Source: Pseudomonas fluorescens
Lineage (GTDB): Bacteria > Pseudomonadota > Gammaproteobacteria > Pseudomonadales > Pseudomonadaceae
Assembly (NCBI RefSeq): GCF_001708445.1
Contig: NZ_CP015637.1
Span: forward strand, 6,139,001 to 6,203,000
Length of the DNA stretch: 64,000 nucleotides
Reading direction: 5' to 3'
Position 1 is the first letter of the stretch; every line of letters begins with the position of its first letter. Shown here one piece after another: positions 1 through 64,000 of this stretch. Made by a program: the position numbers and the translations under genes. Under the pieces are notes generated by a model, which saw nothing but the letters and a program-made list of their open reading frames with translations, was not told the origin of the DNA and made no database searches.

Positions 1-261
1 CACGTCGGCCGACAGTCGCTGGGCCGCCAGTTCAAAGGTGGTGCGGGTGCGGGTGGAGTTCTCGAAGAACACATTGCAGATGGTCTTGCCGCGTAGCAGC
101 GGGACCTTCTTCACCGCGCGGCCACCGACCTCGAGGAACGAGTCGGCGGTGTCGAGGATTTCAGTGAGCAGTTCGCGGGGCAAACCGTCGAGGGACAAGA
201 AATGTTGCAACTGGCCCTGAGCATTGAGCTGCAGCGGGCGCTTGGCATCGAGAGGCGTCAT
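1..261 (-). CDS. pyrB: Aspartate carbamoyltransferase catalytic chain, N-terminal part (runs off left edge)
   Basis: Only the first 87 codons are present. The visible N-terminus starts [16 protein letters not shown] and includes the carbamoyl-phosphate loop [13 protein letters not shown], which is diagnostic of aspartate transcarbamoylases. The enzyme joins carbamoyl phosphate and aspartate in de novo pyrimidine synthesis in the cytoplasm. It lies 24 bp downstream of pyrR on the same strand, the usual pseudomonad order, where pyrB is followed by the dihydroorotase-like pyrC'. The family assignment is secure; the rest of the gene is outside the window. Confidence 0.95.
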
Positions 262-285
262 CGCGGGGACTCTTTACAAGGCGGT

Positions 286-792
286 TTAAAGGGCAAGGTC
301 TTGCAGTTCGAGTTCGAGCGGCGTGGGACCGGACAATTTTACCCGCTGGTGGGCTGAAAGCGACAGGGTGGCGCCGACCACATCGGGGCTGATCGGCAAT
401 TCGCCGGCGTCCAGGTCGAGCAGGCAGACCAGGGTCACACTGGCCGGGCGGCCATAGTCGAACAGTTCGTTCAGGGCGGCGCGAATGGTACGGCCGCTCA
501 TCAGCACGTCATCGATCAGCACCAGATGCTGGCCTTCGATCTCGAACGGCAGCGCCGAGGGACGCACCTGCGGGTGCAGGCCATTCTGGCTGAAGTCGTC
601 GCGGTAGAAGGACACGTCCAGGGTGCCCAGTGGCGAGTCGCTGCCCAGTTCCTTCAACAGTGCCTGGGCGACCCATACGCCGCCGGTGCGAATGCCGATA
701 AAGCGCGGTTCGCTGATGGCACGGTGTTCCAGATGGGCCTTGAGGCGTATCGCCATCTGGCTGATCAGGTCGGCGGGATTGGGCAGGCTCAT
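286..792 (-). CDS. pyrR: Bifunctional pyrimidine regulator PyrR / uracil phosphoribosyltransferase
   Basis: A 168-residue type I phosphoribosyltransferase with the PRPP-binding motif [16 protein letters not shown] at about residues 95-110. In Bacillus PyrR binds pyr mRNA; in pseudomonads its role next to pyrB is regulatory and/or uracil phosphoribosyltransferase. I chose the start [12 protein letters not shown] because a good AAGGAG ribosome binding site lies 5-6 bases upstream; an in-frame extension of 18 residues is possible but has no RBS and is not conserved-looking. It is probably cotranscribed with pyrB. A terminator after ruvX (851-873) separates it from the upstream genes. Confidence 0.93.
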
Positions 793-850
793 GGTGGCTC
801 CTTCAAGGCCCTGCGTGGCGGGGGTGCCTGCACGGTCCGGGCTCAAACGT

Positions 851-873
851 AAAAAGACGCGGCAAGCCGCGTC
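851..873 (-). terminator. Rho-independent terminator downstream of ruvX
   Basis: Read on the minus strand, an 8-bp perfect stem GACGCGGC/GCCGCGTC (bases 856-863 and 866-873) is followed by five T residues. It begins two bases past the ruvX stop codon, so it should end ruvX transcription before pyrR. Confidence 0.75.
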
Positions 874-875
874 AG

Positions 876-1313
876 TCAGGATTCAAATAAAGCGGTGTTT
901 TCATCCAGCCAGCCCTGCAACAGCAAGGCGGCGGCGATGGCGTCCACGGGGTTGTCGCGGTAGCTGCCTTTTTGCCCGCCACGGTCACGTCGCTCACCCT
1001 TGGCTTCGAAAGTGGTCAGGCGTTCATCGTGGGTATAGAAAGGCAGGTTGTAGCGGCCGTTAAGACGGCGGGCGAACTTCTCGGCGCGCAGGCACATGTC
1101 GCTGGGGGTGCCGTCCATGTTCAAAGGCAGGCCAACCACGACGGCGTCGGGTTTCCATTCCTTGATCAGGGCTTCGACCTGGTTCCAGTCCGGCACCCCA
1201 TTCTGGGCTTTCAAGGTGCACAGCTCGCGGGCCTGGCCGGTGATCACCTGGCCGACCGCAACGCCGATCTGTTTGGTGCCGTAGTCAAAACCGAGGATCA
1301 GACGCAAGGCCAT
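876..1313 (-). CDS. ruvX: Putative Holliday junction resolvase / pre-16S rRNA nuclease RuvX (YqgF)
   Basis: A 145-residue RNase H-fold nuclease of the YqgF family. Visible motifs are the first acidic strand [14 protein letters not shown] (residues 7-20), [11 protein letters not shown] in the middle and DERLTT plus [10 protein letters not shown] near the C-terminus. YqgF is known as an essential nuclease in 16S rRNA 5'-end maturation and is also annotated as a Holliday junction resolvase. Its start codon overlaps the yqgE stop (ATGA-type), so the two are translationally coupled. Confidence 0.95.
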
Positions 1314-1882
1314 CAGGCGTGCCCCGCCTGGCTGGTGAGCAGGCTGAGGTTGACCCGCAGCTTGGCGGCGGCAGCTTCCAGGCGCAGCTCACTGGCGGTG
1401 TTGAACAGGATGTCGGCGTCGTACGGGCAGGTCAGCCAGGCGTTACTGGCCAGTTCGGCTTCCAGTTGCCCGGCTTCCCAGCCGGCGTAGCCGAGGGTGA
1501 TCAGGCTCTGCTCGGGGCCGACGCCATCGGCAATGGCAAACAGCACGTCCTGGGACGTCGACAGCGACAGCCCCTCGAGGTCTACCGTGGCCTGGAACTT
1601 CGGCCCGCTCGGGTGCAATACAAAGCCGCGATCGGTCTGCACCGGCCCGCCGGTATAGATCGGCACGCCTTGGCAGCGGGCCGGTGGGTCGACCTCCGGG
1701 CGCAGTTGCTCAAGGATATCGGCCAGGTTGAGCTCTTGCGGGCGATTCACCACCAGCCCCATGGCACCATTGGCCGTGTGCTCGACGATGTAGGTCAAGG
1801 TCTGCGCAAAGTTCGGGTCGGCCATATGGGGCATGGCGATCAGGAATTGGTGCTTGAGGTAGGTCGGGTCGACATTTTTCAT
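1313..1882 (-). CDS. algH: YqgE/AlgH family protein (DUF179)
   Basis: 189 residues from MKNVDPTYLKHQFLIAMPHM, the typical N-terminus of the YqgE/AlgH family, with the family signatures ANGAMGLVVNRP and YTGGPVQTDRGFVLH. AlgH was named as an alginate regulator in P. aeruginosa, but its biochemical role is unsettled. A 12-residue upstream extension exists but the family normally starts at the methionine chosen. It overlaps ruvX by one base and follows tonB3 after about 80 bp, so the genes may form one transcript. Confidence 0.93.
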   Translation of the reverse strand: MKNVDPTYLKHQFLIAMPHMADPNFAQTLTYIVEHTANGAMGLVVNRPQELNLADILEQLRPEVDPPARCQGVPIYTGGPVQTDRGFVLHPSGPKFQATVDLEGLSLSTSQDVLFAIADGVGPEQSLITLGYAGWEAGQLEAELASNAWLTCPYDADILFNTASELRLEAAAAKLRVNLSLLTSQAGHA

Positions 1883-1963
1883 GTCCGCTAGTGTGGCGTT
1901 GGAGCGGCGAACTGACAAGCTGGAGTTGCCTGTTGTGGCAAGCCCGCCGCAGGGTGGGTGTTA

Positions 1964-2869
1964 TCAGTTGCTGGAGAGTCGATCGCCCTTGGCAAACTTC
2001 CAAGTGCGGATAATTTCCAGGCGGTCGACGTCGTTCAGGTCCCCGGTAAACGGGGCAAAGGGCGCAGCCAGGCGCACGATGCGCTGGGCGGCCTGGTCCA
2101 GCAGCGGCTGGCCGGACGACTCCAGCACCTGGACCTCATATAACGTTCCGTCGCGGTTGATCGACACCAATAAGCGCAAATTGCCATAAATCTGCTGGCG
2201 CCGGGCTTCATCCGGGTAATTGAGGTTACCGATGCGCTCGACCTTCTTGCGCCATTCGTCCTTATACCAGGCACCTTTGTCGCGCATGGTGGAGGCCGCG
2301 TTCAGGCGGTAGATGCGCGGGCGCTTGGCGTACAGCTGTTGTTCGTTGGCCAGTTCGGCTTCGAGGCTGGAAATCTGGTCGGAGAGTTGCGAGCTGTCAA
2401 AGGTGGGCGCCGGTTTCACCGGTTCGGGCTGCGGCTCGGTCTTGGTTTTCTCGCGTTGGGTCGGAGCCTTCTGCGGTTTTGGCGCGACGGTGGTCACGGC
2501 AGCCTTGGGCGCGGCCTGCTTGACCTCGGGCTTGGGGGCCGGGGGCGGCGTGACTTTGTTGACCTGGTTGTCCTGGAACGGCGCCAACTCGGTGGTCTTC
2601 GGCACGGCTTTCTTGTCGAGGGTGCCGCTGCCTTGCTGGTTGTCCTGGGCGAGAAAGTCTGCCTTCTCGGGCTTCTTTTCGCTCTTGAACGTGGCGAGGG
2701 TGATTTCCAGGGTTTTACTGATCTGCTTGGGCTCGACCATGGTGAAACCCACGCCCAGGATCAGGGCCAGGTGGATCAACGCCGCGAGAAACAGGGTAAA
2801 TCCGAGCCGATCAGCCGGGCGCACGCCGCGTTGGGAGAGTTCGGGGGGCAGTTCGGACGGGAGTGTCAT
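1964..2869 (-). CDS. tonB3: TonB-like energy transducer (TonB3 type)
   Basis: 301 residues with an N-terminal cytoplasmic tail, one membrane segment at about 24-44 (FTLFLAALIHLALILGVGF), a long Pro/Lys-rich periplasmic spacer (about 95-155), a short coiled coil and a C-terminal TonB domain ending in ...IIRTWKFAKGDRLSSN. TonB proteins pass proton-motive energy from ExbBD to outer-membrane partners. In P. aeruginosa the homologue beside gshB and pilG is TonB3, reported to be needed for twitching motility, which fits the neighbouring Chp operon. No exbBD genes are nearby. Confidence 0.88.
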   Translation of the reverse strand: MTLPSELPPELSQRGVRPADRLGFTLFLAALIHLALILGVGFTMVEPKQISKTLEITLATFKSEKKPEKADFLAQDNQQGSGTLDKKAVPKTTELAPFQDNQVNKVTPPPAPKPEVKQAAPKAAVTTVAPKPQKAPTQREKTKTEPQPEPVKPAPTFDSSQLSDQISSLEAELANEQQLYAKRPRIYRLNAASTMRDKGAWYKDEWRKKVERIGNLNYPDEARRQQIYGNLRLLVSINRDGTLYEVQVLESSGQPLLDQAAQRIVRLAAPFAPFTGDLNDVDRLEIIRTWKFAKGDRLSSN

Positions 2870-2872
2870 GAC

Positions 2873-2925
2873 AAGAAAACCAACATCGCGCGTTTCACAG
2901 GTGGCGCATGATAACGCAATGTTGG
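2873..2925 (-). terminator. Rho-independent terminator downstream of gshB
   Basis: On the minus strand the arms CCAACATTGCG and CGCGATGTTGG (2915-2925 and 2880-2890; one mismatch) form an 11-bp stem followed by TTTTCTT. It sits between the gshB stop and the tonB3 start. Confidence 0.65.
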
Positions 2926-2946
2926 TTGGTGTCCGGCTGTTCTATG

Positions 2947-3900
2947 TCACTTGGCTTGTAGCTTGCGTTCAATCGCTGCCATCAACATTTCGCCGATGTT
3001 CGTGCCAAATGCGTTATCAATCTCGCGGATACAGGTTGGGCTGGTGACGTTGATTTCGGTGAGGTTTTCACCAATTACGTCTAGGCCTACAAACAGCAGG
3101 CCCTTTTCCCGCAGGGTCGGGCCGACCTGGGAAGCGATCCAGCGATCCTTGTCTGACAATGGTCGCGCTTCACCGCGACCACCGGCCGCCAGGTTGCCGC
3201 GAGTCTCGCCGGCCGCCGGGATACGCGCCAGGCAGTAATCGACCGGCTCGCCGTCGATCATCAGGATGCGCTTGTCGCCATCCTTGATCGCGGGCAGGTA
3301 GGCCTGGCCCATGATCTGCTGGGTGCCCAGGTCGGTCAGGGTTTCCAGAATCACCGACAGGTTCGGGTGGCCGGCGCTGTGGCGGAAGATCGACGTGCCG
3401 CCCATGCCATCCAGCGGCTTGAAGATCACATCACCGTGCTTGTCGGCAAATTCACGCAGCACATCGGCGCGGCGGCTGACGACGGTGGGCGGGGTGCACT
3501 GCGGGAACAGCGTGGCGAACAGCTTTTCGTTGCAGTCGCGCAGGCTCTGCGGCTTGTTGACGATCAGTACGCCGGCGCGCTCGGCCTGCTCCAGCAGGTA
3601 GGTGGAATAGACGAATTCCATATTGAAGGGCGGGTCCTTGCGCATCAGGATCACGTCCAGGTCGCTCAGGGGGCTATCGATTTCGTCATGCAGCTCGAAC
3701 CACCTATCAGGGTTGGCGAACACTTGCAGCGGACGCATGCGCGCGCGGGCCTCGCCGTCGCCCTGATACAGATCGCCCTGCTCCATATAGAACAGGCTCC
3801 AGCCGCGGGCCTGGGCAGCCAGGAGCATGGCCAGCGAACTGTCCTTTTTATAGGAAATGCTGGCGATAGGGTCCATGACAATGCCGACGCGAACGCTCAT
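2947..3900 (-). CDS. gshB: Glutathione synthetase
   Basis: 317 residues, full length for the ATP-grasp glutathione synthetase family. It starts MSVRVGIVMDPIASISYKKD and carries the ATP-grasp segments DVIFKPLDGMGGTSIFR (about 155-171) and FVGLDVIGENLTEINVTSPTCIREID near the C-terminus. It adds glycine to gamma-glutamylcysteine in the cytoplasm. It is transcribed away from pilG, so the 239-bp space on its 5' side holds divergent promoters. A terminator follows it. Confidence 0.97.
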   Translation of the reverse strand: MSVRVGIVMDPIASISYKKDSSLAMLLAAQARGWSLFYMEQGDLYQGDGEARARMRPLQVFANPDRWFELHDEIDSPLSDLDVILMRKDPPFNMEFVYSTYLLEQAERAGVLIVNKPQSLRDCNEKLFATLFPQCTPPTVVSRRADVLREFADKHGDVIFKPLDGMGGTSIFRHSAGHPNLSVILETLTDLGTQQIMGQAYLPAIKDGDKRILMIDGEPVDYCLARIPAAGETRGNLAAGGRGEARPLSDKDRWIASQVGPTLREKGLLFVGLDVIGENLTEINVTSPTCIREIDNAFGTNIGEMLMAAIERKLQAK

Positions 3901-4139
3901 GGGGGATTTCCTCTAGCAAATTAGGGCATATAAAAGTGGCGTCAGAGTGGCGCTGCGGCTGTTGTGGGTCAAGGAAAAACCACCTGGCAGGCTGCTCGAT
4001 AGATTGCGCCCGGAGACTGTGCTAAAAAGACTGCCACGGCGCAGCAGCCCTTGAATTCCAAGGCTTGCGGCGCTCATCCTGTGCAACATCAGGCAGTACA
4101 CACCGAAAACCGATTCGCTGTGGCGATGGTAGAGCAGAT
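3901..4139. promoter_or_regulatory. Divergent gshB / pilG intergenic promoter region
   Basis: A 239-bp space between two divergent start codons, with no credible gene. It must contain the gshB promoter (minus) and the promoter of the pilG-chpC operon (plus). I could not fix -10/-35 boxes with confidence. Confidence 0.5.
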
Positions 4140-4547
4140 ATGGAACAGCATTCCAACGCCTTGAGAGTGATGGTGATCGACGATTCGAAAACGATCCGCC
4201 GCACCGCCGAAACCTTGTTGAAGAATGTGGGATGCGATGTCATCACGGCCATCGACGGTTTCGATGCCCTGGCTCGGATTGTGGATCATCACCCGCACAT
4301 TATCTTTGTCGACATCATGATGCCGCGCCTGGATGGCTATCAGACCTGCGCCCTGGTGAAGAACAACCCGGCGTTCAAGTCGATCCCGGTGATCATGCTC
4401 TCCTCCAAGGACGGCCTGTTCGACAAGGCCAAGGGGCGCATCGTCGGAGTTGATCAGTTTTTGACCAAGCCTTTCAGCAAGGAAGAACTGCTGGGCGCGA
4501 TCAAGGCCTACGTGCCTGGGTTCGCCGCGGTAGAACAAGCACACTGA
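4140..4547 (+). CDS. pilG: Twitching motility response regulator PilG
   Basis: 135-residue single-domain CheY-like receiver. The acidic pair is in MVIDDS (about 11-16), the phospho-acceptor is D58 in IIFVDIMMPRLDG, and the conserved K is in LTKPFS. PilG is the output regulator of the Chp chemosensory system acting on type IV pilus extension and cAMP. I start at MEQHSNALRV, as in known PilG; a 25-residue in-frame extension is not family-like. First gene of the operon. Confidence 0.95.
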   Translation: MEQHSNALRVMVIDDSKTIRRTAETLLKNVGCDVITAIDGFDALARIVDHHPHIIFVDIMMPRLDGYQTCALVKNNPAFKSIPVIMLSSKDGLFDKAKGRIVGVDQFLTKPFSKEELLGAIKAYVPGFAAVEQAH

Positions 4548-4593
4548 CGTCACCTCACAAGGGCTGGCGCCGACCAATGTAGTGGGGAAAACC

Positions 4594-4959
4594 ATGGCAC
4601 GCGTTCTGATCGTCGACGATTCGCCGACTGAAATGTACAAACTGACCGGTATGCTGGAAAAGCACGGCCACCAGGTCCTCAAGGCCGAAAACGGCGCAGA
4701 CGGTGTGGCCCTGGCTCGCCAGGAAAAGCCCGACGCGGTCCTGATGGACATCGTGATGCCGGGCCTCAATGGTTTCCAGGCGACCCGCCAGCTGTCCAAG
4801 GAGCCGGAAACCAACGGTATTCCGATCATCATCATCACCACCAAGGACCAGGAGACCGACAAGATCTGGGGCGCGCGCCAAGGCGCCAAGGACTACCTGA
4901 CCAAGCCGGTGGATGAAGAAACCCTGATCGCCACACTGAACAAGGTGTTGGCCGGCTGA
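4594..4959 (+). CDS. pilH: Twitching motility response regulator PilH
   Basis: 121-residue CheY-like receiver with phospho-acceptor D52 in VLMDIVMPGLNG and the conserved lysine in YLTKPVDE. PilH is the second receiver of the Chp system, linked to pilus retraction or acting as a phosphate sink. The start MARVLIVDDS gives the usual family length; a GTG four codons upstream is less likely. It follows pilG by 46 bp. Confidence 0.95.
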   Translation: MARVLIVDDSPTEMYKLTGMLEKHGHQVLKAENGADGVALARQEKPDAVLMDIVMPGLNGFQATRQLSKEPETNGIPIIIITTKDQETDKIWGARQGAKDYLTKPVDEETLIATLNKVLAG

Positions 4960-4971
4960 CGGCACGCCATC

Positions 4972-5496
4972 ATGACCGAGTCGCAAACCGCCTTCGAGTT
5001 GCTGCTGGACATCGATCGCCGCTGCCGCCTGTTGGCCGCTGACCTGCCATCCCAGGAAGCCCGCCTGCACAGCTGGAGCGGCATCGGTTTTCGCCTGGGC
5101 GAGCATTGGTATGTGGCGCCCATGGGCGAAGTGGCCGAAGTGCTGCATGAGCCTCGCTGCACTTTAATGCCCGGGGTCAAGACCTGGATCAAGGGCGTGG
5201 CTAACCTGCGTGGGCGCCTGTTACCGGTGATGGACCTCGGCGGCTTCCTCGGCCATGCGTTGTCCAAGGCGCGCAAGCAGCGGCGGGTGTTGGTGGTGGA
5301 GTACCAGGACATATTTGTCGGGCTGCTGGTGGATGAGGTGGTGGGTATGCAGCATTTCGCACAAGACGCGTTGCAGGCACACGCCGCCCCAGGCGCGCCG
5401 TTTATCCAAGGCCAGTTTGATGGCGACCCGCTGTGGCAGGTCTTCAGCCCCTTCGCCCTGGCCCAGGCCCCAGGTTTCATGGATGTTGCCGCATGA
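4972..5496 (+). CDS. pilI: CheW-like adaptor PilI
   Basis: 174 residues dominated by one CheW domain ([15 protein letters not shown], then [23 protein letters not shown], about 45-155). It couples the chemoreceptor PilJ to the histidine kinase ChpA at the inner membrane. Its stop overlaps the pilJ start (ATGA), so the two are translationally coupled. Confidence 0.94.
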
Positions 5497-7544
5497 CCAC
5501 TGTCACCACGCCTAAACCCCAGGCCGGCTCGCGTAGCCGCTCCCAGATCATCGTGCTGTTTATCGCGCTGATCGTGTTCATCATGTTGTTGTTCGCCAAC
5601 TTCGCCTACCTCAATACCCAATCCACCTACGATAAGCAGTACATCGGCCACGCCGGTGAGTTGCGCGTGCTGTCCCAGCGTATCGCCAAGAACGCCACGG
5701 AAGCCGCCGCCGGCAAGGCCGCCGCGTTCAAGCTGCTGGGGGAGGCCCGCAATGATTTTGCCCAGCGCTGGGGGTACCTGAAGAAAGGCGACCCGGAAAC
5801 CGGCCTGCCGGCGGCGCCCAGCGCGGTGCGCACCGAAATGCGCGCAGTGCAGACCGACTGGGAAGCGTTGTTGAAAAACACCGACGTCATCCTGGCCAGC
5901 GAACAAACGGTGCTGTCCCTGCACCAAGTGGCCGCGACCCTGGCCGAAACCGTGCCGCAATTACAGATGGAATCGGAAAAGGTCGTCGACATCCTCCTGC
6001 AACGCGGCGCCCCCGCCAGCCAGGTGGCCGTGGCCCAGCGCCAGTCGCTACTGGCCGAACGCATCCTCGGTGCGGTCAACACCGTGCTCGCCGGCGATGA
6101 AACCGCCGTGCAGGCCGCCGATGCCTTTGGCCGCGATGCCAACCGCTTCGGCCAAGTCCTTAATGGCATGCTCAATGGCAACCCTGGCCTGCGTATCACC
6201 CAGGTTGAAGACCGTGATGCCCGTGCGCGGCTGGCAGAAATTGCCGAGCTGTTCGAGTTTGTTTCCGGCTCCGTGGATGAAATCCTCGAGACCTCGCCGC
6301 AGTTGTTCCAAGTGCGCGCCTCGGCGAGCAATATCTTCAACCTCTCGCAAACCCTGCTCGATGAAGCCTCGCACCTGGCCACCGGCTTTGAAAACCTGGC
6401 CAGCGGACGCAGCTTCGACACCATTGGTGGTTATGTGCTGGGCCTGCTGGCGCTGGCGTCGATCATCCTGATCGGCCTGGTGATGGTGCGCGAGACCAAC
6501 CGCCAACTGCATGAAACCGCCGAGAAGAACGAGCGCAACCAGAACGCGATCATGCGCCTGCTGGATGAAATCGAAGACCTCGCTGATGGCGACCTCACCG
6601 TCACCGCCTCGGTGACCGAAGATTTCACCGGCACCATCGCCGATTCCATCAATTACTCCGTGGACCAACTGCGTGACCTGGTCGCCACCATCAACCTCAC
6701 CGCCGGGCAGGTTGCCGGTGCGGTGCAGGAGACCCAGGCCACGGCCATGCATCTGGCGCAAGCCTCTGAGCATCAAGCCCAGCAGATCGCCGAAGCCTCC
6801 ACCGCAATCGAACAGATGGCCCAGTCCATCGACCAGGTGTCGGCCAACGCCGCTGAGTCCTCGGCGGTGGCGGAACGTTCGGTGGAAATCGCCAACAAGG
6901 GCAACGAGGTGGTGCACAACACCATCCACGGCATGGACAACATTCGCGAGCAGATCCAGGACACCGCCAAGCGCATCAAGCGCCTGGGCGAGTCGTCCCA
7001 GGAGATTGGCGACATCGTCAGCCTGATCGACGACATCGCCGACCAGACCAACATCCTTGCCCTCAACGCGGCGATCCAGGCGAGCATGGCCGGGGATGCC
7101 GGGCGCGGCTTTGCGGTGGTGGCCGACGAAGTGCAGCGCCTGGCCGAGCGCTCGTCGGCGGCCACCCGGCAAATCGAAACCCTGGTGCGAGCGATCCAGA
7201 CCGACACCAACGAAGCCGTGATCTCCATGGAGCAGACCACCACCGAAGTGGTGCGTGGCGCGCGGCTGGCCCAGGACGCTGGCGTCGCGCTGGAAGAGAT
7301 CGAAGGCGTGTCGAAAACCCTGGCGGCGCTGATCCAGAGCATCTCCAATGCGGCGCAGCAACAGACGTCGTCGGCGGGGCAGATCTCCCTGACCATGAAC
7401 GTGATCCAGCAGATCACTACTCAGACGTCCTCGGGGTCCACCGCCACCGCCGAAAGCATCGGCAATTTGGCGAAGATGGCCAGCCAGTTGCGCAGGTCGG
7501 TGTCGGGTTTCACCTTGCCTGTGGCCAAGCAGGCAGATGATTGA
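5493..7544 (+). CDS. pilJ: Methyl-accepting chemoreceptor PilJ
   Basis: 683 residues. TM1 lies at about 19-40 ([21 protein letters not shown]) and TM2 at about 312-333, with a periplasmic PilJ-type sensor (repeated four-helix modules) between them. A HAMP-like linker follows, then a signalling hairpin whose tip reads [20 protein letters not shown], the PilJ variant of the MCP tip. PilJ senses pilus/surface contact and feeds PilI-ChpA. The start [10 protein letters not shown] overlaps the pilI stop. The gene normally next, the methyltransferase pilK, is absent; only a REPIN lies between pilJ and chpA. Confidence 0.95.
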
Positions 7545-7555
7545 AATGCGATCCA

Positions 7556-7680
7556 AGTGTGGGAGGGGCGGTGCGACGATTCGACTTGCCCCCGATAGCG
7601 GTGGGTCAGTTAACACACTTGCTGACTGATACACCGCCATCGGAGGCAAGTCGAATCGTCGCACCGCTCCTCCCACATTT
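7556..7680. repeat. REPIN, extended-arm variant, between pilJ and chpA
   Basis: Two inverted copies of a REP variant (about 7558-7597 and 7638-7680) around a spacer. Each arm begins GTGGGAGGGG and ends CTTGCCCCCGAT, with a 16-base segment (CGGTGCGACGATTCGA) where the standard element has a single G. The right arm carries point differences (GGAGGCAAG, GCTCCTCCC). Confidence 0.85.
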
Positions 7681-7742
7681 GATCTCCATCTGTCTGGAGA
7701 TCTCGCACTACCAGCAACCCATGAATTCTAAGCGGAGCAGTT

Positions 7743-10700
7743 ATGGTTGATCGGCACGACTACGTGGCCCTCGAATGGGTCAAGGGCGACATTGCCGAAA
7801 CCCTGAAACAGGCCCGTTTGGCGCTGGACGCGTTTGTCGAAACCCATGACGGCGATGTGATCAGCCAGTGCCTGGCCGGTATCCACCAGGTGCACGGTGC
7901 CCTGCAGATGGTCGAGTTCTACGGCGCGGCCCTGCTCGCCGAAGAAATCGAACAACTGGCCCTGGCGCTCCAGACCGGGCATGTCAGCCAGTGGGAAGAA
8001 AGTATCCGCCTGCTGCAACAGGCCCTGGGCCAATTGCCGCTGTACCTTGACCGTATCCACAGCGCGCGCCGCGACCTGCCCCTGGTGGTGTTGCCGCTGC
8101 TCAACGACCTGCGCAGTGCGCGCGGCGAAAGCCTGTTGTCGGAGACCAGCCTGTTCAGCCCGCAACTGCTGTCGATTGCGCCCTTGCCCGATGAAGTACT
8201 GGCCCAACGTGCGCCGCCGGACCTGACCGAACAACTGCGCCAGTGGCACCACCTGCTGCAACAAGCCCTGGCCGGCCTGCTGCGCGAAGACCATGGCCCG
8301 AGCAACCTGGAAGACATGGCGCGGGTGTTCGCGCGGCTCGAAGCATTGTGCCAGGGCGCGCCGCTGTTGCCGCTGTGGCAAGTCACCTCGGCGCTGGTCG
8401 AGGGCATGCTCACCGGCGTGATCGCCAACAGCCCGGCGCTGCGCAGCCTGCTCAAGGCCAGCGACAAACAACTCAAGCGCCTGCTGGCCCAGGGCATTGG
8501 CGGTATCAACCAGGCGGCGCCGGACGAACTGCTCAAGAGCCTGTTGTTCTACGTCGCCAAAGTCACCCGGCCGACACCGCGTATGCAAAGCCTGAAAGAA
8601 CGCTACGGCCTGGATGAAGCCTTGCCCGACAGCGCCCTGGTCGATGCCGAGCGCGCACGCATGGCGGGGCCGGATCGCAATGCCATGGGCTCGGTGCTCG
8701 GTGCCTTGTGTGAGGAGTTGGTGCGGGTCAAGGAGCGTCTCGACCTGTTCGTGCGCAGCGACCGTCAGCACACCCGTGACCTTGAGGCGCTGCTGGCGCC
8801 GCTGCGGCAGATCGCCGATACCCTGGCGGTGCTTGGGTTTGGTCAGCCGCGTAAAGTCATCATCGACCAGCTTGCCGTCGTGCTGAGCCTGGCCCAGGGC
8901 CAGCGCGAACCTAACGATGCGGTGCTGATGGACGTCGCCGGCGCCTTGCTCTACGTCGAAGCCACGCTGGCGGGGATGGCCGGCACCGTCGAGCCGGACA
9001 GCCGCGAAGAAAGCCGCCTGCCCACCACTGACCTGACCCAGATTCACCAACTGGTGATCCGCGAGTGCTGCCAGTGCCTGCAACAAGCCAAGGAGCTGGT
9101 GATCGATTGCATCGAAGCCGATTGGCAGCGCCAGCGCCTGGAGTCCTTGCCGGAACTGTTGAGCCAGGTGCGCGGCGCCCTGGCGATGATCCCATTGCCA
9201 CGGGCGGCGAGCCTGATGCGTGGTTGCAGCGTTTACGTCGATGAACAACTGATGATCAACGACGCCGTGCCCTCCGAGGCGCAGCTGGGGCAGTTTGCCG
9301 ACGTGATCAGCGGCCTGGAGTACTACCTGGAACGCATGCTCCAAGACCCCGATGCCGCCGGCGAACGCGTGCTGGAGCTGGCCACCCGTAGCCTGGAGGC
9401 GCTGGGTTACCTGCCTGCGGAAAAACCCTGGCGCCAGGCATTGGTGGCGCCGGAGGGCGCATTGTCGGCCGAGACCTCACCGAGCCAATCGCAATTCGAC
9501 GCCCTGGCCAGCCCCACCTCGCGGCTGAACCCGCCGGCCCAGCAACGCCCCGGTAGCCTGCTGCCGCCACCGGCCGGTGAAGAGCCGATTGACGAGGAGC
9601 TGCGCGACGTCTTCCTCGAAGAAACCGAAGAAGTCCTTGAGCTGCTGCATCGCAACCTGCCGAGCGGTGCCGATAGAACTGCCCTCGGCGAAATGCGCCG
9701 TGCCTTCCACACCTTGAAGGGCAGCGGCCGTATGGTCCGCGCCCTGGTGCTGGCGGAGCTGGCCTGGGCCGTGGAAAACCTGCTTAACCGCGTGCTTGAG
9801 CGCAGCGTGGCTCCCGGCCCCGAGGTGCAACAGGTACTGGATGAAGCGGTCGCCCTGCTGCCGGAACTGATCGCCGACTTCGCCGCCGGTGCCCAGCGCC
9901 AGCGCAAGGAGGTTGACACCCTGGCCGCGCGTGCCCACGCCTTGGCCAGCGGGGTTGAAGCCTCGGCCGTCGAAGCCCATGACCCGATGTTGCTGGAGAT
10001 TTTCCGCAACGAGGCCCAGACCCACCTCGACAGCCTCAATCACTTCCTGCAACAAGCCGCCGAGCATGTGCCGCTGCAAGTCAGCGATGAACTGCAACGC
10101 GCCCTGCACACGCTCAAGGGCAGCGCCTACATGGCCGGCGTGCTGCCGATCGCCGAACTGGCGCGCCCACTCGATCACCTGACCCGCGAGTACAAGGCTC
10201 ACCGCCTGCCGTTGGACCTGGATGAAGTGGAGTTGCTGCTGGAAGCCGAGGACCTGTTCCAACGCGGGCTGCGGCAACTGGACAGCGACCCCTTGGTGCC
10301 GATCAAAGGCGCGGCGGACCTGATCAGCCGCACACAGAGCCTGCTTGATCGTCAGCTCGAAGCCCTGCTCGACGCCCCCAGCACCGGCCTGCGCATCAAG
10401 CGCGATCCACAACTGATCGCTGACTTCCTGGCCCAGGGCATGGATATCCTGCTCGACGCCGAAAGCCTGCTGCGCCGCTGGCAACAACACCCCGGCGAGC
10501 GCCAGGAACTCACCGCATTACTGGATGAATTGACCACCCTGGGGGAGGGCGCGCACGTCGCCGACCTGCACCCCATCGACGAACTCTGCGAAGCCTTGCT
10601 CGACCTGTATGGCGCTGTGGAAGAGAGCAGCCTGGCGGTCAGCGAGCGGTTTTTCCAGGAAGCCGAACAGGCCCATGAAGCGCTGATCAACATGCTCGAC

Positions 10701-13562
10701 CAACTGGCCGCCGGCCAGGAGATCAGCCCGGTGCCGGCACGGTTACAGGCCCTGCGCGAGCTGCTCGATGATGCCCTCGACCCCTCTGCCACCGGCCTGA
10801 TCAAAAGTGACGGCAGCCGTGTCCTGAACATCGCCGAACTGGGGGCCGCCACGGCGCGGCTGCACCAGGAAGCGGTACCGGACGATGAGATTGTCGAGAT
10901 CTTCCTCGAAGAGGCCGTGGATATCCTCGACAGCGCCGGGCAGTCCCTCAAGCGCTGGTTGCTGGAGCCTGATGGCGTGGCACCGTTGTCGTCGTTACAT
11001 CGAGATTTGCACACCCTCAAGGGTGGGGCGCGCATGGCCGAAATCGGCCCGGTGGGCGACCTGGCCCATGAGCTGGAGTGTCTTTACGAAGGCTTGGCGG
11101 ACCGCCGCTACAGCTACTCCACCGAGCTGTCCCAGGTGCTGATGGCCAGTCACGAACGGCTGGCGTTGCAACTTGAAGAACTGCAACACCACCAACCCCT
11201 GAGCGACTCCGGCGAGCTGATCGCGCGTCTGCGCGAGTTTCGCCAGAGCAGCACGCCTGCCGCGCCGACCGCGGCACCGCAAGGCGCGGCTGCGGATCCT
11301 GAACTGCTGGATATCTTCCTCGAAGAGGCCGCCGACATTCTCGACAGTTCAGGCAGCGCATTGCTGCGCTGGCAGGCTGAGCCGAACAATCGCCAGGAAG
11401 TGGAAACCCTGCTGCGCGACCTGCACACCCTCAAGGGCGGCGCGCGCATGGTCGAGATCGGCCCGATTGGCGACCTGGCCCATGAGCTGGAGTTTCTCTA
11501 CGAAGGCCTGTCCGCCGGCTTGCTCGGCCCGTCCCCTGAACTCTTCGCGCTGTTGCAAGGCTGCCATGACCGCCTGGCGCAGATGATCGATGCAGTGGCC
11601 GATGGCGTGCCGGTCGGCCCGGTGGACAAGCTGATCGAGCGCATCAAAAGCCTGGTACACCCCGGCGTAGAGCCGGTAGCCCCGGTGGCCTTGCCGGCGA
11701 GCAAGGCCGAAGCGGCGGTTGACCCGGCCGCCGACATGGTGAAGGTTTCCGCTGACTTGCTGGATGACCTGGTCAACCTGGCCGGCGAAACGTCGATCTT
11801 CCGTGGCCGCATCGAGCAGCAGGTCAGCGACGCACAGATCGCCCTCAACGAAATGGAAACCACCATCGAGCGCATGCGTGACCAACTGCGCCGGCTCGAC
11901 ACTGAAACCCAGGGGCGCATCCTCAGTCGCCAGCAGGCCGAGGCCGAGCGCCTGGGCTATGAAGAATTCGACCCGCTGGAAATGGACCGCCATTCGCAGT
12001 TGCAGCAGCTCTCCCGTGCGCTGTTCGAATCGGCTTCGGACCTGGTGGATCTCAAGGAAACCCTCGAGCGCCGTAACCAGGATGCGCAACAGCTGTTGCA
12101 GCAACAGGCCCGCATCAACACCGAGTTGCAGGAAGGCTTGATGCGTACGCGCATGGTGCCGTTCGAACGCATGCTGCCGCGCCTCAAGCGCATCGTGCGC
12201 CAGGTGGCCGGCGAGTTGGGCAAGGACGTGGAGTTTGTGGTCGGCAATGCCGAGGGCGAGATGGACCGCAATGTGCTGGAACGCATGGTGGCACCGTTGG
12301 AACATATGCTGCGCAACGCCGTCGACCATGGCCTGGAATCCCGCGATGCGCGGTTGTTGGCGGGTAAACCGGAGAAGGGGCGCATCACCCTGGACCTGAC
12401 CCACGAAGGCGGCGATATCGTCTTCGACATGCGCGACGACGGCGCCGGCGTGCCCCTGGAAGCGGTGCGGCGCAAGGCGATCAAGCGCGGTTTGCTCGAC
12501 CCCAACCAAGAAATGAGTGACCGCGACGTGTTGCAGTTCATCCTGCAACCGGGCTTCTCCACGGCAGAAAAGATCACGCAGATTTCCGGGCGCGGCGTAG
12601 GCATGGATGTGGTGCATGAAGAAGTGCGCCAGCTCGGCGGTTCGATGTTCATCGACTCGACACCGGGCGCGGGCGTGCATTTTCGTATTCGCCTGCCGTT
12701 CACCGTGTCGGTCAACCGGGCGCTGATGGTGCAGTGCGCGGATGACCAATACGCGATCCCGCTCAACACCATCGAAGGCCTGGTGCGCGTGCTGCCCCAC
12801 GAGTTGGCCGGGCACTACCAGCAAGACCCGCCGCGTTATGAGTACGCCGGCCAGCGGTATGAACTGTTCTACCTCGGTGATCTGCTGCACACCGTCAGCC
12901 GCCCGAAACTGCTGGGCCAGTACCAGCCGGTGCCGGTGCTGTTGGTGCAATGCAATGAGCGGCACGTGGCGGTGCATGTGGATGCCATGGCCGGGACCCG
13001 GGAGATCGTGGTCAAGGGCCTGGGGCCGCAATTCGCGGGGGTGAAGGGCGTCTCCGGGGCGACCATTCTCGCTGATGGCCGCGTGGTGCTGATCATTGAC
13101 TTGCTGGCGCATATTCGCGCCCGGCAACCGGCCTTGCCGGCCCAGGCAGTCGATGCGCCCCTGATCCTCAACGATCCGCTGAAAAAGCGGCCGCTGCTGG
13201 TGCTGGTGGTGGACGATTCGGTCACCGTGCGCAAAGTGACCAGCCGCCTGCTGGAGCGTAACGGCATGAACGTCCTCACCGCCAAGGACGGTATCGACGC
13301 CCTTGCCGTGCTCGAAGAACACACCCCGGACCTGATGCTGCTCGACATCGAAATGCCGCGCATGGATGGTTTCGAAGTGGCTATCCAGGTGCGCAACGAC
13401 CCTCGGCTGATGCGCCTGCCGATCATCATGATCACCTCCCGCACCGGCCAAAAACACCGCGACCGCGCCATGGCCATCGGCGTCAACGATTACCTGGGCA
13501 AGCCTTACCAGGAGTCGGTGCTGCTGGAAAGCATTGCCTATTGGAGCAAGTCCCATGCTTGA
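7743..13562 (+). CDS. chpA: Hybrid CheA-type histidine kinase ChpA (PilL)
   Basis: 1939-residue multi-domain kinase. An N-terminal helical region (1-620) is followed by Hpt domains with HTLKG motifs at H656 (HTLKGSGRM), H789 (HTLKGSAYM), H1090 and H1228 (both HTLKGGARM). A degenerate repeat near 905-990 has no histidine. Then come the dimerisation/ATPase core (N-box LEHMLRNAVDHGLE at about 1519; G-boxes DDGAGV and GRGVGMDVV), a CheW domain, and a C-terminal receiver with phospho-acceptor D1868 in LLDIEMPRMDG. It is the kinase of the twitching system. P. aeruginosa ChpA is longer (about 2470 residues, eight phosphotransfer-type domains). The start ATGGTTGATCGG follows a GGAGCAG RBS. Confidence 0.94.
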   Translation: MVDRHDYVALEWVKGDIAETLKQARLALDAFVETHDGDVISQCLAGIHQVHGALQMVEFYGAALLAEEIEQLALALQTGHVSQWEESIRLLQQALGQLPLYLDRIHSARRDLPLVVLPLLNDLRSARGESLLSETSLFSPQLLSIAPLPDEVLAQRAPPDLTEQLRQWHHLLQQALAGLLREDHGPSNLEDMARVFARLEALCQGAPLLPLWQVTSALVEGMLTGVIANSPALRSLLKASDKQLKRLLAQGIGGINQAAPDELLKSLLFYVAKVTRPTPRMQSLKERYGLDEALPDSALVDAERARMAGPDRNAMGSVLGALCEELVRVKERLDLFVRSDRQHTRDLEALLAPLRQIADTLAVLGFGQPRKVIIDQLAVVLSLAQGQREPNDAVLMDVAGALLYVEATLAGMAGTVEPDSREESRLPTTDLTQIHQLVIRECCQCLQQAKELVIDCIEADWQRQRLESLPELLSQVRGALAMIPLPRAASLMRGCSVYVDEQLMINDAVPSEAQLGQFADVISGLEYYLERMLQDPDAAGERVLELATRSLEALGYLPAEKPWRQALVAPEGALSAETSPSQSQFDALASPTSRLNPPAQQRPGSLLPPPAGEEPIDEELRDVFLEETEEVLELLHRNLPSGADRTALGEMRRAFHTLKGSGRMVRALVLAELAWAVENLLNRVLERSVAPGPEVQQVLDEAVALLPELIADFAAGAQRQRKEVDTLAARAHALASGVEASAVEAHDPMLLEIFRNEAQTHLDSLNHFLQQAAEHVPLQVSDELQRALHTLKGSAYMAGVLPIAELARPLDHLTREYKAHRLPLDLDEVELLLEAEDLFQRGLRQLDSDPLVPIKGAADLISRTQSLLDRQLEALLDAPSTGLRIKRDPQLIADFLAQGMDILLDAESLLRRWQQHPGERQELTALLDELTTLGEGAHVADLHPIDELCEALLDLYGAVEESSLAVSERFFQEAEQAHEALINMLDQLAAGQEISPVPARLQALRELLDDALDPSATGLIKSDGSRVLNIAELGAATARLHQEAVPDDEIVEIFLEEAVDILDSAGQSLKRWLLEPDGVAPLSSLHRDLHTLKGGARMAEIGPVGDLAHELECLYEGLADRRYSYSTELSQVLMASHERLALQLEELQHHQPLSDSGELIARLREFRQSSTPAAPTAAPQGAAADPELLDIFLEEAADILDSSGSALLRWQAEPNNRQEVETLLRDLHTLKGGARMVEIGPIGDLAHELEFLYEGLSAGLLGPSPELFALLQGCHDRLAQMIDAVADGVPVGPVDKLIERIKSLVHPGVEPVAPVALPASKAEAAVDPAADMVKVSADLLDDLVNLAGETSIFRGRIEQQVSDAQIALNEMETTIERMRDQLRRLDTETQGRILSRQQAEAERLGYEEFDPLEMDRHSQLQQLSRALFESASDLVDLKETLERRNQDAQQLLQQQARINTELQEGLMRTRMVPFERMLPRLKRIVRQVAGELGKDVEFVVGNAEGEMDRNVLERMVAPLEHMLRNAVDHGLESRDARLLAGKPEKGRITLDLTHEGGDIVFDMRDDGAGVPLEAVRRKAIKRGLLDPNQEMSDRDVLQFILQPGFSTAEKITQISGRGVGMDVVHEEVRQLGGSMFIDSTPGAGVHFRIRLPFTVSVNRALMVQCADDQYAIPLNTIEGLVRVLPHELAGHYQQDPPRYEYAGQRYELFYLGDLLHTVSRPKLLGQYQPVPVLLVQCNERHVAVHVDAMAGTREIVVKGLGPQFAGVKGVSGATILADGRVVLIIDLLAHIRARQPALPAQAVDAPLILNDPLKKRPLLVLVVDDSVTVRKVTSRLLERNGMNVLTAKDGIDALAVLEEHTPDLMLLDIEMPRMDGFEVAIQVRNDPRLMRLPIIMITSRTGQKHRDRAMAIGVNDYLGKPYQESVLLESIAYWSKSHA

Positions 13563-14010
13563 CCACCGCACCAGCCAACTCACCGGCCTGCTGTTGCCCC
13601 TGGCCGACCGCCACCTGGTGCTGCCTAACGTCGCCATTGCCGAGCTGATCGACTTCCAGCGTGGCGAACCGGCCAGTGATGCACCGCCGTGGTATCTGCG
13701 GCAAGTGACCTGGCGGGATCGGCAAATACCGTTGATCAGCTTTGAAGCGGTGTGCGGCGAGGCGAGCGTGACGGGCGAACGCTCGCGGATTGTGGTGTTG
13801 AATGCGCTGGGCGGGCGGCCGACGTTGAAGTTTATTGCGCTGGTGATCCAGGGGATTCCGCGGTCGTACAAGCTCGATAGCGAATTGAGCTATGTGGACG
13901 TGCCGCTGTGCCCATTGGAACTGGCAGCGGTGCAGGTAGGAGAACATGTGGCGAAGGTGCCGGACTTGATGGGGCTTGAGGCGCTGCTGGTGGAGTCTGG
14001 GTTGGCCTGA
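13555..14010 (+). CDS. chpC: CheW-like protein ChpC
   Basis: 151-residue CheW-fold protein (LLLPLADRHLVLPNVAIAELIDF at the start; LVIQGIPRSYKLD in the middle). In P. aeruginosa ChpC follows ChpA and links some inputs to the Chp system. Its ATG overlaps the chpA stop by 8 bases, so it is cotranscribed and probably translationally coupled. ChpB, D and E are not found after it; repeats and a LysE gene follow. Confidence 0.88.
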   Translation: MLDHRTSQLTGLLLPLADRHLVLPNVAIAELIDFQRGEPASDAPPWYLRQVTWRDRQIPLISFEAVCGEASVTGERSRIVVLNALGGRPTLKFIALVIQGIPRSYKLDSELSYVDVPLCPLELAAVQVGEHVAKVPDLMGLEALLVESGLA

Positions 14011-14018
14011 GCCATGTG

Positions 14019-14222
14019 AAGAGGGGGCTTGCCCTAATGCCAGTCAGTTAAGGAGGAACACTGTAACGGTGGCGAGCGGGTTTGTTGTGGCGAGCGGGCT
14101 TGCCCCGCGTTGGGCTGCGCAGCAGCCCCAAAACCTGGCAACTCGGTTTGCCTGAAGCGGCGCATTTATCTTGCTGGGGCTGCTTCGCCGCCCAACGCGG
14201 GGCAAGCCCGCTCGCCACAGCA
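14019..14222. repeat. REP cluster after chpC: half-element plus a REPIN of the GCGAGCGGGCTTGCCCCGCG family
   Basis: A broken REP half at 14019-14050 (GGGGGCTTGCCC joined to TAATGCCAGTCAGTTAAG) is followed by a second partial unit (GGTGGCGAGCGGGTTTG) and a full REPIN (about 14084-14222) with arms TGTGGCGAGCGGGCTTGCC... in inverted orientation. The TAATGCC...GTTAAG join also occurs at 37541 and, inverted, at 37724. Confidence 0.8.
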
Positions 14223-14254
14223 AGCGCTTTTCGCTTGAAAGGTGTGACCAGCCT

Positions 14255-14310
14255 TCTGATTCTTCCTGCAAGATTTTGGGCTGTGCATGAATTTGTCGCT
14301 TGCCGCCCGC
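14255..14310 (+). repeat. Copy 1 of a roughly 45-bp repeat (second copy at 18135)
   Basis: The segment around TTCCTGCAAGATTTTGGGC, continuing with GTGCATGAATTTGTCGC, recurs at about 18140-18185 with few differences. Here it lies downstream of REPs, with no DUF6124 gene after it. The rest of 14223-14361 holds nothing I recognise. Confidence 0.7.
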
Positions 14311-14361
14311 ACCAAAACACCCCCTCAGTTCACACCGAAGGTTAGACCGGGTTTGCTCCGT

Positions 14362-14997
14362 TTAGAGAGGATGCAGCACCAGAAAATCAGCAATCAGCAT
14401 TCCCGCCAGATACACCATCAAAATCGCCACACCCGCGTCCAATAAACGCCAGACCTTCGCCGAACGAAACAGCCCCGTCAACATTTGACATCCCAACGCC
14501 AAAACCACAAACCACACCAGCGACGCGGTCATCGCTCCGCTGGCAAAGGATGCTTGTTGGCTGACGGGCTTTGCCGCGCCAATAGAGCCAATCAGCACTA
14601 CGGTATCAAGCCAGGCATATGGGTTGGCAAATCCAAGTATCACTGCCGTGCGTATCAAACCCTGTTGTGAGGTGAGGTTGCTTTGAGTATCTGGCATCGA
14701 CTGGTTACGCACGCAAGCCAGTAACCGCTGCCAACCGAACCACAGCAGATAGGCCGCTCCCGATAGCAGCAGGAGCGCCACTAGACCTGGCTGGCTGCCG
14801 AGCAATGAACCCAACCCCATGACCCCAAGACTGATGAGAATGATATCGGCGAGCACACATACCGCCACCACCCCCCAGACACGACCTCGACTGACACCCT
14901 GGCGAATGACCAGGGTGTCCTTTGGCCCAGGAGCGGCGAACAGTCCGATGCCCAAGAGCAGACCTTCGAGATAAAGGGCGTTGAGGTCAGGAATCAT
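14362..14997 (-). CDS. LysE/ArgO family amino-acid exporter
   Basis: 211 residues with about six membrane segments and the LysE-family N-terminal signature EGLLLGIGLFAAPGPKDTLVIRQG (the usual motif is PGP), plus FANPYAWLDTVVLIG in the middle. LysE proteins export basic amino acids or other small amino compounds across the inner membrane. It lies 22 bp downstream of the oxygenase gene on the same strand, so the exporter may remove that enzyme's product. The substrate cannot be read from the sequence. Confidence 0.88.
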   Translation of the reverse strand: MIPDLNALYLEGLLLGIGLFAAPGPKDTLVIRQGVSRGRVWGVVAVCVLADIILISLGVMGLGSLLGSQPGLVALLLLSGAAYLLWFGWQRLLACVRNQSMPDTQSNLTSQQGLIRTAVILGFANPYAWLDTVVLIGSIGAAKPVSQQASFASGAMTASLVWFVVLALGCQMLTGLFRSAKVWRLLDAGVAILMVYLAGMLIADFLVLHPL

Positions 14998-15019
14998 GAA
15001 GTGCTCGGCCGCCTGAGTA

Positions 15020-15826
15020 TCAGGTCAATTGAAGGGGGTGATTACCGAAACCGGTATGGCGGGCATTGGCGGCGGCTTTCAAGTCGATCGGCTGGTGGCG
15101 GAAAAAACCTGTCAGCTCCTGCCCCGCATCAGGGTTGACGAAGTAAATAAGAGAGCTGCGTGGCACTGGTCTTCTAGGAGCCAGAACGGCGTGGTATGCA
15201 GCGGGAATCGCGTAGTCTGAGAGCTCAGTCAGTAGCGATCCAGCCAAGATTGCAATCTCATTCTCCAAGAGTCGTACCGGCTCCAGCGAGCTGCCTCGAA
15301 CCAGAACGAGGCCATCACGAGTAGGTTTGATAAACGACAACAAATGACCATCCTCGTGAGGATCCTGAGCAAACTGGCGCTTATCAGGCCCGTAATTAGC
15401 TCCATAGACACACAGTTGCAGATAGGACGCCGCACGCAAAGAGGTCAACGAAGTGGCCCCAAACTCCGCGCAAACCCCGTTCATCAGTTCCTGTGCACGC
15501 TCGCTGATCTGTCTCTCAAAAGCATCAACGGCAACAAAAAACTCACTTCGCGTGAACTCAAAGGATTTTCGTTTTGATGAATGCGCAGGCCAGTAGCAAA
15601 AGCGCTCACACAGATCAGGCTGAGCCTCAATGCTCGAGTACTCTTCGCCAAAGGGGAAAAATCCATCGGTGTCTTTCGCGAAGGAAAACGAGGCCTTGGT
15701 GGCTGGTGATATTGCGGAGTATCCATCAACGATTTTTTTGTAATCCAGCAGCATCGCTTCTGATATTTGCAGGGTGCCAAAGCCTGTTCGAGAAATGGAT
15801 TCACAGCACGCTTTGATGTGGGTCAT
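15020..15826 (-). CDS. 2-oxoglutarate/Fe(II) oxygenase, isopenicillin N synthase-like
   Basis: 268 residues from MTHIKACCESISRTGFG (a longer start at 15976 would add 50 unconserved-looking residues). The jelly-roll iron site is complete: H157-x-D159 (DPHEDGHLL), distal H212 (YHAVLAPRR) and the co-substrate-binding R223-x-S225 (PRSSLIYFVNPD). Such enzymes hydroxylate or cyclise small molecules. The N-terminal region lacks strong similarity to any named enzyme I know. It lies upstream of the LysE exporter in an apparent two-gene operon, divergent from the XRE/NBR1 regulator gene. The substrate is unknown. Confidence 0.8.
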   Translation of the reverse strand: MTHIKACCESISRTGFGTLQISEAMLLDYKKIVDGYSAISPATKASFSFAKDTDGFFPFGEEYSSIEAQPDLCERFCYWPAHSSKRKSFEFTRSEFFVAVDAFERQISERAQELMNGVCAEFGATSLTSLRAASYLQLCVYGANYGPDKRQFAQDPHEDGHLLSFIKPTRDGLVLVRGSSLEPVRLLENEIAILAGSLLTELSDYAIPAAYHAVLAPRRPVPRSSLIYFVNPDAGQELTGFFRHQPIDLKAAANARHTGFGNHPLQLT

Positions 15827-16057
15827 GGCTATATCCAAAGGTAGATGTAAAGGAATGCAACAAACACTAGGTTCGCAAGCATGCGAGAAACTACGACACT
15901 GGATATGACCGGCTAAAAGGGTGCCATCCATGTCCTTCACAACATCGCCAGCAGGTGGCGAGTGTGCATGGTTCAAGACACGTGGCGGCGGACAGGTTGT
16001 CTTTTTTGGCGGACAAAGAAATGACGTTCACCTAAAAACGGGAACCGCAAACTTCGT

Positions 16058-16750
16058 ATGAATATAAGAACGCGAGATACCCTCAGGTCACTGGTTGCAC
16101 GGCGCAGCCGCGAGTTGGGCAAGCCCCTGACTGCGCTGGCCAAGGAAGCAGGAATTTCCAGAACCTACCTGTACGGTCTAGCGGCTGGAGCGTCCAGGGA
16201 CCCGTCGGTACGCACGCTGATCAAGCTGGCGAAGGCATTGCAGGTTTCTCCCTTGCTGCTGTTTCGCTACTTCGCTGACCTGACAGGCGCGCCCGCTAAT
16301 GCGTGCTCAATGGCTAACACCAATCGGGCTGCAGGTATTGATGATCCGGAGGACGTTGCGGTGTTCAATGCCGATGTCACGACGCCTGATCAAACCGTCG
16401 TGTTGCCAGGGGAAGTTTTTCAGAAAACCTGGGAGATTCAGAACCTGGGCACACGACCCTGGCGCGGGCGACGACTGGTGCGTGTTGATGGGGAATATGT
16501 GATTGCCCGCCGCGCAGATCCACAAGGCCAGTTGGAGGTAGTGATGGATATTCATTTGCGTAGCCTGCACAGCGAGCTCCCTATTGCCGATACGCTGCCG
16601 GGCCAGCCGGTGCATATCAGTGTGGAGTTTGCAGCACCCAAGGAGACCTGTACGGTGGCTTCAGTCTGGAGAATCGAGGATGAGCAGGGGAAACCTTGTT
16701 ACGGGCCTGCGTTCATTTTGCATGTGGTGGTTAACGTCATGGCGCGTTGA
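16058..16750 (+). CDS. XRE-family regulator fused to an NBR1-type Ig-like domain
   Basis: 230 residues. Residues 8-70 form a helix-turn-helix of the XRE/Cro type (LTALAKEAGISRTYLYGLAAG). After a linker, residues about 103-225 match the NBR1 central (FW/Ig-like) pattern: GEVFQKTWEIQNLGTRPWRGRRLVRVDG, PGQPVHISVEFAAP and TVASVWRIEDEQGKPCYGP, with the typical Trp spacing. The Ig domain is best known in the eukaryotic autophagy receptor NBR1, but bacterial XRE fusions occur. It probably binds a ligand or partner and regulates the divergent oxygenase-exporter genes (inference from position). Confidence 0.8.
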   Translation: MNIRTRDTLRSLVARRSRELGKPLTALAKEAGISRTYLYGLAAGASRDPSVRTLIKLAKALQVSPLLLFRYFADLTGAPANACSMANTNRAAGIDDPEDVAVFNADVTTPDQTVVLPGEVFQKTWEIQNLGTRPWRGRRLVRVDGEYVIARRADPQGQLEVVMDIHLRSLHSELPIADTLPGQPVHISVEFAAPKETCTVASVWRIEDEQGKPCYGPAFILHVVVNVMAR

Positions 16751-16770
16751 GCGTCCGGTCGGATTTTTCC

Positions 16771-17052
16771 TTAGTCAATCCGCGCAAACCGCTCAATCAT
16801 TGGCTGCTCCCGATGCTCGGCCTGCCACAAGTCGTAGGCGCTTTGCATCGATAGCCATAGCTGCGCAGTACTTACGCCGGCTCTCTCCAACCGGACGGCA
16901 AGGTCCGGGCTGACGGGGGCGTGGCCATGCAAGATCCTTGAGAAAGTTTCGCGGGCGAAGCCGAGGCGTCGTGCCATTTCGGTGATAGTAATACCGAGGG
17001 CCGGGACTACATCTTCAAGCAGAATTTCGCCCGGGTGAGGTGGGTTGTGCAT
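16771..17052 (-). CDS. HigA-family antitoxin-like HTH protein (no HigB partner seen)
   Basis: 93 residues from MHNPPHPGEILLEDVVPALG, the standard HigA opening, with HTH ITEMARRLGFARETFSRILHG and the family tail ...SVDLAVRLERAG-like then LWLSMQSAYDLWQAE. Upstream in-frame ATGs at 17085 and beyond are possible but the HigA family starts here. HigA represses its own operon and neutralises the RNase HigB. No higB-like frame is found in 17053-17341, where the toxin gene should lie, so this is an orphan. It converges on the XRE/NBR1 gene. Confidence 0.82.
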   Translation of the reverse strand: MHNPPHPGEILLEDVVPALGITITEMARRLGFARETFSRILHGHAPVSPDLAVRLERAGVSTAQLWLSMQSAYDLWQAEHREQPMIERFARID

Positions 17053-17341
17053 GGCTATATTGGGCTTAGTGTTCGGACTCATCATGTTTGCCCGTGGTGG
17101 GATTTGGACGAAAAAGGCTATAAGAGGCGAGTTCCGAGCAACAACCTGAAAAGCCTGTCGGAGCATTCTGTTCTGCCTGTCGGTAACTTCTAGATCCTAC
17201 AAACAGTCCTGTCTTGAGCCCCGTATACGTAAGGCTTGGATCGAATGGTTGTCTGAAATTTCTGTAAGTACGGACTCAGCACTTTTGCTGATTGTTGAGT
17301 GCTAGCTTTTGACGCTCAACCCCATCAGCAAGGATTCGCAA

Positions 17342-17725
17342 ATGGCCGTCCCTCCCATGCCCCCAGGCGTTTCGCTGCAAGACAATATCGCCCAGGCCAA
17401 CAACCGCAGGATGCATTTGAAGCCCGGTTCGGCGTTCACCTATTCATGGTTTTATTCACAGGTCAGAGGACGTGGCCCTTGGGATTACAAACAGAAAAGT
17501 CGTGAGTACGAGGCGTTCGGTAACTTCAACTATGGCGTTACCGGTACGGTGTTGGGGATTCCGGAAAGCGTGTTATTGAGAGCGGCCGGTGCTGCGCAAA
17601 AGGCGGCGGGGACATCTCGAACGGAGTTTGGAGACTGGTGGGGGGATGCGCCTTATGGCGATGACCATAGCGACCAGCACTGGATCAAGGAGGGCATCGA
17701 ATATGCCAGAGCTCAAGGGTATTAA
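17342..17725 (+). CDS. Polymorphic toxin type 44 domain protein (Ntox44-like)
   Basis: 127 residues from MAVPPMPPGVSLQDNIAQ, with AAGGA 7 bases upstream. The body matches the bacterial toxin 44 pattern: YSWFYSQVRGRGPWDYKQ (about 36-53), YEAFGNFNYGVTGTVLGIPE, LLRAAGAAQ, GDWWGDAPYGDDHSDQ and IKEGIEYA at the end. Such domains usually form the toxic C-terminus of secreted polymorphic toxins; here the domain stands alone with only a short N-terminus and no signal peptide. The biochemical activity is not established from sequence. The stop overlaps the next gene by 23 bases. Confidence 0.75.
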   Translation: MAVPPMPPGVSLQDNIAQANNRRMHLKPGSAFTYSWFYSQVRGRGPWDYKQKSREYEAFGNFNYGVTGTVLGIPESVLLRAAGAAQKAAGTSRTEFGDWWGDAPYGDDHSDQHWIKEGIEYARAQGY

Positions 17726-18122
17726 GTGGTCGGTCCAGGTCTTGCTCAACGGGCTGCTGGTGGTGTGTCTCGGGTACTTGGGCGTTGGTTGGTTGATGAG
17801 TCCCGGTACACCAGAGTTGGATGAGGTAGTACTCAAGCATTCCTTGAGTAACGGCAACTCTATTTATGGGGTGCGGAATAGCCAGGGCGGCGCGACAGTG
17901 GGCTTTTCCTACAGGTACTACGTCCATAAGGATCTGGGTAATGATCACGAAATACTCACGACATTGGTGTCTACACATCCATTTCTAAAAACCAAGGAGC
18001 CTGATGTCCAAGTGAACCAGGTGGATGGAGTCATCCACCTCATTGTTCGTGGGGAGGTTTATGAGTATCGCAGCTACCCGCTTGACGCTTTGGGGGCTGT
18101 GAGCATCGACATGAGGCTGTAG
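17703..18122 (+). CDS. Putative membrane-anchored immunity protein
   Basis: 139 residues, family not recognised. One N-terminal membrane segment (about 10-32, VQVLLNGLLVVCLGYLGVGWLM) is followed by a soluble domain that would face the periplasm. Its start lies inside the end of the type-44 toxin gene, the usual toxin-immunity arrangement, so a protective role is inferred. Anchoring in the inner membrane would fit a toxin acting in the periplasm. Functionally unproven. Confidence 0.55.
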   Translation: MPELKGIKWSVQVLLNGLLVVCLGYLGVGWLMSPGTPELDEVVLKHSLSNGNSIYGVRNSQGGATVGFSYRYYVHKDLGNDHEILTTLVSTHPFLKTKEPDVQVNQVDGVIHLIVRGEVYEYRSYPLDALGAVSIDMRL

Positions 18123-18134
18123 GCCTGCTGGCTT

Positions 18135-18190
18135 CGGATTTTTCCTGCAAGATTTTGGGCCGTGCATGAACTTGTCGCGTGCAGCCCGCG
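18135..18190 (+). repeat. Copy 2 of a roughly 45-bp repeat (first copy at 14255)
   Basis: TTCCTGCAAGATTTTGGGC followed by GTGCATGAACTTGTCGC. Here it directly precedes the structured leader of the DUF6124 gene, so it may be part of that leader's promoter region. Confidence 0.7.
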
Positions 18191-18228
18191 CGCCAGTCTT
18201 CGTCCCGTCATCGCAAAAAACGGTGACA

Positions 18229-18449
18229 CGGACGTGCAAGTCCGACGAAACTGTTTAGGCGTACAAACGCCCTGCCAACCAACGGGCGTTTTTTGTGCTC
18301 GCTGCTTTATGGCGGCTGCGCGCAGGAGGTCTTCGGACCTGCTGGGTGTCCTAAACAGGCCCGGTCTTGCACACCTGCGCACGGTCGCCACTCTCATTCG
18401 CGTGCAAGCGAACAGTGGCGCTCCTTACTGACTGTTTAGGAGTTTCATC
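18229..18449 (+). promoter_or_regulatory. Structured mRNA leader of the DUF6124 gene with competing helices
   Basis: Reading 5' to 3': a hairpin CGGAC-GTGCAA-GTCCG (18229-18244); arm A CTGTTTAGG (18251-18259); a terminator-like hairpin AACGCCC/GGGCGTT followed by six T (18266-18294), with a competing GGCGT/ACGCC stem (18258-18271); a UUCG-loop hairpin (18324-18345); arm B CCTAAACAG (18350-18358), the exact complement of A; a long hairpin CGCCACT/AGTGGCG with inner TTCGC-GTGCAA-GCGAA (18386-18420); and arm C CTGTTTAGG (18432-18440), which overlaps the AGGAG ribosome binding site. B can pair with A or C but not both. No known riboswitch class is recognised. Confidence 0.6.
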
Positions 18450-18704
18450 ATGATCAAACCTACCCCTAATCCGCCTCTCTTCACCGTAAACCCCCACCAA
18501 AACACCGAAACCCTGCTGGTCAACGCCAGCGAAACCCTGTCCTCCCTCAACGCACTCACCTGCAACCTGGCCTTCGACCTGGACACTTCCCAGCGCGCCA
18601 TCATGCTCGGGATCCAGCAAATGGCCGAGTTTGGGCAGTTGTTGGTGGATCGGGCGCTGGAGCAGGTCAGCCCTTCGCTGGAAAAGGTCCCAAACAGGGA
18701 CTGA
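18450..18704 (+). CDS. DUF6124 family small protein
   Basis: 84 residues starting MIKPTPNPP, the common opening of a Pseudomonas-restricted family (DUF6124, formerly grouped with DUF3077), with the family core TEALLVNASETL-like ETLLVNASETLSSLNALTCN and FDLDTSQRAIMLGIQQMAEFGQLL. It is mostly helical with no membrane segment. Function unknown. This copy is shorter than usual because the segment between the NPP motif and the VNASET core is reduced. It is preceded by an unusual structured leader and followed by a terminator. Confidence 0.8.
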   Translation: MIKPTPNPPLFTVNPHQNTETLLVNASETLSSLNALTCNLAFDLDTSQRAIMLGIQQMAEFGQLLVDRALEQVSPSLEKVPNRD

Positions 18705-18723
18705 TCATTCCCTTTTTGGGACC
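18686..18723 (+). terminator. Stem-loop at the end of the DUF6124 gene
   Basis: GGTCCCAAA (18686-18694) pairs with TTTGGGACC (18715-18723), extended by an inner AGGGA/TCCCT stem. The stop codon lies in the loop. There is no T-run after the stem, so it may act as a bidirectional terminator or 3' stabiliser. Confidence 0.6.
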
Positions 18724-18749
18724 GCTATCTAACAGACACCAATGAGCAA

Positions 18750-18875
18750 ATGTGGGAGGGGCGGTGCGACGATTCGACTTGCCCCCGATGGCTTATTTGA
18801 CAGTTGGTACATCACTTAGCTGACCCACCCTCATCGGGGGCAAGTCGAATCGTCGTACCGCCCCTCCCACATTTT
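18750..18875. repeat. REPIN, extended-arm variant, upstream of mdcA
   Basis: Inverted copies of the extended REP arm at about 18750-18791 and 18832-18875, the same variant as at 7556 and 61400. The rest of 18876-19012 is the probable promoter and MdcR-binding region of the mdc operon; no box is assigned. Confidence 0.85.
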
Positions 18876-19012
18876 TGATCTTCACTGGGCTCGGGTCTGC
18901 GTTTGCAGATGCTCCATTACTCCAACCGTAACGATCTGCCACTGAGCTTGATTGATACCCCCCTGAATCACTCCTAAGGTACAGCCCACGACAGCAAACC
19001 CGTGGAGCGACC

Positions 19013-20683
19013 ATGACAACAATAATCAACCCCGACTCGCGCTGGACGCGGCGGCGCGACGAGAAGCAGCGGCGGCTCGAGCGGGTCAAGCACTACGCAG
19101 ACGGGGCCGTGTTGCCCAGCGATAAAATCGTCGAAGCCCTCGAAGCCCTGATCCTCCCCGGCGACCGCGTGGTGCTGGAAGGCAACAACCAAAAGCAGGC
19201 CGACTTCCTCTCGCGCTCGCTGGCCAAGGCCGACCCGGCCAAGCTCCACGATTTGCACATGATCATGCCCAGCGTCGGGCGTTCCGAGCACCTGGACCTG
19301 TTTGAAAAGGGCATCGCACGCAAGCTGGACTTTTCCTTCGCCGGCACCCAATCCCTGCGCATCAGCCAACTGCTCGAAGATGGCCTGCTGGAAATCGGCG
19401 CGATCCACACCTACATCGAACTCTATGCCCGGCTGGTGGTGGACCTGATCCCCAACGTGGTGCTCTCGGCGGGTTTCATGGCCGACCGCGCCGGCAATAT
19501 CTACACTGGCGCCAGCACCGAAGACACCCCCGCGCTGATCGAACCCGCTGCGTTCAGCGATGGCATCGTGATCGTGCAGGTCAACCAGTTGGTGGATGAC
19601 GTCACCGATTTGCCCCGTGTCGACATCCCCGCCAGTTGGGTGGACTTTGTGGTGGTGGCCGACAAGCCGTTCTACATCGAGCCGCTGTTCACCCGCGATC
19701 CGCGCCATATCAAGCCGGTGCATGTGCTGATGGCGATGATGGCGATCCGTGGCATCTACGAAAAACACAATGTGCAGTCGCTCAACCACGGCATTGGCTT
19801 CAACACCGCCGCCATTGAATTGATCTTGCCCACCTACGGCGAATCCCTCGGCCTGAAGGGCAAGATCTGCCGCAACTGGACCCTTAACCCACACCCCACG
19901 CTGATTCCGGCCATCGAAAGCGGTTGGGTGCAAAGCGTGCATTGTTTCGGCACCGAGCTGGGCATGGAGAACTACATTGCCGCCCGCCCGGATGTGTTTT
20001 TCACCGGTCGTGACGGCTCGATGCGTTCCAACCGTATGTTCTGCCAACTGGCTGGCCAATACGCGGTGGACCTGTTTATCGGTGCCACCCTGCAAGTTGA
20101 TGGCGATGGCCACTCTTCAACGGTGACCCGTGGCCGCCTCGCCGGTTTCGGTGGTGCGCCGAACATGGGGCACGACCCGCGCGGTCGCCGCCATGGCACG
20201 CCGGCGTGGTTGGATATGCGTCACGATGATGCGCCCGAAGCCCTGCTGGAACGCGGCAAAAAGCTCGTGGTGCAGATGGTTGAAACCTTCCAGGAAGGCG
20301 GCAAACCCACCTTCGTCAACACGCTCGACGCCGTGGAAGTGGCGCGTAAAAGCGGCATGCCCCTGGCGCCGATCATGATCTATGGCGACGACGTGACTCA
20401 CTTGCTCACCGAAGAAGGCATTGCCTACCTGTACAAGGCGCGCTCCCTCGAAGAGCGCCAGGCGATGATCGCCGCCGTCGCCGGGGTGACCGCCATCGGC
20501 ATGCGCCACAACCCCAAGGACACCGCGCGCATGCGCCGCGAGGGGCTGATCGCCTTGCCCGAGGACTTGGGGATTCGCCGCACTGACGCCACCCGTGAGC
20601 TGTTGGCCGCCAAGAGCGTCGCCGACCTGGTGGAGTGGTCCGGTGGCTTGTACAACCCGCCCGCCAAATTCAGGAGCTGGTAA
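19013..20683 (+). CDS. mdcA: Malonate decarboxylase, alpha subunit (acetyl-S-ACP:malonate ACP transferase)
   Basis: 556 residues, the normal MdcA length. Family stretches include RWTRRRDEKQRRLERV at the N-terminus, FSFAGTQSLRISQLLEDG and SLNHGIGFNTAAIELILPTY. It swaps malonate for acetate on the ACP subunit's prosthetic group, starting the cytoplasmic decarboxylation cycle. First gene of a compact nine-gene operon; the next gene starts directly after its stop codon. Confidence 0.97.
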   Translation: MTTIINPDSRWTRRRDEKQRRLERVKHYADGAVLPSDKIVEALEALILPGDRVVLEGNNQKQADFLSRSLAKADPAKLHDLHMIMPSVGRSEHLDLFEKGIARKLDFSFAGTQSLRISQLLEDGLLEIGAIHTYIELYARLVVDLIPNVVLSAGFMADRAGNIYTGASTEDTPALIEPAAFSDGIVIVQVNQLVDDVTDLPRVDIPASWVDFVVVADKPFYIEPLFTRDPRHIKPVHVLMAMMAIRGIYEKHNVQSLNHGIGFNTAAIELILPTYGESLGLKGKICRNWTLNPHPTLIPAIESGWVQSVHCFGTELGMENYIAARPDVFFTGRDGSMRSNRMFCQLAGQYAVDLFIGATLQVDGDGHSSTVTRGRLAGFGGAPNMGHDPRGRRHGTPAWLDMRHDDAPEALLERGKKLVVQMVETFQEGGKPTFVNTLDAVEVARKSGMPLAPIMIYGDDVTHLLTEEGIAYLYKARSLEERQAMIAAVAGVTAIGMRHNPKDTARMRREGLIALPEDLGIRRTDATRELLAAKSVADLVEWSGGLYNPPAKFRSW

Positions 20684-21532
20684 ATGCGCGCCCTCAAACT
20701 GCATGAACTGAGCCTCGCCGAACGCCTGGCGGATATGGCCGTGGATGCGCTGATCGATGAAGCCGACCTGTCGCCCAAACCTGCCCTGGTTGACCGTCGT
20801 GGTAACGGCGCCCATAGCGATTTGCACCTGGGGCTGATGCACGCCTCGGCGCTGTCGCTGTGGCCGATGTTCAAGGAGATGGCTGATGCCGCGCTCGACA
20901 TCGGTGAAGTCGGCTTACCCCTGCGCGAAGCCCTCGGCCGATTGGGCCGCGAAGGTGAGCAGGCGATGCTCGCCACCACCAACGGCGTGAACACCCACCG
21001 CGGTGCGATCTGGGCCCTCGGCCTGCTGACCGCCGCAGCGGCACTGGAACCGCAGTCCGCCCATGCCAGCGCCGTGACCTTGAAAGCCGCCAAACTGGCC
21101 CTGCTCAATGACCGCTACGCGCCCCAGCCAATGAGCCATGGCGCACACGTCGCCCAGCGCTACGGCGCACGCGGCGCCCGTGAAGAAGCGCAACTGGGCT
21201 TCCCCTCGGTGCTGCAACGCGGCCTGCCGCAACTGCACAAAAGCCGCCGGCAAAATGCCGGTGAACAGAACGCACGCCTGGATGCCTTGCTCGCGATCAT
21301 GACCGAGCTGGCCGACACCTGCGTGCTCTACCGTGCCGGCCTGGAAGGCCAACACGCCATGCAACGCGGGGCCCAAGCCGTGCTGGAGGCGGGCGGCAGC
21401 GCAACCCTCGCCGGCCGCCGCCAACTGCATGAACTCGACCAACAATTGCTGGCCCTGAATGCCTCCCCCGGCGGTGCCGCCGACCTGTTGGCCGCCTGCC
21501 TGTTTATCGACCGCCTCGATGGAGCGTTGTGA
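20684..21532 (+). CDS. mdcB: Triphosphoribosyl-dephospho-CoA synthase MdcB
   Basis: 282 residues of the CitG/MdcB family: [20 protein letters not shown] near the N-terminus, [17 protein letters not shown] in the middle. It makes the prosthetic-group precursor 2'-(5''-triphosphoribosyl)-3'-dephospho-CoA from ATP and dephospho-CoA. Immediately follows mdcA; its stop overlaps the mdcC start by one base. Confidence 0.95.
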
Positions 21533-21831
21533 TGGAAACCTTATCCTTTGAATTCCCCGCCGGGCAGCCACCCAAAGGCCGTGCGCTGGTGGGGTGTGTC
21601 GGCTCGGGCGACCTGGAAGTGCTGCTGGAACCGGGCACGGCTGGCACCCTGACCATTCAGGTGCAAACCTCGGTGAATGGCGCCGAACAACGCTGGCAAC
21701 ACCTGTTCGAGCGGATCTTCCAGGAACAAACCCCGCCGGCCCTGAAGATTGATATCCACGATTTCGGCGCGACTCCCGGCGTGGTGCGTTTGCGCCTGGA
21801 ACAGGGTTTCGAGGAGATCGGCCATGACTGA
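21532..21831 (+). CDS. mdcC: Malonate decarboxylase acyl carrier protein (delta subunit)
   Basis: 99 residues, the small ACP subunit. The segment LVGCVGSGDLEVLLEP (about 19-34) contains the serine expected to carry the phosphoribosyl-dephospho-CoA arm. It shuttles malonyl and acetyl thioesters between the other subunits. The ATG overlaps the mdcB stop (TGATG); a GTG one codon upstream is also in frame. Confidence 0.94.
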   Translation: METLSFEFPAGQPPKGRALVGCVGSGDLEVLLEPGTAGTLTIQVQTSVNGAEQRWQHLFERIFQEQTPPALKIDIHDFGATPGVVRLRLEQGFEEIGHD

Positions 21832-22666
21832 CTTGCTCAGCAAACACAGTTTCGTTGAACTGGGGGCGCGGCAGCGGGCCAAGGCTCTGCTGGACAGCGG
21901 CACTTACCGAGAATTGATCGACCCATTCCAGCGCGTCATGTCGCCCTGGCTCAGTCGCCAGGGTGTGGTGCCCCAGGCCGATGACGGCGTGGTGATTGCC
22001 AAGGGCAGCATTGAAGGCGTGCCTGTGGTGATTGCCGCGATCGAAGGCAATTTCCAGGGGGGCAGCCTGGGGGAAGTGGGCGGCGCAAAAATCGCTGGCG
22101 CCCTCGAATTGGCCGCCGAAGACAACCGCAACGGGGTTCCGACCCGCGCCGTGCTGCTGCTGGAAACCGGTGGCGTGCGCTTGCAGGAGGCCAACCTGGG
22201 CTTGGCAGCGATTGCCGACATTCATGCGGCCATTGTCGATCTGCGCCAGTACCAACCAGTGATCGGTGTGGTGGCGGGCAGTGTCGGTTGCTTCGGTGGC
22301 ATGTCCATCGCGGCCGGGTTGTGCAGTTACCTGGTCGTCACCCGCGAAGCCCGTCTTGGCCTGAATGGCCCGCAAGTGATCGAGCAGGAAGCCGGTCTTG
22401 ATGAGTACGACTCCCGCGACCGGCCTTTCATCTGGAGCCTCACCGGTGGCGAGCAACGCTTCAACAGCGGGTTGGTCGACCGTTATGTGGCAGATGATGT
22501 GGCGCAACTTCAAGAGACGGTCAGCGCGCTGTTGCAACAAGGTTTGCCTGCGCAGCAGCGCAGCCGCCAGGCCGATTATTACCTCGCGCGCCTGGCCGAA
22601 TTGGACGCTGCACCGCAAATCGACCCGGCGACGGTTCGCGCTCTGTATCAGGGAGAACGCTCATGA
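21824..22666 (+). CDS. mdcD: Malonate decarboxylase, beta subunit
   Basis: 280 residues, carboxyltransferase/crotonase-like fold. It opens MTDLLSKHSFVELGARQRAK and has GSIEGVPVVIAAIEGNFQGGSLGEVGG and GCFGGMSIAAGLCSYLVVT oxyanion-type glycine segments. With MdcE it decarboxylates malonyl-S-ACP without biotin, as expected for the soluble aerobic form. Overlaps mdcC by 8 bases and mdcE by 4. Confidence 0.96.
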   Translation: MTDLLSKHSFVELGARQRAKALLDSGTYRELIDPFQRVMSPWLSRQGVVPQADDGVVIAKGSIEGVPVVIAAIEGNFQGGSLGEVGGAKIAGALELAAEDNRNGVPTRAVLLLETGGVRLQEANLGLAAIADIHAAIVDLRQYQPVIGVVAGSVGCFGGMSIAAGLCSYLVVTREARLGLNGPQVIEQEAGLDEYDSRDRPFIWSLTGGEQRFNSGLVDRYVADDVAQLQETVSALLQQGLPAQQRSRQADYYLARLAELDAAPQIDPATVRALYQGERS

Positions 22667-23433
22667 GAGGCTTGCAGTGGTTTAACGCATTGAGCGCCGG
22701 TGCCACGCCTGTGGCCGATTTGCCCGGCTCGTTGAAAGTTGCCGACGGCGTATTGGGGGAACATGCGGTGCGCTTTATCGCCGTGGTCCCCGACGCGCAA
22801 AACCGTTTCCCCCGTGCACGCAACGGCGAAGTCGGTCTGCTGGAAGGCTGGGGGTTGGCCAAGGCCGTGGATGAAGCCATCGCCCGTGGCGACAAGCGTC
22901 CCATCATCGCCATCGTCGATGTCCCGAGCCAAGCCTATGGCCGTCGCGAAGAAGCCCTCGGCATCCACCAGGCCCTGGCCGCCGCCGCCGACAGTTACGC
23001 CCGTGCCCGCCTGGCCGGGCACCCGGTGATTGCGCTGCTGGTGGGCAAGGCCATGTCCGGTGCCTTCCTCGCCCACGGTTACCAGGCCAACCGCCTGATT
23101 GCCCTGCGCGACCCCGGCGTGATGGTGCATGCCATGGGTAAGGCATCGGCGGCGCGGGTGACCCTGCGCAGTGTCGAAGAGCTTGAAGCCCTGGCTGCCA
23201 GCGTGCCGCCCATGGCCTATGACATCGACAGTTTTGCCAGCCTCGGCCTGCTGTGGGAAACCTTGTCGGTCAGCCAGATTGAACAGCCGACGCAGGACGA
23301 TGTGACGCGAGTCAGCGATTGCCTGGTCAGTGCGATCCAGGATATCGATAGCCGTGATTTGAGTGGGCGCCTCGGTGCTACTAATCGCGCGGCCTCCAGC
23401 CATGTACGCCAGTTGCTGCGGGAACAATGGTGA
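22663..23433 (+). CDS. mdcE: Malonate decarboxylase, gamma subunit
   Basis: 256 residues of the MdcE family (MRGLQWFNALS start; IVDVPSQAYGRREEALGIHQALAAAA; LVGKAMSGAFLAHGYQANRL). It pairs with MdcD to form the decarboxylating core. Start overlaps the mdcD stop (ATGA); end overlaps the mdcG start. Confidence 0.95.
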   Translation: MRGLQWFNALSAGATPVADLPGSLKVADGVLGEHAVRFIAVVPDAQNRFPRARNGEVGLLEGWGLAKAVDEAIARGDKRPIIAIVDVPSQAYGRREEALGIHQALAAAADSYARARLAGHPVIALLVGKAMSGAFLAHGYQANRLIALRDPGVMVHAMGKASAARVTLRSVEELEALAASVPPMAYDIDSFASLGLLWETLSVSQIEQPTQDDVTRVSDCLVSAIQDIDSRDLSGRLGATNRAASSHVRQLLREQW

Positions 23434-24023
23434 ACGCTCACGATTTGCTCTGGGGCATGACCCCTGCGCATCTGCCCAGCGACGCGCCGGGCTGGGCGCT
23501 GGAGGCCATCGGCGCCGGTCACCCGGTGGTGGTGCGTCGCGCCATGGCCGAGCCGGGCCAGGTGGCGGTCGGTGTGCGCGGGCGTCTGCGTGAGCAGCGT
23601 TTTGCGACGGCAATGCCCCTGGCCGCCGTGCAGCGCAGTGTGGCGCCGGAAGCCCTGCGCGACGCGATCTCGCCCCGGGATTTGCCGGCGTTGCGCGCAC
23701 TCGATCAACTGCGGCCGGTGTTGGCGCAGCAGACCTGGGGCGTCACGGGCAGCGCGGGTTTCGAATTGGCCACGGGCATTGAGGCACTGCATGCAATGAG
23801 CGATCTGGATTTGCTCCTGCGTACGCCCGCGCCGCTTGACCGGCGGGATGCGCAAGACCTGCTGGCGATCCTGGACACCGCGGCCTGCGCCGTGGACCTG
23901 CAACTGCAAACCCCGTTCGGCGCCGTCGCCTTGCGCGAATGGGCCGGCGGCTCGCGGCGGGTGCTGTTGAAAACCGCGCGTGGCGCACACCTTGTGCTCG
24001 ATCCCTGGCAGGCCGTGGCATGA
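23427..24023 (+). CDS. mdcG: Phosphoribosyl-dephospho-CoA transferase (holo-ACP synthase) MdcG
   Basis: 198 residues. It attaches the prosthetic group made by MdcB to MdcC. Family features are HDLLWGM at the start and the nucleotidyltransferase-like GSAGFELATG...SDLDLLLRTP (about 109-133), with the acidic pair D-x-D in DLDLL. The ATG overlaps the mdcE stop; a GTG one codon later is an equally good start. Confidence 0.93.
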   Translation: MVNAHDLLWGMTPAHLPSDAPGWALEAIGAGHPVVVRRAMAEPGQVAVGVRGRLREQRFATAMPLAAVQRSVAPEALRDAISPRDLPALRALDQLRPVLAQQTWGVTGSAGFELATGIEALHAMSDLDLLLRTPAPLDRRDAQDLLAILDTAACAVDLQLQTPFGAVALREWAGGSRRVLLKTARGAHLVLDPWQAVA

Positions 24024-24919
24024 GCAGCCTGCTCGTGTTTCCGGGGCAGGGCGCGCAGCGTCCGGGCATGCTCACGCGGTTGCCCGTCTCGGTACTGGAC
24101 GAAGCCAGCGATGCCCTCGGTGAAGACGTGCGCCAGCTCGATTCGGCGCAAGCCTTGGCCAGTACCCGCGCGGTGCAGCTGTGTCTGTTGATCGCGGGTG
24201 TGGCCCATGCGCGCTTGCTGGAGCGCACACCGGATTACGTGGCGGGCTTGTCCATCGGGGCGTATCCGGCGGCGGTCATTGCCGGTGCCCTGGACTTTGC
24301 GGACGCTGTCAGGCTGGTCAGCCTGCGGGGTGAACTGATGCAGCACGCTTATCCACAAGGCTACGGCATGACCGCGCTGGTCGGCCCTGAGTTATCCACT
24401 GTCGAAGCCCTGCTGGCCGATATCCACAGCCCGCAGACCCCGGTATACCTGGCCAATATCAACGCCGATAACCAGACCGTCATTGCCGGTAGCGACGAGG
24501 CGATGAAGCTGGTCGCGGCACGCATCAAAGGCAACGGCATCGCCAAGCGCCTGGCCGTGAGCGTGCCGTCCCATTGCGCGCTGCTGGAACAACCTGCCCG
24601 GGCACTGGCCCAGGCGTTTGTCACGCTTAAAGCGCCGCGCATCACTTACCTGAGCAGTACCCGGGCGCGTCCCATTCACAACCCCGAGCATTTGCGCGAC
24701 GACCTGGCCTTCAACATGTGCCGCGTCGTCGACTGGCGCGGCACCGTGCAAAGCGCCTATGAGCGCGGCGTGCGCCTGCAAATCGAACTGCCCCCAGGCA
24801 GCGTACTCACCGGCCTGTCACGCCGAGTATTTGAACAAGGCACGGTGATCGCCTGCGAAGGCGCACGCCTGGACACCTTGCAGGCCCTGTTGGAAGAGGA
24901 GGAGCGCCGCCACCGATAA
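24020..24919 (+). CDS. mdcH: Malonate decarboxylase epsilon subunit, malonyl-CoA:ACP transacylase
   Basis: 299 residues, FabD-like acyltransferase. It shows LVFPGQGAQRPGM at the N-terminus, the nucleophile elbow GLSIGAYPAA (S near residue 78) and the acyltransferase histidine in SVPSHCALLEQPA. It loads the ACP with malonyl to prime the enzyme. Start overlaps the mdcG stop (ATGA). Confidence 0.95.
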   Translation: MSSLLVFPGQGAQRPGMLTRLPVSVLDEASDALGEDVRQLDSAQALASTRAVQLCLLIAGVAHARLLERTPDYVAGLSIGAYPAAVIAGALDFADAVRLVSLRGELMQHAYPQGYGMTALVGPELSTVEALLADIHSPQTPVYLANINADNQTVIAGSDEAMKLVAARIKGNGIAKRLAVSVPSHCALLEQPARALAQAFVTLKAPRITYLSSTRARPIHNPEHLRDDLAFNMCRVVDWRGTVQSAYERGVRLQIELPPGSVLTGLSRRVFEQGTVIACEGARLDTLQALLEEEERRHR

Positions 24920-24986
24920 AGCACCACCCAAGGCTTTCGAAGCACAACAACAACAATTTCGATCGAGCACTTTGAGGACAACAACA

Positions 24987-25391
24987 ATGATTATTTACGG
25001 TGTGGCATTGCTGGCGATCTGCACGCTGGCGGGCGTGATCATGGGCGACATGCTCGGCGTACTGCTCGGCGTGAAATCCAATGTGGGCGGGGTAGGGATC
25101 GCGATGATCCTGTTGATCTGCGCACGCCTGTGGATGCAAAAGCGTGGCGGCATGACCAAGGACTGCGAAATGGGCGTCGGCTTCTGGGGCGCGATGTACA
25201 TCCCCGTGGTGGTTGCGATGGCGGCGCAGCAAAACGTGGTCACCGCCCTGCACGGTGGCCCGGTCGCGGTGCTTGCGGCCATTGGTTCGGTGGTGGTGTG
25301 TGGGTGCACCATCGCCCTGATCAGCCGCACTCATAAGGGTGAACCGTTACCCGATGAAGAGCCGCTGATCGCGCCAGTGGGAGGTCGCTGA
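24987..25391 (+). CDS. madL: Malonate transporter subunit MadL
   Basis: 134 residues with four predicted membrane segments (IIYGVALLAICTLAGVIMG; VGGVGIAMILLICARLWM; GVGFWGAMYIPVVVAMAA; VAVLAAIGSVVVCGCTIALIS). MadL and MadM together form a malonate:Na+ or H+ symporter. Start ATGATTATTTACGG has a GAGGA RBS; it lies 67 bp after mdcH and one base before madM. Confidence 0.93.
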   Translation: MIIYGVALLAICTLAGVIMGDMLGVLLGVKSNVGGVGIAMILLICARLWMQKRGGMTKDCEMGVGFWGAMYIPVVVAMAAQQNVVTALHGGPVAVLAAIGSVVVCGCTIALISRTHKGEPLPDEEPLIAPVGGR

Positions 25392-25392
25392 T

Positions 25393-26157
25393 ATGTGGGA
25401 TCTCATTGAAAAAGGTTTGGAACATAACGGCCTGATCACCGCGTTCGCCTTCGTCGGCGTGGTCATGTGGATTTCCGTGGTGCTGTCCAAGCGCCTGACG
25501 TTCGGGCGCATCCATGGCTCGGCGATTGCGATCGTGATCGGCCTGGTGCTGGCCTGGGTCGGCGGCACCATGACTGGCGGGCAAAAAGGCCTGGCGGATC
25601 TGTCGCTGTTCTCCGGCATCGGCCTGATGGGCGGGGCGATGCTGCGCGACTTCGCGATTGTCGCCACGGCGTTTGAAGTGCAAGCCACCGAAGCGCGCAA
25701 AGCCGGGATGATCGGCGTGATTGCGCTGCTGCTCGGCACGATCCTGCCGTTTATTGTTGGTGCGAGCATGGCCTGGGCCTTTGGTTATCGGGATGCGATC
25801 AGCATGACCACCATCGGCGCGGGCGCCGTGACCTACATCGTTGGCCCGGTGACCGGTGCGGCGATTGGTGCGACCTCGGATGTGATGGCGCTGTCGATCG
25901 CCACCGGCCTGATCAAGGCGATCCTGGTGATGGTCGGCACGCCGGTAGCGGCGCGTTGGATGGGGTTGGATAACCCGCGTTCGGCGATGGTGTTTGGTGG
26001 CTTGGCCGGGACCGTGAGTGGCGTGACGGCGGGGCTGGCGGCGACGGATCGTCGGTTGGTGCCGTATGGTGCGCTGACGGCGACGTTCCACACCGGGCTT
26101 GGGTGTTTGCTTGGGCCTTCGTTGCTGTACTTCATTGTTCGCGGGTTGGTTGGCTAG
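25393..26157 (+). CDS. madM: Malonate transporter subunit MadM
   Basis: 254 residues, strongly hydrophobic with about eight segments; opens MWDLIEKGLEHNGLITAFA as in the MadM family. Works with MadL to bring malonate into the cell for the decarboxylase encoded upstream. Last gene of the mdc operon on this strand. REPs follow. Confidence 0.94.
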   Translation: MWDLIEKGLEHNGLITAFAFVGVVMWISVVLSKRLTFGRIHGSAIAIVIGLVLAWVGGTMTGGQKGLADLSLFSGIGLMGGAMLRDFAIVATAFEVQATEARKAGMIGVIALLLGTILPFIVGASMAWAFGYRDAISMTTIGAGAVTYIVGPVTGAAIGATSDVMALSIATGLIKAILVMVGTPVAARWMGLDNPRSAMVFGGLAGTVSGVTAGLAATDRRLVPYGALTATFHTGLGCLLGPSLLYFIVRGLVG

Positions 26158-26184
26158 CTTTGGAAGTTGTGTTGTCTGGTTTGG

Positions 26185-26510
26185 CCTCATCGGGGCATAG
26201 GTATCTACACAACGTTGGCTCAACGCTGAATGCCCGGAAAATAGGGCTGTTGTGGCGAGCGGGCTTGTCCCGCGTTGGGCTGCGTAGCAGCCCTAGTCAA
26301 GAAGAACGCGGTGTATCAGACACTCTGCAGAGGCTGGTTTTGGGGCTGCTACGCAGCCCAACGCGGGACAAGCCCGCTCGCCACAGGGAGATTTGTCAGG
26401 GGCTGAAAAGTTGTGTAGATACCCATGCTCATCGGGGGCAAGCCCCCTCCCACATTTTGAATTGCGAACACATTCAAGTGTGGGAGGGGGCTTGCCCCCG
26501 ATGGCTATCT
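26185..26510. repeat. Nested REP/REPIN cluster between madM and mdcR
   Basis: Three layers. A REPIN of the GCGAGCGGGCTTG family occupies about 26250-26386. It lies inside an outer inverted repeat GGTATCTACACAAC (26200-26213) / GTTGTGTAGATACC (26410-26423), whose right side continues into a standard REPIN (ATCGGGGGCAAGCCCCCTCCC at about 26431, inverted copy to 26505). The spacer has no gene; both flanking genes converge on it. Confidence 0.85.
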
Positions 26511-27430
26511 CAAGCCTGCCGATTGGCATACATCCGACACTCCGCCAACAACGCCAGCAAGTTCGGGTCGCGCTCCTTGGCCTTCAGGAACACCACGCCG
26601 ATATGCTGCTGCAGCCGGTACCGCGTCTGCAGCGGTATCAGCTTCACGCGGTTCTCGTAGACTGCCGCAATCCGCCCCGGCAGCAACGCATAGCCCACCC
26701 CTGAACTGACCATGCTCAGCAAGGTGAAGATGTCGTTGACCTGCATCGCCACCTTGGGCTCGAACCCCGCCTGCTTGAACACACGGTTGCCATCCTGGTG
26801 GGTGGCGAAGCCTTGGGTGAGGGTGATGAAAGTGGCGTCGCGCACGTCGGCCAGGTCGATTTCCTGGTCGCGATCGAAGGGCGAGTCAGCCGGGGTGGCG
26901 AGGAAGATGTCGTCGGAGAACAGCGCGATCTGCTCGCAGTCGGGGTCGTTGGCGTGTTCGTCGAGGGAGATGAGGATCGCGTCCACTTCCATGTTCTTGA
27001 GCTTGTAGAGCAGGTCGAAGTTGGAGCCCAGGATCAAGTCGATATTGAGTTCGCTGCGCCTGATTTTCAGGCCCATGATCAGTTGCGGCACGGTCTTGAC
27101 CGTCAACGAATACAGCGAGCCGAGCTTGAAGCGCTCGGCGGAGAAACCGGCGGCTTCGCGGGTCAGGCGCACGCTGTCGACCACATCGGCGACCAGTTTC
27201 TGCGCACGTTCTTCCAGCACGTAGGCGCTTTCCAACGGTGTGAGGTTGCGGCCTTCGTGCTTGAACAGCGGGCAACGCAGGGCATTTTCCAAAGAGTGGA
27301 TGGCGCGGTGCACGCTGACGTTGCTGGTTTGCAGTTCGGCGGCGGCGCGGGCCAGGTTGCCGGTGCGCATGAACGCCAGGAAGACTTCCAGCTTCTTGAG
27401 GGTGAATTCTTCGTCGATCAGCATGGCCAT
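26510..27430 (-). CDS. mdcR: LysR-family regulator of malonate utilisation MdcR
   Basis: 306 residues from MAMLIDEEFTLKKLEVFLAFM (GAACAAGAG upstream; MLIDEE two codons later is possible). N-terminal winged HTH (GNLARAAAELQTSNVSVHRAIHSLENAL), C-terminal periplasmic-binding-like co-inducer domain. Matches the MdcR type, which activates mdc genes in the presence of malonate. Convergent with madM. The 29-residue upstream extension is not family-like. Confidence 0.92.
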   Translation of the reverse strand: MAMLIDEEFTLKKLEVFLAFMRTGNLARAAAELQTSNVSVHRAIHSLENALRCPLFKHEGRNLTPLESAYVLEERAQKLVADVVDSVRLTREAAGFSAERFKLGSLYSLTVKTVPQLIMGLKIRRSELNIDLILGSNFDLLYKLKNMEVDAILISLDEHANDPDCEQIALFSDDIFLATPADSPFDRDQEIDLADVRDATFITLTQGFATHQDGNRVFKQAGFEPKVAMQVNDIFTLLSMVSSGVGYALLPGRIAAVYENRVKLIPLQTRYRLQQHIGVVFLKAKERDPNLLALLAECRMYANRQA

Positions 27431-27568
27431 GACTCTTGTTCGAATGCGCTCGATTGTGCCCGCAAAACCGCCCGGCGTCGCCGGAACGTCACAAGGCCCT
27501 TGCACTCTTATGTGCAAGGCGGGAGGCTTGCCAGCCTGCGGTTAACGGTTACAGGAGGTCAGTGTCAG

Positions 27569-28186
27569 ATGTACCACGGGGAACGATTCAACGCCTGGAG
27601 CCATTTGCTCGGTGCCGTCGCGGCGTGTATTGGCGCTGTGTGGATGTTGGTGGTGGCGAGCCTGGACGGCAGCCCCTGGAAGATTGTCAGCGTCGCGATC
27701 TATGGCTTTACGCTGATGGTGCTGTACAGCGCATCCACCGTGTACCACAGCGTGCAGGGGCGGCGAAAAGCGATCATGCAGAAGGTCGATCACTTTTCGA
27801 TCTACCTGTTGATCGCCGGCAGCTACACGCCGTTTTGCCTGGTGACCTTAAGAGGGCCGTGGGGCTGGACGCTGTTCGGCATCGTGTGGGGGCTGGCGGT
27901 GATCGGCATTTTGCAGGAAATCAAGCCACGTTCCGAGGCCCGCATCCTGTCGATCGTGATCTATGCGGTGATGGGCTGGATCGTGCTGGTGGCGGTCAAG
28001 CCGCTGCTCGCCGCGCTGGGCACGGCGGGGTTTATCTGGCTGGCGTCGGGCGGGGTGCTGTACACCGTCGGCATTATCTTTTTTGCCCTGGAGGAACGCC
28101 TGCGGCATTCCCATGGGATCTGGCATCTGTTTGTGATCGGCGGCAGCCTGCTGCACTTTGTGGCGATCATGCGGTACGTGCTCTAA
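27569..28186 (+). CDS. trhA: Hemolysin III / TrhA family membrane protein (PAQR superfamily)
   Basis: 205 residues, seven membrane segments. PAQR metal-site motifs are visible: GERFNAWSHLLGA (E, H) at the N-terminus, SASTVYHS with DHFSIYLLIAGSYTPF in the middle and HGIWHLFVIGGSLLHF at the end. E. coli TrhA has been linked to membrane energetics and homeostasis; the hemolysin name is historical. The start ATGTACCACGGG has AGGAGGT 9 bases upstream. Its last bases are the left copy of the direct repeat bounding the AT-rich island. Confidence 0.9.
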   Translation: MYHGERFNAWSHLLGAVAACIGAVWMLVVASLDGSPWKIVSVAIYGFTLMVLYSASTVYHSVQGRRKAIMQKVDHFSIYLLIAGSYTPFCLVTLRGPWGWTLFGIVWGLAVIGILQEIKPRSEARILSIVIYAVMGWIVLVAVKPLLAALGTAGFIWLASGGVLYTVGIIFFALEERLRHSHGIWHLFVIGGSLLHFVAIMRYVL

Positions 28187-28197
28187 CAGCCAATGAG
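28174..28197 (+). repeat. Left boundary direct repeat of the AT-rich island
   Basis: 24 bases including the trhA stop, with core TAACAGCCAATGAG. The partner is at 33893-33916 (22 of 24 identical). Both copies are followed by a REP unit ending CTCCCACATTGG(A/G)TCT. Confidence 0.8.
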
Positions 28198-28203
28198 GTA
28201 AAA

Positions 28204-28500
28204 AATGTGGGAGAGGGCAAGCCCCTCCCACATTGGATCTCCATTGGATTTGGAGTTTTGTATTTACAGCTGTAATGGGGCAACTCATTTCGCTGGGCAA
28301 ATAACGGGGCTGTGCCATCAACACTAAGGGGGGATAGGGCTGCCTGCTGAAATGCTGTCAGTAAGGTCGATTTTATTGATACGATTCTGGCGTGTATCGA
28401 TAAAATTTCCATGTTTATTCAAGAGCGAACAGTCCTGAGACGTTGTGTTGTTCTGGGTTCGGAACTGTTGCTTATGTTTGGCGTTGGTTTGCAACGGTAG
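28204..28500. other. REP hairpin and non-coding left margin of the island
   Basis: 28204-28237 is one imperfect REP palindrome (GTGGGAGAGGGCAAGCCCCTCCCAC). From there to 28500 I find no gene; base composition shifts from GC-rich to AT-rich at about 28350-28400. It probably includes the 3' end of the island operon; no strong terminator is seen. Confidence 0.6.
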
Positions 28501-28501
28501 T

Positions 28502-29758
28502 CTACTTTTCTTTCGGCTTTTTGTAAGTAGTGGAAAAGCAGTAAGCCCCCATGAGTATTGTTAAGCCGTAGCTTAGCCCATTCATTGTTTTTTCTGGAGA
28601 AAAGAGAAGGCTGCTTGCTGTGACGGTGAATATAACTGAAACTGTCGTTATGAGTTCTGTGATTAAAAAGAAAGAGAATATTTCCTCTCTGCATGCATGA
28701 TCTAGAATTTCATTTGATGTTACTCGGGTCAATATGATTCCGATCCCAGTCCCAAGAAAACAAAAGGCGGAAAGTATATAAAAATATAAACTATCCGTGC
28801 TTTCAGTGGCCATTGCCAGAGATATGGCAATAGTCATTAAAAAACAAAAAGATGAAAGTGCTGAGCTGGATTTTTTAAAAGTTAGCTTGGATAGCCCGGC
28901 TGCTCCGATAGCCGTAGACGCCAAAAAAACTAAAAAGGCTGTTAGTGAGCTTCCTAGCCAATATAAGCTTTCAGGTATGCCTGTAGAGGAATTGTGGCGA
29001 TATAATAAGCCGATTGCGTACATGAGGATCAACATTTCAAAAGTGTTGCCTGCTATATATCCAAAAAACTGGCTGGGGTATTTAGATATTATTGTAAAGT
29101 GCTGCATGTAGTTAAGGTGGATTCGATGTTCTGAACTGTTTCTTTTAGTGAGGATTGGCCTGAGGTCATGGTGAGAGAAGTAAATCTGAGTAGAGCGGCA
29201 TAGTAATATTGGCAACATCGTCACTAACATAGCATACAAGTAATATCCGCCACTCATCATGAGTGAGGCTATCAGTAATAAAGTTAATGGAGTGCCTATG
29301 CGTATGTGCAGGTGTTTTTTAAAGGCACCCACATAATCTGCGCTATGTCCAGTGAGGTGCAGATGGAGGTCGTTGTAGGCTGGCCTGAAAGATGACCTCA
29401 GGCAGCCAGTGCCTAGTGAGTCTAAGGTGAATGAAATGAGTATAAAGCACCAACTAATATACCAGTAGTCGAGTAATACAAAATAGAATCCAGCGGTTAA
29501 AAAAACAGCGCTTGCTAGCTTGAATGTGAATCCGTAAATTGTTGTGCTGGCCGTACCAAATCGGTTTACGAACGAATGTCCAGTGTAAAATTCAATAACC
29601 AAGGAAATTAACAGTTGTGTGATAAGTGAAAATTCTAAGGAAAAACTTCCGAGTTTAGGGTTGGTTGCTATCAGAGCCAGCTCTAGTATTGTTACACCCA
29701 TCGCGATGCCACCATATAGTGCGTCTGAGCGGGAGACGATATTGGCGGCGCTTTTCAT
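28502..29758 (-). CDS. MFS-type transporter, probable exporter of the peptide product
   Basis: 418 residues with about twelve membrane segments in two groups of six and a longer basic loop around 185-225, as in major facilitator transporters. Family-level match only. It is the last gene of the low-GC operon, overlapping the upstream gene by 4 bases (ATGA), so it is translationally coupled and probably exports the modified peptide. No peptidase domain is fused to it, so leader removal must come from elsewhere. AT-rich codon use contrasts with the rest of the window. Confidence 0.75.
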   Translation of the reverse strand: MKSAANIVSRSDALYGGIAMGVTILELALIATNPKLGSFSLEFSLITQLLISLVIEFYTGHSFVNRFGTASTTIYGFTFKLASAVFLTAGFYFVLLDYWYISWCFILISFTLDSLGTGCLRSSFRPAYNDLHLHLTGHSADYVGAFKKHLHIRIGTPLTLLLIASLMMSGGYYLYAMLVTMLPILLCRSTQIYFSHHDLRPILTKRNSSEHRIHLNYMQHFTIISKYPSQFFGYIAGNTFEMLILMYAIGLLYRHNSSTGIPESLYWLGSSLTAFLVFLASTAIGAAGLSKLTFKKSSSALSSFCFLMTIAISLAMATESTDSLYFYILSAFCFLGTGIGIILTRVTSNEILDHACREEIFSFFLITELITTVSVIFTVTASSLLFSPEKTMNGLSYGLTILMGAYCFSTTYKKPKEK

Positions 29759-30288
29759 AGGCTGACTCTGAAAGTTTTGCCGGGTTCAAGAACTAGATTT
29801 CTATAAAGGATTGACGGGGCATGAGCTCGACCATAAAACATTAGTGTCGTGTAAATAGAGTCAAGGTCGAAGGGGACTAAAGTGTGAGGGTATCCTAAGG
29901 GCAGGACGGAAGTGTATTTGTAGTACTTGTCCCTCCCGTTTCGAAAGTCTTCGTAAAATAGTAGTTCGGAATCGATGGGTGGAAACTGAGTGTTTATCTT
30001 CTTGAAAAAAATTTCACACGCGGCGGCGTTTAGGTTTTTGTAGATTTTCGAGGTTTTATCAAAGCGATCAAATACGTCGATTAGAACGTCCTCCCCGTGA
30101 ATGGATTCTAAGTATCTGATCGTATGTGGCCAGCGTCTACTAATGTGCCTAGAGATGTCTAAATACCTTCTGATGCTTTCAAATGAGAAGTGTTTTTCTT
30201 CTGGGGATGTTGGATTTGATAATAAGTTATTAGATTCATATATTTTTGAGAAAAGCATAGTTGTTGAGAGTTTGCAGGTTTCTTTCAT
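29755..30288 (-). CDS. Unknown protein, probable partner of the MNIO enzyme
   Basis: 177 residues, no motif I can name, no signal or membrane segment. It is rich in aromatic and charged residues (RRYLDISRHISRRWPHTIRYLESIHGEDVL; LLFYEDFRNGRDKYYKY). It overlaps the MNIO gene by 4 bases upstream and the transporter by 4 downstream. DUF692/MNIO enzymes usually work with a partner protein encoded next to them (MbnC, TglI and similar, some containing a leader-binding domain). The position and size fit that role, but homology is not shown here. Confidence 0.5.
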   Translation of the reverse strand: MKETCKLSTTMLFSKIYESNNLLSNPTSPEEKHFSFESIRRYLDISRHISRRWPHTIRYLESIHGEDVLIDVFDRFDKTSKIYKNLNAAACEIFFKKINTQFPPIDSELLFYEDFRNGRDKYYKYTSVLPLGYPHTLVPFDLDSIYTTLMFYGRAHAPSILYRNLVLEPGKTFRVSL

Positions 30289-31133
30289 TTTTTATTCGCA
30301 TCCCTAAGCGCATTTTTTATGAGGGATATATTGCTGTTTTCAACTTCTAATGGTGCTCCCTCCATTTCCAATAAGACGTTATGTGTTTTTCGGGTTTTTA
30401 TTATCGTATTTTTGAAGGTCTCCATGAGTTCATTGTTGAAAGGGTCTGAGTGTTGGTCAAGCCAGACGGGAATACCATTCCATAGCCAAGACTTTACTCC
30501 TGAGATGTGTACAGTTTTAATTAGATTCCAGATTTCGTGGGTAGCGCAGGGTAAATCGAACGCTAGGCCTTTAGTTTTGCAGTAGCCCAGATAATGTCCA
30601 ATATCAAGCGCCATCATGCATTCAGAGCGCCTGCATAGCTCTAGGTAAAATCCCCAAAACTCTATATTTCCAAATTCGCTATAGATTGGCGGGTTTTCTA
30701 AGACTATGGGTATTTCGAAGTAGTCATTTATGATTCTGGCATTGTCAGCAGTGGTTTTTAATGTTGTTTTGTTCATGGGTGGATTGGTTTGATGGGCGCC
30801 CAAAAAGAGGTTGCCGTTCCTCCATATTCCGATATCTTCCTCTATATAAATGATAGGAAGTGTGGCCAGTGCCTCCTTGAGGCTTTTTAAATCCGCCATG
30901 TCAATAACCCCAGAAAAATTGATGTCTACGGGGTGTGCTGACATTGTAAAATCTGCGGATAGGCATGTCTCAACTAACGAATTTTCTATTTTGTCCCATG
31001 GGCGTATGCCCAAACTAAAGTGACGAATCGGTGTGTGATGATATATATGGTTGATGTCATTGCGATGCTGAATGAACTGTTTTAGTTTTTCTATGTCGCC
31101 GCTAACGCCTATGCGAATTGAACGTTCTTTCAT
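30285..31133 (-). CDS. DUF692/MNIO-family iron-dependent peptide-modifying enzyme
   Basis: 282 residues, TIM-barrel pattern of the multinuclear non-haem iron oxidative enzymes (MbnB, TglH type). Likely metal ligands and signature points: H67 (MSAHPVD), E99-D100, E146-N147 (IVLENPP), D177 and H180 (MALDIGH), H209 (VHISG), D226 and H228 (WLDQHSDP), E256 (LLEMEG). Known members oxidatively rearrange Cys, Asp or Asn residues of precursor peptides using two or three iron ions and O2. The candidate precursor here has no Cys, so an Asp or other residue would be the target. It lies 22 bp after the radical SAM gene. Confidence 0.82.
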   Translation of the reverse strand: MKERSIRIGVSGDIEKLKQFIQHRNDINHIYHHTPIRHFSLGIRPWDKIENSLVETCLSADFTMSAHPVDINFSGVIDMADLKSLKEALATLPIIYIEEDIGIWRNGNLFLGAHQTNPPMNKTTLKTTADNARIINDYFEIPIVLENPPIYSEFGNIEFWGFYLELCRRSECMMALDIGHYLGYCKTKGLAFDLPCATHEIWNLIKTVHISGVKSWLWNGIPVWLDQHSDPFNNELMETFKNTIIKTRKTHNVLLEMEGAPLEVENSNISLIKNALRDANKK

Positions 31134-31155
31134 AAAACACCCGTTTGAAGGCTGG

Positions 31156-32904
31156 TTATAAAGATTTACCTATGAGTTCACCTTTTCTCCCTCCTGAACC
31201 AGTTGTCGGTGTTTCTATAATTTTGAGTTTGGGGGAGTTGATTGCATTGTCATTGGCGATAGCTTTATTGATTTTAGTTACATAGTTAATAAAAAAATTC
31301 TTACGGTTAATTTCAGTTGTTTTATCTGGGTTGTGACAAAGCCACCATAATACTTGGAATGGCATATGTTTTAAGTGAATATTTAGCAAGGATAAGTAGG
31401 CAACTTCGGTAAGTGAAGTGGATGTCCCGACCTTTTCAATGTTTGATGCAATTGCTTGCTCGAGTTGGTTTAGTATGGGTTTTGCAAAGTTGTCTATATA
31501 GGCAGTATATATTTTATATACTTCGTGATTTTCAATAAATGCTCTGCTGTTTGGTAGCTGTAACAAGTCAAGCTTTGTACCTATCTTTCTCTCCAAATTT
31601 TTTCTTACGGGCGTTTCTGGATACAACATCATAATGTTGAAGTAGTGATCTAAGGATTCGTGTTCGGTCAGTCCGGATTTAACCAAGAATACTAAGTTCT
31701 CAATGATTTCTCTTTTTTGTTGGTCGTGATAAAACATTATAAAGTCAAGGCCGACATCTATTCTGTTGTTTTGTAGGGCTCTTACGGCATCAATATTGTT
31801 TTGTACAGTGACCTTTTTGTTCATGTAGTCTAGTTGGGACTGTGAGCCGGACTCGACTCCCATCTCGACAAGCCTTAATCCCTGCCTTACTAATTTTGGT
31901 AGTTCGGATTGCAATTTTAGAAGATAGCCTACGGTGGAGGAACTGCTCCATGTGACTCGACCTTCGAATAAGTTGTACAGTTTTTCTGAGAACTCCAGCA
32001 CTCTATCTTTTCGAACAAAAAAATTCGCATCCATCATGTATATGTGTTCGAACGAGTACTGTGTATAGGCTTCTGCCATCCAGTTAACAAGCGTCGTGGC
32101 GTCGATGGCCCGCCATTTTGGACCCTCCTTGTCTGCTGCGACAATAGCGCAAAAGGAACATGCTAATGGGCAGCCTCGACTGCTCGTCAATGCTATGGCT
32201 TTTCTCTTTTTAGCATCATTTCTATCTGTGAAATAAAGGTTTTGTAAGCGTTCTGAGGAGTATTCAAGGAGTGGGTTCTCCCAGTCTGCTGTGGGAAGCT
32301 GTATTTTTTCTATATAGGACTCTTTAAGCTTTCCAGATGCGGTAAGCCACACTGCGTTTGGTACTTTATTGAAGTGATTTTTATATATGTATTTTTTTCT
32401 TTGTTTTTTTGATTTTGTTTTAAGTGAGGTCTGCGTATTAACTTTATTAAATAGTACTATAAGTCTGGCAGTTGAATGCTCGCCCTCGCCACGTAACGCT
32501 AACTCAAAAGTCCCTTTGGCCGCACGCAGGAAATCTTCCGCTGCTAGACTTATATGAGGGCCTCCACAGAAAATGAATGTTCCGGGCAAGGCATTTTTTA
32601 TTGTGCTTCCCCACGTGATTGCTGCTTGCACATGACTGCTATATATTGAGATCCCAACAAGGTGTGGAGCCCAGTTGATTAAATCGGATAGCTCGTTAAT
32701 ATCTGATGTGTATAGATCGGAGTAGTCAAAGATTTTACAAGTTGCATGCTTGGCATTTTTTTTTACATACGCTGAGATATTCTGCAGGCCAAGCGGCATT
32801 ACTTTTTGTGGGCCTTCGCCGTAGGGTAAAGCTACTAATGCGAGCCGACAGAGCTCGACAGGCTCACTCGTGCGAGTCGCTGAAAAGTAGGGAGCTTTTT
32901 TCAT
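31156..32904 (-). CDS. B12-binding-domain radical SAM enzyme
   Basis: 582 residues from the ATG preceded by GAGGAG (a start six codons upstream has no RBS). The N-terminal cobalamin-binding-like Rossmann domain (about 20-150) has the usual PHLVGISIY, IFCGGPHIS and LRGEGEHS strand and loop signatures, but lacks the DxHxxG base-off motif. The radical SAM cluster is C245-x3-C249-x2-C252 (SRGCPLACSFC), followed by a TIM-barrel with GVESGSQSQLDYMNKK. Such enzymes methylate unactivated carbons or otherwise modify peptides and small molecules. It overlaps the upstream small gene by 41 bases. Codon use is strongly AT-rich. Confidence 0.9.
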   Translation of the reverse strand: MKKAPYFSATRTSEPVELCRLALVALPYGEGPQKVMPLGLQNISAYVKKNAKHATCKIFDYSDLYTSDINELSDLINWAPHLVGISIYSSHVQAAITWGSTIKNALPGTFIFCGGPHISLAAEDFLRAAKGTFELALRGEGEHSTARLIVLFNKVNTQTSLKTKSKKQRKKYIYKNHFNKVPNAVWLTASGKLKESYIEKIQLPTADWENPLLEYSSERLQNLYFTDRNDAKKRKAIALTSSRGCPLACSFCAIVAADKEGPKWRAIDATTLVNWMAEAYTQYSFEHIYMMDANFFVRKDRVLEFSEKLYNLFEGRVTWSSSSTVGYLLKLQSELPKLVRQGLRLVEMGVESGSQSQLDYMNKKVTVQNNIDAVRALQNNRIDVGLDFIMFYHDQQKREIIENLVFLVKSGLTEHESLDHYFNIMMLYPETPVRKNLERKIGTKLDLLQLPNSRAFIENHEVYKIYTAYIDNFAKPILNQLEQAIASNIEKVGTSTSLTEVAYLSLLNIHLKHMPFQVLWWLCHNPDKTTEINRKNFFINYVTKINKAIANDNAINSPKLKIIETPTTGSGGRKGELIGKSL

Positions 32905-33118
32905 AAGAACTCCTCGCTTCATTGGCGTTAGCCAGGTTAAAAAAATCTGGATAGCGCTCCGCTATGAGCGCAGATTTTTCGTCAGACTCTAGTGCTTCAA
33001 TAAACTTTCTTTTCGATATTTTCAGAAGGTGCGTCCCGTTGTGAAAAAAGCAATACCCTAGCTCCGTTAGGCAAATTACTTCGGGCTTCGTTTTTATTCT
33101 CATACGATGTTTTTCCAT
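32864..33118 (-). CDS. Small protein of the peptide cluster; candidate leader-recognition (RRE-like) protein
   Basis: 84 residues from ATG (GGGAG 3 bases upstream; a TTG 13 codons earlier lies in a hairpin). Not recognised by family. Its core KTKPEVICLTELGYCFFHNGTH... then KISKRKFIEALES has a length and beta-then-helix pattern that could fit a PqqD-like RiPP recognition element, but this is a guess from size and position between precursor and modifying enzyme. It overlaps the radical SAM gene by 41 bases, indicating coupled translation. Confidence 0.5.
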   Translation of the reverse strand: MEKHRMRIKTKPEVICLTELGYCFFHNGTHLLKISKRKFIEALESDEKSALIAERYPDFFNLANANEARSSYEKSSLLFSDSHE

Positions 33119-33130
33119 CCACTCCCAATG

Positions 33131-33158
33131 ATTGGGCACCGGCTTTACAGTGCCCAAT
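33131..33158 (-). promoter_or_regulatory. Intercistronic hairpin between precursor and biosynthetic genes
   Basis: A perfect 9-bp stem ATTGGGCAC/GTGCCCAAT with a 10-base loop, 15 bases past the precursor stop. No T-run follows, so it looks like an mRNA-stabilising or partial-attenuation element. The 3' arm can also pair with the next TTGGGAG (CCCAATCATTGGG), which contains the ribosome binding site of the next gene. Confidence 0.6.
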
Positions 33159-33172
33159 TAGTTAGTGCTTCA

Positions 33173-33292
33173 TTAGAATTCGGGAGCCGTTTTTCCAGCA
33201 ACCATGTCGTAACTTCCATCTGATACCGGGGTTAAGGTCTCGACATCAGAGGCCAGTTCATCCAGGTAGTCATCGTCGTTTTCATCTTTCAT
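33173..33292 (-). CDS. Candidate RiPP precursor peptide, 39 residues
   Basis: A short frame with a good RBS (AAGAAGGGG, about 6 bases before ATG). It begins MKDENDDDYLDELASDVETL, an acidic leader-like half with a YLDEL helix, and ends PVSDGSYDMVAGKTAPEF. There is no Cys. The acidic leader, short C-terminal segment, first position in the operon and hairpin before the enzyme genes are the usual layout of a RiPP precursor. The modified residues cannot be known from sequence; D29 next to Y28, or the C-terminal tail, are candidates. Small size makes the call moderately uncertain. Confidence 0.68.
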   Translation of the reverse strand: MKDENDDDYLDELASDVETLTPVSDGSYDMVAGKTAPEF

Positions 33293-33892
33293 ATATTACC
33301 CCTTCTTATTTTTGGTTTCTGTTTACTACACAAAAGAGCAGTGGTGTTTAATTTATGAATGGAGATGGCTGTAAGAATAACCAGTCGGATTAATTAAGTG
33401 TCTTGTATGCCAGCAAGAAGCTTGGTGGCTCTTATATAAAAGCCCCTAATATTCTGTGAGTCAAATAAAAAATGAAATTTCAGAAACTTCCTAGGATTTT
33501 TGTTTTTTTTGTAAGAATGGTCCCACTTTGAAAGATAACTCCTACGTACATGTAGGAAGGGGAGGTTATGCAAATGTAGTCGATTATTTTTGAGTCCCGG
33601 AATTTGTTTTATTTTTTTTGCTTGCAAAAAATGAATTAATTGCTGGGTCGTTATAGCAAAGCTCTATTAGCCAAGTTTTAAGAATTTTTAAACCGTTACG
33701 TCATGCGGATATTTTTGTGTTGCTCTCTCATGACTCGCCTGTCGAATGTGAGGTTTATCCAGACTGGCGAGCGGCATGTACTCGACAGTTCGCCAGCCGC
33801 ACCAGCAAATTCGAGTCCTACTTCTTGGACTGTAAAAAGCCCAATCCGATCGGCTTCTGCAACCGATACCCAGGTTCCAATTCATGTACTAA
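33293..33892. other. AT-rich 5' margin of the island, promoter region of the peptide operon
   Basis: 600 bases without a credible gene. The first 130 bases upstream of the precursor are AT-rich and must hold its promoter; no clear -10/-35 pair was found. 33394-33700 is AT-rich with only a TTG-initiated Lys-rich frame. 33700-33892 returns to higher GC and contains short frames on both strands with no recognised product, possibly a gene remnant. Confidence 0.5.
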
Positions 33893-33953
33893 GTAAGTGC
33901 TTTAACAGCCAATGAGACATATAGATGGAGGAGGGCTTGTCCCTCCCACATTG
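33893..33953 (+). repeat. Right boundary direct repeat of the AT-rich island plus REP half
   Basis: 33893-33916 repeats 28174-28197 (core TAACAGCCAATGAG). A REP palindrome (GGAGGAGGGCTTGTCCCTCCC, about 33926-33953) follows, as it does at the left boundary. Confidence 0.8.
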
Positions 33954-33967
33954 GGTCTTCAGTGCGC

Positions 33968-34870
33968 TTACAAGCGTTCCAGTAGTTCCCGGGCGCGGTT
34001 GCCGAAGATATCCAGCAGGTTGGCCAACATATGCGGCGGCGGTTCATCGGCACGGGTCAGGGCGTACAGAGTGATCGGCAGCGGCGGTGTGAGTGTGCGG
34101 ATGCAGGTGGTGGCCGTTGAGGCGCCCAACGCCGTGAACGGATCGATCACGGTCAGGCCGGCGCCCGATTCGACCATGGCGCGGGCCAGGGAATAGGTTT
34201 GCACCGAGATGGTCACGCGCGGTGGCGGCTCGACGTTTTCCAGGTAGCTGTCGAGTTTGGCCGCCAACGGGTCGGCGCTGGACAGACCAATCAGCGGTGC
34301 CCCCGCCAGGTCAGCCAGTGGCAAGGGGGTGTGCATTTGTGCGTCGGGCCAATAGCCCTTTGAGGCCATTGCCACCAACACACCGTTGGCCAGCACCTGT
34401 GTGGTCAACCCTGGATGCCCGGAGAAATTGAGGGTCAGCGCCAGGTCGATCTCGCGCATCAACAGTTTCTGCACCAGCTCGCGACTATGGTCGCTGGACA
34501 GCTCGCAGGCGATGTCCGGGTATTCGCGTTTCCATTCCAGAATCGCCGGTGGCAGCAGCGACAGCGCCAACGCCGGAATAGCCCCGATCCGCACGCTTTG
34601 CTCAGGTGCACGGCGCAAACTCTTGGCCAGGCGTCGCACGCCTTGCAGGCTCTCGGTGACTTTCTCGACTTCGCGTTCCAGCGCCAGGGCTTCAGGTGTT
34701 GGCTGCAATTTACCGCGCACCCGCAGAAACAGCGGGAAGCCCAACTGTAATTCGGCGTGTTGCAATACTTTGGTCACCGCCGGTTGCGAGACGTGCAGCA
34801 ACTGCGCAGCAGCGCTGACGGAGCCGGTCTGGCGGATGGCCTGGAAGATTTCGATATGACGCAAGCGCAT
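33968..34870 (-). CDS. LysR-family transcriptional regulator
   Basis: 300 residues from MRLRHIEIFQAI, a typical LysR opening, with HTH GSVSAAAQLLHVSQPAVTKVLQ and a substrate-binding domain (IGAIPALALSLLPPAI...). A 15-residue upstream extension is unlikely. It is divergent from the D-amino-acid dehydrogenase gene with a 107-bp shared promoter region, so it probably controls that operon, with an amino acid as likely effector. Confidence 0.88.
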   Translation of the reverse strand: MRLRHIEIFQAIRQTGSVSAAAQLLHVSQPAVTKVLQHAELQLGFPLFLRVRGKLQPTPEALALEREVEKVTESLQGVRRLAKSLRRAPEQSVRIGAIPALALSLLPPAILEWKREYPDIACELSSDHSRELVQKLLMREIDLALTLNFSGHPGLTTQVLANGVLVAMASKGYWPDAQMHTPLPLADLAGAPLIGLSSADPLAAKLDSYLENVEPPPRVTISVQTYSLARAMVESGAGLTVIDPFTALGASTATTCIRTLTPPLPITLYALTRADEPPPHMLANLLDIFGNRARELLERL

Positions 34871-34977
34871 GGCAGGTCCATAACCTTTGTTTATAGGTGA
34901 CCCATCTTTATTCATTGTCGGTGGCCTGTCACCTGCCCCTAGGCTGGGCCTCTCTTAATCAACGGTCGGGGGCTGGC

Positions 34978-36219
34978 ATGGCCAAGCAGGTTTGCATCAT
35001 CGGCGGCGGGGTCATCGGCTTGGCGAGCGCCTATGCGCTGGTGCGCGCCGGCCATGAGGTGACAGTGATCGACGCACGCGACGCCTTGGGTCGCGAGACG
35101 AGTTTCGCCAATGGCGGGCAATTGTCCTACCGCTATGTTGCGCCGCTGGCGGATGCCGGGGTGCCGCTGCAAGCGATTGGCTGGCTGCTGCGGGGGGATT
35201 CGCCGTTGAAGCTGCGCCCGCGCCTGGACCCCCAGCAATGGCGCTGGATGGCGGCGTTCCTGCGTGCTTGCCGTGGCTCGGTGAACAAGCGCAATGCGGC
35301 CCACCTGCTGCGCCTGGCTTCCCTGAGCCAGGACACCTTGCAGCAATGGCGCGAGGATGATCGCCTGGAGGGCTTCAGCTGGCGTCGCAACGGCAAGCTG
35401 GTGACGTTTCGTCATGCCGGCAGTTTCGAGCATGCGCGCGGCAAGGTCGCCGATATCCTGCAACAGCAGGTGCTGTCGGCCGCGGATTGCGCGCGCGTGG
35501 AACCGGCGCTGGCCGAGGGCGATTTTGTCGGCGGTATCTACACACCGAATGAGGAAGTGGCCGATTGTCATGCCTTCTGCCAGCGCCTGGCGGCGCGGCT
35601 TGATGCGTCGGGGCGGTGCCGCTTTTTGTTGGGCCGCAAGGTCACCGCGATTCGCCATGCCGGCGGCGTGGTGCAGGCCATCGAGGTGGGCGATGAGGTG
35701 ATGCCGGTGGAGCACCTAGTGCTGGCCGCCGGGCATCGCAGCGCTGAACTGGGCTTGCCAGGGTTGTCGCTGCCCCTTTATCCGCTGAAGGGCTACAGCC
35801 TTAGCGTGCCGATTGGCGCGCAGCACCAGGCGCCGAAGGTGAGCATCACTGACTACGACCGCAAGATGGTCTACGCGCGTATTGGCGAGCAACTGCGGGT
35901 GGCGGCCATGGTGGATATCGTCGGCTTCGACGCCGGCCTTGAGCCCAAGCGCCTGGCGCTGATGAAGCGCCAGGCGCTCGAGACATTTCCTATGGCCGGC
36001 GACTATGCCCAGGCGATTGAATGGGCCGGCATGCGCCCGGCCACGCCAACCGGCGTGCCGCTGATTGGCGCCAGTGCCTACCGCAACCTGTGGCTGAACC
36101 TGGGCCACGGCGCCCTCGGCTTTACCCTGGCATGCGGCAGCGGCCAATTGCTGGCCGAGCTGATCGACCAACACCTTCCTTCCATTGATATGCAGGGCCT
36201 GGCGCCCCGCGCCGCTTGA
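34978..36219 (+). CDS. D-amino-acid dehydrogenase (DadA-like FAD oxidoreductase)
   Basis: 413 residues. The FAD-binding N-terminus is QVCIIGGGVIGLASAYALVRAGHEVTVID, the second signature SFANGGQLSYRYVAPLAD is characteristic of DadA, and the C-terminal GMRPATPTGVPLIG plus LNLGHGALGFTLACGSG closes the FAD site. It oxidatively deaminates D-amino acids to oxo-acids and feeds electrons to the respiratory chain. It sits in an apparent operon with ridA and an amino-acid-binding protein gene. It may be one of several DadA paralogues in the genome; the classical dadAX arrangement with alanine racemase is not present. Confidence 0.87.
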   Translation: MAKQVCIIGGGVIGLASAYALVRAGHEVTVIDARDALGRETSFANGGQLSYRYVAPLADAGVPLQAIGWLLRGDSPLKLRPRLDPQQWRWMAAFLRACRGSVNKRNAAHLLRLASLSQDTLQQWREDDRLEGFSWRRNGKLVTFRHAGSFEHARGKVADILQQQVLSAADCARVEPALAEGDFVGGIYTPNEEVADCHAFCQRLAARLDASGRCRFLLGRKVTAIRHAGGVVQAIEVGDEVMPVEHLVLAAGHRSAELGLPGLSLPLYPLKGYSLSVPIGAQHQAPKVSITDYDRKMVYARIGEQLRVAAMVDIVGFDAGLEPKRLALMKRQALETFPMAGDYAQAIEWAGMRPATPTGVPLIGASAYRNLWLNLGHGALGFTLACGSGQLLAELIDQHLPSIDMQGLAPRAA

Positions 36220-36229
36220 GGATGCACCG

Positions 36230-36580
36230 ATGACCATCAACCGAATCAGCAGCAATGAGCGTCTCTCGGGTGCCGTGACCTACAAGGACCTGGTATTCCT
36301 CTCCGGCCAGGTGCCGGGAGACGCCCAGGATGTGGCGGGCCAGACCCGCCAGGTGCTGGCCAAGATCGATGCGCTGCTGGCTGAAGCAGGCAGCGACAAG
36401 GATCATCTGCTCAACGCGACCATCTACCTGAAGGATATCGCGCAAGGGTTTGCGCCGATGAACACGGAGTGGTCCGCGTGGCTTTCGCCAGGCATGGCGC
36501 CTACCCGGACCACCCTGCAAGCGGAACTGGCACGCCCTGACGTGCTGGTGGAAATCAGCGTGATTGCAGTACGTCAGTAA
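36230..36580 (+). CDS. RidA-family enamine/imine deaminase
   Basis: 116 residues of the RidA/YjgF family (LSGAVTYKDLVFLSGQVPG, then NATIYLKDI and PTRTTLQAELARPDVLVEISVIA). RidA hydrolyses reactive enamines and imines released by amino-acid-oxidising enzymes, which fits its place directly after the D-amino-acid dehydrogenase gene. The conserved arginine is in APTRTTLQ. Start lies 10 bp after the dehydrogenase stop. Confidence 0.92.
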   Translation: MTINRISSNERLSGAVTYKDLVFLSGQVPGDAQDVAGQTRQVLAKIDALLAEAGSDKDHLLNATIYLKDIAQGFAPMNTEWSAWLSPGMAPTRTTLQAELARPDVLVEISVIAVRQ

Positions 36581-36604
36581 CTCAAAGACCAACGGAGCAT
36601 AACA

Positions 36605-37507
36605 ATGAGAACAATCCTGTTGACCGGTTGCACCCTGGGGCTTTTGTTCGGCGCACAGGTTCAGGCGAACGAACCGGCGCTGGGCGGCACGCTGAGCAAG
36701 ATCGCCAGCGCCAAGTCCATCACCCTGGGGTACCGTGACGCCTCGGTGCCGTTTTCCTATGTGGGTGACCACAGCGGCAAACCCATGGGCTATTCGGTGG
36801 ACCTGGCGAGCAAGATCGTCGAGCGCGTGCAGCAGAAAACCGGGGTTGCCGACCTCAATGTGAAGTACAACCTGGTGACCTCCCAGACCCGTATCCCGCT
36901 GGTACAGAACGGCACCGTCGACCTGGAATGCGGCTCCACCGGGGTGACCGCCGAGCGGCAGAAGCAGGTGGCGTTTTCCTATGGGTTTATCTATGTGAAG
37001 GGCCAATTGCTGACCGCCAAGGACAGCGGCATCAACGGTTTTGACGACCTCAAGGGCAAGAACGTAGTCACCACCGCCGGCACCACCAATGAGCGCTTTC
37101 TCAAGAGCTACAACGCCGAGCACAAGAGCAATATGTTCGTGATCAGCGCCAAGGACCATGGCGAGGCGTTCAAGATGCTCGAGACCGGCCGCGCAGTGGC
37201 GTTCTATATGGACGACGCATTGCTTTATGGCGAGCGGGCCAAGGCCAAGGACCCGCACAACTGGGTCGTGGTAGGCAAAGAGCAATCGCGGGAAATCTAC
37301 AGCTGCATGGTGCGCAAGGATGATCCGCAGTTTCTCGCGGTGGTCAACGAAACGCTGGGGGACTTGTACCGCTCGGGGGAGATCAATGGGATTTACCAGC
37401 GCTGGTTTGAACAGCCGATTCCGCCCAAGGGCTTGAACCTGGAGTTTCCGATGACCAGTGAACTGAAGGCGATCATTGCCAAGCCGGTCAGCGATCCGGT
37501 GGAGTGA
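36605..37507 (+). CDS. Amino-acid ABC transporter periplasmic binding protein (GltI-like)
   Basis: 300 residues with signal peptide about 1-21 (LLTGCTLGLLFGAQVQA). The solute-binding domain starts LGGTLSKIASAKSITLGYRDASVPFSY and contains the glutamate/aspartate-type hallmarks DLECGSTGVTAERQKQVAFS and GRAVAFYMDDALL. It captures acidic or D-amino acids in the periplasm. No permease or ATPase gene follows, so it must share a transporter encoded elsewhere. Probable last gene of the LysR-linked operon. Confidence 0.88.
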   Translation: MRTILLTGCTLGLLFGAQVQANEPALGGTLSKIASAKSITLGYRDASVPFSYVGDHSGKPMGYSVDLASKIVERVQQKTGVADLNVKYNLVTSQTRIPLVQNGTVDLECGSTGVTAERQKQVAFSYGFIYVKGQLLTAKDSGINGFDDLKGKNVVTTAGTTNERFLKSYNAEHKSNMFVISAKDHGEAFKMLETGRAVAFYMDDALLYGERAKAKDPHNWVVVGKEQSREIYSCMVRKDDPQFLAVVNETLGDLYRSGEINGIYQRWFEQPIPPKGLNLEFPMTSELKAIIAKPVSDPVE

Positions 37508-37520
37508 TCACCGCATCCAA

Positions 37521-37763
37521 ATGTGGGAGGGGGCAAGCCCTAATGCCGTTCAGTTAAGCGTACATCGCCTTTTGTAGGAGCGAGCTTGCTCGCGAAAAAC
37601 GTCAACGATAACGCGTGTCTCCTGAATGAACGCGGCGCCTGTGAGTTTTTCGCGAGCAAGCTCGCTCCTACAAAACGCGGCGCCTGTGAGTTCTTCGCGA
37701 GCAAGCTCGCTCCTACAAAAAAGCCTTAACTGAACGGCATTAGGGCAAGCCCGTTCGCCACAG
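37521..37763. repeat. Nested REP array after the amino-acid operon
   Basis: An outer standard REP (TGTGGGAGGGGGCAAGCCC at 37521) is interrupted by TAATGCCGTTCAGTTAAG (37541-37558) and its inverse at 37724-37741, which then resumes GGGCAAGCCCG. Between them are three arms of the GTAGGAGCGAGCTTGCTCGCGAA family (37573, 37648, 37693), the last two within a tandem duplication of about 46 bp. No gene is present. Confidence 0.85.
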
Positions 37764-37793
37764 ACAGTGAGTTAGCTCAAAACCGAGAGTTTC

Positions 37794-38789
37794 ATGACAC
37801 CGTCCTCCGACCTGTTCACCCCCGCCTTCGGCCTCGGCAACCCTCACCTGCAAACCCTGTGGGGGCCGCTGTGGCGCCCTACCACCCACATCGAACGCCA
37901 GCGCGAACGGCTATGGCTGGAAGATGGCGACTTTCTCGACCTCGACTGGCACGGCCCGCACGACGCGCAAGCACCGTTGGTACTGGTGCTGCACGGGCTC
38001 ACCGGCTCATCCAACTCGCCTTACGTGGCCGGCCTGCAAAAAGCCCTCGCCGTACAAGGCTGGGCCAGCGCAGCCCTGAACTGGCGCGGCTGCTCGGGCG
38101 AGCCGAACCTGTTGGCGCGCAGCTATCACTCCGGGGCCAGTGAAGACCTGGCAGCCACGATTACCCACCTGCGCACCAAACGACCATTGGCACCGCTGTA
38201 TGCAGTGGGTTATTCGCTGGGCGGTAATGTGCTGCTCAAGCATTTGGGCGAAACCGGCGACGCTTCGGGGCTGCAAGGCGCAGCAGCGGTGTCGGTGCCG
38301 TTTCGCCTGGACCAGTGCGCAGATCGCATCGGGCTGGGCTTTTCGCGGATCTATCAAAAGCACTTCATGCGCGAAATGCTCGCGTATATCCGCGCCAAAC
38401 AAAGCCGCTTTTTACAGGATGGTCGTGCGGACGGGCTGAAAACCCTGGAAGCCCTCGGTTCACTGGAGAAGATGCGCACGTTCTGGGACTTCGATGGCCG
38501 GGTGACCGCGCCGCTGCATGGTTTCTTGAGTGCCGAGGACTATTACCGGCGCGCGTCGAGCCGCTACTACCTGGGCGCTATCCGCACACCGACGTTGATT
38601 ATCCAAGCTGCCGACGACCCGTTCGTATTCGCCCACAGCTTGCCCGAAGCCAGCGAGCTGTCGGCATGCACCGAGTTTGAGCTGACGACCAAAGGTGGGC
38701 ACGTGGGCTTCGTCGACGGCTCACTGAAACGCCCCAGCTACTACCTGGAGCGGCGCATCCCCCAATGGCTACTGGCCCAACACGGTTGA
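37794..38789 (+). CDS. YheT-family alpha/beta hydrolase
   Basis: 331 residues. It opens with the YheT pattern FGLGNPHLQTLWGPLWR and has the oxyanion loop LVLHGLTGSSNSPYV, the nucleophile elbow YAVGYSLGGNVLLKHLG (Ser near residue 145), Asp in QAADDPFV and His in TKGGHVGFVDG. The family hydrolyses esters of uncertain physiological substrate in the cytoplasm. It stands alone among repeats. Confidence 0.9.
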   Translation: MTPSSDLFTPAFGLGNPHLQTLWGPLWRPTTHIERQRERLWLEDGDFLDLDWHGPHDAQAPLVLVLHGLTGSSNSPYVAGLQKALAVQGWASAALNWRGCSGEPNLLARSYHSGASEDLAATITHLRTKRPLAPLYAVGYSLGGNVLLKHLGETGDASGLQGAAAVSVPFRLDQCADRIGLGFSRIYQKHFMREMLAYIRAKQSRFLQDGRADGLKTLEALGSLEKMRTFWDFDGRVTAPLHGFLSAEDYYRRASSRYYLGAIRTPTLIIQAADDPFVFAHSLPEASELSACTEFELTTKGGHVGFVDGSLKRPSYYLERRIPQWLLAQHG

Positions 38790-38794
38790 AGTAA

Positions 38795-38845
38795 AACCGT
38801 AGACATCGTTTACATCTGAAACCGGGGACATCGTTTACACATTTG
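38795..38845. mobile_element. Possible terminal fragment of an IS481-type insertion sequence
   Basis: Two copies of GACATCGTTTACA spaced 25 bases apart (38802-38814 and 38827-38839), reading on the minus strand TGTAAACGATGTCCCCGG, which resembles the end of IS481-family elements in pseudomonads. No transposase gene is present, so this would be a solo end left after deletion or transposition. Confidence 0.4.
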
Positions 38846-38856
38846 AGGCAGGGAAC

Positions 38857-39711
38857 TCAGTCACCCGTAGCGATTGCCCGCGCGGGATCGGTAATCCACT
38901 CGCTCCACGACCCCGCATACAACTTGCCCAACGGGTAACCCGCCAGGCTCAGGGCGAACAGGTTGTGGCACGCCGTCACGCCCGAGCCGCAGTAAGCCAC
39001 CAGATCTTCGGGCGAGCGGCCCTGCAACTGCGCGGCGAAGCGTTGCTTGAGTTGGTCGGCCGGCAGGAAACGCCCATCACTGCCCAGGTTTTCGCTAAAC
39101 GCTGCACATTGAGCACCGGGGATATGCCCGGCAATCGGGTCAATAGGCTCAACTTCACCGCGAAAACGTGCTTGGGCACGGGCATCGATCAAGGTCAGGC
39201 CGGGCTGGCCCAGGCGTTTTTGCAGCTGTTCGGCGTCCAGCAGCAGGTGATTGTCCGGCGCCCCCACAAAGGTGCCAGGCGCAATTACCGGCGCATCCAG
39301 GCTCAACGGGAAACCCGCGGAGTGCCAGGCCTTGAGGCCACCGTCCAGGATAAACACGCCGTCACGCTTGCCCAGCCAGGCCAACAGCCACCAGGCGCGA
39401 GCGGCATAGGCGCCGGGGCCGTCGTCATAAAGCACCACGTCGGTGTCGGCATTGATGCCCCAGGCCTGGAGCTGTTCGACGAATCTTTTCGCCTCTGGCA
39501 AGGGATGACGCCCGGTCACCCCCTTGGTCACCGGCCCGCTCAAATGGCGCTCCAGGTCAGCATATTGCGCGCCTTCGATATGCCCTTCGGCGTAGCTGCA
39601 ACGCCCGTAATCCGGGTCTTCCAGGGCAAAACGGCAATCCAGGATCACCAGCCCCGCCGACTTTTGGCGCTCGGCTAATTGCTGGGGGCTGATCAATTGG
39701 GCAAGTGGCAT
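38857..39711 (-). CDS. sseA: 3-mercaptopyruvate sulfurtransferase
   Basis: 284 residues with two rhodanese domains (about 5-140 and 155-280). The active-site loop of the second is CGSGVTACHN, matching the CGSGVTA signature that separates mercaptopyruvate sulfurtransferases from thiosulfate rhodaneses (CRKGVTA). It transfers sulfur from 3-mercaptopyruvate to thiol acceptors or cyanide. Lies 32 bp downstream of the TetR gene, same strand. Confidence 0.92.
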   Translation of the reverse strand: MPLAQLISPQQLAERQKSAGLVILDCRFALEDPDYGRCSYAEGHIEGAQYADLERHLSGPVTKGVTGRHPLPEAKRFVEQLQAWGINADTDVVLYDDGPGAYAARAWWLLAWLGKRDGVFILDGGLKAWHSAGFPLSLDAPVIAPGTFVGAPDNHLLLDAEQLQKRLGQPGLTLIDARAQARFRGEVEPIDPIAGHIPGAQCAAFSENLGSDGRFLPADQLKQRFAAQLQGRSPEDLVAYCGSGVTACHNLFALSLAGYPLGKLYAGSWSEWITDPARAIATGD

Positions 39712-39743
39712 GACGGACTCCTACAAATACAGGTGGGAAAGGT

Positions 39744-40415
39744 CTACTTCACTTCTTCCAGTGCCTGGTTCAACGGCACGTAAAACTCTTTGAACAATGC
39801 ATCCACCGCCTCTTTGGCCTGGGGCGTGACAAACCCCGCCTCCAGCACCAGCACCTGGTACACACCGCGCTTGATTGCCTCGGCGCTCAAATGCGTGGAA
39901 TTTTCGTTGGTGGTGCACAAGAAACGCACCCAAGAGGTGAGGATGATCCAGGCATTGAGGGTCAGGGCTTCGGTCTGCACCGGGTTCATATTAAGGATGC
40001 CGGCGTCGACAAACCCCTGGTAGATGGCGCCGCCCTGGATCAGGCAACGCTGGGAAAACCGCCGGTAGCCGGTGGCCAGTTCCGGGTCGCTTTCCAGCAA
40101 GTGTTCAAGGTCGCGATGCAAGAAGCGGTAGCGCCACATCCCGGCCAATACGGCCTGCAGGTAGAAACGCTTATCCTCCACGACCATTGCACGCCCCTGG
40201 GGCGGGCGCAGGAAGCTGTCGACCAACGCTTCATATTCGCGAAACAGCACGGCGATGATCGCTTGCTTGTTGGGGAAGTGGTAGTACAGGTTGCCAGGCG
40301 AAATTTCCATATGGGCGGCGATATGGTTGGTGCTGACACTACGCTCGCCCTGCTGGTTAAAAAGCTCCAGGCTGGTTTGCACAATGCGCTCGCTGGTCTT
40401 TACTCGTGGTGCCAT
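39744..40415 (-). CDS. TetR-family transcriptional regulator
   Basis: 223 residues with the TetR DNA-binding domain at 8-55 (RIVQTSLELFNQQGERSVSTNHIAAHMEISPGNLYYHFPNKQAI). The C-terminal ligand-binding half is unassigned. Divergent from the coniferyl aldehyde dehydrogenase gene across 146 bp, so it likely represses the aldehyde dehydrogenase and alcohol oxidase genes, possibly in response to an aldehyde, alcohol or fatty acid. Confidence 0.9.
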   Translation of the reverse strand: MAPRVKTSERIVQTSLELFNQQGERSVSTNHIAAHMEISPGNLYYHFPNKQAIIAVLFREYEALVDSFLRPPQGRAMVVEDKRFYLQAVLAGMWRYRFLHRDLEHLLESDPELATGYRRFSQRCLIQGGAIYQGFVDAGILNMNPVQTEALTLNAWIILTSWVRFLCTTNENSTHLSAEAIKRGVYQVLVLEAGFVTPQAKEAVDALFKEFYVPLNQALEEVK

Positions 40416-40561
40416 AGGGGATCAGCTTCTGTACACGTGATCGGGCATCTTACGGCCTATCCTGATTGGGATAAATCCGGATGTTACTGCAATGTTATTT
40501 GACAATTTAGAGTAATGACTCTAAAAATCCAGGCAGACCTATAACAATCGGGAACTGCGCC

Positions 40562-41989
40562 ATGTCTGCCAACGTTGCCTACCTCCAGGATTCCCAGGCA
40601 CTGGACCAACTCCAGGGTTTGTTCGATGCCCAGCGTCGCGCCTATGCGGCCAACCCGATGCCGCCGGCCGCGCAACGCCAGCAATGGCTCAAGGCCCTGC
40701 GCGAGTTGCTCAGCGACGAACGTCAGGCGCTGATCAACGCGATCAGCCAGGACTTCAGCCACCGCAGCGCAGACGAAACCCTGTTCGCCGAGCTGATGCC
40801 CAGCCTGCATGGCATTCACTACGCCAGTAAACACCTCAAGGGCTGGATGAAACCTTCCCGCCGCGCTGTAGGTATAGCCTTCCAACCCGCGTCAGCCAAA
40901 GTTATCTACCAACCGCTGGGCGTGGTCGGGGTGATTGTGCCCTGGAACTACCCGCTGTACCTGGCCATCGGCCCGCTGGTCGGCGCCCTGGCGGCCGGTA
41001 ACCGGGTAATGCTCAAGCTGAGCGAGTCCACCCCCGCTACCGGCGCGCTGCTCAAGACCCTGCTGGCGAAAATCTTCCCTGAAGACCTGGTGTGTGTGGT
41101 GCTGGGCGAGGCCGACGTGGGCATGGCGTTTTCCAGGCTGCGCTTCGACCACCTGCTGTTCACGGGTGCCACCAGCATTGGCAAGCATGTGATGCGCGCC
41201 GCAGCCGAACACCTCACGCCGGTGACGCTGGAGCTGGGCGGCAAGTCGCCGGCCATCGTCTCGGCGGATGTGCCGCTCAAGGACGCCGCCGAACGTATCG
41301 CGTTCGGCAAGGCCCTGAATGCCGGGCAAACCTGTGTGGCACCGGACTACGTGCTGGTTCCGGAAGATCGCGTCGAGGGTTTTGTCGAGGCTTACAGCCA
41401 GGCGATTCGCGGGTTTTATCCGACCTTGGCCGACAACCCGGACTACACCGCCATCATCAACGAACGGCAATTGGCCCGGCTGAATGCTTACGTAAAGGAC
41501 GCCACCGACAAGGGGGCCACCCTGATCCCGCTGTACGAGCAGAACCAGGCACGGCGCATGACCCACAGCCTGCTGTTGAATGTCAGTGACGACATGACCG
41601 TGATGCAGGATGAAATCTTCGGCCCTGTGCTACCGATCGTGCCTTATCGCGGCCTCGACCAGGCGTTTGCCTACATCAACCAACGCCCTCGCCCACTTGC
41701 CCTGTATTACTTCGGCTACAACAAGCGCGAACAGAACCGCGTGCTCCACGAAACCCACTCCGGTGGCGTGTGCCTGAACGACACCCTGCTGCACGTCGCC
41801 CAGGACGACATGCCCTTTGGCGGGATCGGCCCTTCAGGCATGGGCCATTACCATGGCCATGAAGGTTTTCTCACGTTCAGCAAGGCCAAGGGGGTACTGG
41901 TGAAACAGCGCCTCAATGCGGCAAAGCTGATCTACCCGCCCTACGGCAAATCGATCCAGAAGTTGATCCAGAAGCTGTTCGTTCGCTGA
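40562..41989 (+). CDS. calB: Coniferyl aldehyde dehydrogenase
   Basis: 475 residues. ALDH fold with NAD site VIVPWNYPLYLAIGPL, general base in TLELGGKSPAIVSADV and nucleophile Cys in GKALNAGQTCVAPDYV; C-terminal FGGIGPSGMGHYHGHEGFLTFSKAKGV is typical of the CALDH group. Members oxidise coniferyl aldehyde or long-chain aliphatic aldehydes to the acids using NAD(P)+. Together with the downstream GMC alcohol oxidoreductase it would form a two-step alcohol-to-acid route, so the true substrate may be a fatty alcohol rather than a lignin monomer. Confidence 0.85.
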   Translation: MSANVAYLQDSQALDQLQGLFDAQRRAYAANPMPPAAQRQQWLKALRELLSDERQALINAISQDFSHRSADETLFAELMPSLHGIHYASKHLKGWMKPSRRAVGIAFQPASAKVIYQPLGVVGVIVPWNYPLYLAIGPLVGALAAGNRVMLKLSESTPATGALLKTLLAKIFPEDLVCVVLGEADVGMAFSRLRFDHLLFTGATSIGKHVMRAAAEHLTPVTLELGGKSPAIVSADVPLKDAAERIAFGKALNAGQTCVAPDYVLVPEDRVEGFVEAYSQAIRGFYPTLADNPDYTAIINERQLARLNAYVKDATDKGATLIPLYEQNQARRMTHSLLLNVSDDMTVMQDEIFGPVLPIVPYRGLDQAFAYINQRPRPLALYYFGYNKREQNRVLHETHSGGVCLNDTLLHVAQDDMPFGGIGPSGMGHYHGHEGFLTFSKAKGVLVKQRLNAAKLIYPPYGKSIQKLIQKLFVR

Positions 41990-42017
41990 TACCGCCACCC
42001 TCGGGATAACAATAACA

Positions 42018-42563
42018 ATGAACCCTAGCCTGACTGATTCACCCGCGCTGTCGCGGCGCGGCGTCTTGAAAATCGGCCTGTGCGCCAGTGCCTTCCTGGC
42101 CACCGCCGGGCTGGGCGCCAGCCTCAGCGGCTGCTCCAGCAGCACCCCGGCCAACGGCTTCGCCATGCTGCGCGCCAGTGATTTGCCATTTCTGCGCGCG
42201 GTGATCCCGGTCCTGCTGGAAGGCGTGGCCAGCGCCCAGGAAGTAGCCAACGGGATTGAAGACACGCTGAAAAAGCTCGACTACAGCCTGCAACACCTGT
42301 CGCCGGAGATGTTCAAGCTGACCGAGCAGTTGTTCGACGTGCTCGGCATGGGCATCACCCGTGGCCCACTGACCGGCATCTGGGGCAGTTGGGAAAACGC
42401 CAGCAGCGAGCAAATCCGCAACTTTCTGCACCGCTGGGAAAACAGCTACCTGAACCTGCTGCGCATGGGCCAGGGCTCGCTGCTCAAGCTGGTGATCATG
42501 GCCTGGTACTTCCGACCGGCGTCCTGGGCACATTGCGGTTACCCCGGGCCACCGAAGATCTAG
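42018..42563 (+). CDS. Tat-secreted lipoprotein, small subunit of a GMC dehydrogenase
   Basis: 181 residues. The N-terminus has a twin-arginine signal (LSRRGVLKIGLCASAFLATAG) and a lipobox-like LSGC around Cys 38. The remainder is helical and resembles the small subunit that accompanies membrane GMC dehydrogenases (gluconate dehydrogenase subunit 3-like). It lies 71 bp upstream of the GMC oxidoreductase gene. It could escort that flavoprotein through the Tat pathway. No cytochrome c subunit is encoded next to it. Confidence 0.72.
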   Translation: MNPSLTDSPALSRRGVLKIGLCASAFLATAGLGASLSGCSSSTPANGFAMLRASDLPFLRAVIPVLLEGVASAQEVANGIEDTLKKLDYSLQHLSPEMFKLTEQLFDVLGMGITRGPLTGIWGSWENASSEQIRNFLHRWENSYLNLLRMGQGSLLKLVIMAWYFRPASWAHCGYPGPPKI

Positions 42564-42634
42564 CCGTGTTCTCCGGCGCCCACATTGACGGCAACGTCCT
42601 AGCCTTTAACGCATAAAAACAAGAGTGCCCCTCT

Positions 42635-44230
42635 ATGCCCGTACCCGATTTGTTTCGCGACGGCCTGGCCCGTGGCTGGAAAACCCACAACGGCGCCGCC
42701 CTGGACAACGACCTGACCCTGGACGCCGACGTCGCAATCATCGGCAGCGGTGCCGGCGGCGGCACCACCGCTGAGATCCTCAGCGCCGCCGGCTACAAAG
42801 TGCTGCTGATCGAAGAAGGCCCGCTCAAGACCAGCAGCGATTTCAAGCTGCTCGAAGATGAGGCTTACGCCAGCCTGTACCAAGAGGGCATCGGTCGCAT
42901 GAGTAAGGATGGCGCCATTACCATCCTGCAAGGCCGGGCAGTGGGCGGCACGACGTTGATCAACTGGACCTCGAGTTTTCGCACCCCGGACGCCACCCTC
43001 GCCCACTGGGCCAGCGAATACGCGGTCAGGGGCCACAGCAGTGCCGAGATGGCGCCGTGGTTCGAAAAGATGGAGCAGCGCCTGGGCATCGCACCCTGGG
43101 CCATGCCGCCCAACGCCAATAACGATGTGATCCGCAAAGGTTGCGAGAAGCTCGGCTACAGCTGGCATGTGATCCCGCGCAACGTGCGCGGCTGTTTCAA
43201 CCTGGGGTATTGCGGCATGGGCTGCCCGGTCAATGCCAAGCAGTCGATGCTGGTGACCACCATTCCCTCCACCCTGGAGAAAGGTGGTGAACTGCTCTAC
43301 CTGGCCCGCGCCGAGCGCCTGAGATACAGCGGCGACACGATCAGCAGCCTGGAATGCGTGGCCATGGACGAACGCTGCGTGGCCCCCACCGGGCGCAAGA
43401 TCACGGTCAAGGCCAAGCATTACGTACTCGCGGGTGGCGGCATCAATAGTCCGGCACTGCTGATGCGCTCGAACGCCCCTGACCCGCATTCACGGCTGGG
43501 CAAGCGTACGTTCTTGCACTTGGTGAATTTCTCCGCGGGGCTGTTCGATGAGGTGATCAACCCCTTCTACGGTGCGCCACAGTCGATCTATTCCGACCAC
43601 TTCCAATGGCAGGACGGCACCACCGGCAAAATGTCCTACAAACTGGAAGCACCGCCGCTGCACCCGGCGCTGGCCAGCACCCTGCTCGGCGGCTACGGCA
43701 CCCAGAACGCCCTGGACATGAGCCAATTGCCCCACACTCACGCCATGCTCGCCTTGCTGCGCGACGGTTTCCATCCCGATAGCCCCGGTGGCAGCGTGGA
43801 ATTGCGCGGTGACGGTACGCCGGTGCTCGACTATCAGGTGTCGGACTACGCCTGGGACGGCCTGCGCCGCGCCTTCCACAGCATGGCCGAGATCCAGTTC
43901 GCGGCAGGTGCCAAGTCGGTCAAGCCGCTGCATCACGATGCGCAGTACGTGAAGACCCTGGCCGAAGCCCGTAGCCTGATCGACGGCCTTAACCTGGAAT
44001 TGCACCGCACCTGCCTGGGCAGCGCCCATGTGATGGGCGGTTGCGCCATGGGCGAAGACCCGAAAAATGCCGTGGCCGACAGCCTCGGTCGCCATCACCA
44101 GCTGCGCAATCTGTCGATCCACGATGGCTCGCTGTTCCCCACGAGCATTGGCGCCAACCCGCAGTTGTCGGTGTATGGATTGACCGCGCAACTGGCGTCG
44201 GCATTGGCCGAACGTCTGAAAACAGCATGA
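42635..44230 (+). CDS. GMC-family FAD-dependent alcohol oxidoreductase
   Basis: 531 residues. FAD Rossmann motif VAIIGSGAGGGTTAEILSAAG (about 31-51), GMC signature LQGRAVGGTTLINWTSSFRTP, a Cys-rich segment NLGYCGMGCPVNAKQS and the C-terminal catalytic region HVMGGCAMG...SIHDGSLFPTSIGANPQLS. It oxidises alcohols, probably long-chain, to aldehydes. It has no own signal peptide, so export would depend on the preceding Tat protein. Operon partner of the aldehyde dehydrogenase. Confidence 0.88.
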   Translation: MPVPDLFRDGLARGWKTHNGAALDNDLTLDADVAIIGSGAGGGTTAEILSAAGYKVLLIEEGPLKTSSDFKLLEDEAYASLYQEGIGRMSKDGAITILQGRAVGGTTLINWTSSFRTPDATLAHWASEYAVRGHSSAEMAPWFEKMEQRLGIAPWAMPPNANNDVIRKGCEKLGYSWHVIPRNVRGCFNLGYCGMGCPVNAKQSMLVTTIPSTLEKGGELLYLARAERLRYSGDTISSLECVAMDERCVAPTGRKITVKAKHYVLAGGGINSPALLMRSNAPDPHSRLGKRTFLHLVNFSAGLFDEVINPFYGAPQSIYSDHFQWQDGTTGKMSYKLEAPPLHPALASTLLGGYGTQNALDMSQLPHTHAMLALLRDGFHPDSPGGSVELRGDGTPVLDYQVSDYAWDGLRRAFHSMAEIQFAAGAKSVKPLHHDAQYVKTLAEARSLIDGLNLELHRTCLGSAHVMGGCAMGEDPKNAVADSLGRHHQLRNLSIHDGSLFPTSIGANPQLSVYGLTAQLASALAERLKTA

Positions 44231-44275
44231 AAAAAGCCGGTATTCGGGGTGTCTATAGTGCTTTCTTCTGCATAA

Positions 44276-44824
<549 letters not shown>

Positions 44825-44850
44825 TGCTCTTATTGGCAAGCCGGGTTTGA

Positions 44851-45372
<522 letters not shown>

Positions 45373-45396
45373 GCTTCTTTAGTGCCTGTCAGGACC

Positions 45397-45477
45397 TCAT
45401 CGGGGCAAGCCCCCTCCCACACTTTGATTTGTGAATACCCTCAAAATGTGGGAGGGGGCTTGCCCCCGATAGCGATA
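45397..45477. repeat. Standard REPIN (GTGGGAGGGGGCTTGCCCCCGAT family)
   Basis: Inverted arms ATCGGGGCAAGCCCCCTCCCA (about 45399) and TGGGAGGGGGCTTGCCCCCGA (to about 45471), in the convergent space between the ferredoxin gene and mutM. Confidence 0.88.
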
Positions 45478-45495
45478 TCAGCCTTTACACCGCAA

Positions 45496-46308
45496 TCAAC
45501 TCTGGCACTTGGGGCAAAACACACTCGCCCGTTGCCCCAGCACCACGTTGCGCAATTCGCTCCCACAGACCTTGCACGCCTCGCCACCCCGGCCGTAGAC
45601 GAACAATTCCTGCTGGAAATACCCCGGCTGCCCGTCACCGCCGATAAAGTCGCGCAACGTGGTGCCGCCACGCTCGATCGCCGCCGCCAGAATGCGCTTG
45701 ATCTCGATCGCCAGCTTCAAATAACGCCCGCGTGAAATGCCGCCGGCGGCGCGACGCGGATCAATCCCCGCCGCAAACAACGCCTCAGTCGCATAGATAT
45801 TGCCCACGCCGACCACCACCGCGTTGTCCATGATGAACGGTTTCACCGCCATCGACTTGCCGCGAGACAGTTGAAACAAACGCTCACCGTCGAACAGCTC
45901 GGTCAACGGCTCCGGCCCCAGGCGCAGCAGCAGTTCGTGGTTATGCGGGTCCTGGCTCCAGAGCATTGCGCCGAAACGCCGAGGGTCGGTGTAACGCAGG
46001 GCCAGGCCGGATTCAAGCTCGATGTCCACATGCTCATGCTTGGCCGCCGGCATGCCGACCTCCACCAGGCGCAGGTTACCGGACATGCCCAGGTGGCTGA
46101 TCAAGGTGCCCACTTCGGCGTTGATCAACAGGTACTTGGCCCGTCGTTCCACCAGCACGATACGCTGCCCGGACAGGCGCACATCCAGGTCTTCCGGGAT
46201 CGGCCAGCGCAGGCGCCGTTCGCGCACCACGACGCGGCTGACCCGCTGGCCTTCCAGGTGCGGCGCGATCCCGCGCCGGGTGGTTTCGACTTCAGGTAAC
46301 TCGGGCAT
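45496..46308 (-). CDS. mutM: Formamidopyrimidine-DNA glycosylase MutM
   Basis: 270 residues, complete. The catalytic N-terminus is [13 protein letters not shown] (Pro after Met removal), with the helix-two-turn-helix [15 protein letters not shown] and a C-terminal zinc finger [33 protein letters not shown]. It excises 8-oxoguanine and similar lesions. Confidence 0.97.
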
Positions 46309-46329
46309 GTGGACCTCTTGAAGGGGGGA

Positions 46330-47196
46330 TCAGTGCGCGCCCAGCTCGCGGATCGACAGCTTCATGCTTTCGAAGTCGTAGTCCGACAGGCCCACGTAGT
46401 CCAGCACCAGGTGGCCAATGGCGTTCCACTCATGGTCCTCCGCCTGGTTGCCCAACACGCGGTAGGACGAGCAGATGTGCTCGGCCATTTTCAGGATCGC
46501 CAGCAGGTTTTTCAGCTGCGGATTGCGCGACGACTCATCGCTGAAGATCGCCAGGGCATTGTGGTGGTTGGCGATGGCATCGGTCACATGCTCCGGCAGG
46601 CGCCAGGACTTGGCCGTGTAGTAGCCGACCACGGCGTGGTTGGTGTTGAACGCATTGTTCTCGGTGTCGACTACCCGGCAATCGGCGCCAGCGTTGGCGT
46701 AGGCCTCTTCGAGCACCGCCATGTAGTCGGGGAAGCGCTTGAGCATCAACGGCACGCCGCAGTCGTGGAACAGGCCCAAGGCATAAGCCTCGTCGACTGC
46801 CTGGGAACCGGTGCGCTTGGCCAGGGTCAGGCAGGTCATCGCCACATCCTGGGCGGTGTCCCAGAAACGGTTGAGCGTAACGATGGTGTCGTCGCTCATC
46901 TCGCCTTTGATCGACAATGCGTTGATCAGGTTGATGATCGAACGGCTCCCCAACAGGTTAACCGCGCGCTGGATCGAAGCGATCTTGTTGCTCAAGCCGT
47001 AATACGACGAGTTGACGACCTTCAACAGCGCACCGGAAAGGCCTGGATCCTGGGAAATCAGCCGCGCAATCACTTCCAGGTCCGGATCGGGCATGTACTG
47101 CTCCATCTGCAAATCCACCATGATTTGCGGCTGAGGCGGTACGCTGATGCCTTGCAAGGCCTGTTGGATCTGTTCGGCGGAAAGCTCTGGGGACAT
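46330..47196 (-). CDS. HDOD domain signal-transduction protein
   Basis: 288 residues, nearly all one HDOD domain (PDLEVIARLISQDPGLSGALLKVVNSSYYGLSNKIASIQRAVNLLGSRSI at about 37-86; ALGLFHDCGVPLML in the middle). HDOD proteins are non-catalytic HD relatives used in signalling in proteobacteria. It lacks a receiver or GGDEF domain. 21 bp upstream of mutM on the same strand, probably cotranscribed; divergent from rlmI. Confidence 0.9.
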   Translation of the reverse strand: MSPELSAEQIQQALQGISVPPQPQIMVDLQMEQYMPDPDLEVIARLISQDPGLSGALLKVVNSSYYGLSNKIASIQRAVNLLGSRSIINLINALSIKGEMSDDTIVTLNRFWDTAQDVAMTCLTLAKRTGSQAVDEAYALGLFHDCGVPLMLKRFPDYMAVLEEAYANAGADCRVVDTENNAFNTNHAVVGYYTAKSWRLPEHVTDAIANHHNALAIFSDESSRNPQLKNLLAILKMAEHICSSYRVLGNQAEDHEWNAIGHLVLDYVGLSDYDFESMKLSIRELGAH

Positions 47197-47329
47197 AAGT
47201 GCATACTCTGGGCTAGGCGGAGATTCTAACCCTTATCCACGGCGCGCCGACACCTTCCCGCACATCCGGCAGCCCGGCCATTTCCTACACAACACGGTAT
47301 ACTCCCGCTCTTTTTTCCGGAGCGACGTC

Positions 47330-48526
47330 ATGTCCCTGCCAAGCCTGCGTCTCAAAGCCAACGCCGATCGTCGTTTGCGCAACGGCCACCTGTGGGTCTA
47401 CAGCAACGAAATCGACGTGGCCGCCACACCTCTTCACGGCTTCCAGGCAGGCGACCAGGCCATCCTGGAAGCGGCCGGCGGCAAGACCCTGGGCATCGTG
47501 GCCATGAGCCCGAACAACCTGATCTGCGCACGCCTGCTGTCGCGTGACATCAAGTTGCCCCTGGACAAATCGCTGCTGGTGCACCGCCTCAACGTCGCCC
47601 TGTCCCTGCGCGACCGCCTGTTCGACAAGCCGTTCTACCGCCTGGTCTACGGCGATTCCGACCTGCTGCCGGGCCTGGTGGTCGACCGTTTCGGCGACAT
47701 CCTGGTGGTACAGATCGCCTCGGCGACCATGGAAGCCCATAAAGAAGACGTGATCGCCGCCTTGACCCAAGTGCTCAAGCCCAGCGGCATCCTGTTCAAG
47801 AACGACTCCGCCGCGCGCGATGCCGAAGGCCTCAACCGCTACGTCGAGACCGTATTCGGCCTGGTGCCGGAGTGGGTGGCACTGGAAGAAAACGGCGTGA
47901 AATTCGAAGCCCCGGTGATCCAGGGCCAAAAAACCGGCTGGTTCTACGACCACCGCATGAACCGCGCGCGCCTGGCGCCGTATGCCAAAGGCAAACGTGT
48001 ACTCGACCTGTACAGCTACATCGGTGGCTGGGGCGTGCAAGCGGCAGCCTTCGGCGCCAGTGAAGTATTCTGCGTCGACGCCTCGGCCTTCGCCCTCGAC
48101 GGCGTCGAGCGCAACGCCGCGCTGAACGGTGTCGCCGAGAAAATGACCTGCATCGAAGGCGACGTCTTCGAAGCCCTGAAGGAACTCAAAGCCAGCGAAG
48201 AACGCTTCGACGTGATCGTCGCCGACCCGCCGGCCTTCATCAAACGCAAGAAAGACATGAAAAACGGCGAAGGCGCCTACCGCCGCCTCAACGAGCAAGC
48301 CATGCGCCTGCTCAGCAAGGACGGCATCCTGGTCAGCGCCTCGTGCTCGATGCACCTGCCCGAAGACGACCTGCAAAACATCCTGCTGACCAGCGCCCGC
48401 CACCTGGACCGTAACATCCAGATGCTCGAACGCGGCGGCCAGGGCCCGGATCACCCGGTGCATCCGGCGATTGTCGAGACGCGCTATATCAAGAGCATTA
48501 CGTGCCGGTTGTTGCCCAATAGCTAA
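47330..48526 (+). CDS. rlmI: 23S rRNA m5C1962 methyltransferase RlmI
   Basis: 398 residues. N-terminal PUA domain (LRLKANADRRLRNGHLWVYSNEI), then a Rossmann methyltransferase: SAM motif VLDLYSYIGGWGVQAAAFG, motif IV VIVADPPAFIKRK and the catalytic-cysteine motif SASCSMHLPEDD. Start ATGTCCCTGCC follows CCGGAGCG. An in-frame longer reading upstream is not family-like. Confidence 0.93.
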   Translation: MSLPSLRLKANADRRLRNGHLWVYSNEIDVAATPLHGFQAGDQAILEAAGGKTLGIVAMSPNNLICARLLSRDIKLPLDKSLLVHRLNVALSLRDRLFDKPFYRLVYGDSDLLPGLVVDRFGDILVVQIASATMEAHKEDVIAALTQVLKPSGILFKNDSAARDAEGLNRYVETVFGLVPEWVALEENGVKFEAPVIQGQKTGWFYDHRMNRARLAPYAKGKRVLDLYSYIGGWGVQAAAFGASEVFCVDASAFALDGVERNAALNGVAEKMTCIEGDVFEALKELKASEERFDVIVADPPAFIKRKKDMKNGEGAYRRLNEQAMRLLSKDGILVSASCSMHLPEDDLQNILLTSARHLDRNIQMLERGGQGPDHPVHPAIVETRYIKSITCRLLPNS

Positions 48527-48540
48527 ATACCGAAACCGTC

Positions 48541-48650
48541 CCCCTGTAGGAGCGAGCTTGCTCGCGAAGACCCCATAGACGACGCGGGCTACCTGATAGC
48601 GCTGCGTCATCGTTGACGCTTTTCGCGAGCAAGCTCGCTCCTACAGGGGC
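48541..48650. repeat. REPIN of the GTAGGAGCGAGCTTGCTCGCG family
   Basis: Inverted arms at 48545-48569 and about 48622-48646, internal spacer containing GATAGCGCTGCGTCATCGTTGACG, which is shared with the two REPINs beside the RAYT gene (49919 and 50587). Confidence 0.9.
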
Positions 48651-48751
48651 GGCGTACACCAATACAGGACGCTTCGCACAATAGATTTGATTGAATTCCA
48701 TTTTTCGCAGACTAGTATCGGTTTCTGGTTTTACTCCGGAAAACAAAAACA

Positions 48752-49912
48752 ATGTCTGGGCCCACCCTCTCCCGCTTTATCCTCATCACCTGCATTTCAC
48801 TGATCAGCTTCTTCCCTATCAACATCCTACTGCCCTCTTTCCCCGCGCTGGCAACCCGGTTTGACACGCCCAGCGCAGACATCGCGCTGTCCATCAGCCT
48901 GTTCACCCTGGTCTTTTCCATCTCTCAACTGGTCACCGGTCCGCTTTCGGATAAATGGGGGCGCAAGAACGTGCTGCTCGGCTGCATCACGTTGTCGATT
49001 GTCGGAGCAATAGGCTGCGCACTGGCGTCGAATTACCTGACCTTCCTGCTGTTTCGCGCGGTGCAGGCCATGGGCTGTGGATTCTTTGTATTGGGCCATG
49101 CACTGGTGGAAGACCTGTTCGACGAACAGGACCGAGTCCGGGTGCGCCTCTATTACATGACCCTGAGCGGCTCGTTTGTCGCCTTGTCACCGCTGATCGG
49201 CTCCTGGCTGCAAACCACCTTCGACTGGCAAGGGAGCTTCTATGCGTTCGTACTCATGGCATTGGGCATGTTTCTCCATGCGTTTTGCATCCTGCCTTCC
49301 AAGGCTGCCAGCCCTCACAGCGCGCCCGTCTCGATCCCAGGCACGCTCAAGGCGGTCGCGGCCAATCGCGACTTCCTGCGCTACTGGTGGATCGCCGCCC
49401 TGGTGTTTGCCTGCTACTTCGCCTTGATCAGCGTGACACCGCTGATTTTCATGGATGCGCTGAAGCTTTCCGAATATCAGTACGCGCTGGTGCTGATGGT
49501 GTACGGCGCGGCTTATCTCCTCGGCGGAGTGGCAGCCTCGTACCTGCAAAAACTTATCGCGCTGTCCCGGCAAATCAATATCGGTCTTGGGTTGTTGCTG
49601 GTCGCGGGTGTGCTGCTGGCGCTGATTATCATCTTTGAAGCCATTACCACAGTGACCCTGCTCATTCCGATGATGATCAGCGCACTGGCGGTCACCCTGA
49701 TTCGTCCCGCCGCAATTTCGGCGGCGATGCTGTTGTTTTCAAGCAGCGCGGGCACAGCAGCATCAGCAGGAAATAGCATCATGTTCTTCACCGCCGCCGT
49801 CAGCAGCGCAGCGCTTGCGCAAACCGGCAGTCATTTGCTGATGACGATTGCCGTGAGCTTTATCATCTTCAGCCTGTGGGGTTGGCTGACCAATGCGCGG
49901 GTCGGACACTGA
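48752..49912 (+). CDS. MFS drug-resistance-type transporter (Bcr/CflA family)
   Basis: 386 residues with about twelve membrane segments. MFS motif A is GPLSDKWGRKNVLLGC (about 63-78) and the Bcr/CflA opening reads LLPSFPALATRF. Members efflux drugs such as bicyclomycin or chloramphenicol, or metabolites. Substrate not predictable. Confidence 0.87.
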   Translation: MSGPTLSRFILITCISLISFFPINILLPSFPALATRFDTPSADIALSISLFTLVFSISQLVTGPLSDKWGRKNVLLGCITLSIVGAIGCALASNYLTFLLFRAVQAMGCGFFVLGHALVEDLFDEQDRVRVRLYYMTLSGSFVALSPLIGSWLQTTFDWQGSFYAFVLMALGMFLHAFCILPSKAASPHSAPVSIPGTLKAVAANRDFLRYWWIAALVFACYFALISVTPLIFMDALKLSEYQYALVLMVYGAAYLLGGVAASYLQKLIALSRQINIGLGLLLVAGVLLALIIIFEAITTVTLLIPMMISALAVTLIRPAAISAAMLLFSSSAGTAASAGNSIMFFTAAVSSAALAQTGSHLLMTIAVSFIIFSLWGWLTNARVGH

Positions 49913-49918
49913 CACTGT

Positions 49919-50028
49919 CCCCCTGTAGGAGCGAGCTCGCTCGCGAAAAACTCATAGACGACTCGGGCCATCTGATAGCGCTGCGTCATCGTTGACGTTT
50001 TTCGCGAGCAAGCTCGCTCCTACAGGGG
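49919..50028. repeat. REPIN on the 3' side of the RAYT gene
   Basis: Inverted arms of the GTAGGAGCGAGCTCGCTCGCG family around CTCATAGACGACTCGGGCC... It is nearly identical, and in the same orientation, to the REPIN at 50587-50690. Confidence 0.9.
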
Positions 50029-50036
50029 AGAAGAGG

Positions 50037-50495
50037 TCACAACCAGATGGCGTCCCATAGCGGGTACTGGCCGATATGCTCGACTAGCCCTGCACGCAAG
50101 GGATTGGCCACGATATAGCGGGCCATTGCTTTCAGATCTTCCTCCCGACGCAGTGCGCGGTCGAAGTAACCTTTTTGCCATAGGGTCCCGAACGAACACC
50201 TGGCCTGGTTGATGGCACGGGCACTTCGCGACTTGGTTATTCGCATCAGCCTTGGCAAGTCGCCGTTATGCAACTCGACCAGCCAATGGAAATGGTCAGG
50301 CATGACCACCCAGGCCAGCGAAGTCGCCTCACCCTTGTCCTGAGCCGCCCTGAATTCACTGACAAGCAACCGACCGACGCGCCAGTCCTGAAAGACCCAT
50401 TGCCGTTGATGGGTAACCGCAGTGATCAGGTAAATTCGGCCTGACTCCGAATAGCGCCCGGTACGCAGCCGATGTGCATGTTGCTGGGTGGACAT
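50037..50495 (-). CDS. REP-associated tyrosine transposase (RAYT)
   Basis: 152 residues, single-strand Y1/HUH nuclease of the IS200-like RAYT group. The HUH motif is in VVMPDHFHWLVEL and the catalytic Tyr is in MARYIVANPLRAGLV. RAYTs bind and cleave REP sequences and are thought to have spread REPINs. The family length (about 150) is normal and the frame is intact. REPINs flank it on both sides. Confidence 0.93.
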   Translation of the reverse strand: MSTQQHAHRLRTGRYSESGRIYLITAVTHQRQWVFQDWRVGRLLVSEFRAAQDKGEATSLAWVVMPDHFHWLVELHNGDLPRLMRITKSRSARAINQARCSFGTLWQKGYFDRALRREEDLKAMARYIVANPLRAGLVEHIGQYPLWDAIWL

Positions 50496-50586
50496 TCCTT
50501 CGTCCTCTTCTGTGAATGGAGGAGAAACGGTAGGCGTAGCGGCGTCGACTGACCTTTTAAACAGTGGTTCTGAATATGTCCGGTAC

Positions 50587-50690
50587 CTGTAGGAGCGAGC
50601 TCGCTCGCGAAAAACTCATAGACGACTCGGGCCATCTGATAGCGCTGCGTTATCGTTGACGTTTTTCGCGAGCAAGCTCCCTCCTACAGG
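50587..50690. repeat. REPIN on the 5' side of the RAYT gene
   Basis: Almost identical to 49919-50028: differences seen include GCGTTATCG versus GCGTCATCG and a changed base in the right arm (AGCTCCCTCC). The rest of 50496-50881 holds the RAYT promoter and the ilvD leader; no other gene is seen. Confidence 0.9.
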
Positions 50691-50881
50691 AAGACGGTGT
50701 AGAATCGGCCCTATTCATCGCCAGTCATCCCCCGGCGGGTTTATGAGCTCAAGGCCAATGCGCACGGCGATCCCGTCACGTTTGCGGCAACTTCCGGACA
50801 CCAGTGCCATTTTTCGGGTGTTCCAGACGTCAATAGAAGCTCACTCCCCTTTGATACCGATTAGCCGCCCGGAGTGCTCCA

Positions 50882-52723
50882 ATGCCTGATTACCGCTCGA
50901 AAACATCCACCCACGGTCGCAACATGGCCGGCGCCCGCGCACTGTGGCGTGCCACTGGGATGAAAGATGACGACTTCAAGAAGCCGATCATCGCGATTGC
51001 CAACTCGTTCACCCAGTTCGTACCGGGTCACGTGCACCTCAAGGACCTGGGCCAGCTGGTCGCCCGCGAGATCGAACGCGCTGGCGGCGTGGCCAAGGAA
51101 TTCAACACCATCGCCGTGGACGACGGCATCGCCATGGGCCATGACGGCATGCTGTACTCGCTGCCGAGCCGCGAGATCATCGCCGATTCCGTCGAGTACA
51201 TGGTCAACGCCCACTGCGCCGACGCCATCGTCTGCATCTCGAACTGCGACAAGATCACCCCCGGCATGCTGATGGCCGCCCTGCGCCTGAATGTGCCGGT
51301 GATCTTCGTCTCCGGCGGCCCGATGGAAGCCGGCAAGACCAAGCTGGCCTCCCACGGCCTCGACCTGGTCGACGCCATGGTCATCGCCGCCGATTCCAGC
51401 GCTTCTGACGAGAAGGTCGCGGAATACGAGCGCAGCGCCTGCCCGACCTGCGGTTCGTGCTCCGGCATGTTCACCGCCAACTCGATGAACTGCCTGGTGG
51501 AAGCCCTGGGCCTGGCCTTGCCGGGCAACGGTTCGACACTGGCCACCCACAGCGACCGCGAGCAACTGTTCCTGCAGGCCGGCCGCACCATCGTCGAGCT
51601 GTGCAAGCGTTACTACGGCGAGAACGATGAGTCGGTATTGCCGCGCAATATCGCCAACTTCAAGGCGTTCGAAAACGCCATGACCCTGGACATCGCCATG
51701 GGCGGTTCCACCAACACCATCCTGCACTTGCTGGCCGCGGCCCAGGAAGCCGAGATCGATTTCGACCTGCGCGACATCGACCGCCTGTCCCGCCGCGTGC
51801 CGCAACTGTGCAAGGTCGCGCCGAACATCCAGAAGTACCACATGGAAGACGTGCACCGCGCCGGCGGGATCTTCTCCATCCTGGGCTCCCTGGCCCGTGG
51901 CGGCCTGCTGCACACCGACCTGCCGACCGTACACAGCAAGTCCCTCGCCGAAGGCATCGCCAAGTGGGACATCACCCTCACGGACGACGAAGCCGTGCAC
52001 ACCTTCTTCAAGGCCGGCCCGGCGGGTATCCCGACCCAGACCGCGTTCAGCCAGTCGACCCGCTGGGACACCCTCGACGACGACCGTGAAAACGGCTGCA
52101 TCCGCAGCGTCGAGCACGCCTACTCGAAAGAGGGCGGCCTGGCCGTGCTGTACGGCAACATCGCCCTGGACGGCTGCGTGGTGAAAACCGCCGGCGTGGA
52201 TGAGTCGATCCACGTGTTCGAAGGCAACGCCAAGATCTTCGAAAGCCAGGACAGCGCGGTACGCGGCATCCTCGCCGACGAAGTCAAGGAAGGCGACATC
52301 GTGATCATCCGCTACGAAGGCCCGAAAGGCGGCCCGGGTATGCAGGAGATGCTCTACCCGACGTCCTACCTGAAATCCAAGGGCCTGGGCAAAGCCTGTG
52401 CCCTGCTGACCGACGGCCGCTTCTCCGGCGGCACCTCGGGCCTGTCCATCGGCCACGCTTCGCCAGAAGCCGCTGCTGGCGGCGCGATCGGCCTGGTGCA
52501 GGATGGCGACAAGGTGCTGATCGACATTCCAAACCGTTCGATCAACCTGTTGATCAGCGACGAAGAACTGGCTGCGCGCCGGGTCGAGCAGGACAAGAAA
52601 GGCTGGAAACCGGTGGAGAAGCGTCCTCGCAAAGTCACCACGGCGCTGAAAGCCTATGCCCTGCTGGCCACCAGTGCCGACAAGGGCGCGGTGCGTAACA
52701 AGGCGATGCTCGACGGCCTGTAA
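50882..52723 (+). CDS. ilvD: Dihydroxy-acid dehydratase
   Basis: 613 residues. The Fe-S cysteines are in [13 protein letters not shown] (about 118-130) and [16 protein letters not shown] (about 193-208), and [17 protein letters not shown] is near the C-terminus. It catalyses the penultimate common step of valine, leucine and isoleucine synthesis. Start ATGCCTGATTACCG after a GGAG RBS. Followed by a strong terminator. Confidence 0.97.
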
Positions 52724-52740
52724 GCCTCGCGCATAAAAAT

Positions 52741-52768
52741 GCCCCGCCAAGTGCGGGGCATTTTTTTT
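52741..52768 (+). terminator. Rho-independent terminator of ilvD
   Basis: A 7-bp perfect stem GCCCCGC/GCGGGGC with a 5-base loop, then ATTTTTTTT. Confidence 0.93.
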
Positions 52769-52804
52769 GCCTGGAACAACTCTTCAAAACACTGAAGATC
52801 AACC

Positions 52805-52892
52805 GTGGGAGGGGGCTTGCCCCGATGGCAGCGTGTCAGTAGATACATCCACAGCTGACCCACCGCTATCGGGGGCAAGCCCCCTCCCACAT
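52805..52892. repeat. Standard REPIN between ilvD and pchP
   Basis: Inverted arms GTGGGAGGGGGCTTGCCCCG (52805) and GGGGGCAAGCCCCCTCCCAC (to 52890). Confidence 0.88.
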
Positions 52893-52912
52893 TTTTGACC
52901 GCATTCGGCCCG

Positions 52913-53974
52913 TTACTGGATTTCGTCAGGCTTGACGATCACCCAGTTCTTGTCCGCCGTCACCGGCAACCCTTCCTTGGCCTGCGCTGCCGCGTGCTTG
53001 GCGATCATGCCGTTGAGCTGGGTCATGTACTTGTCCTTGCGGTTGACCCACAGATGGATGCCGCCCTTGGCCACGTCCACATCGTGGAACAGCATGTAGC
53101 CGTCGCTGGTCGGGGTATCGCCACCGACGATCACCGGTTTTTTCCATTCGTCGATGTAGGTCAGGATCGCGGCATGTTTGCCGGCCATCCAGGTGGCGGG
53201 GGTCCACAGGTACGGGGTCAGTTCCAGGCCGAGGTTGGCTTTCTCGTCATATTTACCGGCGCTGATCTGCTTGCGCGCCGTGGTCAGCTCGCCGGTCTTG
53301 CGGTCCTTGAGCAAGGTGGTCACGCCGATGACGTTCTCGGGCTTGACGTTATAGCCGTACTTCGGATCGGCGGCGACCATGCGCACCAGCTCTTCCGAGG
53401 CAGCGGTCATCACGTACACCTCGATGCCGTTTTCCATCAGTTTGTTGTACAGCTCGGCCTGGCCGGTGAAGACTTTCGGCGGCTGTACTTCGGAGTTCTT
53501 CACCACGTCGCCTTCGAAGTAGCTGACCGGTACCGGCTTGCCGGAGGCCATCAACTCATCGACCTGAACCTTGAGCTCCTTGAGGGTAAAACCTGCAAAC
53601 ACTTGGGCGACCCACGGGTAGCAGACCATGTCGTCCACTTCGCAGAGGCGATAGTAGTAACTGAACAGGCTTTCCTTATGGTCGGCGGTGTCTTTGAACG
53701 GGATGAGCTTGAGCGACGGATCGAGCGTGTCGCGGGTGATCAGGCCCTTGTTTTCCATGTAGGGCAGCAGGGACTCTTCGAGGTCGTAGCGATAGCTGGT
53801 GTTGTCCATGTCGAACACCGCAAAGTTACCTTTGTTGGCATTGGCGGCGATCATTTCGTCCAGTTGCTTGGCGGCGGGTGCCGGCCAGTGCTTCAACTCG
53901 GTGGCGGCGAACGCCTGGCTGGCGAGGCCTAGGCAGAATGCGGCGGATACCAGTAGTTTCGGTACGAGCTTCAT
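52913..53974 (-). CDS. pchP: Phosphorylcholine phosphatase (HAD superfamily, periplasmic)
   Basis: 353 residues. Signal peptide about 1-23 (LVSAAFCLGLASQAFAA). HAD motif I is FAVFDMDNTSYRYD, motif II in VYVMTAASEELV, and the acidic motif near IVGGDTPTSDGYMLFHDV. The close match to PchP of P. aeruginosa supports release of choline and phosphate from phosphorylcholine in the periplasm. Choline-derived regulation by GbdR is known in P. aeruginosa but I cannot point to a site here. Confidence 0.88.
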   Translation of the reverse strand: MKLVPKLLVSAAFCLGLASQAFAATELKHWPAPAAKQLDEMIAANANKGNFAVFDMDNTSYRYDLEESLLPYMENKGLITRDTLDPSLKLIPFKDTADHKESLFSYYYRLCEVDDMVCYPWVAQVFAGFTLKELKVQVDELMASGKPVPVSYFEGDVVKNSEVQPPKVFTGQAELYNKLMENGIEVYVMTAASEELVRMVAADPKYGYNVKPENVIGVTTLLKDRKTGELTTARKQISAGKYDEKANLGLELTPYLWTPATWMAGKHAAILTYIDEWKKPVIVGGDTPTSDGYMLFHDVDVAKGGIHLWVNRKDKYMTQLNGMIAKHAAAQAKEGLPVTADKNWVIVKPDEIQ

Positions 53975-54215
53975 AGGCGTTGTCTCCCTGAGTGAAAGAC
54001 ATCGACGCTAACAAATCTCTGTGACAGTTACCGCCCGAGCACGACCGCCTCCATCGCGATTGCGCCAATGGCATGTGCCTGAGCGTCAAACGCTTATTCC
54101 AAAAACGACAGACGCCATTCCATATCGGTATTAAATCATTATATTTCAAGCTGTTAGGCTTCCCGGTTCGCAATCGCAGGCTCACGCGATTGGCTGCCTT
54201 CTCAACGGAGCTTCA

Positions 54216-55607
54216 ATGAATCTGCCCCTGATTCTCAACTTACTGGTGTTCGTGGCCTTGCTATTGGGCCTGGCACAAACCCGTCGCACCCACTGGAGCC
54301 TCGCCAAGAAGGTTCTGTTCGCCCTGGTACTGGGCGTGGCGTTCGGTGTGGCCCTGCACGCCATTTATGGCGCCGGCAACCCGGTGCTCAAGGCCTCCAT
54401 CGGCTGGTTCGACCTGGTCGGCAATGGTTATGTGCAGTTGCTGCAGATGATCGTGATCCCGCTGGTGTTCGCCTCGATCCTCAGTGCCGTGGCGCGCCTG
54501 CATAACGCCGCGTCCCTGGGCAAGATCAGCTTCCTGACCATCGGCACGCTGCTGTTCACCACGGCGATTGCAGCCCTGATCGGCATCGGCCTGACCAACC
54601 TGTTCGGCCTCACCGCCGAAGGCCTGGTGGCCGGCACCCAGGAAATGGCGCGCCTGCAAGTCATCCAGAGCGATTACGCGGGCAAGGTCGCCGACCTGAA
54701 TATCCCGCAGTTGCTGCTCTCATTCGTGCCGGCCAACCCGTTCGCCGACCTGGCGCGGGCCAAGCCGACGTCGATCATCAGTGTGGTGATCTTCGCCGCA
54801 TTCCTAGGGGTTGCCGCGCTGCAACTGCTCAAGGATGACGTGGAGAAAGGCCAGAAAGTGCTCAACGCCATCGACACCCTGCAAGCCTGGGTGATGCGCC
54901 TGGTGCGCCTGGTGATGAAGCTGACGCCCTACGGTGTATTGGCGCTGATGACCAAGGTGGTCGCCAGCTCCAACCTGCAAGACATCATCAAGCTCGGCAG
55001 TTTTGTCGTGGTCTCGTACCTGGCCCTGGGGCTGATGTTCGTGGTGCATGGCCTGCTGCTGTCGCTGGCCGGGATCAACCCGCTGCGCTTCTTCCGCAAG
55101 GTGTGGCCGGTGCTGACCTTTGCCTTTACCAGCCGCTCCAGCGCGGCGGCGATCCCGCTGAGCATCGAAGCGCAGACCCGTCGCCTGGGGATCCCGCACT
55201 CCATCGCCGGTTTCGCCGCCTCGTTCGGCGCCACCATCGGCCAGAACGGCTGCGCCGGCCTGTACCCTGCCATGTTGGCGGTGATGGTCGCGCCGACCGT
55301 GGGCATCAACCCGCTGGACCCGCTGTGGATCGCGACCCTGGTGGCCATTGTGACCTTAAGCTCGGCCGGTGTGGCGGGCGTGGGTGGCGGTGCGACATTC
55401 GCCGCACTGATCGTATTGCCAGCCATGGGCTTGCCGGTGTCACTGGTGGCGCTGCTGATTTCCGTGGAGCCGCTGATCGACATGGGCCGCACGGCGTTGA
55501 ACGTGAATGGTTCGATGACAGCGGGGGCGATTACCAGCCAGATCATGCAGCAGACGGATAAAGCGTTGTTGGATGCCGATGAGCATGCCGAATTAGCGCA
55601 GGCCTGA
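54216..55607 (+). CDS. tcyP: L-cystine/sodium symporter, TcyP family
   Basis: 463 residues, the same length as B. subtilis TcyP, and of the DAACS (dicarboxylate/amino acid:cation symporter) fold. Conserved regions: [69 protein letters not shown] and [15 protein letters not shown]. Imports cystine. Divergent from pchP with an AT-rich 241-bp promoter space that could contain a CysB site (not verified). Confidence 0.88.
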
Positions 55608-55612
55608 TAGGC

Positions 55613-55702
55613 CGCTATCGGGGGCAAGCCCCCTCCCACATTCGACCGCATTCTCATGTTGGAACTCGATCAACTGTGGGAGGGGGCTTGCCCCCGATGC
55701 TT
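55613..55702. repeat. Standard REPIN sharing its spacer with the variant REPIN at 61400
   Basis: Inverted arms ATCGGGGGCAAGCCCCCTCCC and GGGAGGGGGCTTGCCCCCGA. The 35-base loop (ATTCGACCGCATTCTCATG...) is the exact reverse complement of the loop at about 61441-61476. Confidence 0.9.
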
Positions 55703-56215
55703 TTAGACTTTTTCCCAGACTTCGAAGGTGTAAGCCGGCTTATCACCTTCGGCTGGGTTCGGCAGATTGGAAACCAACGTCCACTGGTTCGTATCAAAAT
55801 CCGGAAACCACGCATCCCCATCCGGGCTCAACGCCACCCGCGTCAAATACAGGCGATCCGCCTGCGCCAGCCCCTGCTCATACAGCTGCGCGCCGCCGAT
55901 CAGCATCAGCTCATCCACGCCCTGCTCCAGCGCCCAGGCCTCAGCCCGCGCCACGGCGGCATCGAGTGACGGAAAAACTTCCGCACCTTCAAGCGCCAGA
56001 TCGGTCTGACGACTGACCACAATGTTCAAGCGCCCCGGCAGCGGTCGGCCCAGGGAATCCCAGGTCTTGCGCCCCATGATGATCGGCTTGCCCAGGGTGG
56101 TGGCCTTGAAATATTTGAAATCCCCCGGCAAATGCCAGGGCATGCTGTTGTCGACGCCGATCACACGGTTTTCACCGAGGGCTGCGATCAGGCTTAAAGG
56201 GAGAGTTTTTTTCAT
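55703..56215 (-). CDS. folA: Dihydrofolate reductase
   Basis: 170 residues from MKKTLPLSLIAALGENRVIGVDNSMPWHLPGDFKYFK, including the substrate-site acidic D in PGDFKYFK and the NADPH motif KPIIMGRKTWDSLG. Reduces dihydrofolate to tetrahydrofolate. Start chosen by family; 13 further residues upstream are in frame but atypical. Confidence 0.96.
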   Translation of the reverse strand: MKKTLPLSLIAALGENRVIGVDNSMPWHLPGDFKYFKATTLGKPIIMGRKTWDSLGRPLPGRLNIVVSRQTDLALEGAEVFPSLDAAVARAEAWALEQGVDELMLIGGAQLYEQGLAQADRLYLTRVALSPDGDAWFPDFDTNQWTLVSNLPNPAEGDKPAYTFEVWEKV

Positions 56216-56305
56216 GGCGACGAGAATACCAGAGCAGCACGCCGCGTACCCCAACCAGGTGCACAGCGGTTATGCTCCAGGCTCACGAACACAACAGGAC
56301 GGCGC

Positions 56306-57685
56306 GTGACTGCACTGACCCCCCTGCACACACTCTGGCTGACGGAAACCGTGCGCCTGCGTGAAGAACACGCCGGCCCCTTGGAAGACCTCGAAGCCAA
56401 CCGCCTGGCCCGTACGGCCGGCGGCGATCTGCCGACGCGCATCCAGCAGCGCGCTCTGCACCTGGCCGAGCGCGATGGCCTGACGGCGGCCCTTGCTCGC
56501 TGGCTGCAAGGTGCGCGCCTGGCGCTGCTGCTGCTGGCAATAGTCGCAGTGATCAGCGGTGCCGGCCTGGCCTTTGCCGCGCTGGGTAACGGCTTGATCC
56601 CGGTGAACGTATTCTGGGCCCTGGGCAGCCTGCTCGGCTTAAACCTGATCCTGTTAATCAGCTGGGCTTTGGGCCTGCTGTTTGCCGGCGAACACAGCGC
56701 CAGCCTGGGGCGACTGTGGTTGTGGCTCAGCGAAAAGCTCGCCCGTGACGCCAAGGCCGCACAACTGGCGCCAGCGCTTTTACTGCTGCTGCAACGACAG
56801 AAACTCAATCGCTGGGCGGTCGGTGTGCTGGTCAACAGCCTGTGGGTGTTGGCGCTGCTCAGTGCCCTGGTGATTCTGCTGACGCTGCTCGCTACCCGCC
56901 GCTACGGCTTTGTGTGGGAAACCACCATTCTGGGCGCCGATACCTTTGTCGCCGTCACCCAGGCCCTCGGCACCCTGCCCGCCCTGCTGGGCTTCAATGT
57001 GCCAACCGTCGACATGATCCGCGCCAGCGGCGATTCCGCGCTGAATATCGAAAGCGCCCGCCAAGCCTGGGCCGCCTGGCTGGTGGGCGTGCTGCTGGTC
57101 TATGGCTTGATGCCCCGCTTGATCCTCGCCCTGCTGTGCCTGTGGCGCTGGAAACGCGGGCGCGCCGCCCTGCGCCTGGACCTCAACCTGCCCGGCTACA
57201 GCCAGTTGCGCGAACGCCTGATGCCGAGCAGCGAGCGCCTTGGGGTCAACGATGCCGCGCCCGAACAGCTGCACCACGTCAGCGGCGGCGTCAGTGAATT
57301 GGAAAGCGATGGCGCGCTGCTGGTGGCCATCGAGCTGGACGACCAGCACCCCTGGCCGCCCAAGCTGCCCTCCAGCGTCAAGAACGCCGGCATCCTCGAC
57401 AGCCGCGAATCGCGCAACAAGCTGCTGGAACAACTCGCCCGCTTTCCACCTGCGCGCCTGGCCATCGCCTGCGATCCACGCCGCTCGCCGGACCGCGGCA
57501 GCCTGGCGCTGATCGCCGAGCTGGCACGCAGCGCCAGCGCTACCCGGGTGTGGCTGCTGCAAGCCCCGCCCGGCCAGGCGCTGGATGCCGAGCGCCTGGG
57601 CGACTGGCACGCCGCGCTGCAACAGCTTGAACTACCGTTCGCCGATTGCGCGCCGCTGAACTGGCTGGAGACCGGTCATGACTAA
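56306..57685 (+). CDS. DUF2868 family membrane protein
   Basis: 459 residues with GTG start. Four membrane segments are predicted (about 72-95, 100-125, 172-198, 248-275); the C-terminal third is soluble. The family (DUF2868) is always found beside DUF3482 GTPase-like genes. The two genes overlap by 8 bases here, so the products probably work together at the inner membrane; function unknown. Confidence 0.85.
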   Translation: MTALTPLHTLWLTETVRLREEHAGPLEDLEANRLARTAGGDLPTRIQQRALHLAERDGLTAALARWLQGARLALLLLAIVAVISGAGLAFAALGNGLIPVNVFWALGSLLGLNLILLISWALGLLFAGEHSASLGRLWLWLSEKLARDAKAAQLAPALLLLLQRQKLNRWAVGVLVNSLWVLALLSALVILLTLLATRRYGFVWETTILGADTFVAVTQALGTLPALLGFNVPTVDMIRASGDSALNIESARQAWAAWLVGVLLVYGLMPRLILALLCLWRWKRGRAALRLDLNLPGYSQLRERLMPSSERLGVNDAAPEQLHHVSGGVSELESDGALLVAIELDDQHPWPPKLPSSVKNAGILDSRESRNKLLEQLARFPPARLAIACDPRRSPDRGSLALIAELARSASATRVWLLQAPPGQALDAERLGDWHAALQQLELPFADCAPLNWLETGHD

Positions 57686-59045
57686 ACCGCTGAAACTCGC
57701 CGTGGTCGGCCACACCAACGTCGGCAAGACCTCCCTGCTGCGCACGCTGACCCGTGACGTCGGCTTCGGCGAAGTCTCCCATCGCCCCAGCACCACACGC
57801 CATGTCGAAGGCGCGCGTTTGTCGGTGGATGGCGAAGCCTTGCTGGAGCTTTACGACACCCCCGGCCTGGAAGATGCCATCGCCCTGCTCGACTACCTGG
57901 AGCGCCTGGAACGCCCCGGCGAACGCCTGGACGGCCCGGCACGCCTGGTGCGGTTTCTGGACGGCAGCGAAGCGCGCCAGCGGTTCGAACAGGAAGCCAA
58001 GGTGCTGCGCCAGTTGCTCGCCTCCGACGCCGGCCTGTATGTGATCGACGCCCGCGAGCCGGTGCTGGCCAAGTATCGCGATGAACTGCAAGTGCTGGCC
58101 AGTTGCGGCAAACCGCTGCTGCCCGTACTCAACTTTGTCAGCAGCAACGACCACCGCGAGCCGGACTGGCGCGAAGCCCTGGCCCGCCTCGGCCTGCATG
58201 CGCTGGTGCGCTTTGACAGCGTGGCGCCGCCGGAAGACGGCGAACGGCGCTTGTATGAAAGCCTTGCCCTGCTGCTGGAAAACGCGCGGCCGCAACTGGA
58301 AAGGCTGATTCTCGATCAACACGCCCAACGCCAGGCTCGTCAGCAAAGCGCTGCGCGGTTGATTGCCGAATTGCTGATCGACTGCGCCGCTTGCCGCCGC
58401 AGCGTGGTCACCGAAGACGAACAGCAAGCCATCGGTGACCTGCGCAAAGCGGTGCGCCAGCGCGAACAAAAATGCGTGGAAGCCCTGCTCAAACTATTCG
58501 GCTTCCGCCCCCAGGATGCCGCCGCCAGCGACCTGCCATTGCTCGACGGCCGCTGGGGTGATGACCTGTTCAACCCGGAAACCCTCAAGCAACTCGGCGT
58601 GCGCGTCGGAGGTGGCATCGCCGCAGGCGCTGCCGCGGGTGCCGGTGTGGACCTGCTGGTCGGTGGCCTGACGCTTGGCGCCGCCGCCCTGGCCGGCGCG
58701 ATTGCCGGCGGCGCACTGCAAACCGCGCGCAGCTATGGCAGCCGACTGCTGGGCAAAATCAAAGGCCAGCGTGAGCTGACCGTCGACGATAGCGTGCTGC
58801 GCCTGCTCGCCCTGCGCCAACGCCAGTTGCTCAAGGCCCTTAACCTGCGCGGTCATGCGGCGATGCACAGCATCAAGGTCGACACGCCGCAGGACAAGAC
58901 CTGGCGTGAAGGCAAGCTGCCGGAAGCCTTGCACAAGGCCCGCGCTCACCCGCAATGGTCGTCCCTCAACCCAAACGCCAAATTGAGCCAGGCCGAGCGT
59001 CAGGAGCAGGTCGAAGCCCTGGCCGCCCGACTCGATGAAGCCTGA
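57678..59045 (+). CDS. DUF3482 family GTPase-like protein
   Basis: 455 residues. N-terminal G domain: P-loop VVGHTNVGKTSLLRTL (about 9-24), G3-like YDTPGLEDA, and a C-terminal DUF3482 region with a glycine/alanine-rich stretch (GGGIAAGAAAGAGVDLLVGG..., about 310-355) that could insert in or lie along the membrane. Partner of the DUF2868 protein upstream. Role unknown. Confidence 0.87.
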   Translation: MTKPLKLAVVGHTNVGKTSLLRTLTRDVGFGEVSHRPSTTRHVEGARLSVDGEALLELYDTPGLEDAIALLDYLERLERPGERLDGPARLVRFLDGSEARQRFEQEAKVLRQLLASDAGLYVIDAREPVLAKYRDELQVLASCGKPLLPVLNFVSSNDHREPDWREALARLGLHALVRFDSVAPPEDGERRLYESLALLLENARPQLERLILDQHAQRQARQQSAARLIAELLIDCAACRRSVVTEDEQQAIGDLRKAVRQREQKCVEALLKLFGFRPQDAAASDLPLLDGRWGDDLFNPETLKQLGVRVGGGIAAGAAAGAGVDLLVGGLTLGAAALAGAIAGGALQTARSYGSRLLGKIKGQRELTVDDSVLRLLALRQRQLLKALNLRGHAAMHSIKVDTPQDKTWREGKLPEALHKARAHPQWSSLNPNAKLSQAERQEQVEALAARLDEA

Positions 59046-59050
59046 CCGGC

Positions 59051-59593
59051 TTATTGACGCGCGTACCACTCAAAGCCCAGAAAGGTCGTGCATAACGTGC
59101 GGATCAGCTCTTTATCGGCCTTGTCCGCAATACCGTCGCGGTCGATGTCACTGTTGGTAAACGATTCCAGCACCCCGTCGCCATCGCCGTCATAGGCCGC
59201 CGCCTTGTAGATCAGCGAACCCTTGCACTGCGACGCCGTGCGCTCTTGGAATTCCAGCTTGACCGCGTTGGGCGTGCCGGCCTTGGCGTAATGATCGACG
59301 TACAGCGTCAACGTGCGCTGCCAGTGGCTGCGCCGATTGAACCAGTTCAACTTCAAAAAGCAGTCGGCGAAAGTGTCCACCCGCTGTTTTTCCAGCCGAC
59401 AGGGGCGGGTGACCGGGTTCAGATCGTCCGCCCATTGCAGGTCGACCCGACCGTCCGCGCTCATGTCCACGGCGAAGATCTCGTGGATCAGTTCATCGGG
59501 ACGGCCAGCCTGCTGCTCATAGAAGTGCAGGATGACGGTGTCTGCCCGACCGTTGCCGCTCATGTCCTGGGCCGTCACTTTTAAGTAGCGCAT
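59051..59593 (-). CDS. Hypothetical protein with four EF-hand-like DxDxDG loops
   Basis: 180 residues, no signal peptide. Aspartate-rich loops repeat at DMSGNGRADTV, DMSADGRVDLQ, DGDGDGVLES and DIDRDGIADKAD, resembling calcium-binding EF-hand or dockerin-type loops. The C-terminal region ends CTTFLGFEWYARQ. Family not recognised. Convergent with the DUF3482 gene. Confidence 0.7.
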   Translation of the reverse strand: MRYLKVTAQDMSGNGRADTVILHFYEQQAGRPDELIHEIFAVDMSADGRVDLQWADDLNPVTRPCRLEKQRVDTFADCFLKLNWFNRRSHWQRTLTLYVDHYAKAGTPNAVKLEFQERTASQCKGSLIYKAAAYDGDGDGVLESFTNSDIDRDGIADKADKELIRTLCTTFLGFEWYARQ

Positions 59594-59686
59594 CAGCGTT
59601 GCTCCTTGGATTGAAGAAGCAAGCCACCTTAGTGATCCGACCTCAGGGGCTCTAGGCGGCGCATCTGCATTTGGCGTAAGGCCAAT

Positions 59687-60241
59687 CTACGCAGCCAGTA
59701 GCCGCGCGGCCTTGGCCTTGAGTAGCTGCAGGTCGAGCACCGGCACCTGCGCTTGCTTGGCCTGTTCGTCCCAGTGGCGCAGACGCAGACTGATCGCGTA
59801 GAGCGGGTCTTGCTCGAACGCCCGCGCTTCGTCAGGCGTCATTGCCCCGCCTTGATACGCCAGCGTGCGGCGGCTGGCTTCGCTCAACCGGGCGTAGTAG
59901 TCCGGCTGGCTGAAGGTCAGGTAGCGCTTGGCCTCGACGTGATATTCCACCAGCCGCGCCAGGCGCTCGCTGAAACCGACGCGGCGCAGGTAATCGGCGC
60001 CCAGCCGCTCATGGCTGGCCACGCCATAACCGCCCATGTTCTCGCCGCCCTGGCCGCAGAGATGGCCGATATCGTGGAAGAACGCCGCCAACACCACTTC
60101 ATCATCAAAGCCCTCGGCCATGGCCAACTGAGCGGCTTGGGACATGTGCTCGATCTGCGACACCGGCTCGCCGATGTAATCCGCCGCGCCGTGCTGCTCG
60201 TACAAGCCAAACACCTCGGCGATTGCCTGTTCCGGGTTCAT
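59687..60241 (-). CDS. PhnZ-like HD-domain phosphonate-degrading oxygenase
   Basis: 184 residues matching the phosphonate-degradation HD family. The substrate-gate motif Y22-x-x-E25 (DYIGEP) corresponds to the conserved YxxE of PhnZ; iron ligands lie in FFHDIGHLCGQGGENMGG (H56-D57, H60). PhnZ cleaves the C-P bond of (R)-2-amino-1-hydroxyethylphosphonate with O2 to glycine and phosphate. No phnY hydroxylase is seen in the window. ATG overlaps the stop of the upstream FAD oxidoreductase gene. Confidence 0.84.
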   Translation of the reverse strand: MNPEQAIAEVFGLYEQHGAADYIGEPVSQIEHMSQAAQLAMAEGFDDEVVLAAFFHDIGHLCGQGGENMGGYGVASHERLGADYLRRVGFSERLARLVEYHVEAKRYLTFSQPDYYARLSEASRRTLAYQGGAMTPDEARAFEQDPLYAISLRLRHWDEQAKQAQVPVLDLQLLKAKAARLLAA

Positions 60242-61374
60242 CATGCCGCCCCCCACAACGCACTGATATTTCGCTCGGCCATCGCCGGCCCCACGCTCAT
60301 GCCTACACCGGTGTGCATCAACGCCGCGCTCACCCCTGGAGCAGCACGCAGGAATGAAAACGGTCCCGGCCCGCGCGAGCCATAGACACCCTGCCAGCGC
60401 TCCACCACCTGGATCCTGCACCCCAAGGTGTGCTCGGCCAGCTCAACCAACCAGTTATCCACGTGTTCGGCGTTGAACGGCGACGGATCGCCGCCGTAAT
60501 CATGGGAATCGCCGATGATCAGCTCACCATGGGGCGTCGGGCTGATCAGCAGGTGGATGCCGTGTTCGTGCAGGTACGGTGCCTCCCGCAGGATCTGCGC
60601 CTGTACCGCCGCCGCTTCCGGCAAGTCGGCAAACGCACCGTAGTGCACGCAACTGAGGCCGGTGAGCAAGGCGTGTTGCAGGTTAAGGTTGAGTGCAGGC
60701 CGGGCGCGCAGCATTTGCAGCCGGCAGATCTGCGGGTTGAGTTCGGCGATGGCCTCGGCCAGCAGGGTTTGGTAGTCATGGCCGGAACACACGATGATCT
60801 GCTCGCCACGAAAGCTGCCGGCCGTGCTGTGCAACTGGCCCGGTTCCACATCGCGCACCAGGGTGGAAAAGTGAAACTCCACCTTCAGTTCATGGCGAAG
60901 GTAGTTGATCAGCGCCGGGATCGCTTCGCGCGAATACAGTTGCTGATCGTCCTTGCCATGCAGCGCGGCGCGGTGATGGCGGAACTGGCCGCCGTACAGG
61001 TCCTTCATTGCCGCGCCTTGCAGCAGTTCGACGTGATAGCCGTGCTCCTGCGCGCGGCCGGCACAGAAGGCTTCCAGCAGATGTTCTTCCGCTTCGGTTC
61101 GCGCGAACAGGTAAGAACCATTGCGCTTGAGTTGCAGGCTGGCGAGTTGTGCCCATTGGTCCCAGATCGCGCGGCTCTCCCGAGCCAGGTCGAGCATCGG
61201 CCCCGGTGGTTGGCCCGTGACCAGCGCCTGGCCAAAGTTGCGCACGGAGGCGCCCAGCGGGGTGGCGCTGCGCTCGAACACCCTGACCTTGAGCCCGCGC
61301 CTGGCAGCGGCGTAGGCGTGGGACAGGCCGAGGATGCCGGCGCCGACGATCAGCAGGTCGCTGTGGTGTGTCAT
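60241..61374 (-). CDS. FAD-dependent oxidoreductase of the phosphonate-associated (TIGR03364/HpnW) family
   Basis: 377 residues with FAD motif SDLLIVGAGILGLSHAYAAARRGLKV. The C-terminal region is typical of the DAO superfamily (HTGVGMSVGPAMAER). The family is found next to 2-aminoethylphosphonate genes, and some members oxidise N-alkyl or amino phosphonates to phosphonoacetaldehyde. It probably converts a variant phosphonate to one the pathway can use. Start MTHHSDLLIVGAG; a 22-residue upstream extension encodes REP sequence and was rejected. Confidence 0.85.
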   Translation of the reverse strand: MTHHSDLLIVGAGILGLSHAYAAARRGLKVRVFERSATPLGASVRNFGQALVTGQPPGPMLDLARESRAIWDQWAQLASLQLKRNGSYLFARTEAEEHLLEAFCAGRAQEHGYHVELLQGAAMKDLYGGQFRHHRAALHGKDDQQLYSREAIPALINYLRHELKVEFHFSTLVRDVEPGQLHSTAGSFRGEQIIVCSGHDYQTLLAEAIAELNPQICRLQMLRARPALNLNLQHALLTGLSCVHYGAFADLPEAAAVQAQILREAPYLHEHGIHLLISPTPHGELIIGDSHDYGGDPSPFNAEHVDNWLVELAEHTLGCRIQVVERWQGVYGSRGPGPFSFLRAAPGVSAALMHTGVGMSVGPAMAERNISALWGAA

Positions 61375-61399
61375 TGAGTGATGTCCTGTTTTCAAGACC

Positions 61400-61514
61400 G
61401 CTATCGGGGGCAAGTCGAATCGTCGCACCGCCCCTCCCACAGTTGATCGAGTTCCAACATGAGAATGCGGTCGAATGTGGGAGGGGCGGGGCGACGATTC
61501 GACTTGCCCCCGAT
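61400..61514. repeat. REPIN, extended-arm variant, before the phosphonate transport genes
   Basis: Arms ATCGGGGGCAAGTCGAATCG (61403) and CGATTCGACTTGCCCCCGAT (to 61514) carry the 16-base extension, here in the opposite arm order to the 7556 and 18750 copies. The spacer equals that of the standard REPIN at 55613, reversed. Confidence 0.88.
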
Positions 61515-61539
61515 GAGGCCAGTAGCCCTAACGAAAGCC

Positions 61540-62565
61540 TTACTGACCCGCGACCTTCTCCGACTTGCCGTCATAGCGCTTACGCCACTCGGTCAAGATG
61601 CTGTCGCGATTCTTCGACGCCCAGCCAAAGTCGTTCTTGATCAGGCGCTGCTCGTAGTCGGCCGGCAGTTCGGTTTGCGGCTTGGCGATGCCAGGCTGGG
61701 CGAGGACCGCAAAATTTTCTTTGTACAGGTCCATCGCGGCGGGGCTGGCAGAGAAGTCGGCGAGTTTTTTCGCCGCATCGGCGTGGGCGGAACCCTTGAT
61801 CACGGCGGTGGCTTCGATGTCCCAGCCCAGGCCTTCCTTCGGCAGGATGATGTCCAGCGGTGCGCCCTGGCGCTTGAGCTGCACGGCCGGGTACTCAAAG
61901 GAAATACCAATCGGGAATTCACCGGAAGCCGCCAGCTTGCAGGGCTTGGAGCCGGAGTGAACGTATTGGCCGATGTTCTGGTGCAAGTCGTCCATGTACT
62001 GCCAGCCCTGCTTCTCGCCGAAGGTTTGCAGCCAGGCGCTCACATCCAGGAAGCCGGTGCCGGACGATGCCGGGTTGGGCATGACGATCTTGCCCTTGTA
62101 CTCGGGCTTGGTCAGGTCCTGCCAGCTCACCGGCTTGGTCAGGCCCTGTTTCTCGGCTTCGACAGTGTTGAAGCAAATGGTCGCGGCCCACACATCCATG
62201 CCGACCCAGGCCGGTGGGTTGGCGGCGTCACGGTAGTGCTTGCCGATCTTGTCCAGGTCCTTGGGCGCGTAGTTATCCAGCATGCCCTGCTGATCGAGAA
62301 TCGCCAGGCTCGACGCGGCCAGGCCCCACACTACGTCGGCTTGCGGGCGAGCTTTTTCGGCCAGCAGCTTGGCGGTGATGATGCCGGTGGAGTCGCGCAC
62401 CCATTTGATATCGATATCCGGGTTGGCCTTCTCGAAGGCCTGCTTGTAGGTCTTCAACTGCTCGGCTTCGAGGGCCGTGTACACGGTCAGCTCGGTTTTC
62501 GCGGCAAAGGCATTCAGGCTGAATACGCTGAGTACAGCAGCGGCCAGCGCCAGGGGCTTGAACAT
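61540..62565 (-). CDS. 2-aminoethylphosphonate ABC transporter substrate-binding protein
   Basis: 341 residues with signal peptide about 1-22 (ALAAAVLSVFSLNAFAA), then an iron/sulfate-type binding protein fold: ELTVYTALEAEQLKTYKQAFEK, WVRDSTGIITAKLLAEKARP and SSGTGFLDVSAWLQTFG. This matches the PhnS-like 2-aminoethylphosphonate binding family found with the permease downstream. Captures 2-aminoethylphosphonate in the periplasm. No other start is needed; ATGTTCAAGCCC has a GGAAG RBS. Confidence 0.86.
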   Translation of the reverse strand: MFKPLALAAAVLSVFSLNAFAAKTELTVYTALEAEQLKTYKQAFEKANPDIDIKWVRDSTGIITAKLLAEKARPQADVVWGLAASSLAILDQQGMLDNYAPKDLDKIGKHYRDAANPPAWVGMDVWAATICFNTVEAEKQGLTKPVSWQDLTKPEYKGKIVMPNPASSGTGFLDVSAWLQTFGEKQGWQYMDDLHQNIGQYVHSGSKPCKLAASGEFPIGISFEYPAVQLKRQGAPLDIILPKEGLGWDIEATAVIKGSAHADAAKKLADFSASPAAMDLYKENFAVLAQPGIAKPQTELPADYEQRLIKNDFGWASKNRDSILTEWRKRYDGKSEKVAGQ

Positions 62566-62587
62566 GGTGCACTTCCTTTATCGAGGG

Positions 62588-64000
62588 TTATTGACCGGGC
62601 GCGGTTTGACGCCAGGCTTGGGAGCGACGCAACAGGCCGCGTGAGGCCCACGCCAGCAGCAGCGAGACGGCGGCCGAAGTGAACAGGATCAGGGTCGACA
62701 TCGCCGCCGCGCCGCCCACGTTGCCGGCGTCGTCCATGTTCAGCACGGCGACGGCGGCGAGAATGGTGTCGGGGCTGTAGAGAAAAATTGCCGCCGACAC
62801 CGTGGTCATCGCCGACACAAACAGGTAGCGCACGATATCCAGCAGTGCCGGCAGGCAAATCGGCACGGTCACCCGCAGGTAGTGGCGATAAAGCGGCGCC
62901 TTGAGGGACAGCGCAGCGGCTTCGAACTCGGCGTCCAGCTGGCGCAGGGCAGTGGTCGCGGTCATCTGGGCAGTGGTCAGGTAGTGCGCGATGGTGCACA
63001 CCACCAGCAAGGTCATGGTCCCGTAGAACACATGCAGCGGGTTGCCGTTGAGGTTGAAGAAGAACACATAACCCAGGCCCAACACCAAGCCCGGCACGGC
63101 CATCGGCACAAAACTGAGCAGGCGCAGCGCCAGGTTGAGGCCCTTCTGGCCCTGGGTCTTTTCCATCAGGTAGGCGCCGGTGAAGATCAGCACGCTGCCG
63201 ATCAACGCGGTGCACAGTGCCAGGGTCAGGCTGTTGCGATAGGCCAGCCAGCCGCCGCCGGCCGTGTCTTCGAACTGGTAGTGGTTGAGCGACAGCGACA
63301 GGTTGTACGGCCAGAACTTCACCAGCGAGGAGTACACCGCCATGCCGAACACCAGCAGCAACACGGCACACATCCCCAGCACAATGGCCAGGTAGCAGGC
63401 GTCCCGCAGCCGCGATGGCGCGGGTTGGAACACCTGGGCGCGGCCACTCATCGAATCACCCTGCCGACGACGTAACCAGGCGTCCACGCCAAAGCTGAAC
63501 AGCGCCGGCAGCAGCAACACCATGCCAATCAACGCACCGCGGCCGAACTGTTGCTGGCCCACCACCGCCTTGTAGGCTTCCAGCGCCAACACCTGGTAAT
63601 CGCCGCCGACCACCACGGGCACGCCGAAGTCGGTGATGGTCAAGGTGAACACCAGGCAGAACGCGGCGAACACCGCCTGGCGCGTGGCCGGCCAGGTGAT
63701 GCTGCGAAATGCTCGGGCGGGGCTGGCGCCCATGCTCGATGCCGCGTCGAATAACCGCGCATCCGCCAAGGAAAGCGCTGACAACAGGATCATCAAGGCA
63801 TGTGGGAAGGTGTAGATCACTTCGCCGAGGACAATGCCCCAGAAGCCGTAGATATTCTCCGAGAGCAGGCCACGTAACAGGCCCTGGTTACCAAACAGGT
63901 ACACCAATGCAATCCCCGGCAGCATCGACGGTGCCATCAACGGCAGTAACGACAGGCCACGCCAGATGGCCTTGCCGGGAATCAGGGTGCGTTGCAGCGC
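62588..64000 (-). CDS. 2-aminoethylphosphonate ABC transporter permease, partial (runs off right edge)
   Basis: The visible 470 codons cover a fused permease with two binding-protein-dependent transport domains: an EAA-loop-type segment in DAASSMGASPARAFRSITWPATR in the first half and EAAALSLKAPLYRHYLRVTVP in the second. About ten membrane segments are visible. The length and tandem domains match the putative AEP permease family. The frame is open to the last base of the window, so the N-terminus lies outside. A 22-bp gap separates it from the binding-protein gene, which is transcribed after it. Confidence 0.84.
   Translation of the reverse strand, partial: ALQRTLIPGKAIWRGLSLLPLMAPSMLPGIALVYLFGNQGLLRGLLSENIYGFWGIVLGEVIYTFPHALMILLSALSLADARLFDAASSMGASPARAFRSITWPATRQAVFAAFCLVFTLTITDFGVPVVVGGDYQVLALEAYKAVVGQQQFGRGALIGMVLLLPALFSFGVDAWLRRRQGDSMSGRAQVFQPAPSRLRDACYLAIVLGMCAVLLLVFGMAVYSSLVKFWPYNLSLSLNHYQFEDTAGGGWLAYRNSLTLALCTALIGSVLIFTGAYLMEKTQGQKGLNLALRLLSFVPMAVPGLVLGLGYVFFFNLNGNPLHVFYGTMTLLVVCTIAHYLTTAQMTATTALRQLDAEFEAAALSLKAPLYRHYLRVTVPICLPALLDIVRYLFVSAMTTVSAAIFLYSPDTILAAVAVLNMDDAGNVGGAAAMSTLILFTSAAVSLLLAWASRGLLRRSQAWRQTAPGQ

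Follow-up and report, generated by a model that had tools for sequence, protein, structure and literature searches.

Pathways in which a B12-dependent radical SAM enzyme and an MNIO act on a peptide have been characterised for the biphenomycin-like (pbs, bip) and aminopyruvatide (apy) products (PMC12257519, PMC12707348 and PMC10635010). The pairing of the two enzymes, which together with the present precursor had looked new in an earlier note on the DNA described here, is thus already in the literature, and its novelty was rejected. The biphenomycin enzymes are PbsB/BipD, PbsC/BipE and PbsD/BipF, and the published biphenomycin-like clusters are mostly from Actinomycetota and Bacillota. The aminopyruvatide enzymes are ApyD, ApyH and ApyI. 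A literature search, carried out mostly at listing level, returned no publication on the precursor family or the exact gene set described below, and the peptide and six-gene set appear to be undescribed so far.

We analysed 64,000 nucleotides of Pseudomonas fluorescens DNA (contig NZ_CP015637.1; the window). Six minus-strand genes between positions 28502 and 33292 encode a 39-residue precursor peptide, a small protein, a B12-binding radical SAM enzyme, an MNIO, a 177-residue protein and a membrane protein with 12 predicted transmembrane segments (Table 1). All six open reading frames were found where the earlier note had placed them, and its gene overlaps of 41, 4 and 4 bases are true given a radical SAM start at 32904, an ATG behind GAGGAG; the longest reading frame for this gene begins at 32922. 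The small-protein gene overlaps the radical SAM gene and the 177-residue protein gene overlaps the MNIO gene, while a 22-base gap separates the radical SAM and MNIO genes (end at 31156, start at 31133).

Table 1. Features of the locus (window coordinates)
Feature	Position	Strand	Basis
Low-GC inserted segment with the operon, flanked by hlyIII and lysR	28190..33980	.	GC content and empty site in relatives
Putative 12-TM exporter, 418 aa	28502..29758	-	12 hydrophobic segments
MNIO partner protein, PME-type-2-like, 177 aa	29755..30288	-	
MNIO (DUF692), 282 aa	30285..31133	-	PF05114, 54.7 bits (cut-off 25)
B12-binding radical SAM enzyme, 582 aa	31156..32904	-	PF04055 and PF02310 above cut-off
Small protein, 79 aa; candidate discrete RRE (PqqD-like precursor-binding domain)	32864..33103	-	
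Intergenic RNA hairpin between precursor and small-protein genes	33131..33158	-	z -4.5
Precursor, 39 aa, MKDENDDDYLDELASDVETLTPVSDGSYDMVAGKTAPEF	33173..33292	-	ORF with Shine-Dalgarno-like AAGGGG

All six genes, the precursor included, occur in the same order in five of seven loci from one scan, so the arrangement is not due to chance. The five complete loci are from three Pseudomonas and two Photorhabdus. The earlier proposal turned on the precursor accompanying homologous loci, and it was present there. In a decayed locus of P. lurida (L004) the precursor, 177-residue protein and transporter genes remain, but the small gene and the radical SAM gene are gone and the MNIO gene lacks approximately its first 51 codons. 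In a deltaproteobacterial MAG (L010) a distant MNIO stands alone, with the other five genes absent. Searches of viral contigs gave no confirmed relatives, and the sole MNIO match on the plasmids searched was one distant Streptomyces MNIO. Plasmid matches to the radical SAM enzyme comprised 36 records, all below 60% identity and none covering at least 80% of the query; no annotated MNIO was present near the three of these matches whose neighbourhoods were examined.

The operon has a GC content of 41%, and hlyIII and lysR, which flank the segment that carries it, adjoin at a distance of 7 to ~260 bases in seven of eight relatives compared. A chromosomal core pathway was rejected because of this low GC content and the empty site among relatives. 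A scan of the window and of six loci detected no tRNA, and a tRNA-borne island was rejected on this ground. Terminator-like sites in the region exceeded those in shuffled sequences (11 versus 5.5), and promoter-like sites showed no excess (10 versus 13.7 expected from shuffles). The operon is apparently self-contained and horizontally moved. The earlier description of a RiPP-type operon with an MNIO, a B12-dependent radical SAM enzyme and a Cys-free precursor is supported, and the six genes very probably make, modify and export a tiny peptide in some Pseudomonas and Photorhabdus. Their enzymes are similar to those behind known modified-peptide antibiotics.

The precursor has an acidic leader and a C-terminal region with an invariant Tyr and the sequence GKTAPEF; as noted previously, it contains no Cys. 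In all 18 precursor rows, our own included, the C terminus reads Y-[DE]-x-x-[AG]-GKTAPEF, with Tyr-28 and Gly-33 to Phe-39 kept throughout, while the leader varies. Tyr-28 and Phe-39 are the only invariant aromatic residues in these rows; position 29 holds Asp in 8 rows and Glu in the other 10. Codon variation within GKTAPEF was synonymous only, across seven sequences, and a chance reading frame was rejected because the protein is conserved and the variation synonymous. The motif gave one match per genome in six of six genomes searched (the genome of locus L007 was left out) and, among the genomes searched, was seen only in those with the cluster or a remnant of it. It is strongly supported that the 39-residue peptide is the precursor, with the acidic N-terminal part as leader and the Tyr-to-Phe end as the modified or recognised part. 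The hairpin downstream of the precursor gene occurs at the equivalent position in all seven spacers folded, with differing sequences and z-scores from -2.6 to -5.1, and is not among the terminator-like sites of the region. It may stabilise or attenuate the transcript, so that precursor would be made in excess.

The MNIO belongs to its superfamily by the PF05114 match and by ligand-type residues at all nine iron-binding positions (H67, D100, E146, D177, H180, H209, D226, H228 and E256). The metal ligands called intact in the earlier note are indeed all present, but two depart from the MbnB/bufferin set: His is replaced by Asp at 100 and Asn by His at 180. The order HDEDHHDHE was found in all 37 proteins from the MNIO search, whereas all 30 of the other gammaproteobacterial MNIOs that were read, and VcMbnB as well, have HHEDNHDHE. 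The nine-residue order is identical to that of the Phe/Tyr hydroxylase PbsC (H97, D133, E178, D213, H216, H247, D260, H262 and E290), as compared by published residue list only. Methanobactin MbnBC and the bufferin enzymes share the PF05114 family, but they have Cys substrates and the HHEDNHDHE set, and with Asp-100, His-180 and a Cys-free precursor the present system is not of this type. Since the two-His site-1 iron of MbnB binds the substrate Cys (PMC13419390), the altered site fits a Cys-free substrate. Methanobactin-like Cys chemistry, already discounted in the earlier note, was rejected on both the absent Cys and the differing ligand set.

The cysteines C245, C249 and C252 of the radical SAM enzyme (582-residue numbering) were confirmed as a CxxxCxxC motif, and together with the B12-binding domain they identify a B12-dependent radical SAM enzyme. 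Its C-terminal tail, TxGxGGR[KR]GE, is conserved in an alignment of six sequences, and its closest solved structures are OxsB and TokK. NCBIfam scores for this enzyme were far under every cut-off listed.

The small protein had been given as 84 residues; the reading frame is present, but the start at 33103, which is the one aligning across six sequences, is more likely than the ATG at 33118. An assignment to DUF6371 was dropped as below cut-off (18.5 versus 27.7 bits). Structure modelling suggests that it is a candidate RRE-like docking protein. The 177-residue protein, encoded directly after the MNIO, is modelled with a TglI-like helical, DUF2063-like fold and a partial RRE, as in PME-type-2 partners. 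The best solved-structure match of the model was chain A of the pearlin complex TglHI, although the protein is ~90 residues shorter than that chain (269) and the precursor here lacks Cys. Against PDB sequences a six-row alignment found nothing and a 42-row search gave one match, to an engineered protein (E 0.014). The model suggests a TglI-like partner or docking protein for the MNIO. The 418-residue protein, conserved across six sequences, has its 12 hydrophobic segments from a simple hydropathy scan. It had been called an MFS transporter, but no match was found for the window copy in Pfam or NCBIfam, or for a six-row alignment in PDB sequences, and we describe it as a putative 12-TM transporter with no closer family assignment.

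The operon resembles the biphenomycin pbs cluster, which has the order precursors, B12-dependent radical SAM enzyme, MNIO and partner plus an MFS gene; all three protein types are present here in one operon, the partner being recognised by structure model only. It differs in its extra small RRE-like protein. The biphenomycin motifs FHAFRF, FHTFMF and YHxYxY are absent from all 18 precursor rows, none of the six genes has a Pfam match to arginase or a TldD-type protease, and no JmjC/cupin protein was seen in the operon. Published biphenomycin-like clusters without the Arg motif likewise lack arginase. With aminopyruvatide the operon shares an MNIO, its partner and a B12-dependent radical SAM enzyme on one precursor, but no P450 or methyltransferase was seen in it, and the precursor ends in Phe and lacks Cys where the aminopyruvatide precursor has a C-terminal Asp and a conserved Cys. 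The enzymes are not ApyH and ApyD equivalogs, scoring 47.2 bits (cut-off 400) and 42.7 bits (cut-off 750), respectively, in NCBIfam.

We tentatively propose a new MNIO/B12-dependent radical SAM family of RiPPs. The MNIO would hydroxylate the peptide, plausibly on its invariant Tyr or Phe, and a cross-link or a methyl group would be introduced by the radical SAM enzyme. The structure models suggest two separate docking proteins: the small RRE-like protein, whose gene overlaps the radical SAM gene, and the TglI-like protein, whose gene overlaps the MNIO gene. With its PbsC-type iron site the MNIO would carry out O2-dependent hydroxylation, most likely of Tyr-28 and/or Phe-39; the radical SAM enzyme, acting on the same segment, would most likely form a C-C cross-link like PbsB/BipD, or else C-methylate like ApyD. 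The leader would be cut off by a protease from elsewhere, as the operon shows none, and the 12-TM protein would export the product.

Chemistry like that of ApyD and ApyH is possible though doubtful: the radical SAM enzyme would C-methylate, for example at the Tyr β-carbon, and oxidation by the MNIO would fall on an acidic residue or on the C-terminal Glu-Phe, leaving the aromatic rings alone. Most B12-dependent radical SAM enzymes described from RiPPs are methylating (PMC12707348), ApyD methylates a Tyr adjoining the C terminus while ApyHI attacks the C-terminal Asp (PMC10635010), and MNIOs in pfl and pes β-hydroxylate Asp. A C-terminal Glu-Phe and an acidic residue after Tyr occur in 18 of 18 rows here, but the Asp/Glu swap at position 29 speaks against an Asp-specific enzyme there, as do the low NCBIfam scores, the missing C-terminal Asp and Cys and the missing P450 against the comparison as a whole. 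The Asp/backbone oxidation proposed in the earlier note is likewise possible but not favoured, given this swap and the PbsC-type ligands. That GKTAPEF is a follower or recognition tag, later removed, with the Tyr-acidic pair alone as target, is improbable. Biphenomycin precursors bear follower peptides (PMC12707348), and an enzyme docking site would also appear as a strictly invariant terminal motif; against this, the leader already has two candidate docking proteins, and the motif runs to the extreme C terminus, Phe included.

It is also unlikely that the peptide is a scaffold, like PqqA, MftA or TglA, whose invariant C terminus becomes a small molecule or a redox or metal-binding metabolite that is cut off and exported. 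The invariance of the heptapeptide in all 18 rows and two genera while the rest varies, and the single motif match in each genome searched, fit such a role, as does the candidate discrete RRE-like protein, since a discrete RRE beside a radical SAM enzyme is a trait of the PQQ and mycofactocin type. However, no peptidase, tRNA-dependent ligase or reductase was seen in the operon, and its rarity and apparent horizontal movement set it apart from the PQQ and mycofactocin genes. That the small reading frame is no precursor and the enzymes act on another substrate is very improbable: it comes first in the operon, is present in the five complete loci, is constrained at the protein level and is followed by a conserved hairpin, and among the genomes searched its motif was found only in those with the cluster or a remnant.

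The proposed MNIO/radical SAM family can be put in a bolder form, which we think unlikely to hold in full: a new RiPP class in which a Cys-free Tyr...GKTAPEF-COOH peptide is hydroxylated by an MNIO with an Asp/His iron site and closed by the radical SAM enzyme into a twelve-residue Tyr-Phe macrocycle, each enzyme having its own docking protein, to give one fixed export product in distant bacteria. Cys is the substrate of most characterised MNIOs. With six genes, one small peptide and an invariant end, the operon is a compact system for MNIO study. The His-to-Asp and Asn-to-His change at the iron site, common to the aromatic-hydroxylating PbsC, offers a testable predictor of Cys-free substrates, and the fact that the peptide end is identical between Pseudomonas and Photorhabdus hints at a specific product with a specific target.

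Six genes transcribed in the same direction constitute an operon (table below) that very probably directs modification of its 39-residue precursor as a RiPP pathway. The gene overlaps of 41, 4 and 4 bases described in the earlier note were borne out and lie between the small and radical SAM genes, the MNIO and 177-residue genes, and the 177-residue and transporter genes, respectively; the radical SAM and MNIO genes are separated by 22 bases. None of the six proteins reached an NCBIfam cut-off in a model scan. The host genome is a single contig of 6.64 Mb.

Genes of the operon (window positions)
Gene	Position	Strand	Remark
Precursor, 39 aa	33173-33292	minus	first of six same-direction genes
Small gene (candidate RRE-type protein)	32864 to 33103 or 33118	minus	
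B12-binding radical SAM enzyme, 582 aa	31156-32904	minus	both radical SAM domains confirmed by Pfam
MNIO, 282 aa	30285-31133	minus	confirmed by Pfam
177-aa protein	29755-30288	minus	
Membrane protein (putative transporter), 418 aa	28502-29758	minus	

A single scan of genomes with an MNIO alignment of 32 rows picked up seven loci. Five of them carry all six genes with the gene order unchanged: Pseudomonas fluorescens PS858 (L005), Pseudomonas sp. PDM05 (L006), Photorhabdus akhurstii (L007), Photorhabdus namnaonensis (L008) and Pseudomonas folii (L009). The expectation that the precursor is kept at homologous loci held, as it is present in all five and in the decayed locus of Pseudomonas lurida 114A4 (L004:9840-10693). 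There, a deletion took the small gene, the radical SAM gene and approximately 51 codons from the start of the MNIO gene; the precursor, 177-residue and transporter genes are retained. The remaining locus, from a deltaproteobacterial MAG (L010), contains a distant MNIO next to cupin proteins and none of the other five genes. Genomes with an MNIO match, own genome counted each time, numbered 2 among 398 sampled from the genus (E to 1e-15), 3 among 398 sampled from the family (E to 1e-40; this draw overlaps the genus draw) and 1 among 369 sampled from the class (E to 1e-30). The precursor motif was found in 2 of 293 relatives, namely the host itself and the genome carrying the decayed cluster, and in 1 of 12 genomes of Photorhabdus, the genus of genome G1068. 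Both Photorhabdus loci have a 277-residue same-strand ORF ∼0.7 kb upstream of the precursor (L008:6301-7134, L007:6312-7145); the L008 copy, the one scanned for domains, matches Cupin_8/JmjC. A JmjC gene is also reported for the bip cluster (PMC12707348).

The operon has a GC content of 41% compared with 61-64% in its flanks, and in the five complete relatives the corresponding values are 34-45% for the operon and 39-60% for the remainder of the locus. A search with the lysR gene matched 12 of 38 genomes, own included. Among the eight relatives with long matches, the flanking hlyIII and lysR genes adjoin without the operon in seven, the matches lying 7 to ∼260 bases apart. Between the window and P. 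folii the MNIO shares 42% identity, and between the window and Photorhabdus 47%; the radical SAM enzyme is 58% identical in both comparisons, so the operon shows no clear match to the species tree. A 39-nt repeat, which we take to be REP-like, occurs near both operon borders (window:28208-28246 and 33926-33964; copies 79% identical) and may mark insertion or recombination points. Two long inverted repeats, perfect or near-perfect with arms of 43 and 28 nt and REP-type in appearance, lie at window:26251-26503. In L005 the operon sits in the same region, ∼2 kb from the window's site, with a stretch resembling window 25967-26170 on either side (L005:7183-7408 and ∼L005:12747), a placement that suggests independent insertion or movement.

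The window MNIO has the predicted ligands H67, D100, E146, D177, H180, H209, D226, H228 and E256. Read against the published PbsC residue list, this is the order in the three-iron AlphaFold 3 model of PbsC (His97, Asp133, Glu178; His216, Asp260, His262; Asp213, His247, Glu290; PMC12257519). The ligands given for VcMbnB are His55, His91, Glu135, Asp165, Asn168, His194, Asp209 and Glu238; His211 is listed as well, for Fe3 (PMC8888699). The PbsC-type order is common to all 37 proteins of the MNIO search, L010 and a Streptomyces plasmid MNIO, which are not an independent sample because similarity to the window enzyme was the basis of their retrieval. As a contrast set we searched 369 gammaproteobacterial genomes with the ApyH model, which matched in 221 of them without any place passing the ApyH cut-off, and read the 30 best places; all 30, a sample biased toward likeness to the ApyH model, have H-H-E-D-N-H-D-H-E ligands. 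Two further MNIO genes in the host genome (G000:C1:6516460-6516924, L002; 1464845-1465453, L051) are likewise HHEDNHDHE.

The plasmid MNIO, from Streptomyces europaeiscabiei, has the Asp/His ligand set of the window enzyme. The stretch around it (L023:4530-13647) includes genes for YcaO, MBL-fold, acyl-protein synthase and acyl-CoA reductase proteins (the last two LuxE/LuxC-like) as well as small ORFs, and looks like another RiPP cluster.

In MbnB the substrate Cys is bound by an iron that has two His ligands (PMC13419390); one of these His residues is replaced in the window MNIO, which fits a Cys-free substrate. PbsCD is described as ortho-hydroxylating Phe and Tyr (PMC12257519), and the ligand set would by analogy with this one characterized enzyme predict aromatic hydroxylation. 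We consider it fairly probable that the window MNIO hydroxylates; an aromatic target is a more tentative proposal. The best NCBIfam scores of the radical SAM enzyme were to the HpnR, BchE, TIGR04072 and ArsL models, all far below cut-off, and its best PDB matches were OxsB, TokK and an apramycin enzyme. Its C-terminal tail, TxGxGGR[KR]GE (window:31159-31210), is conserved in all six aligned sequences and is presumably flexible. A cross-link made by this enzyme is a still more tentative proposal; sequence does not separate cross-linking from methylation. The four readings (RiPP operon, hydroxylating MNIO, aromatic target and cross-link) are not mutually exclusive.

To the earlier note, the pairing of an MNIO with a B12 radical SAM enzyme, taken together with this precursor, looked new; the pairing as such is already described for pbs, bip and apy (PMC12257519, PMC12707348, PMC10635010). 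The GKTAPEF motif was not found in the open-access literature as searched, where matches extended to 'tapef' only. Searches of open-access papers on Photorhabdus/Pseudomonas, DUF692/MNIO, radical SAM, cobalamin and RiPP mining brought up no account of the operon family, which the supplements of MNIO surveys may nevertheless list.

A protein search with six precursors gave 20 candidates, 18 of them precursor proteins (own included). All 18 aligned precursors end in GKTAPEF with a Tyr five positions ahead; the residue after this Tyr is Asp in 8 and Glu in 10. Across seven sequences (the window and six loci, L004 included), each of the seven GKTAPEF codons varies synonymously with zero replacements. 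A hairpin lies 3' of the precursor gene in all seven spacers, with differing sequences and z of -2.6 to -5.1, and is a possible means of favoring precursor mRNA. The invariance of the C terminus would favor a single fixed product, be it a signal, a metallophore or a specific inhibitor, over a diversifying antibiotic.
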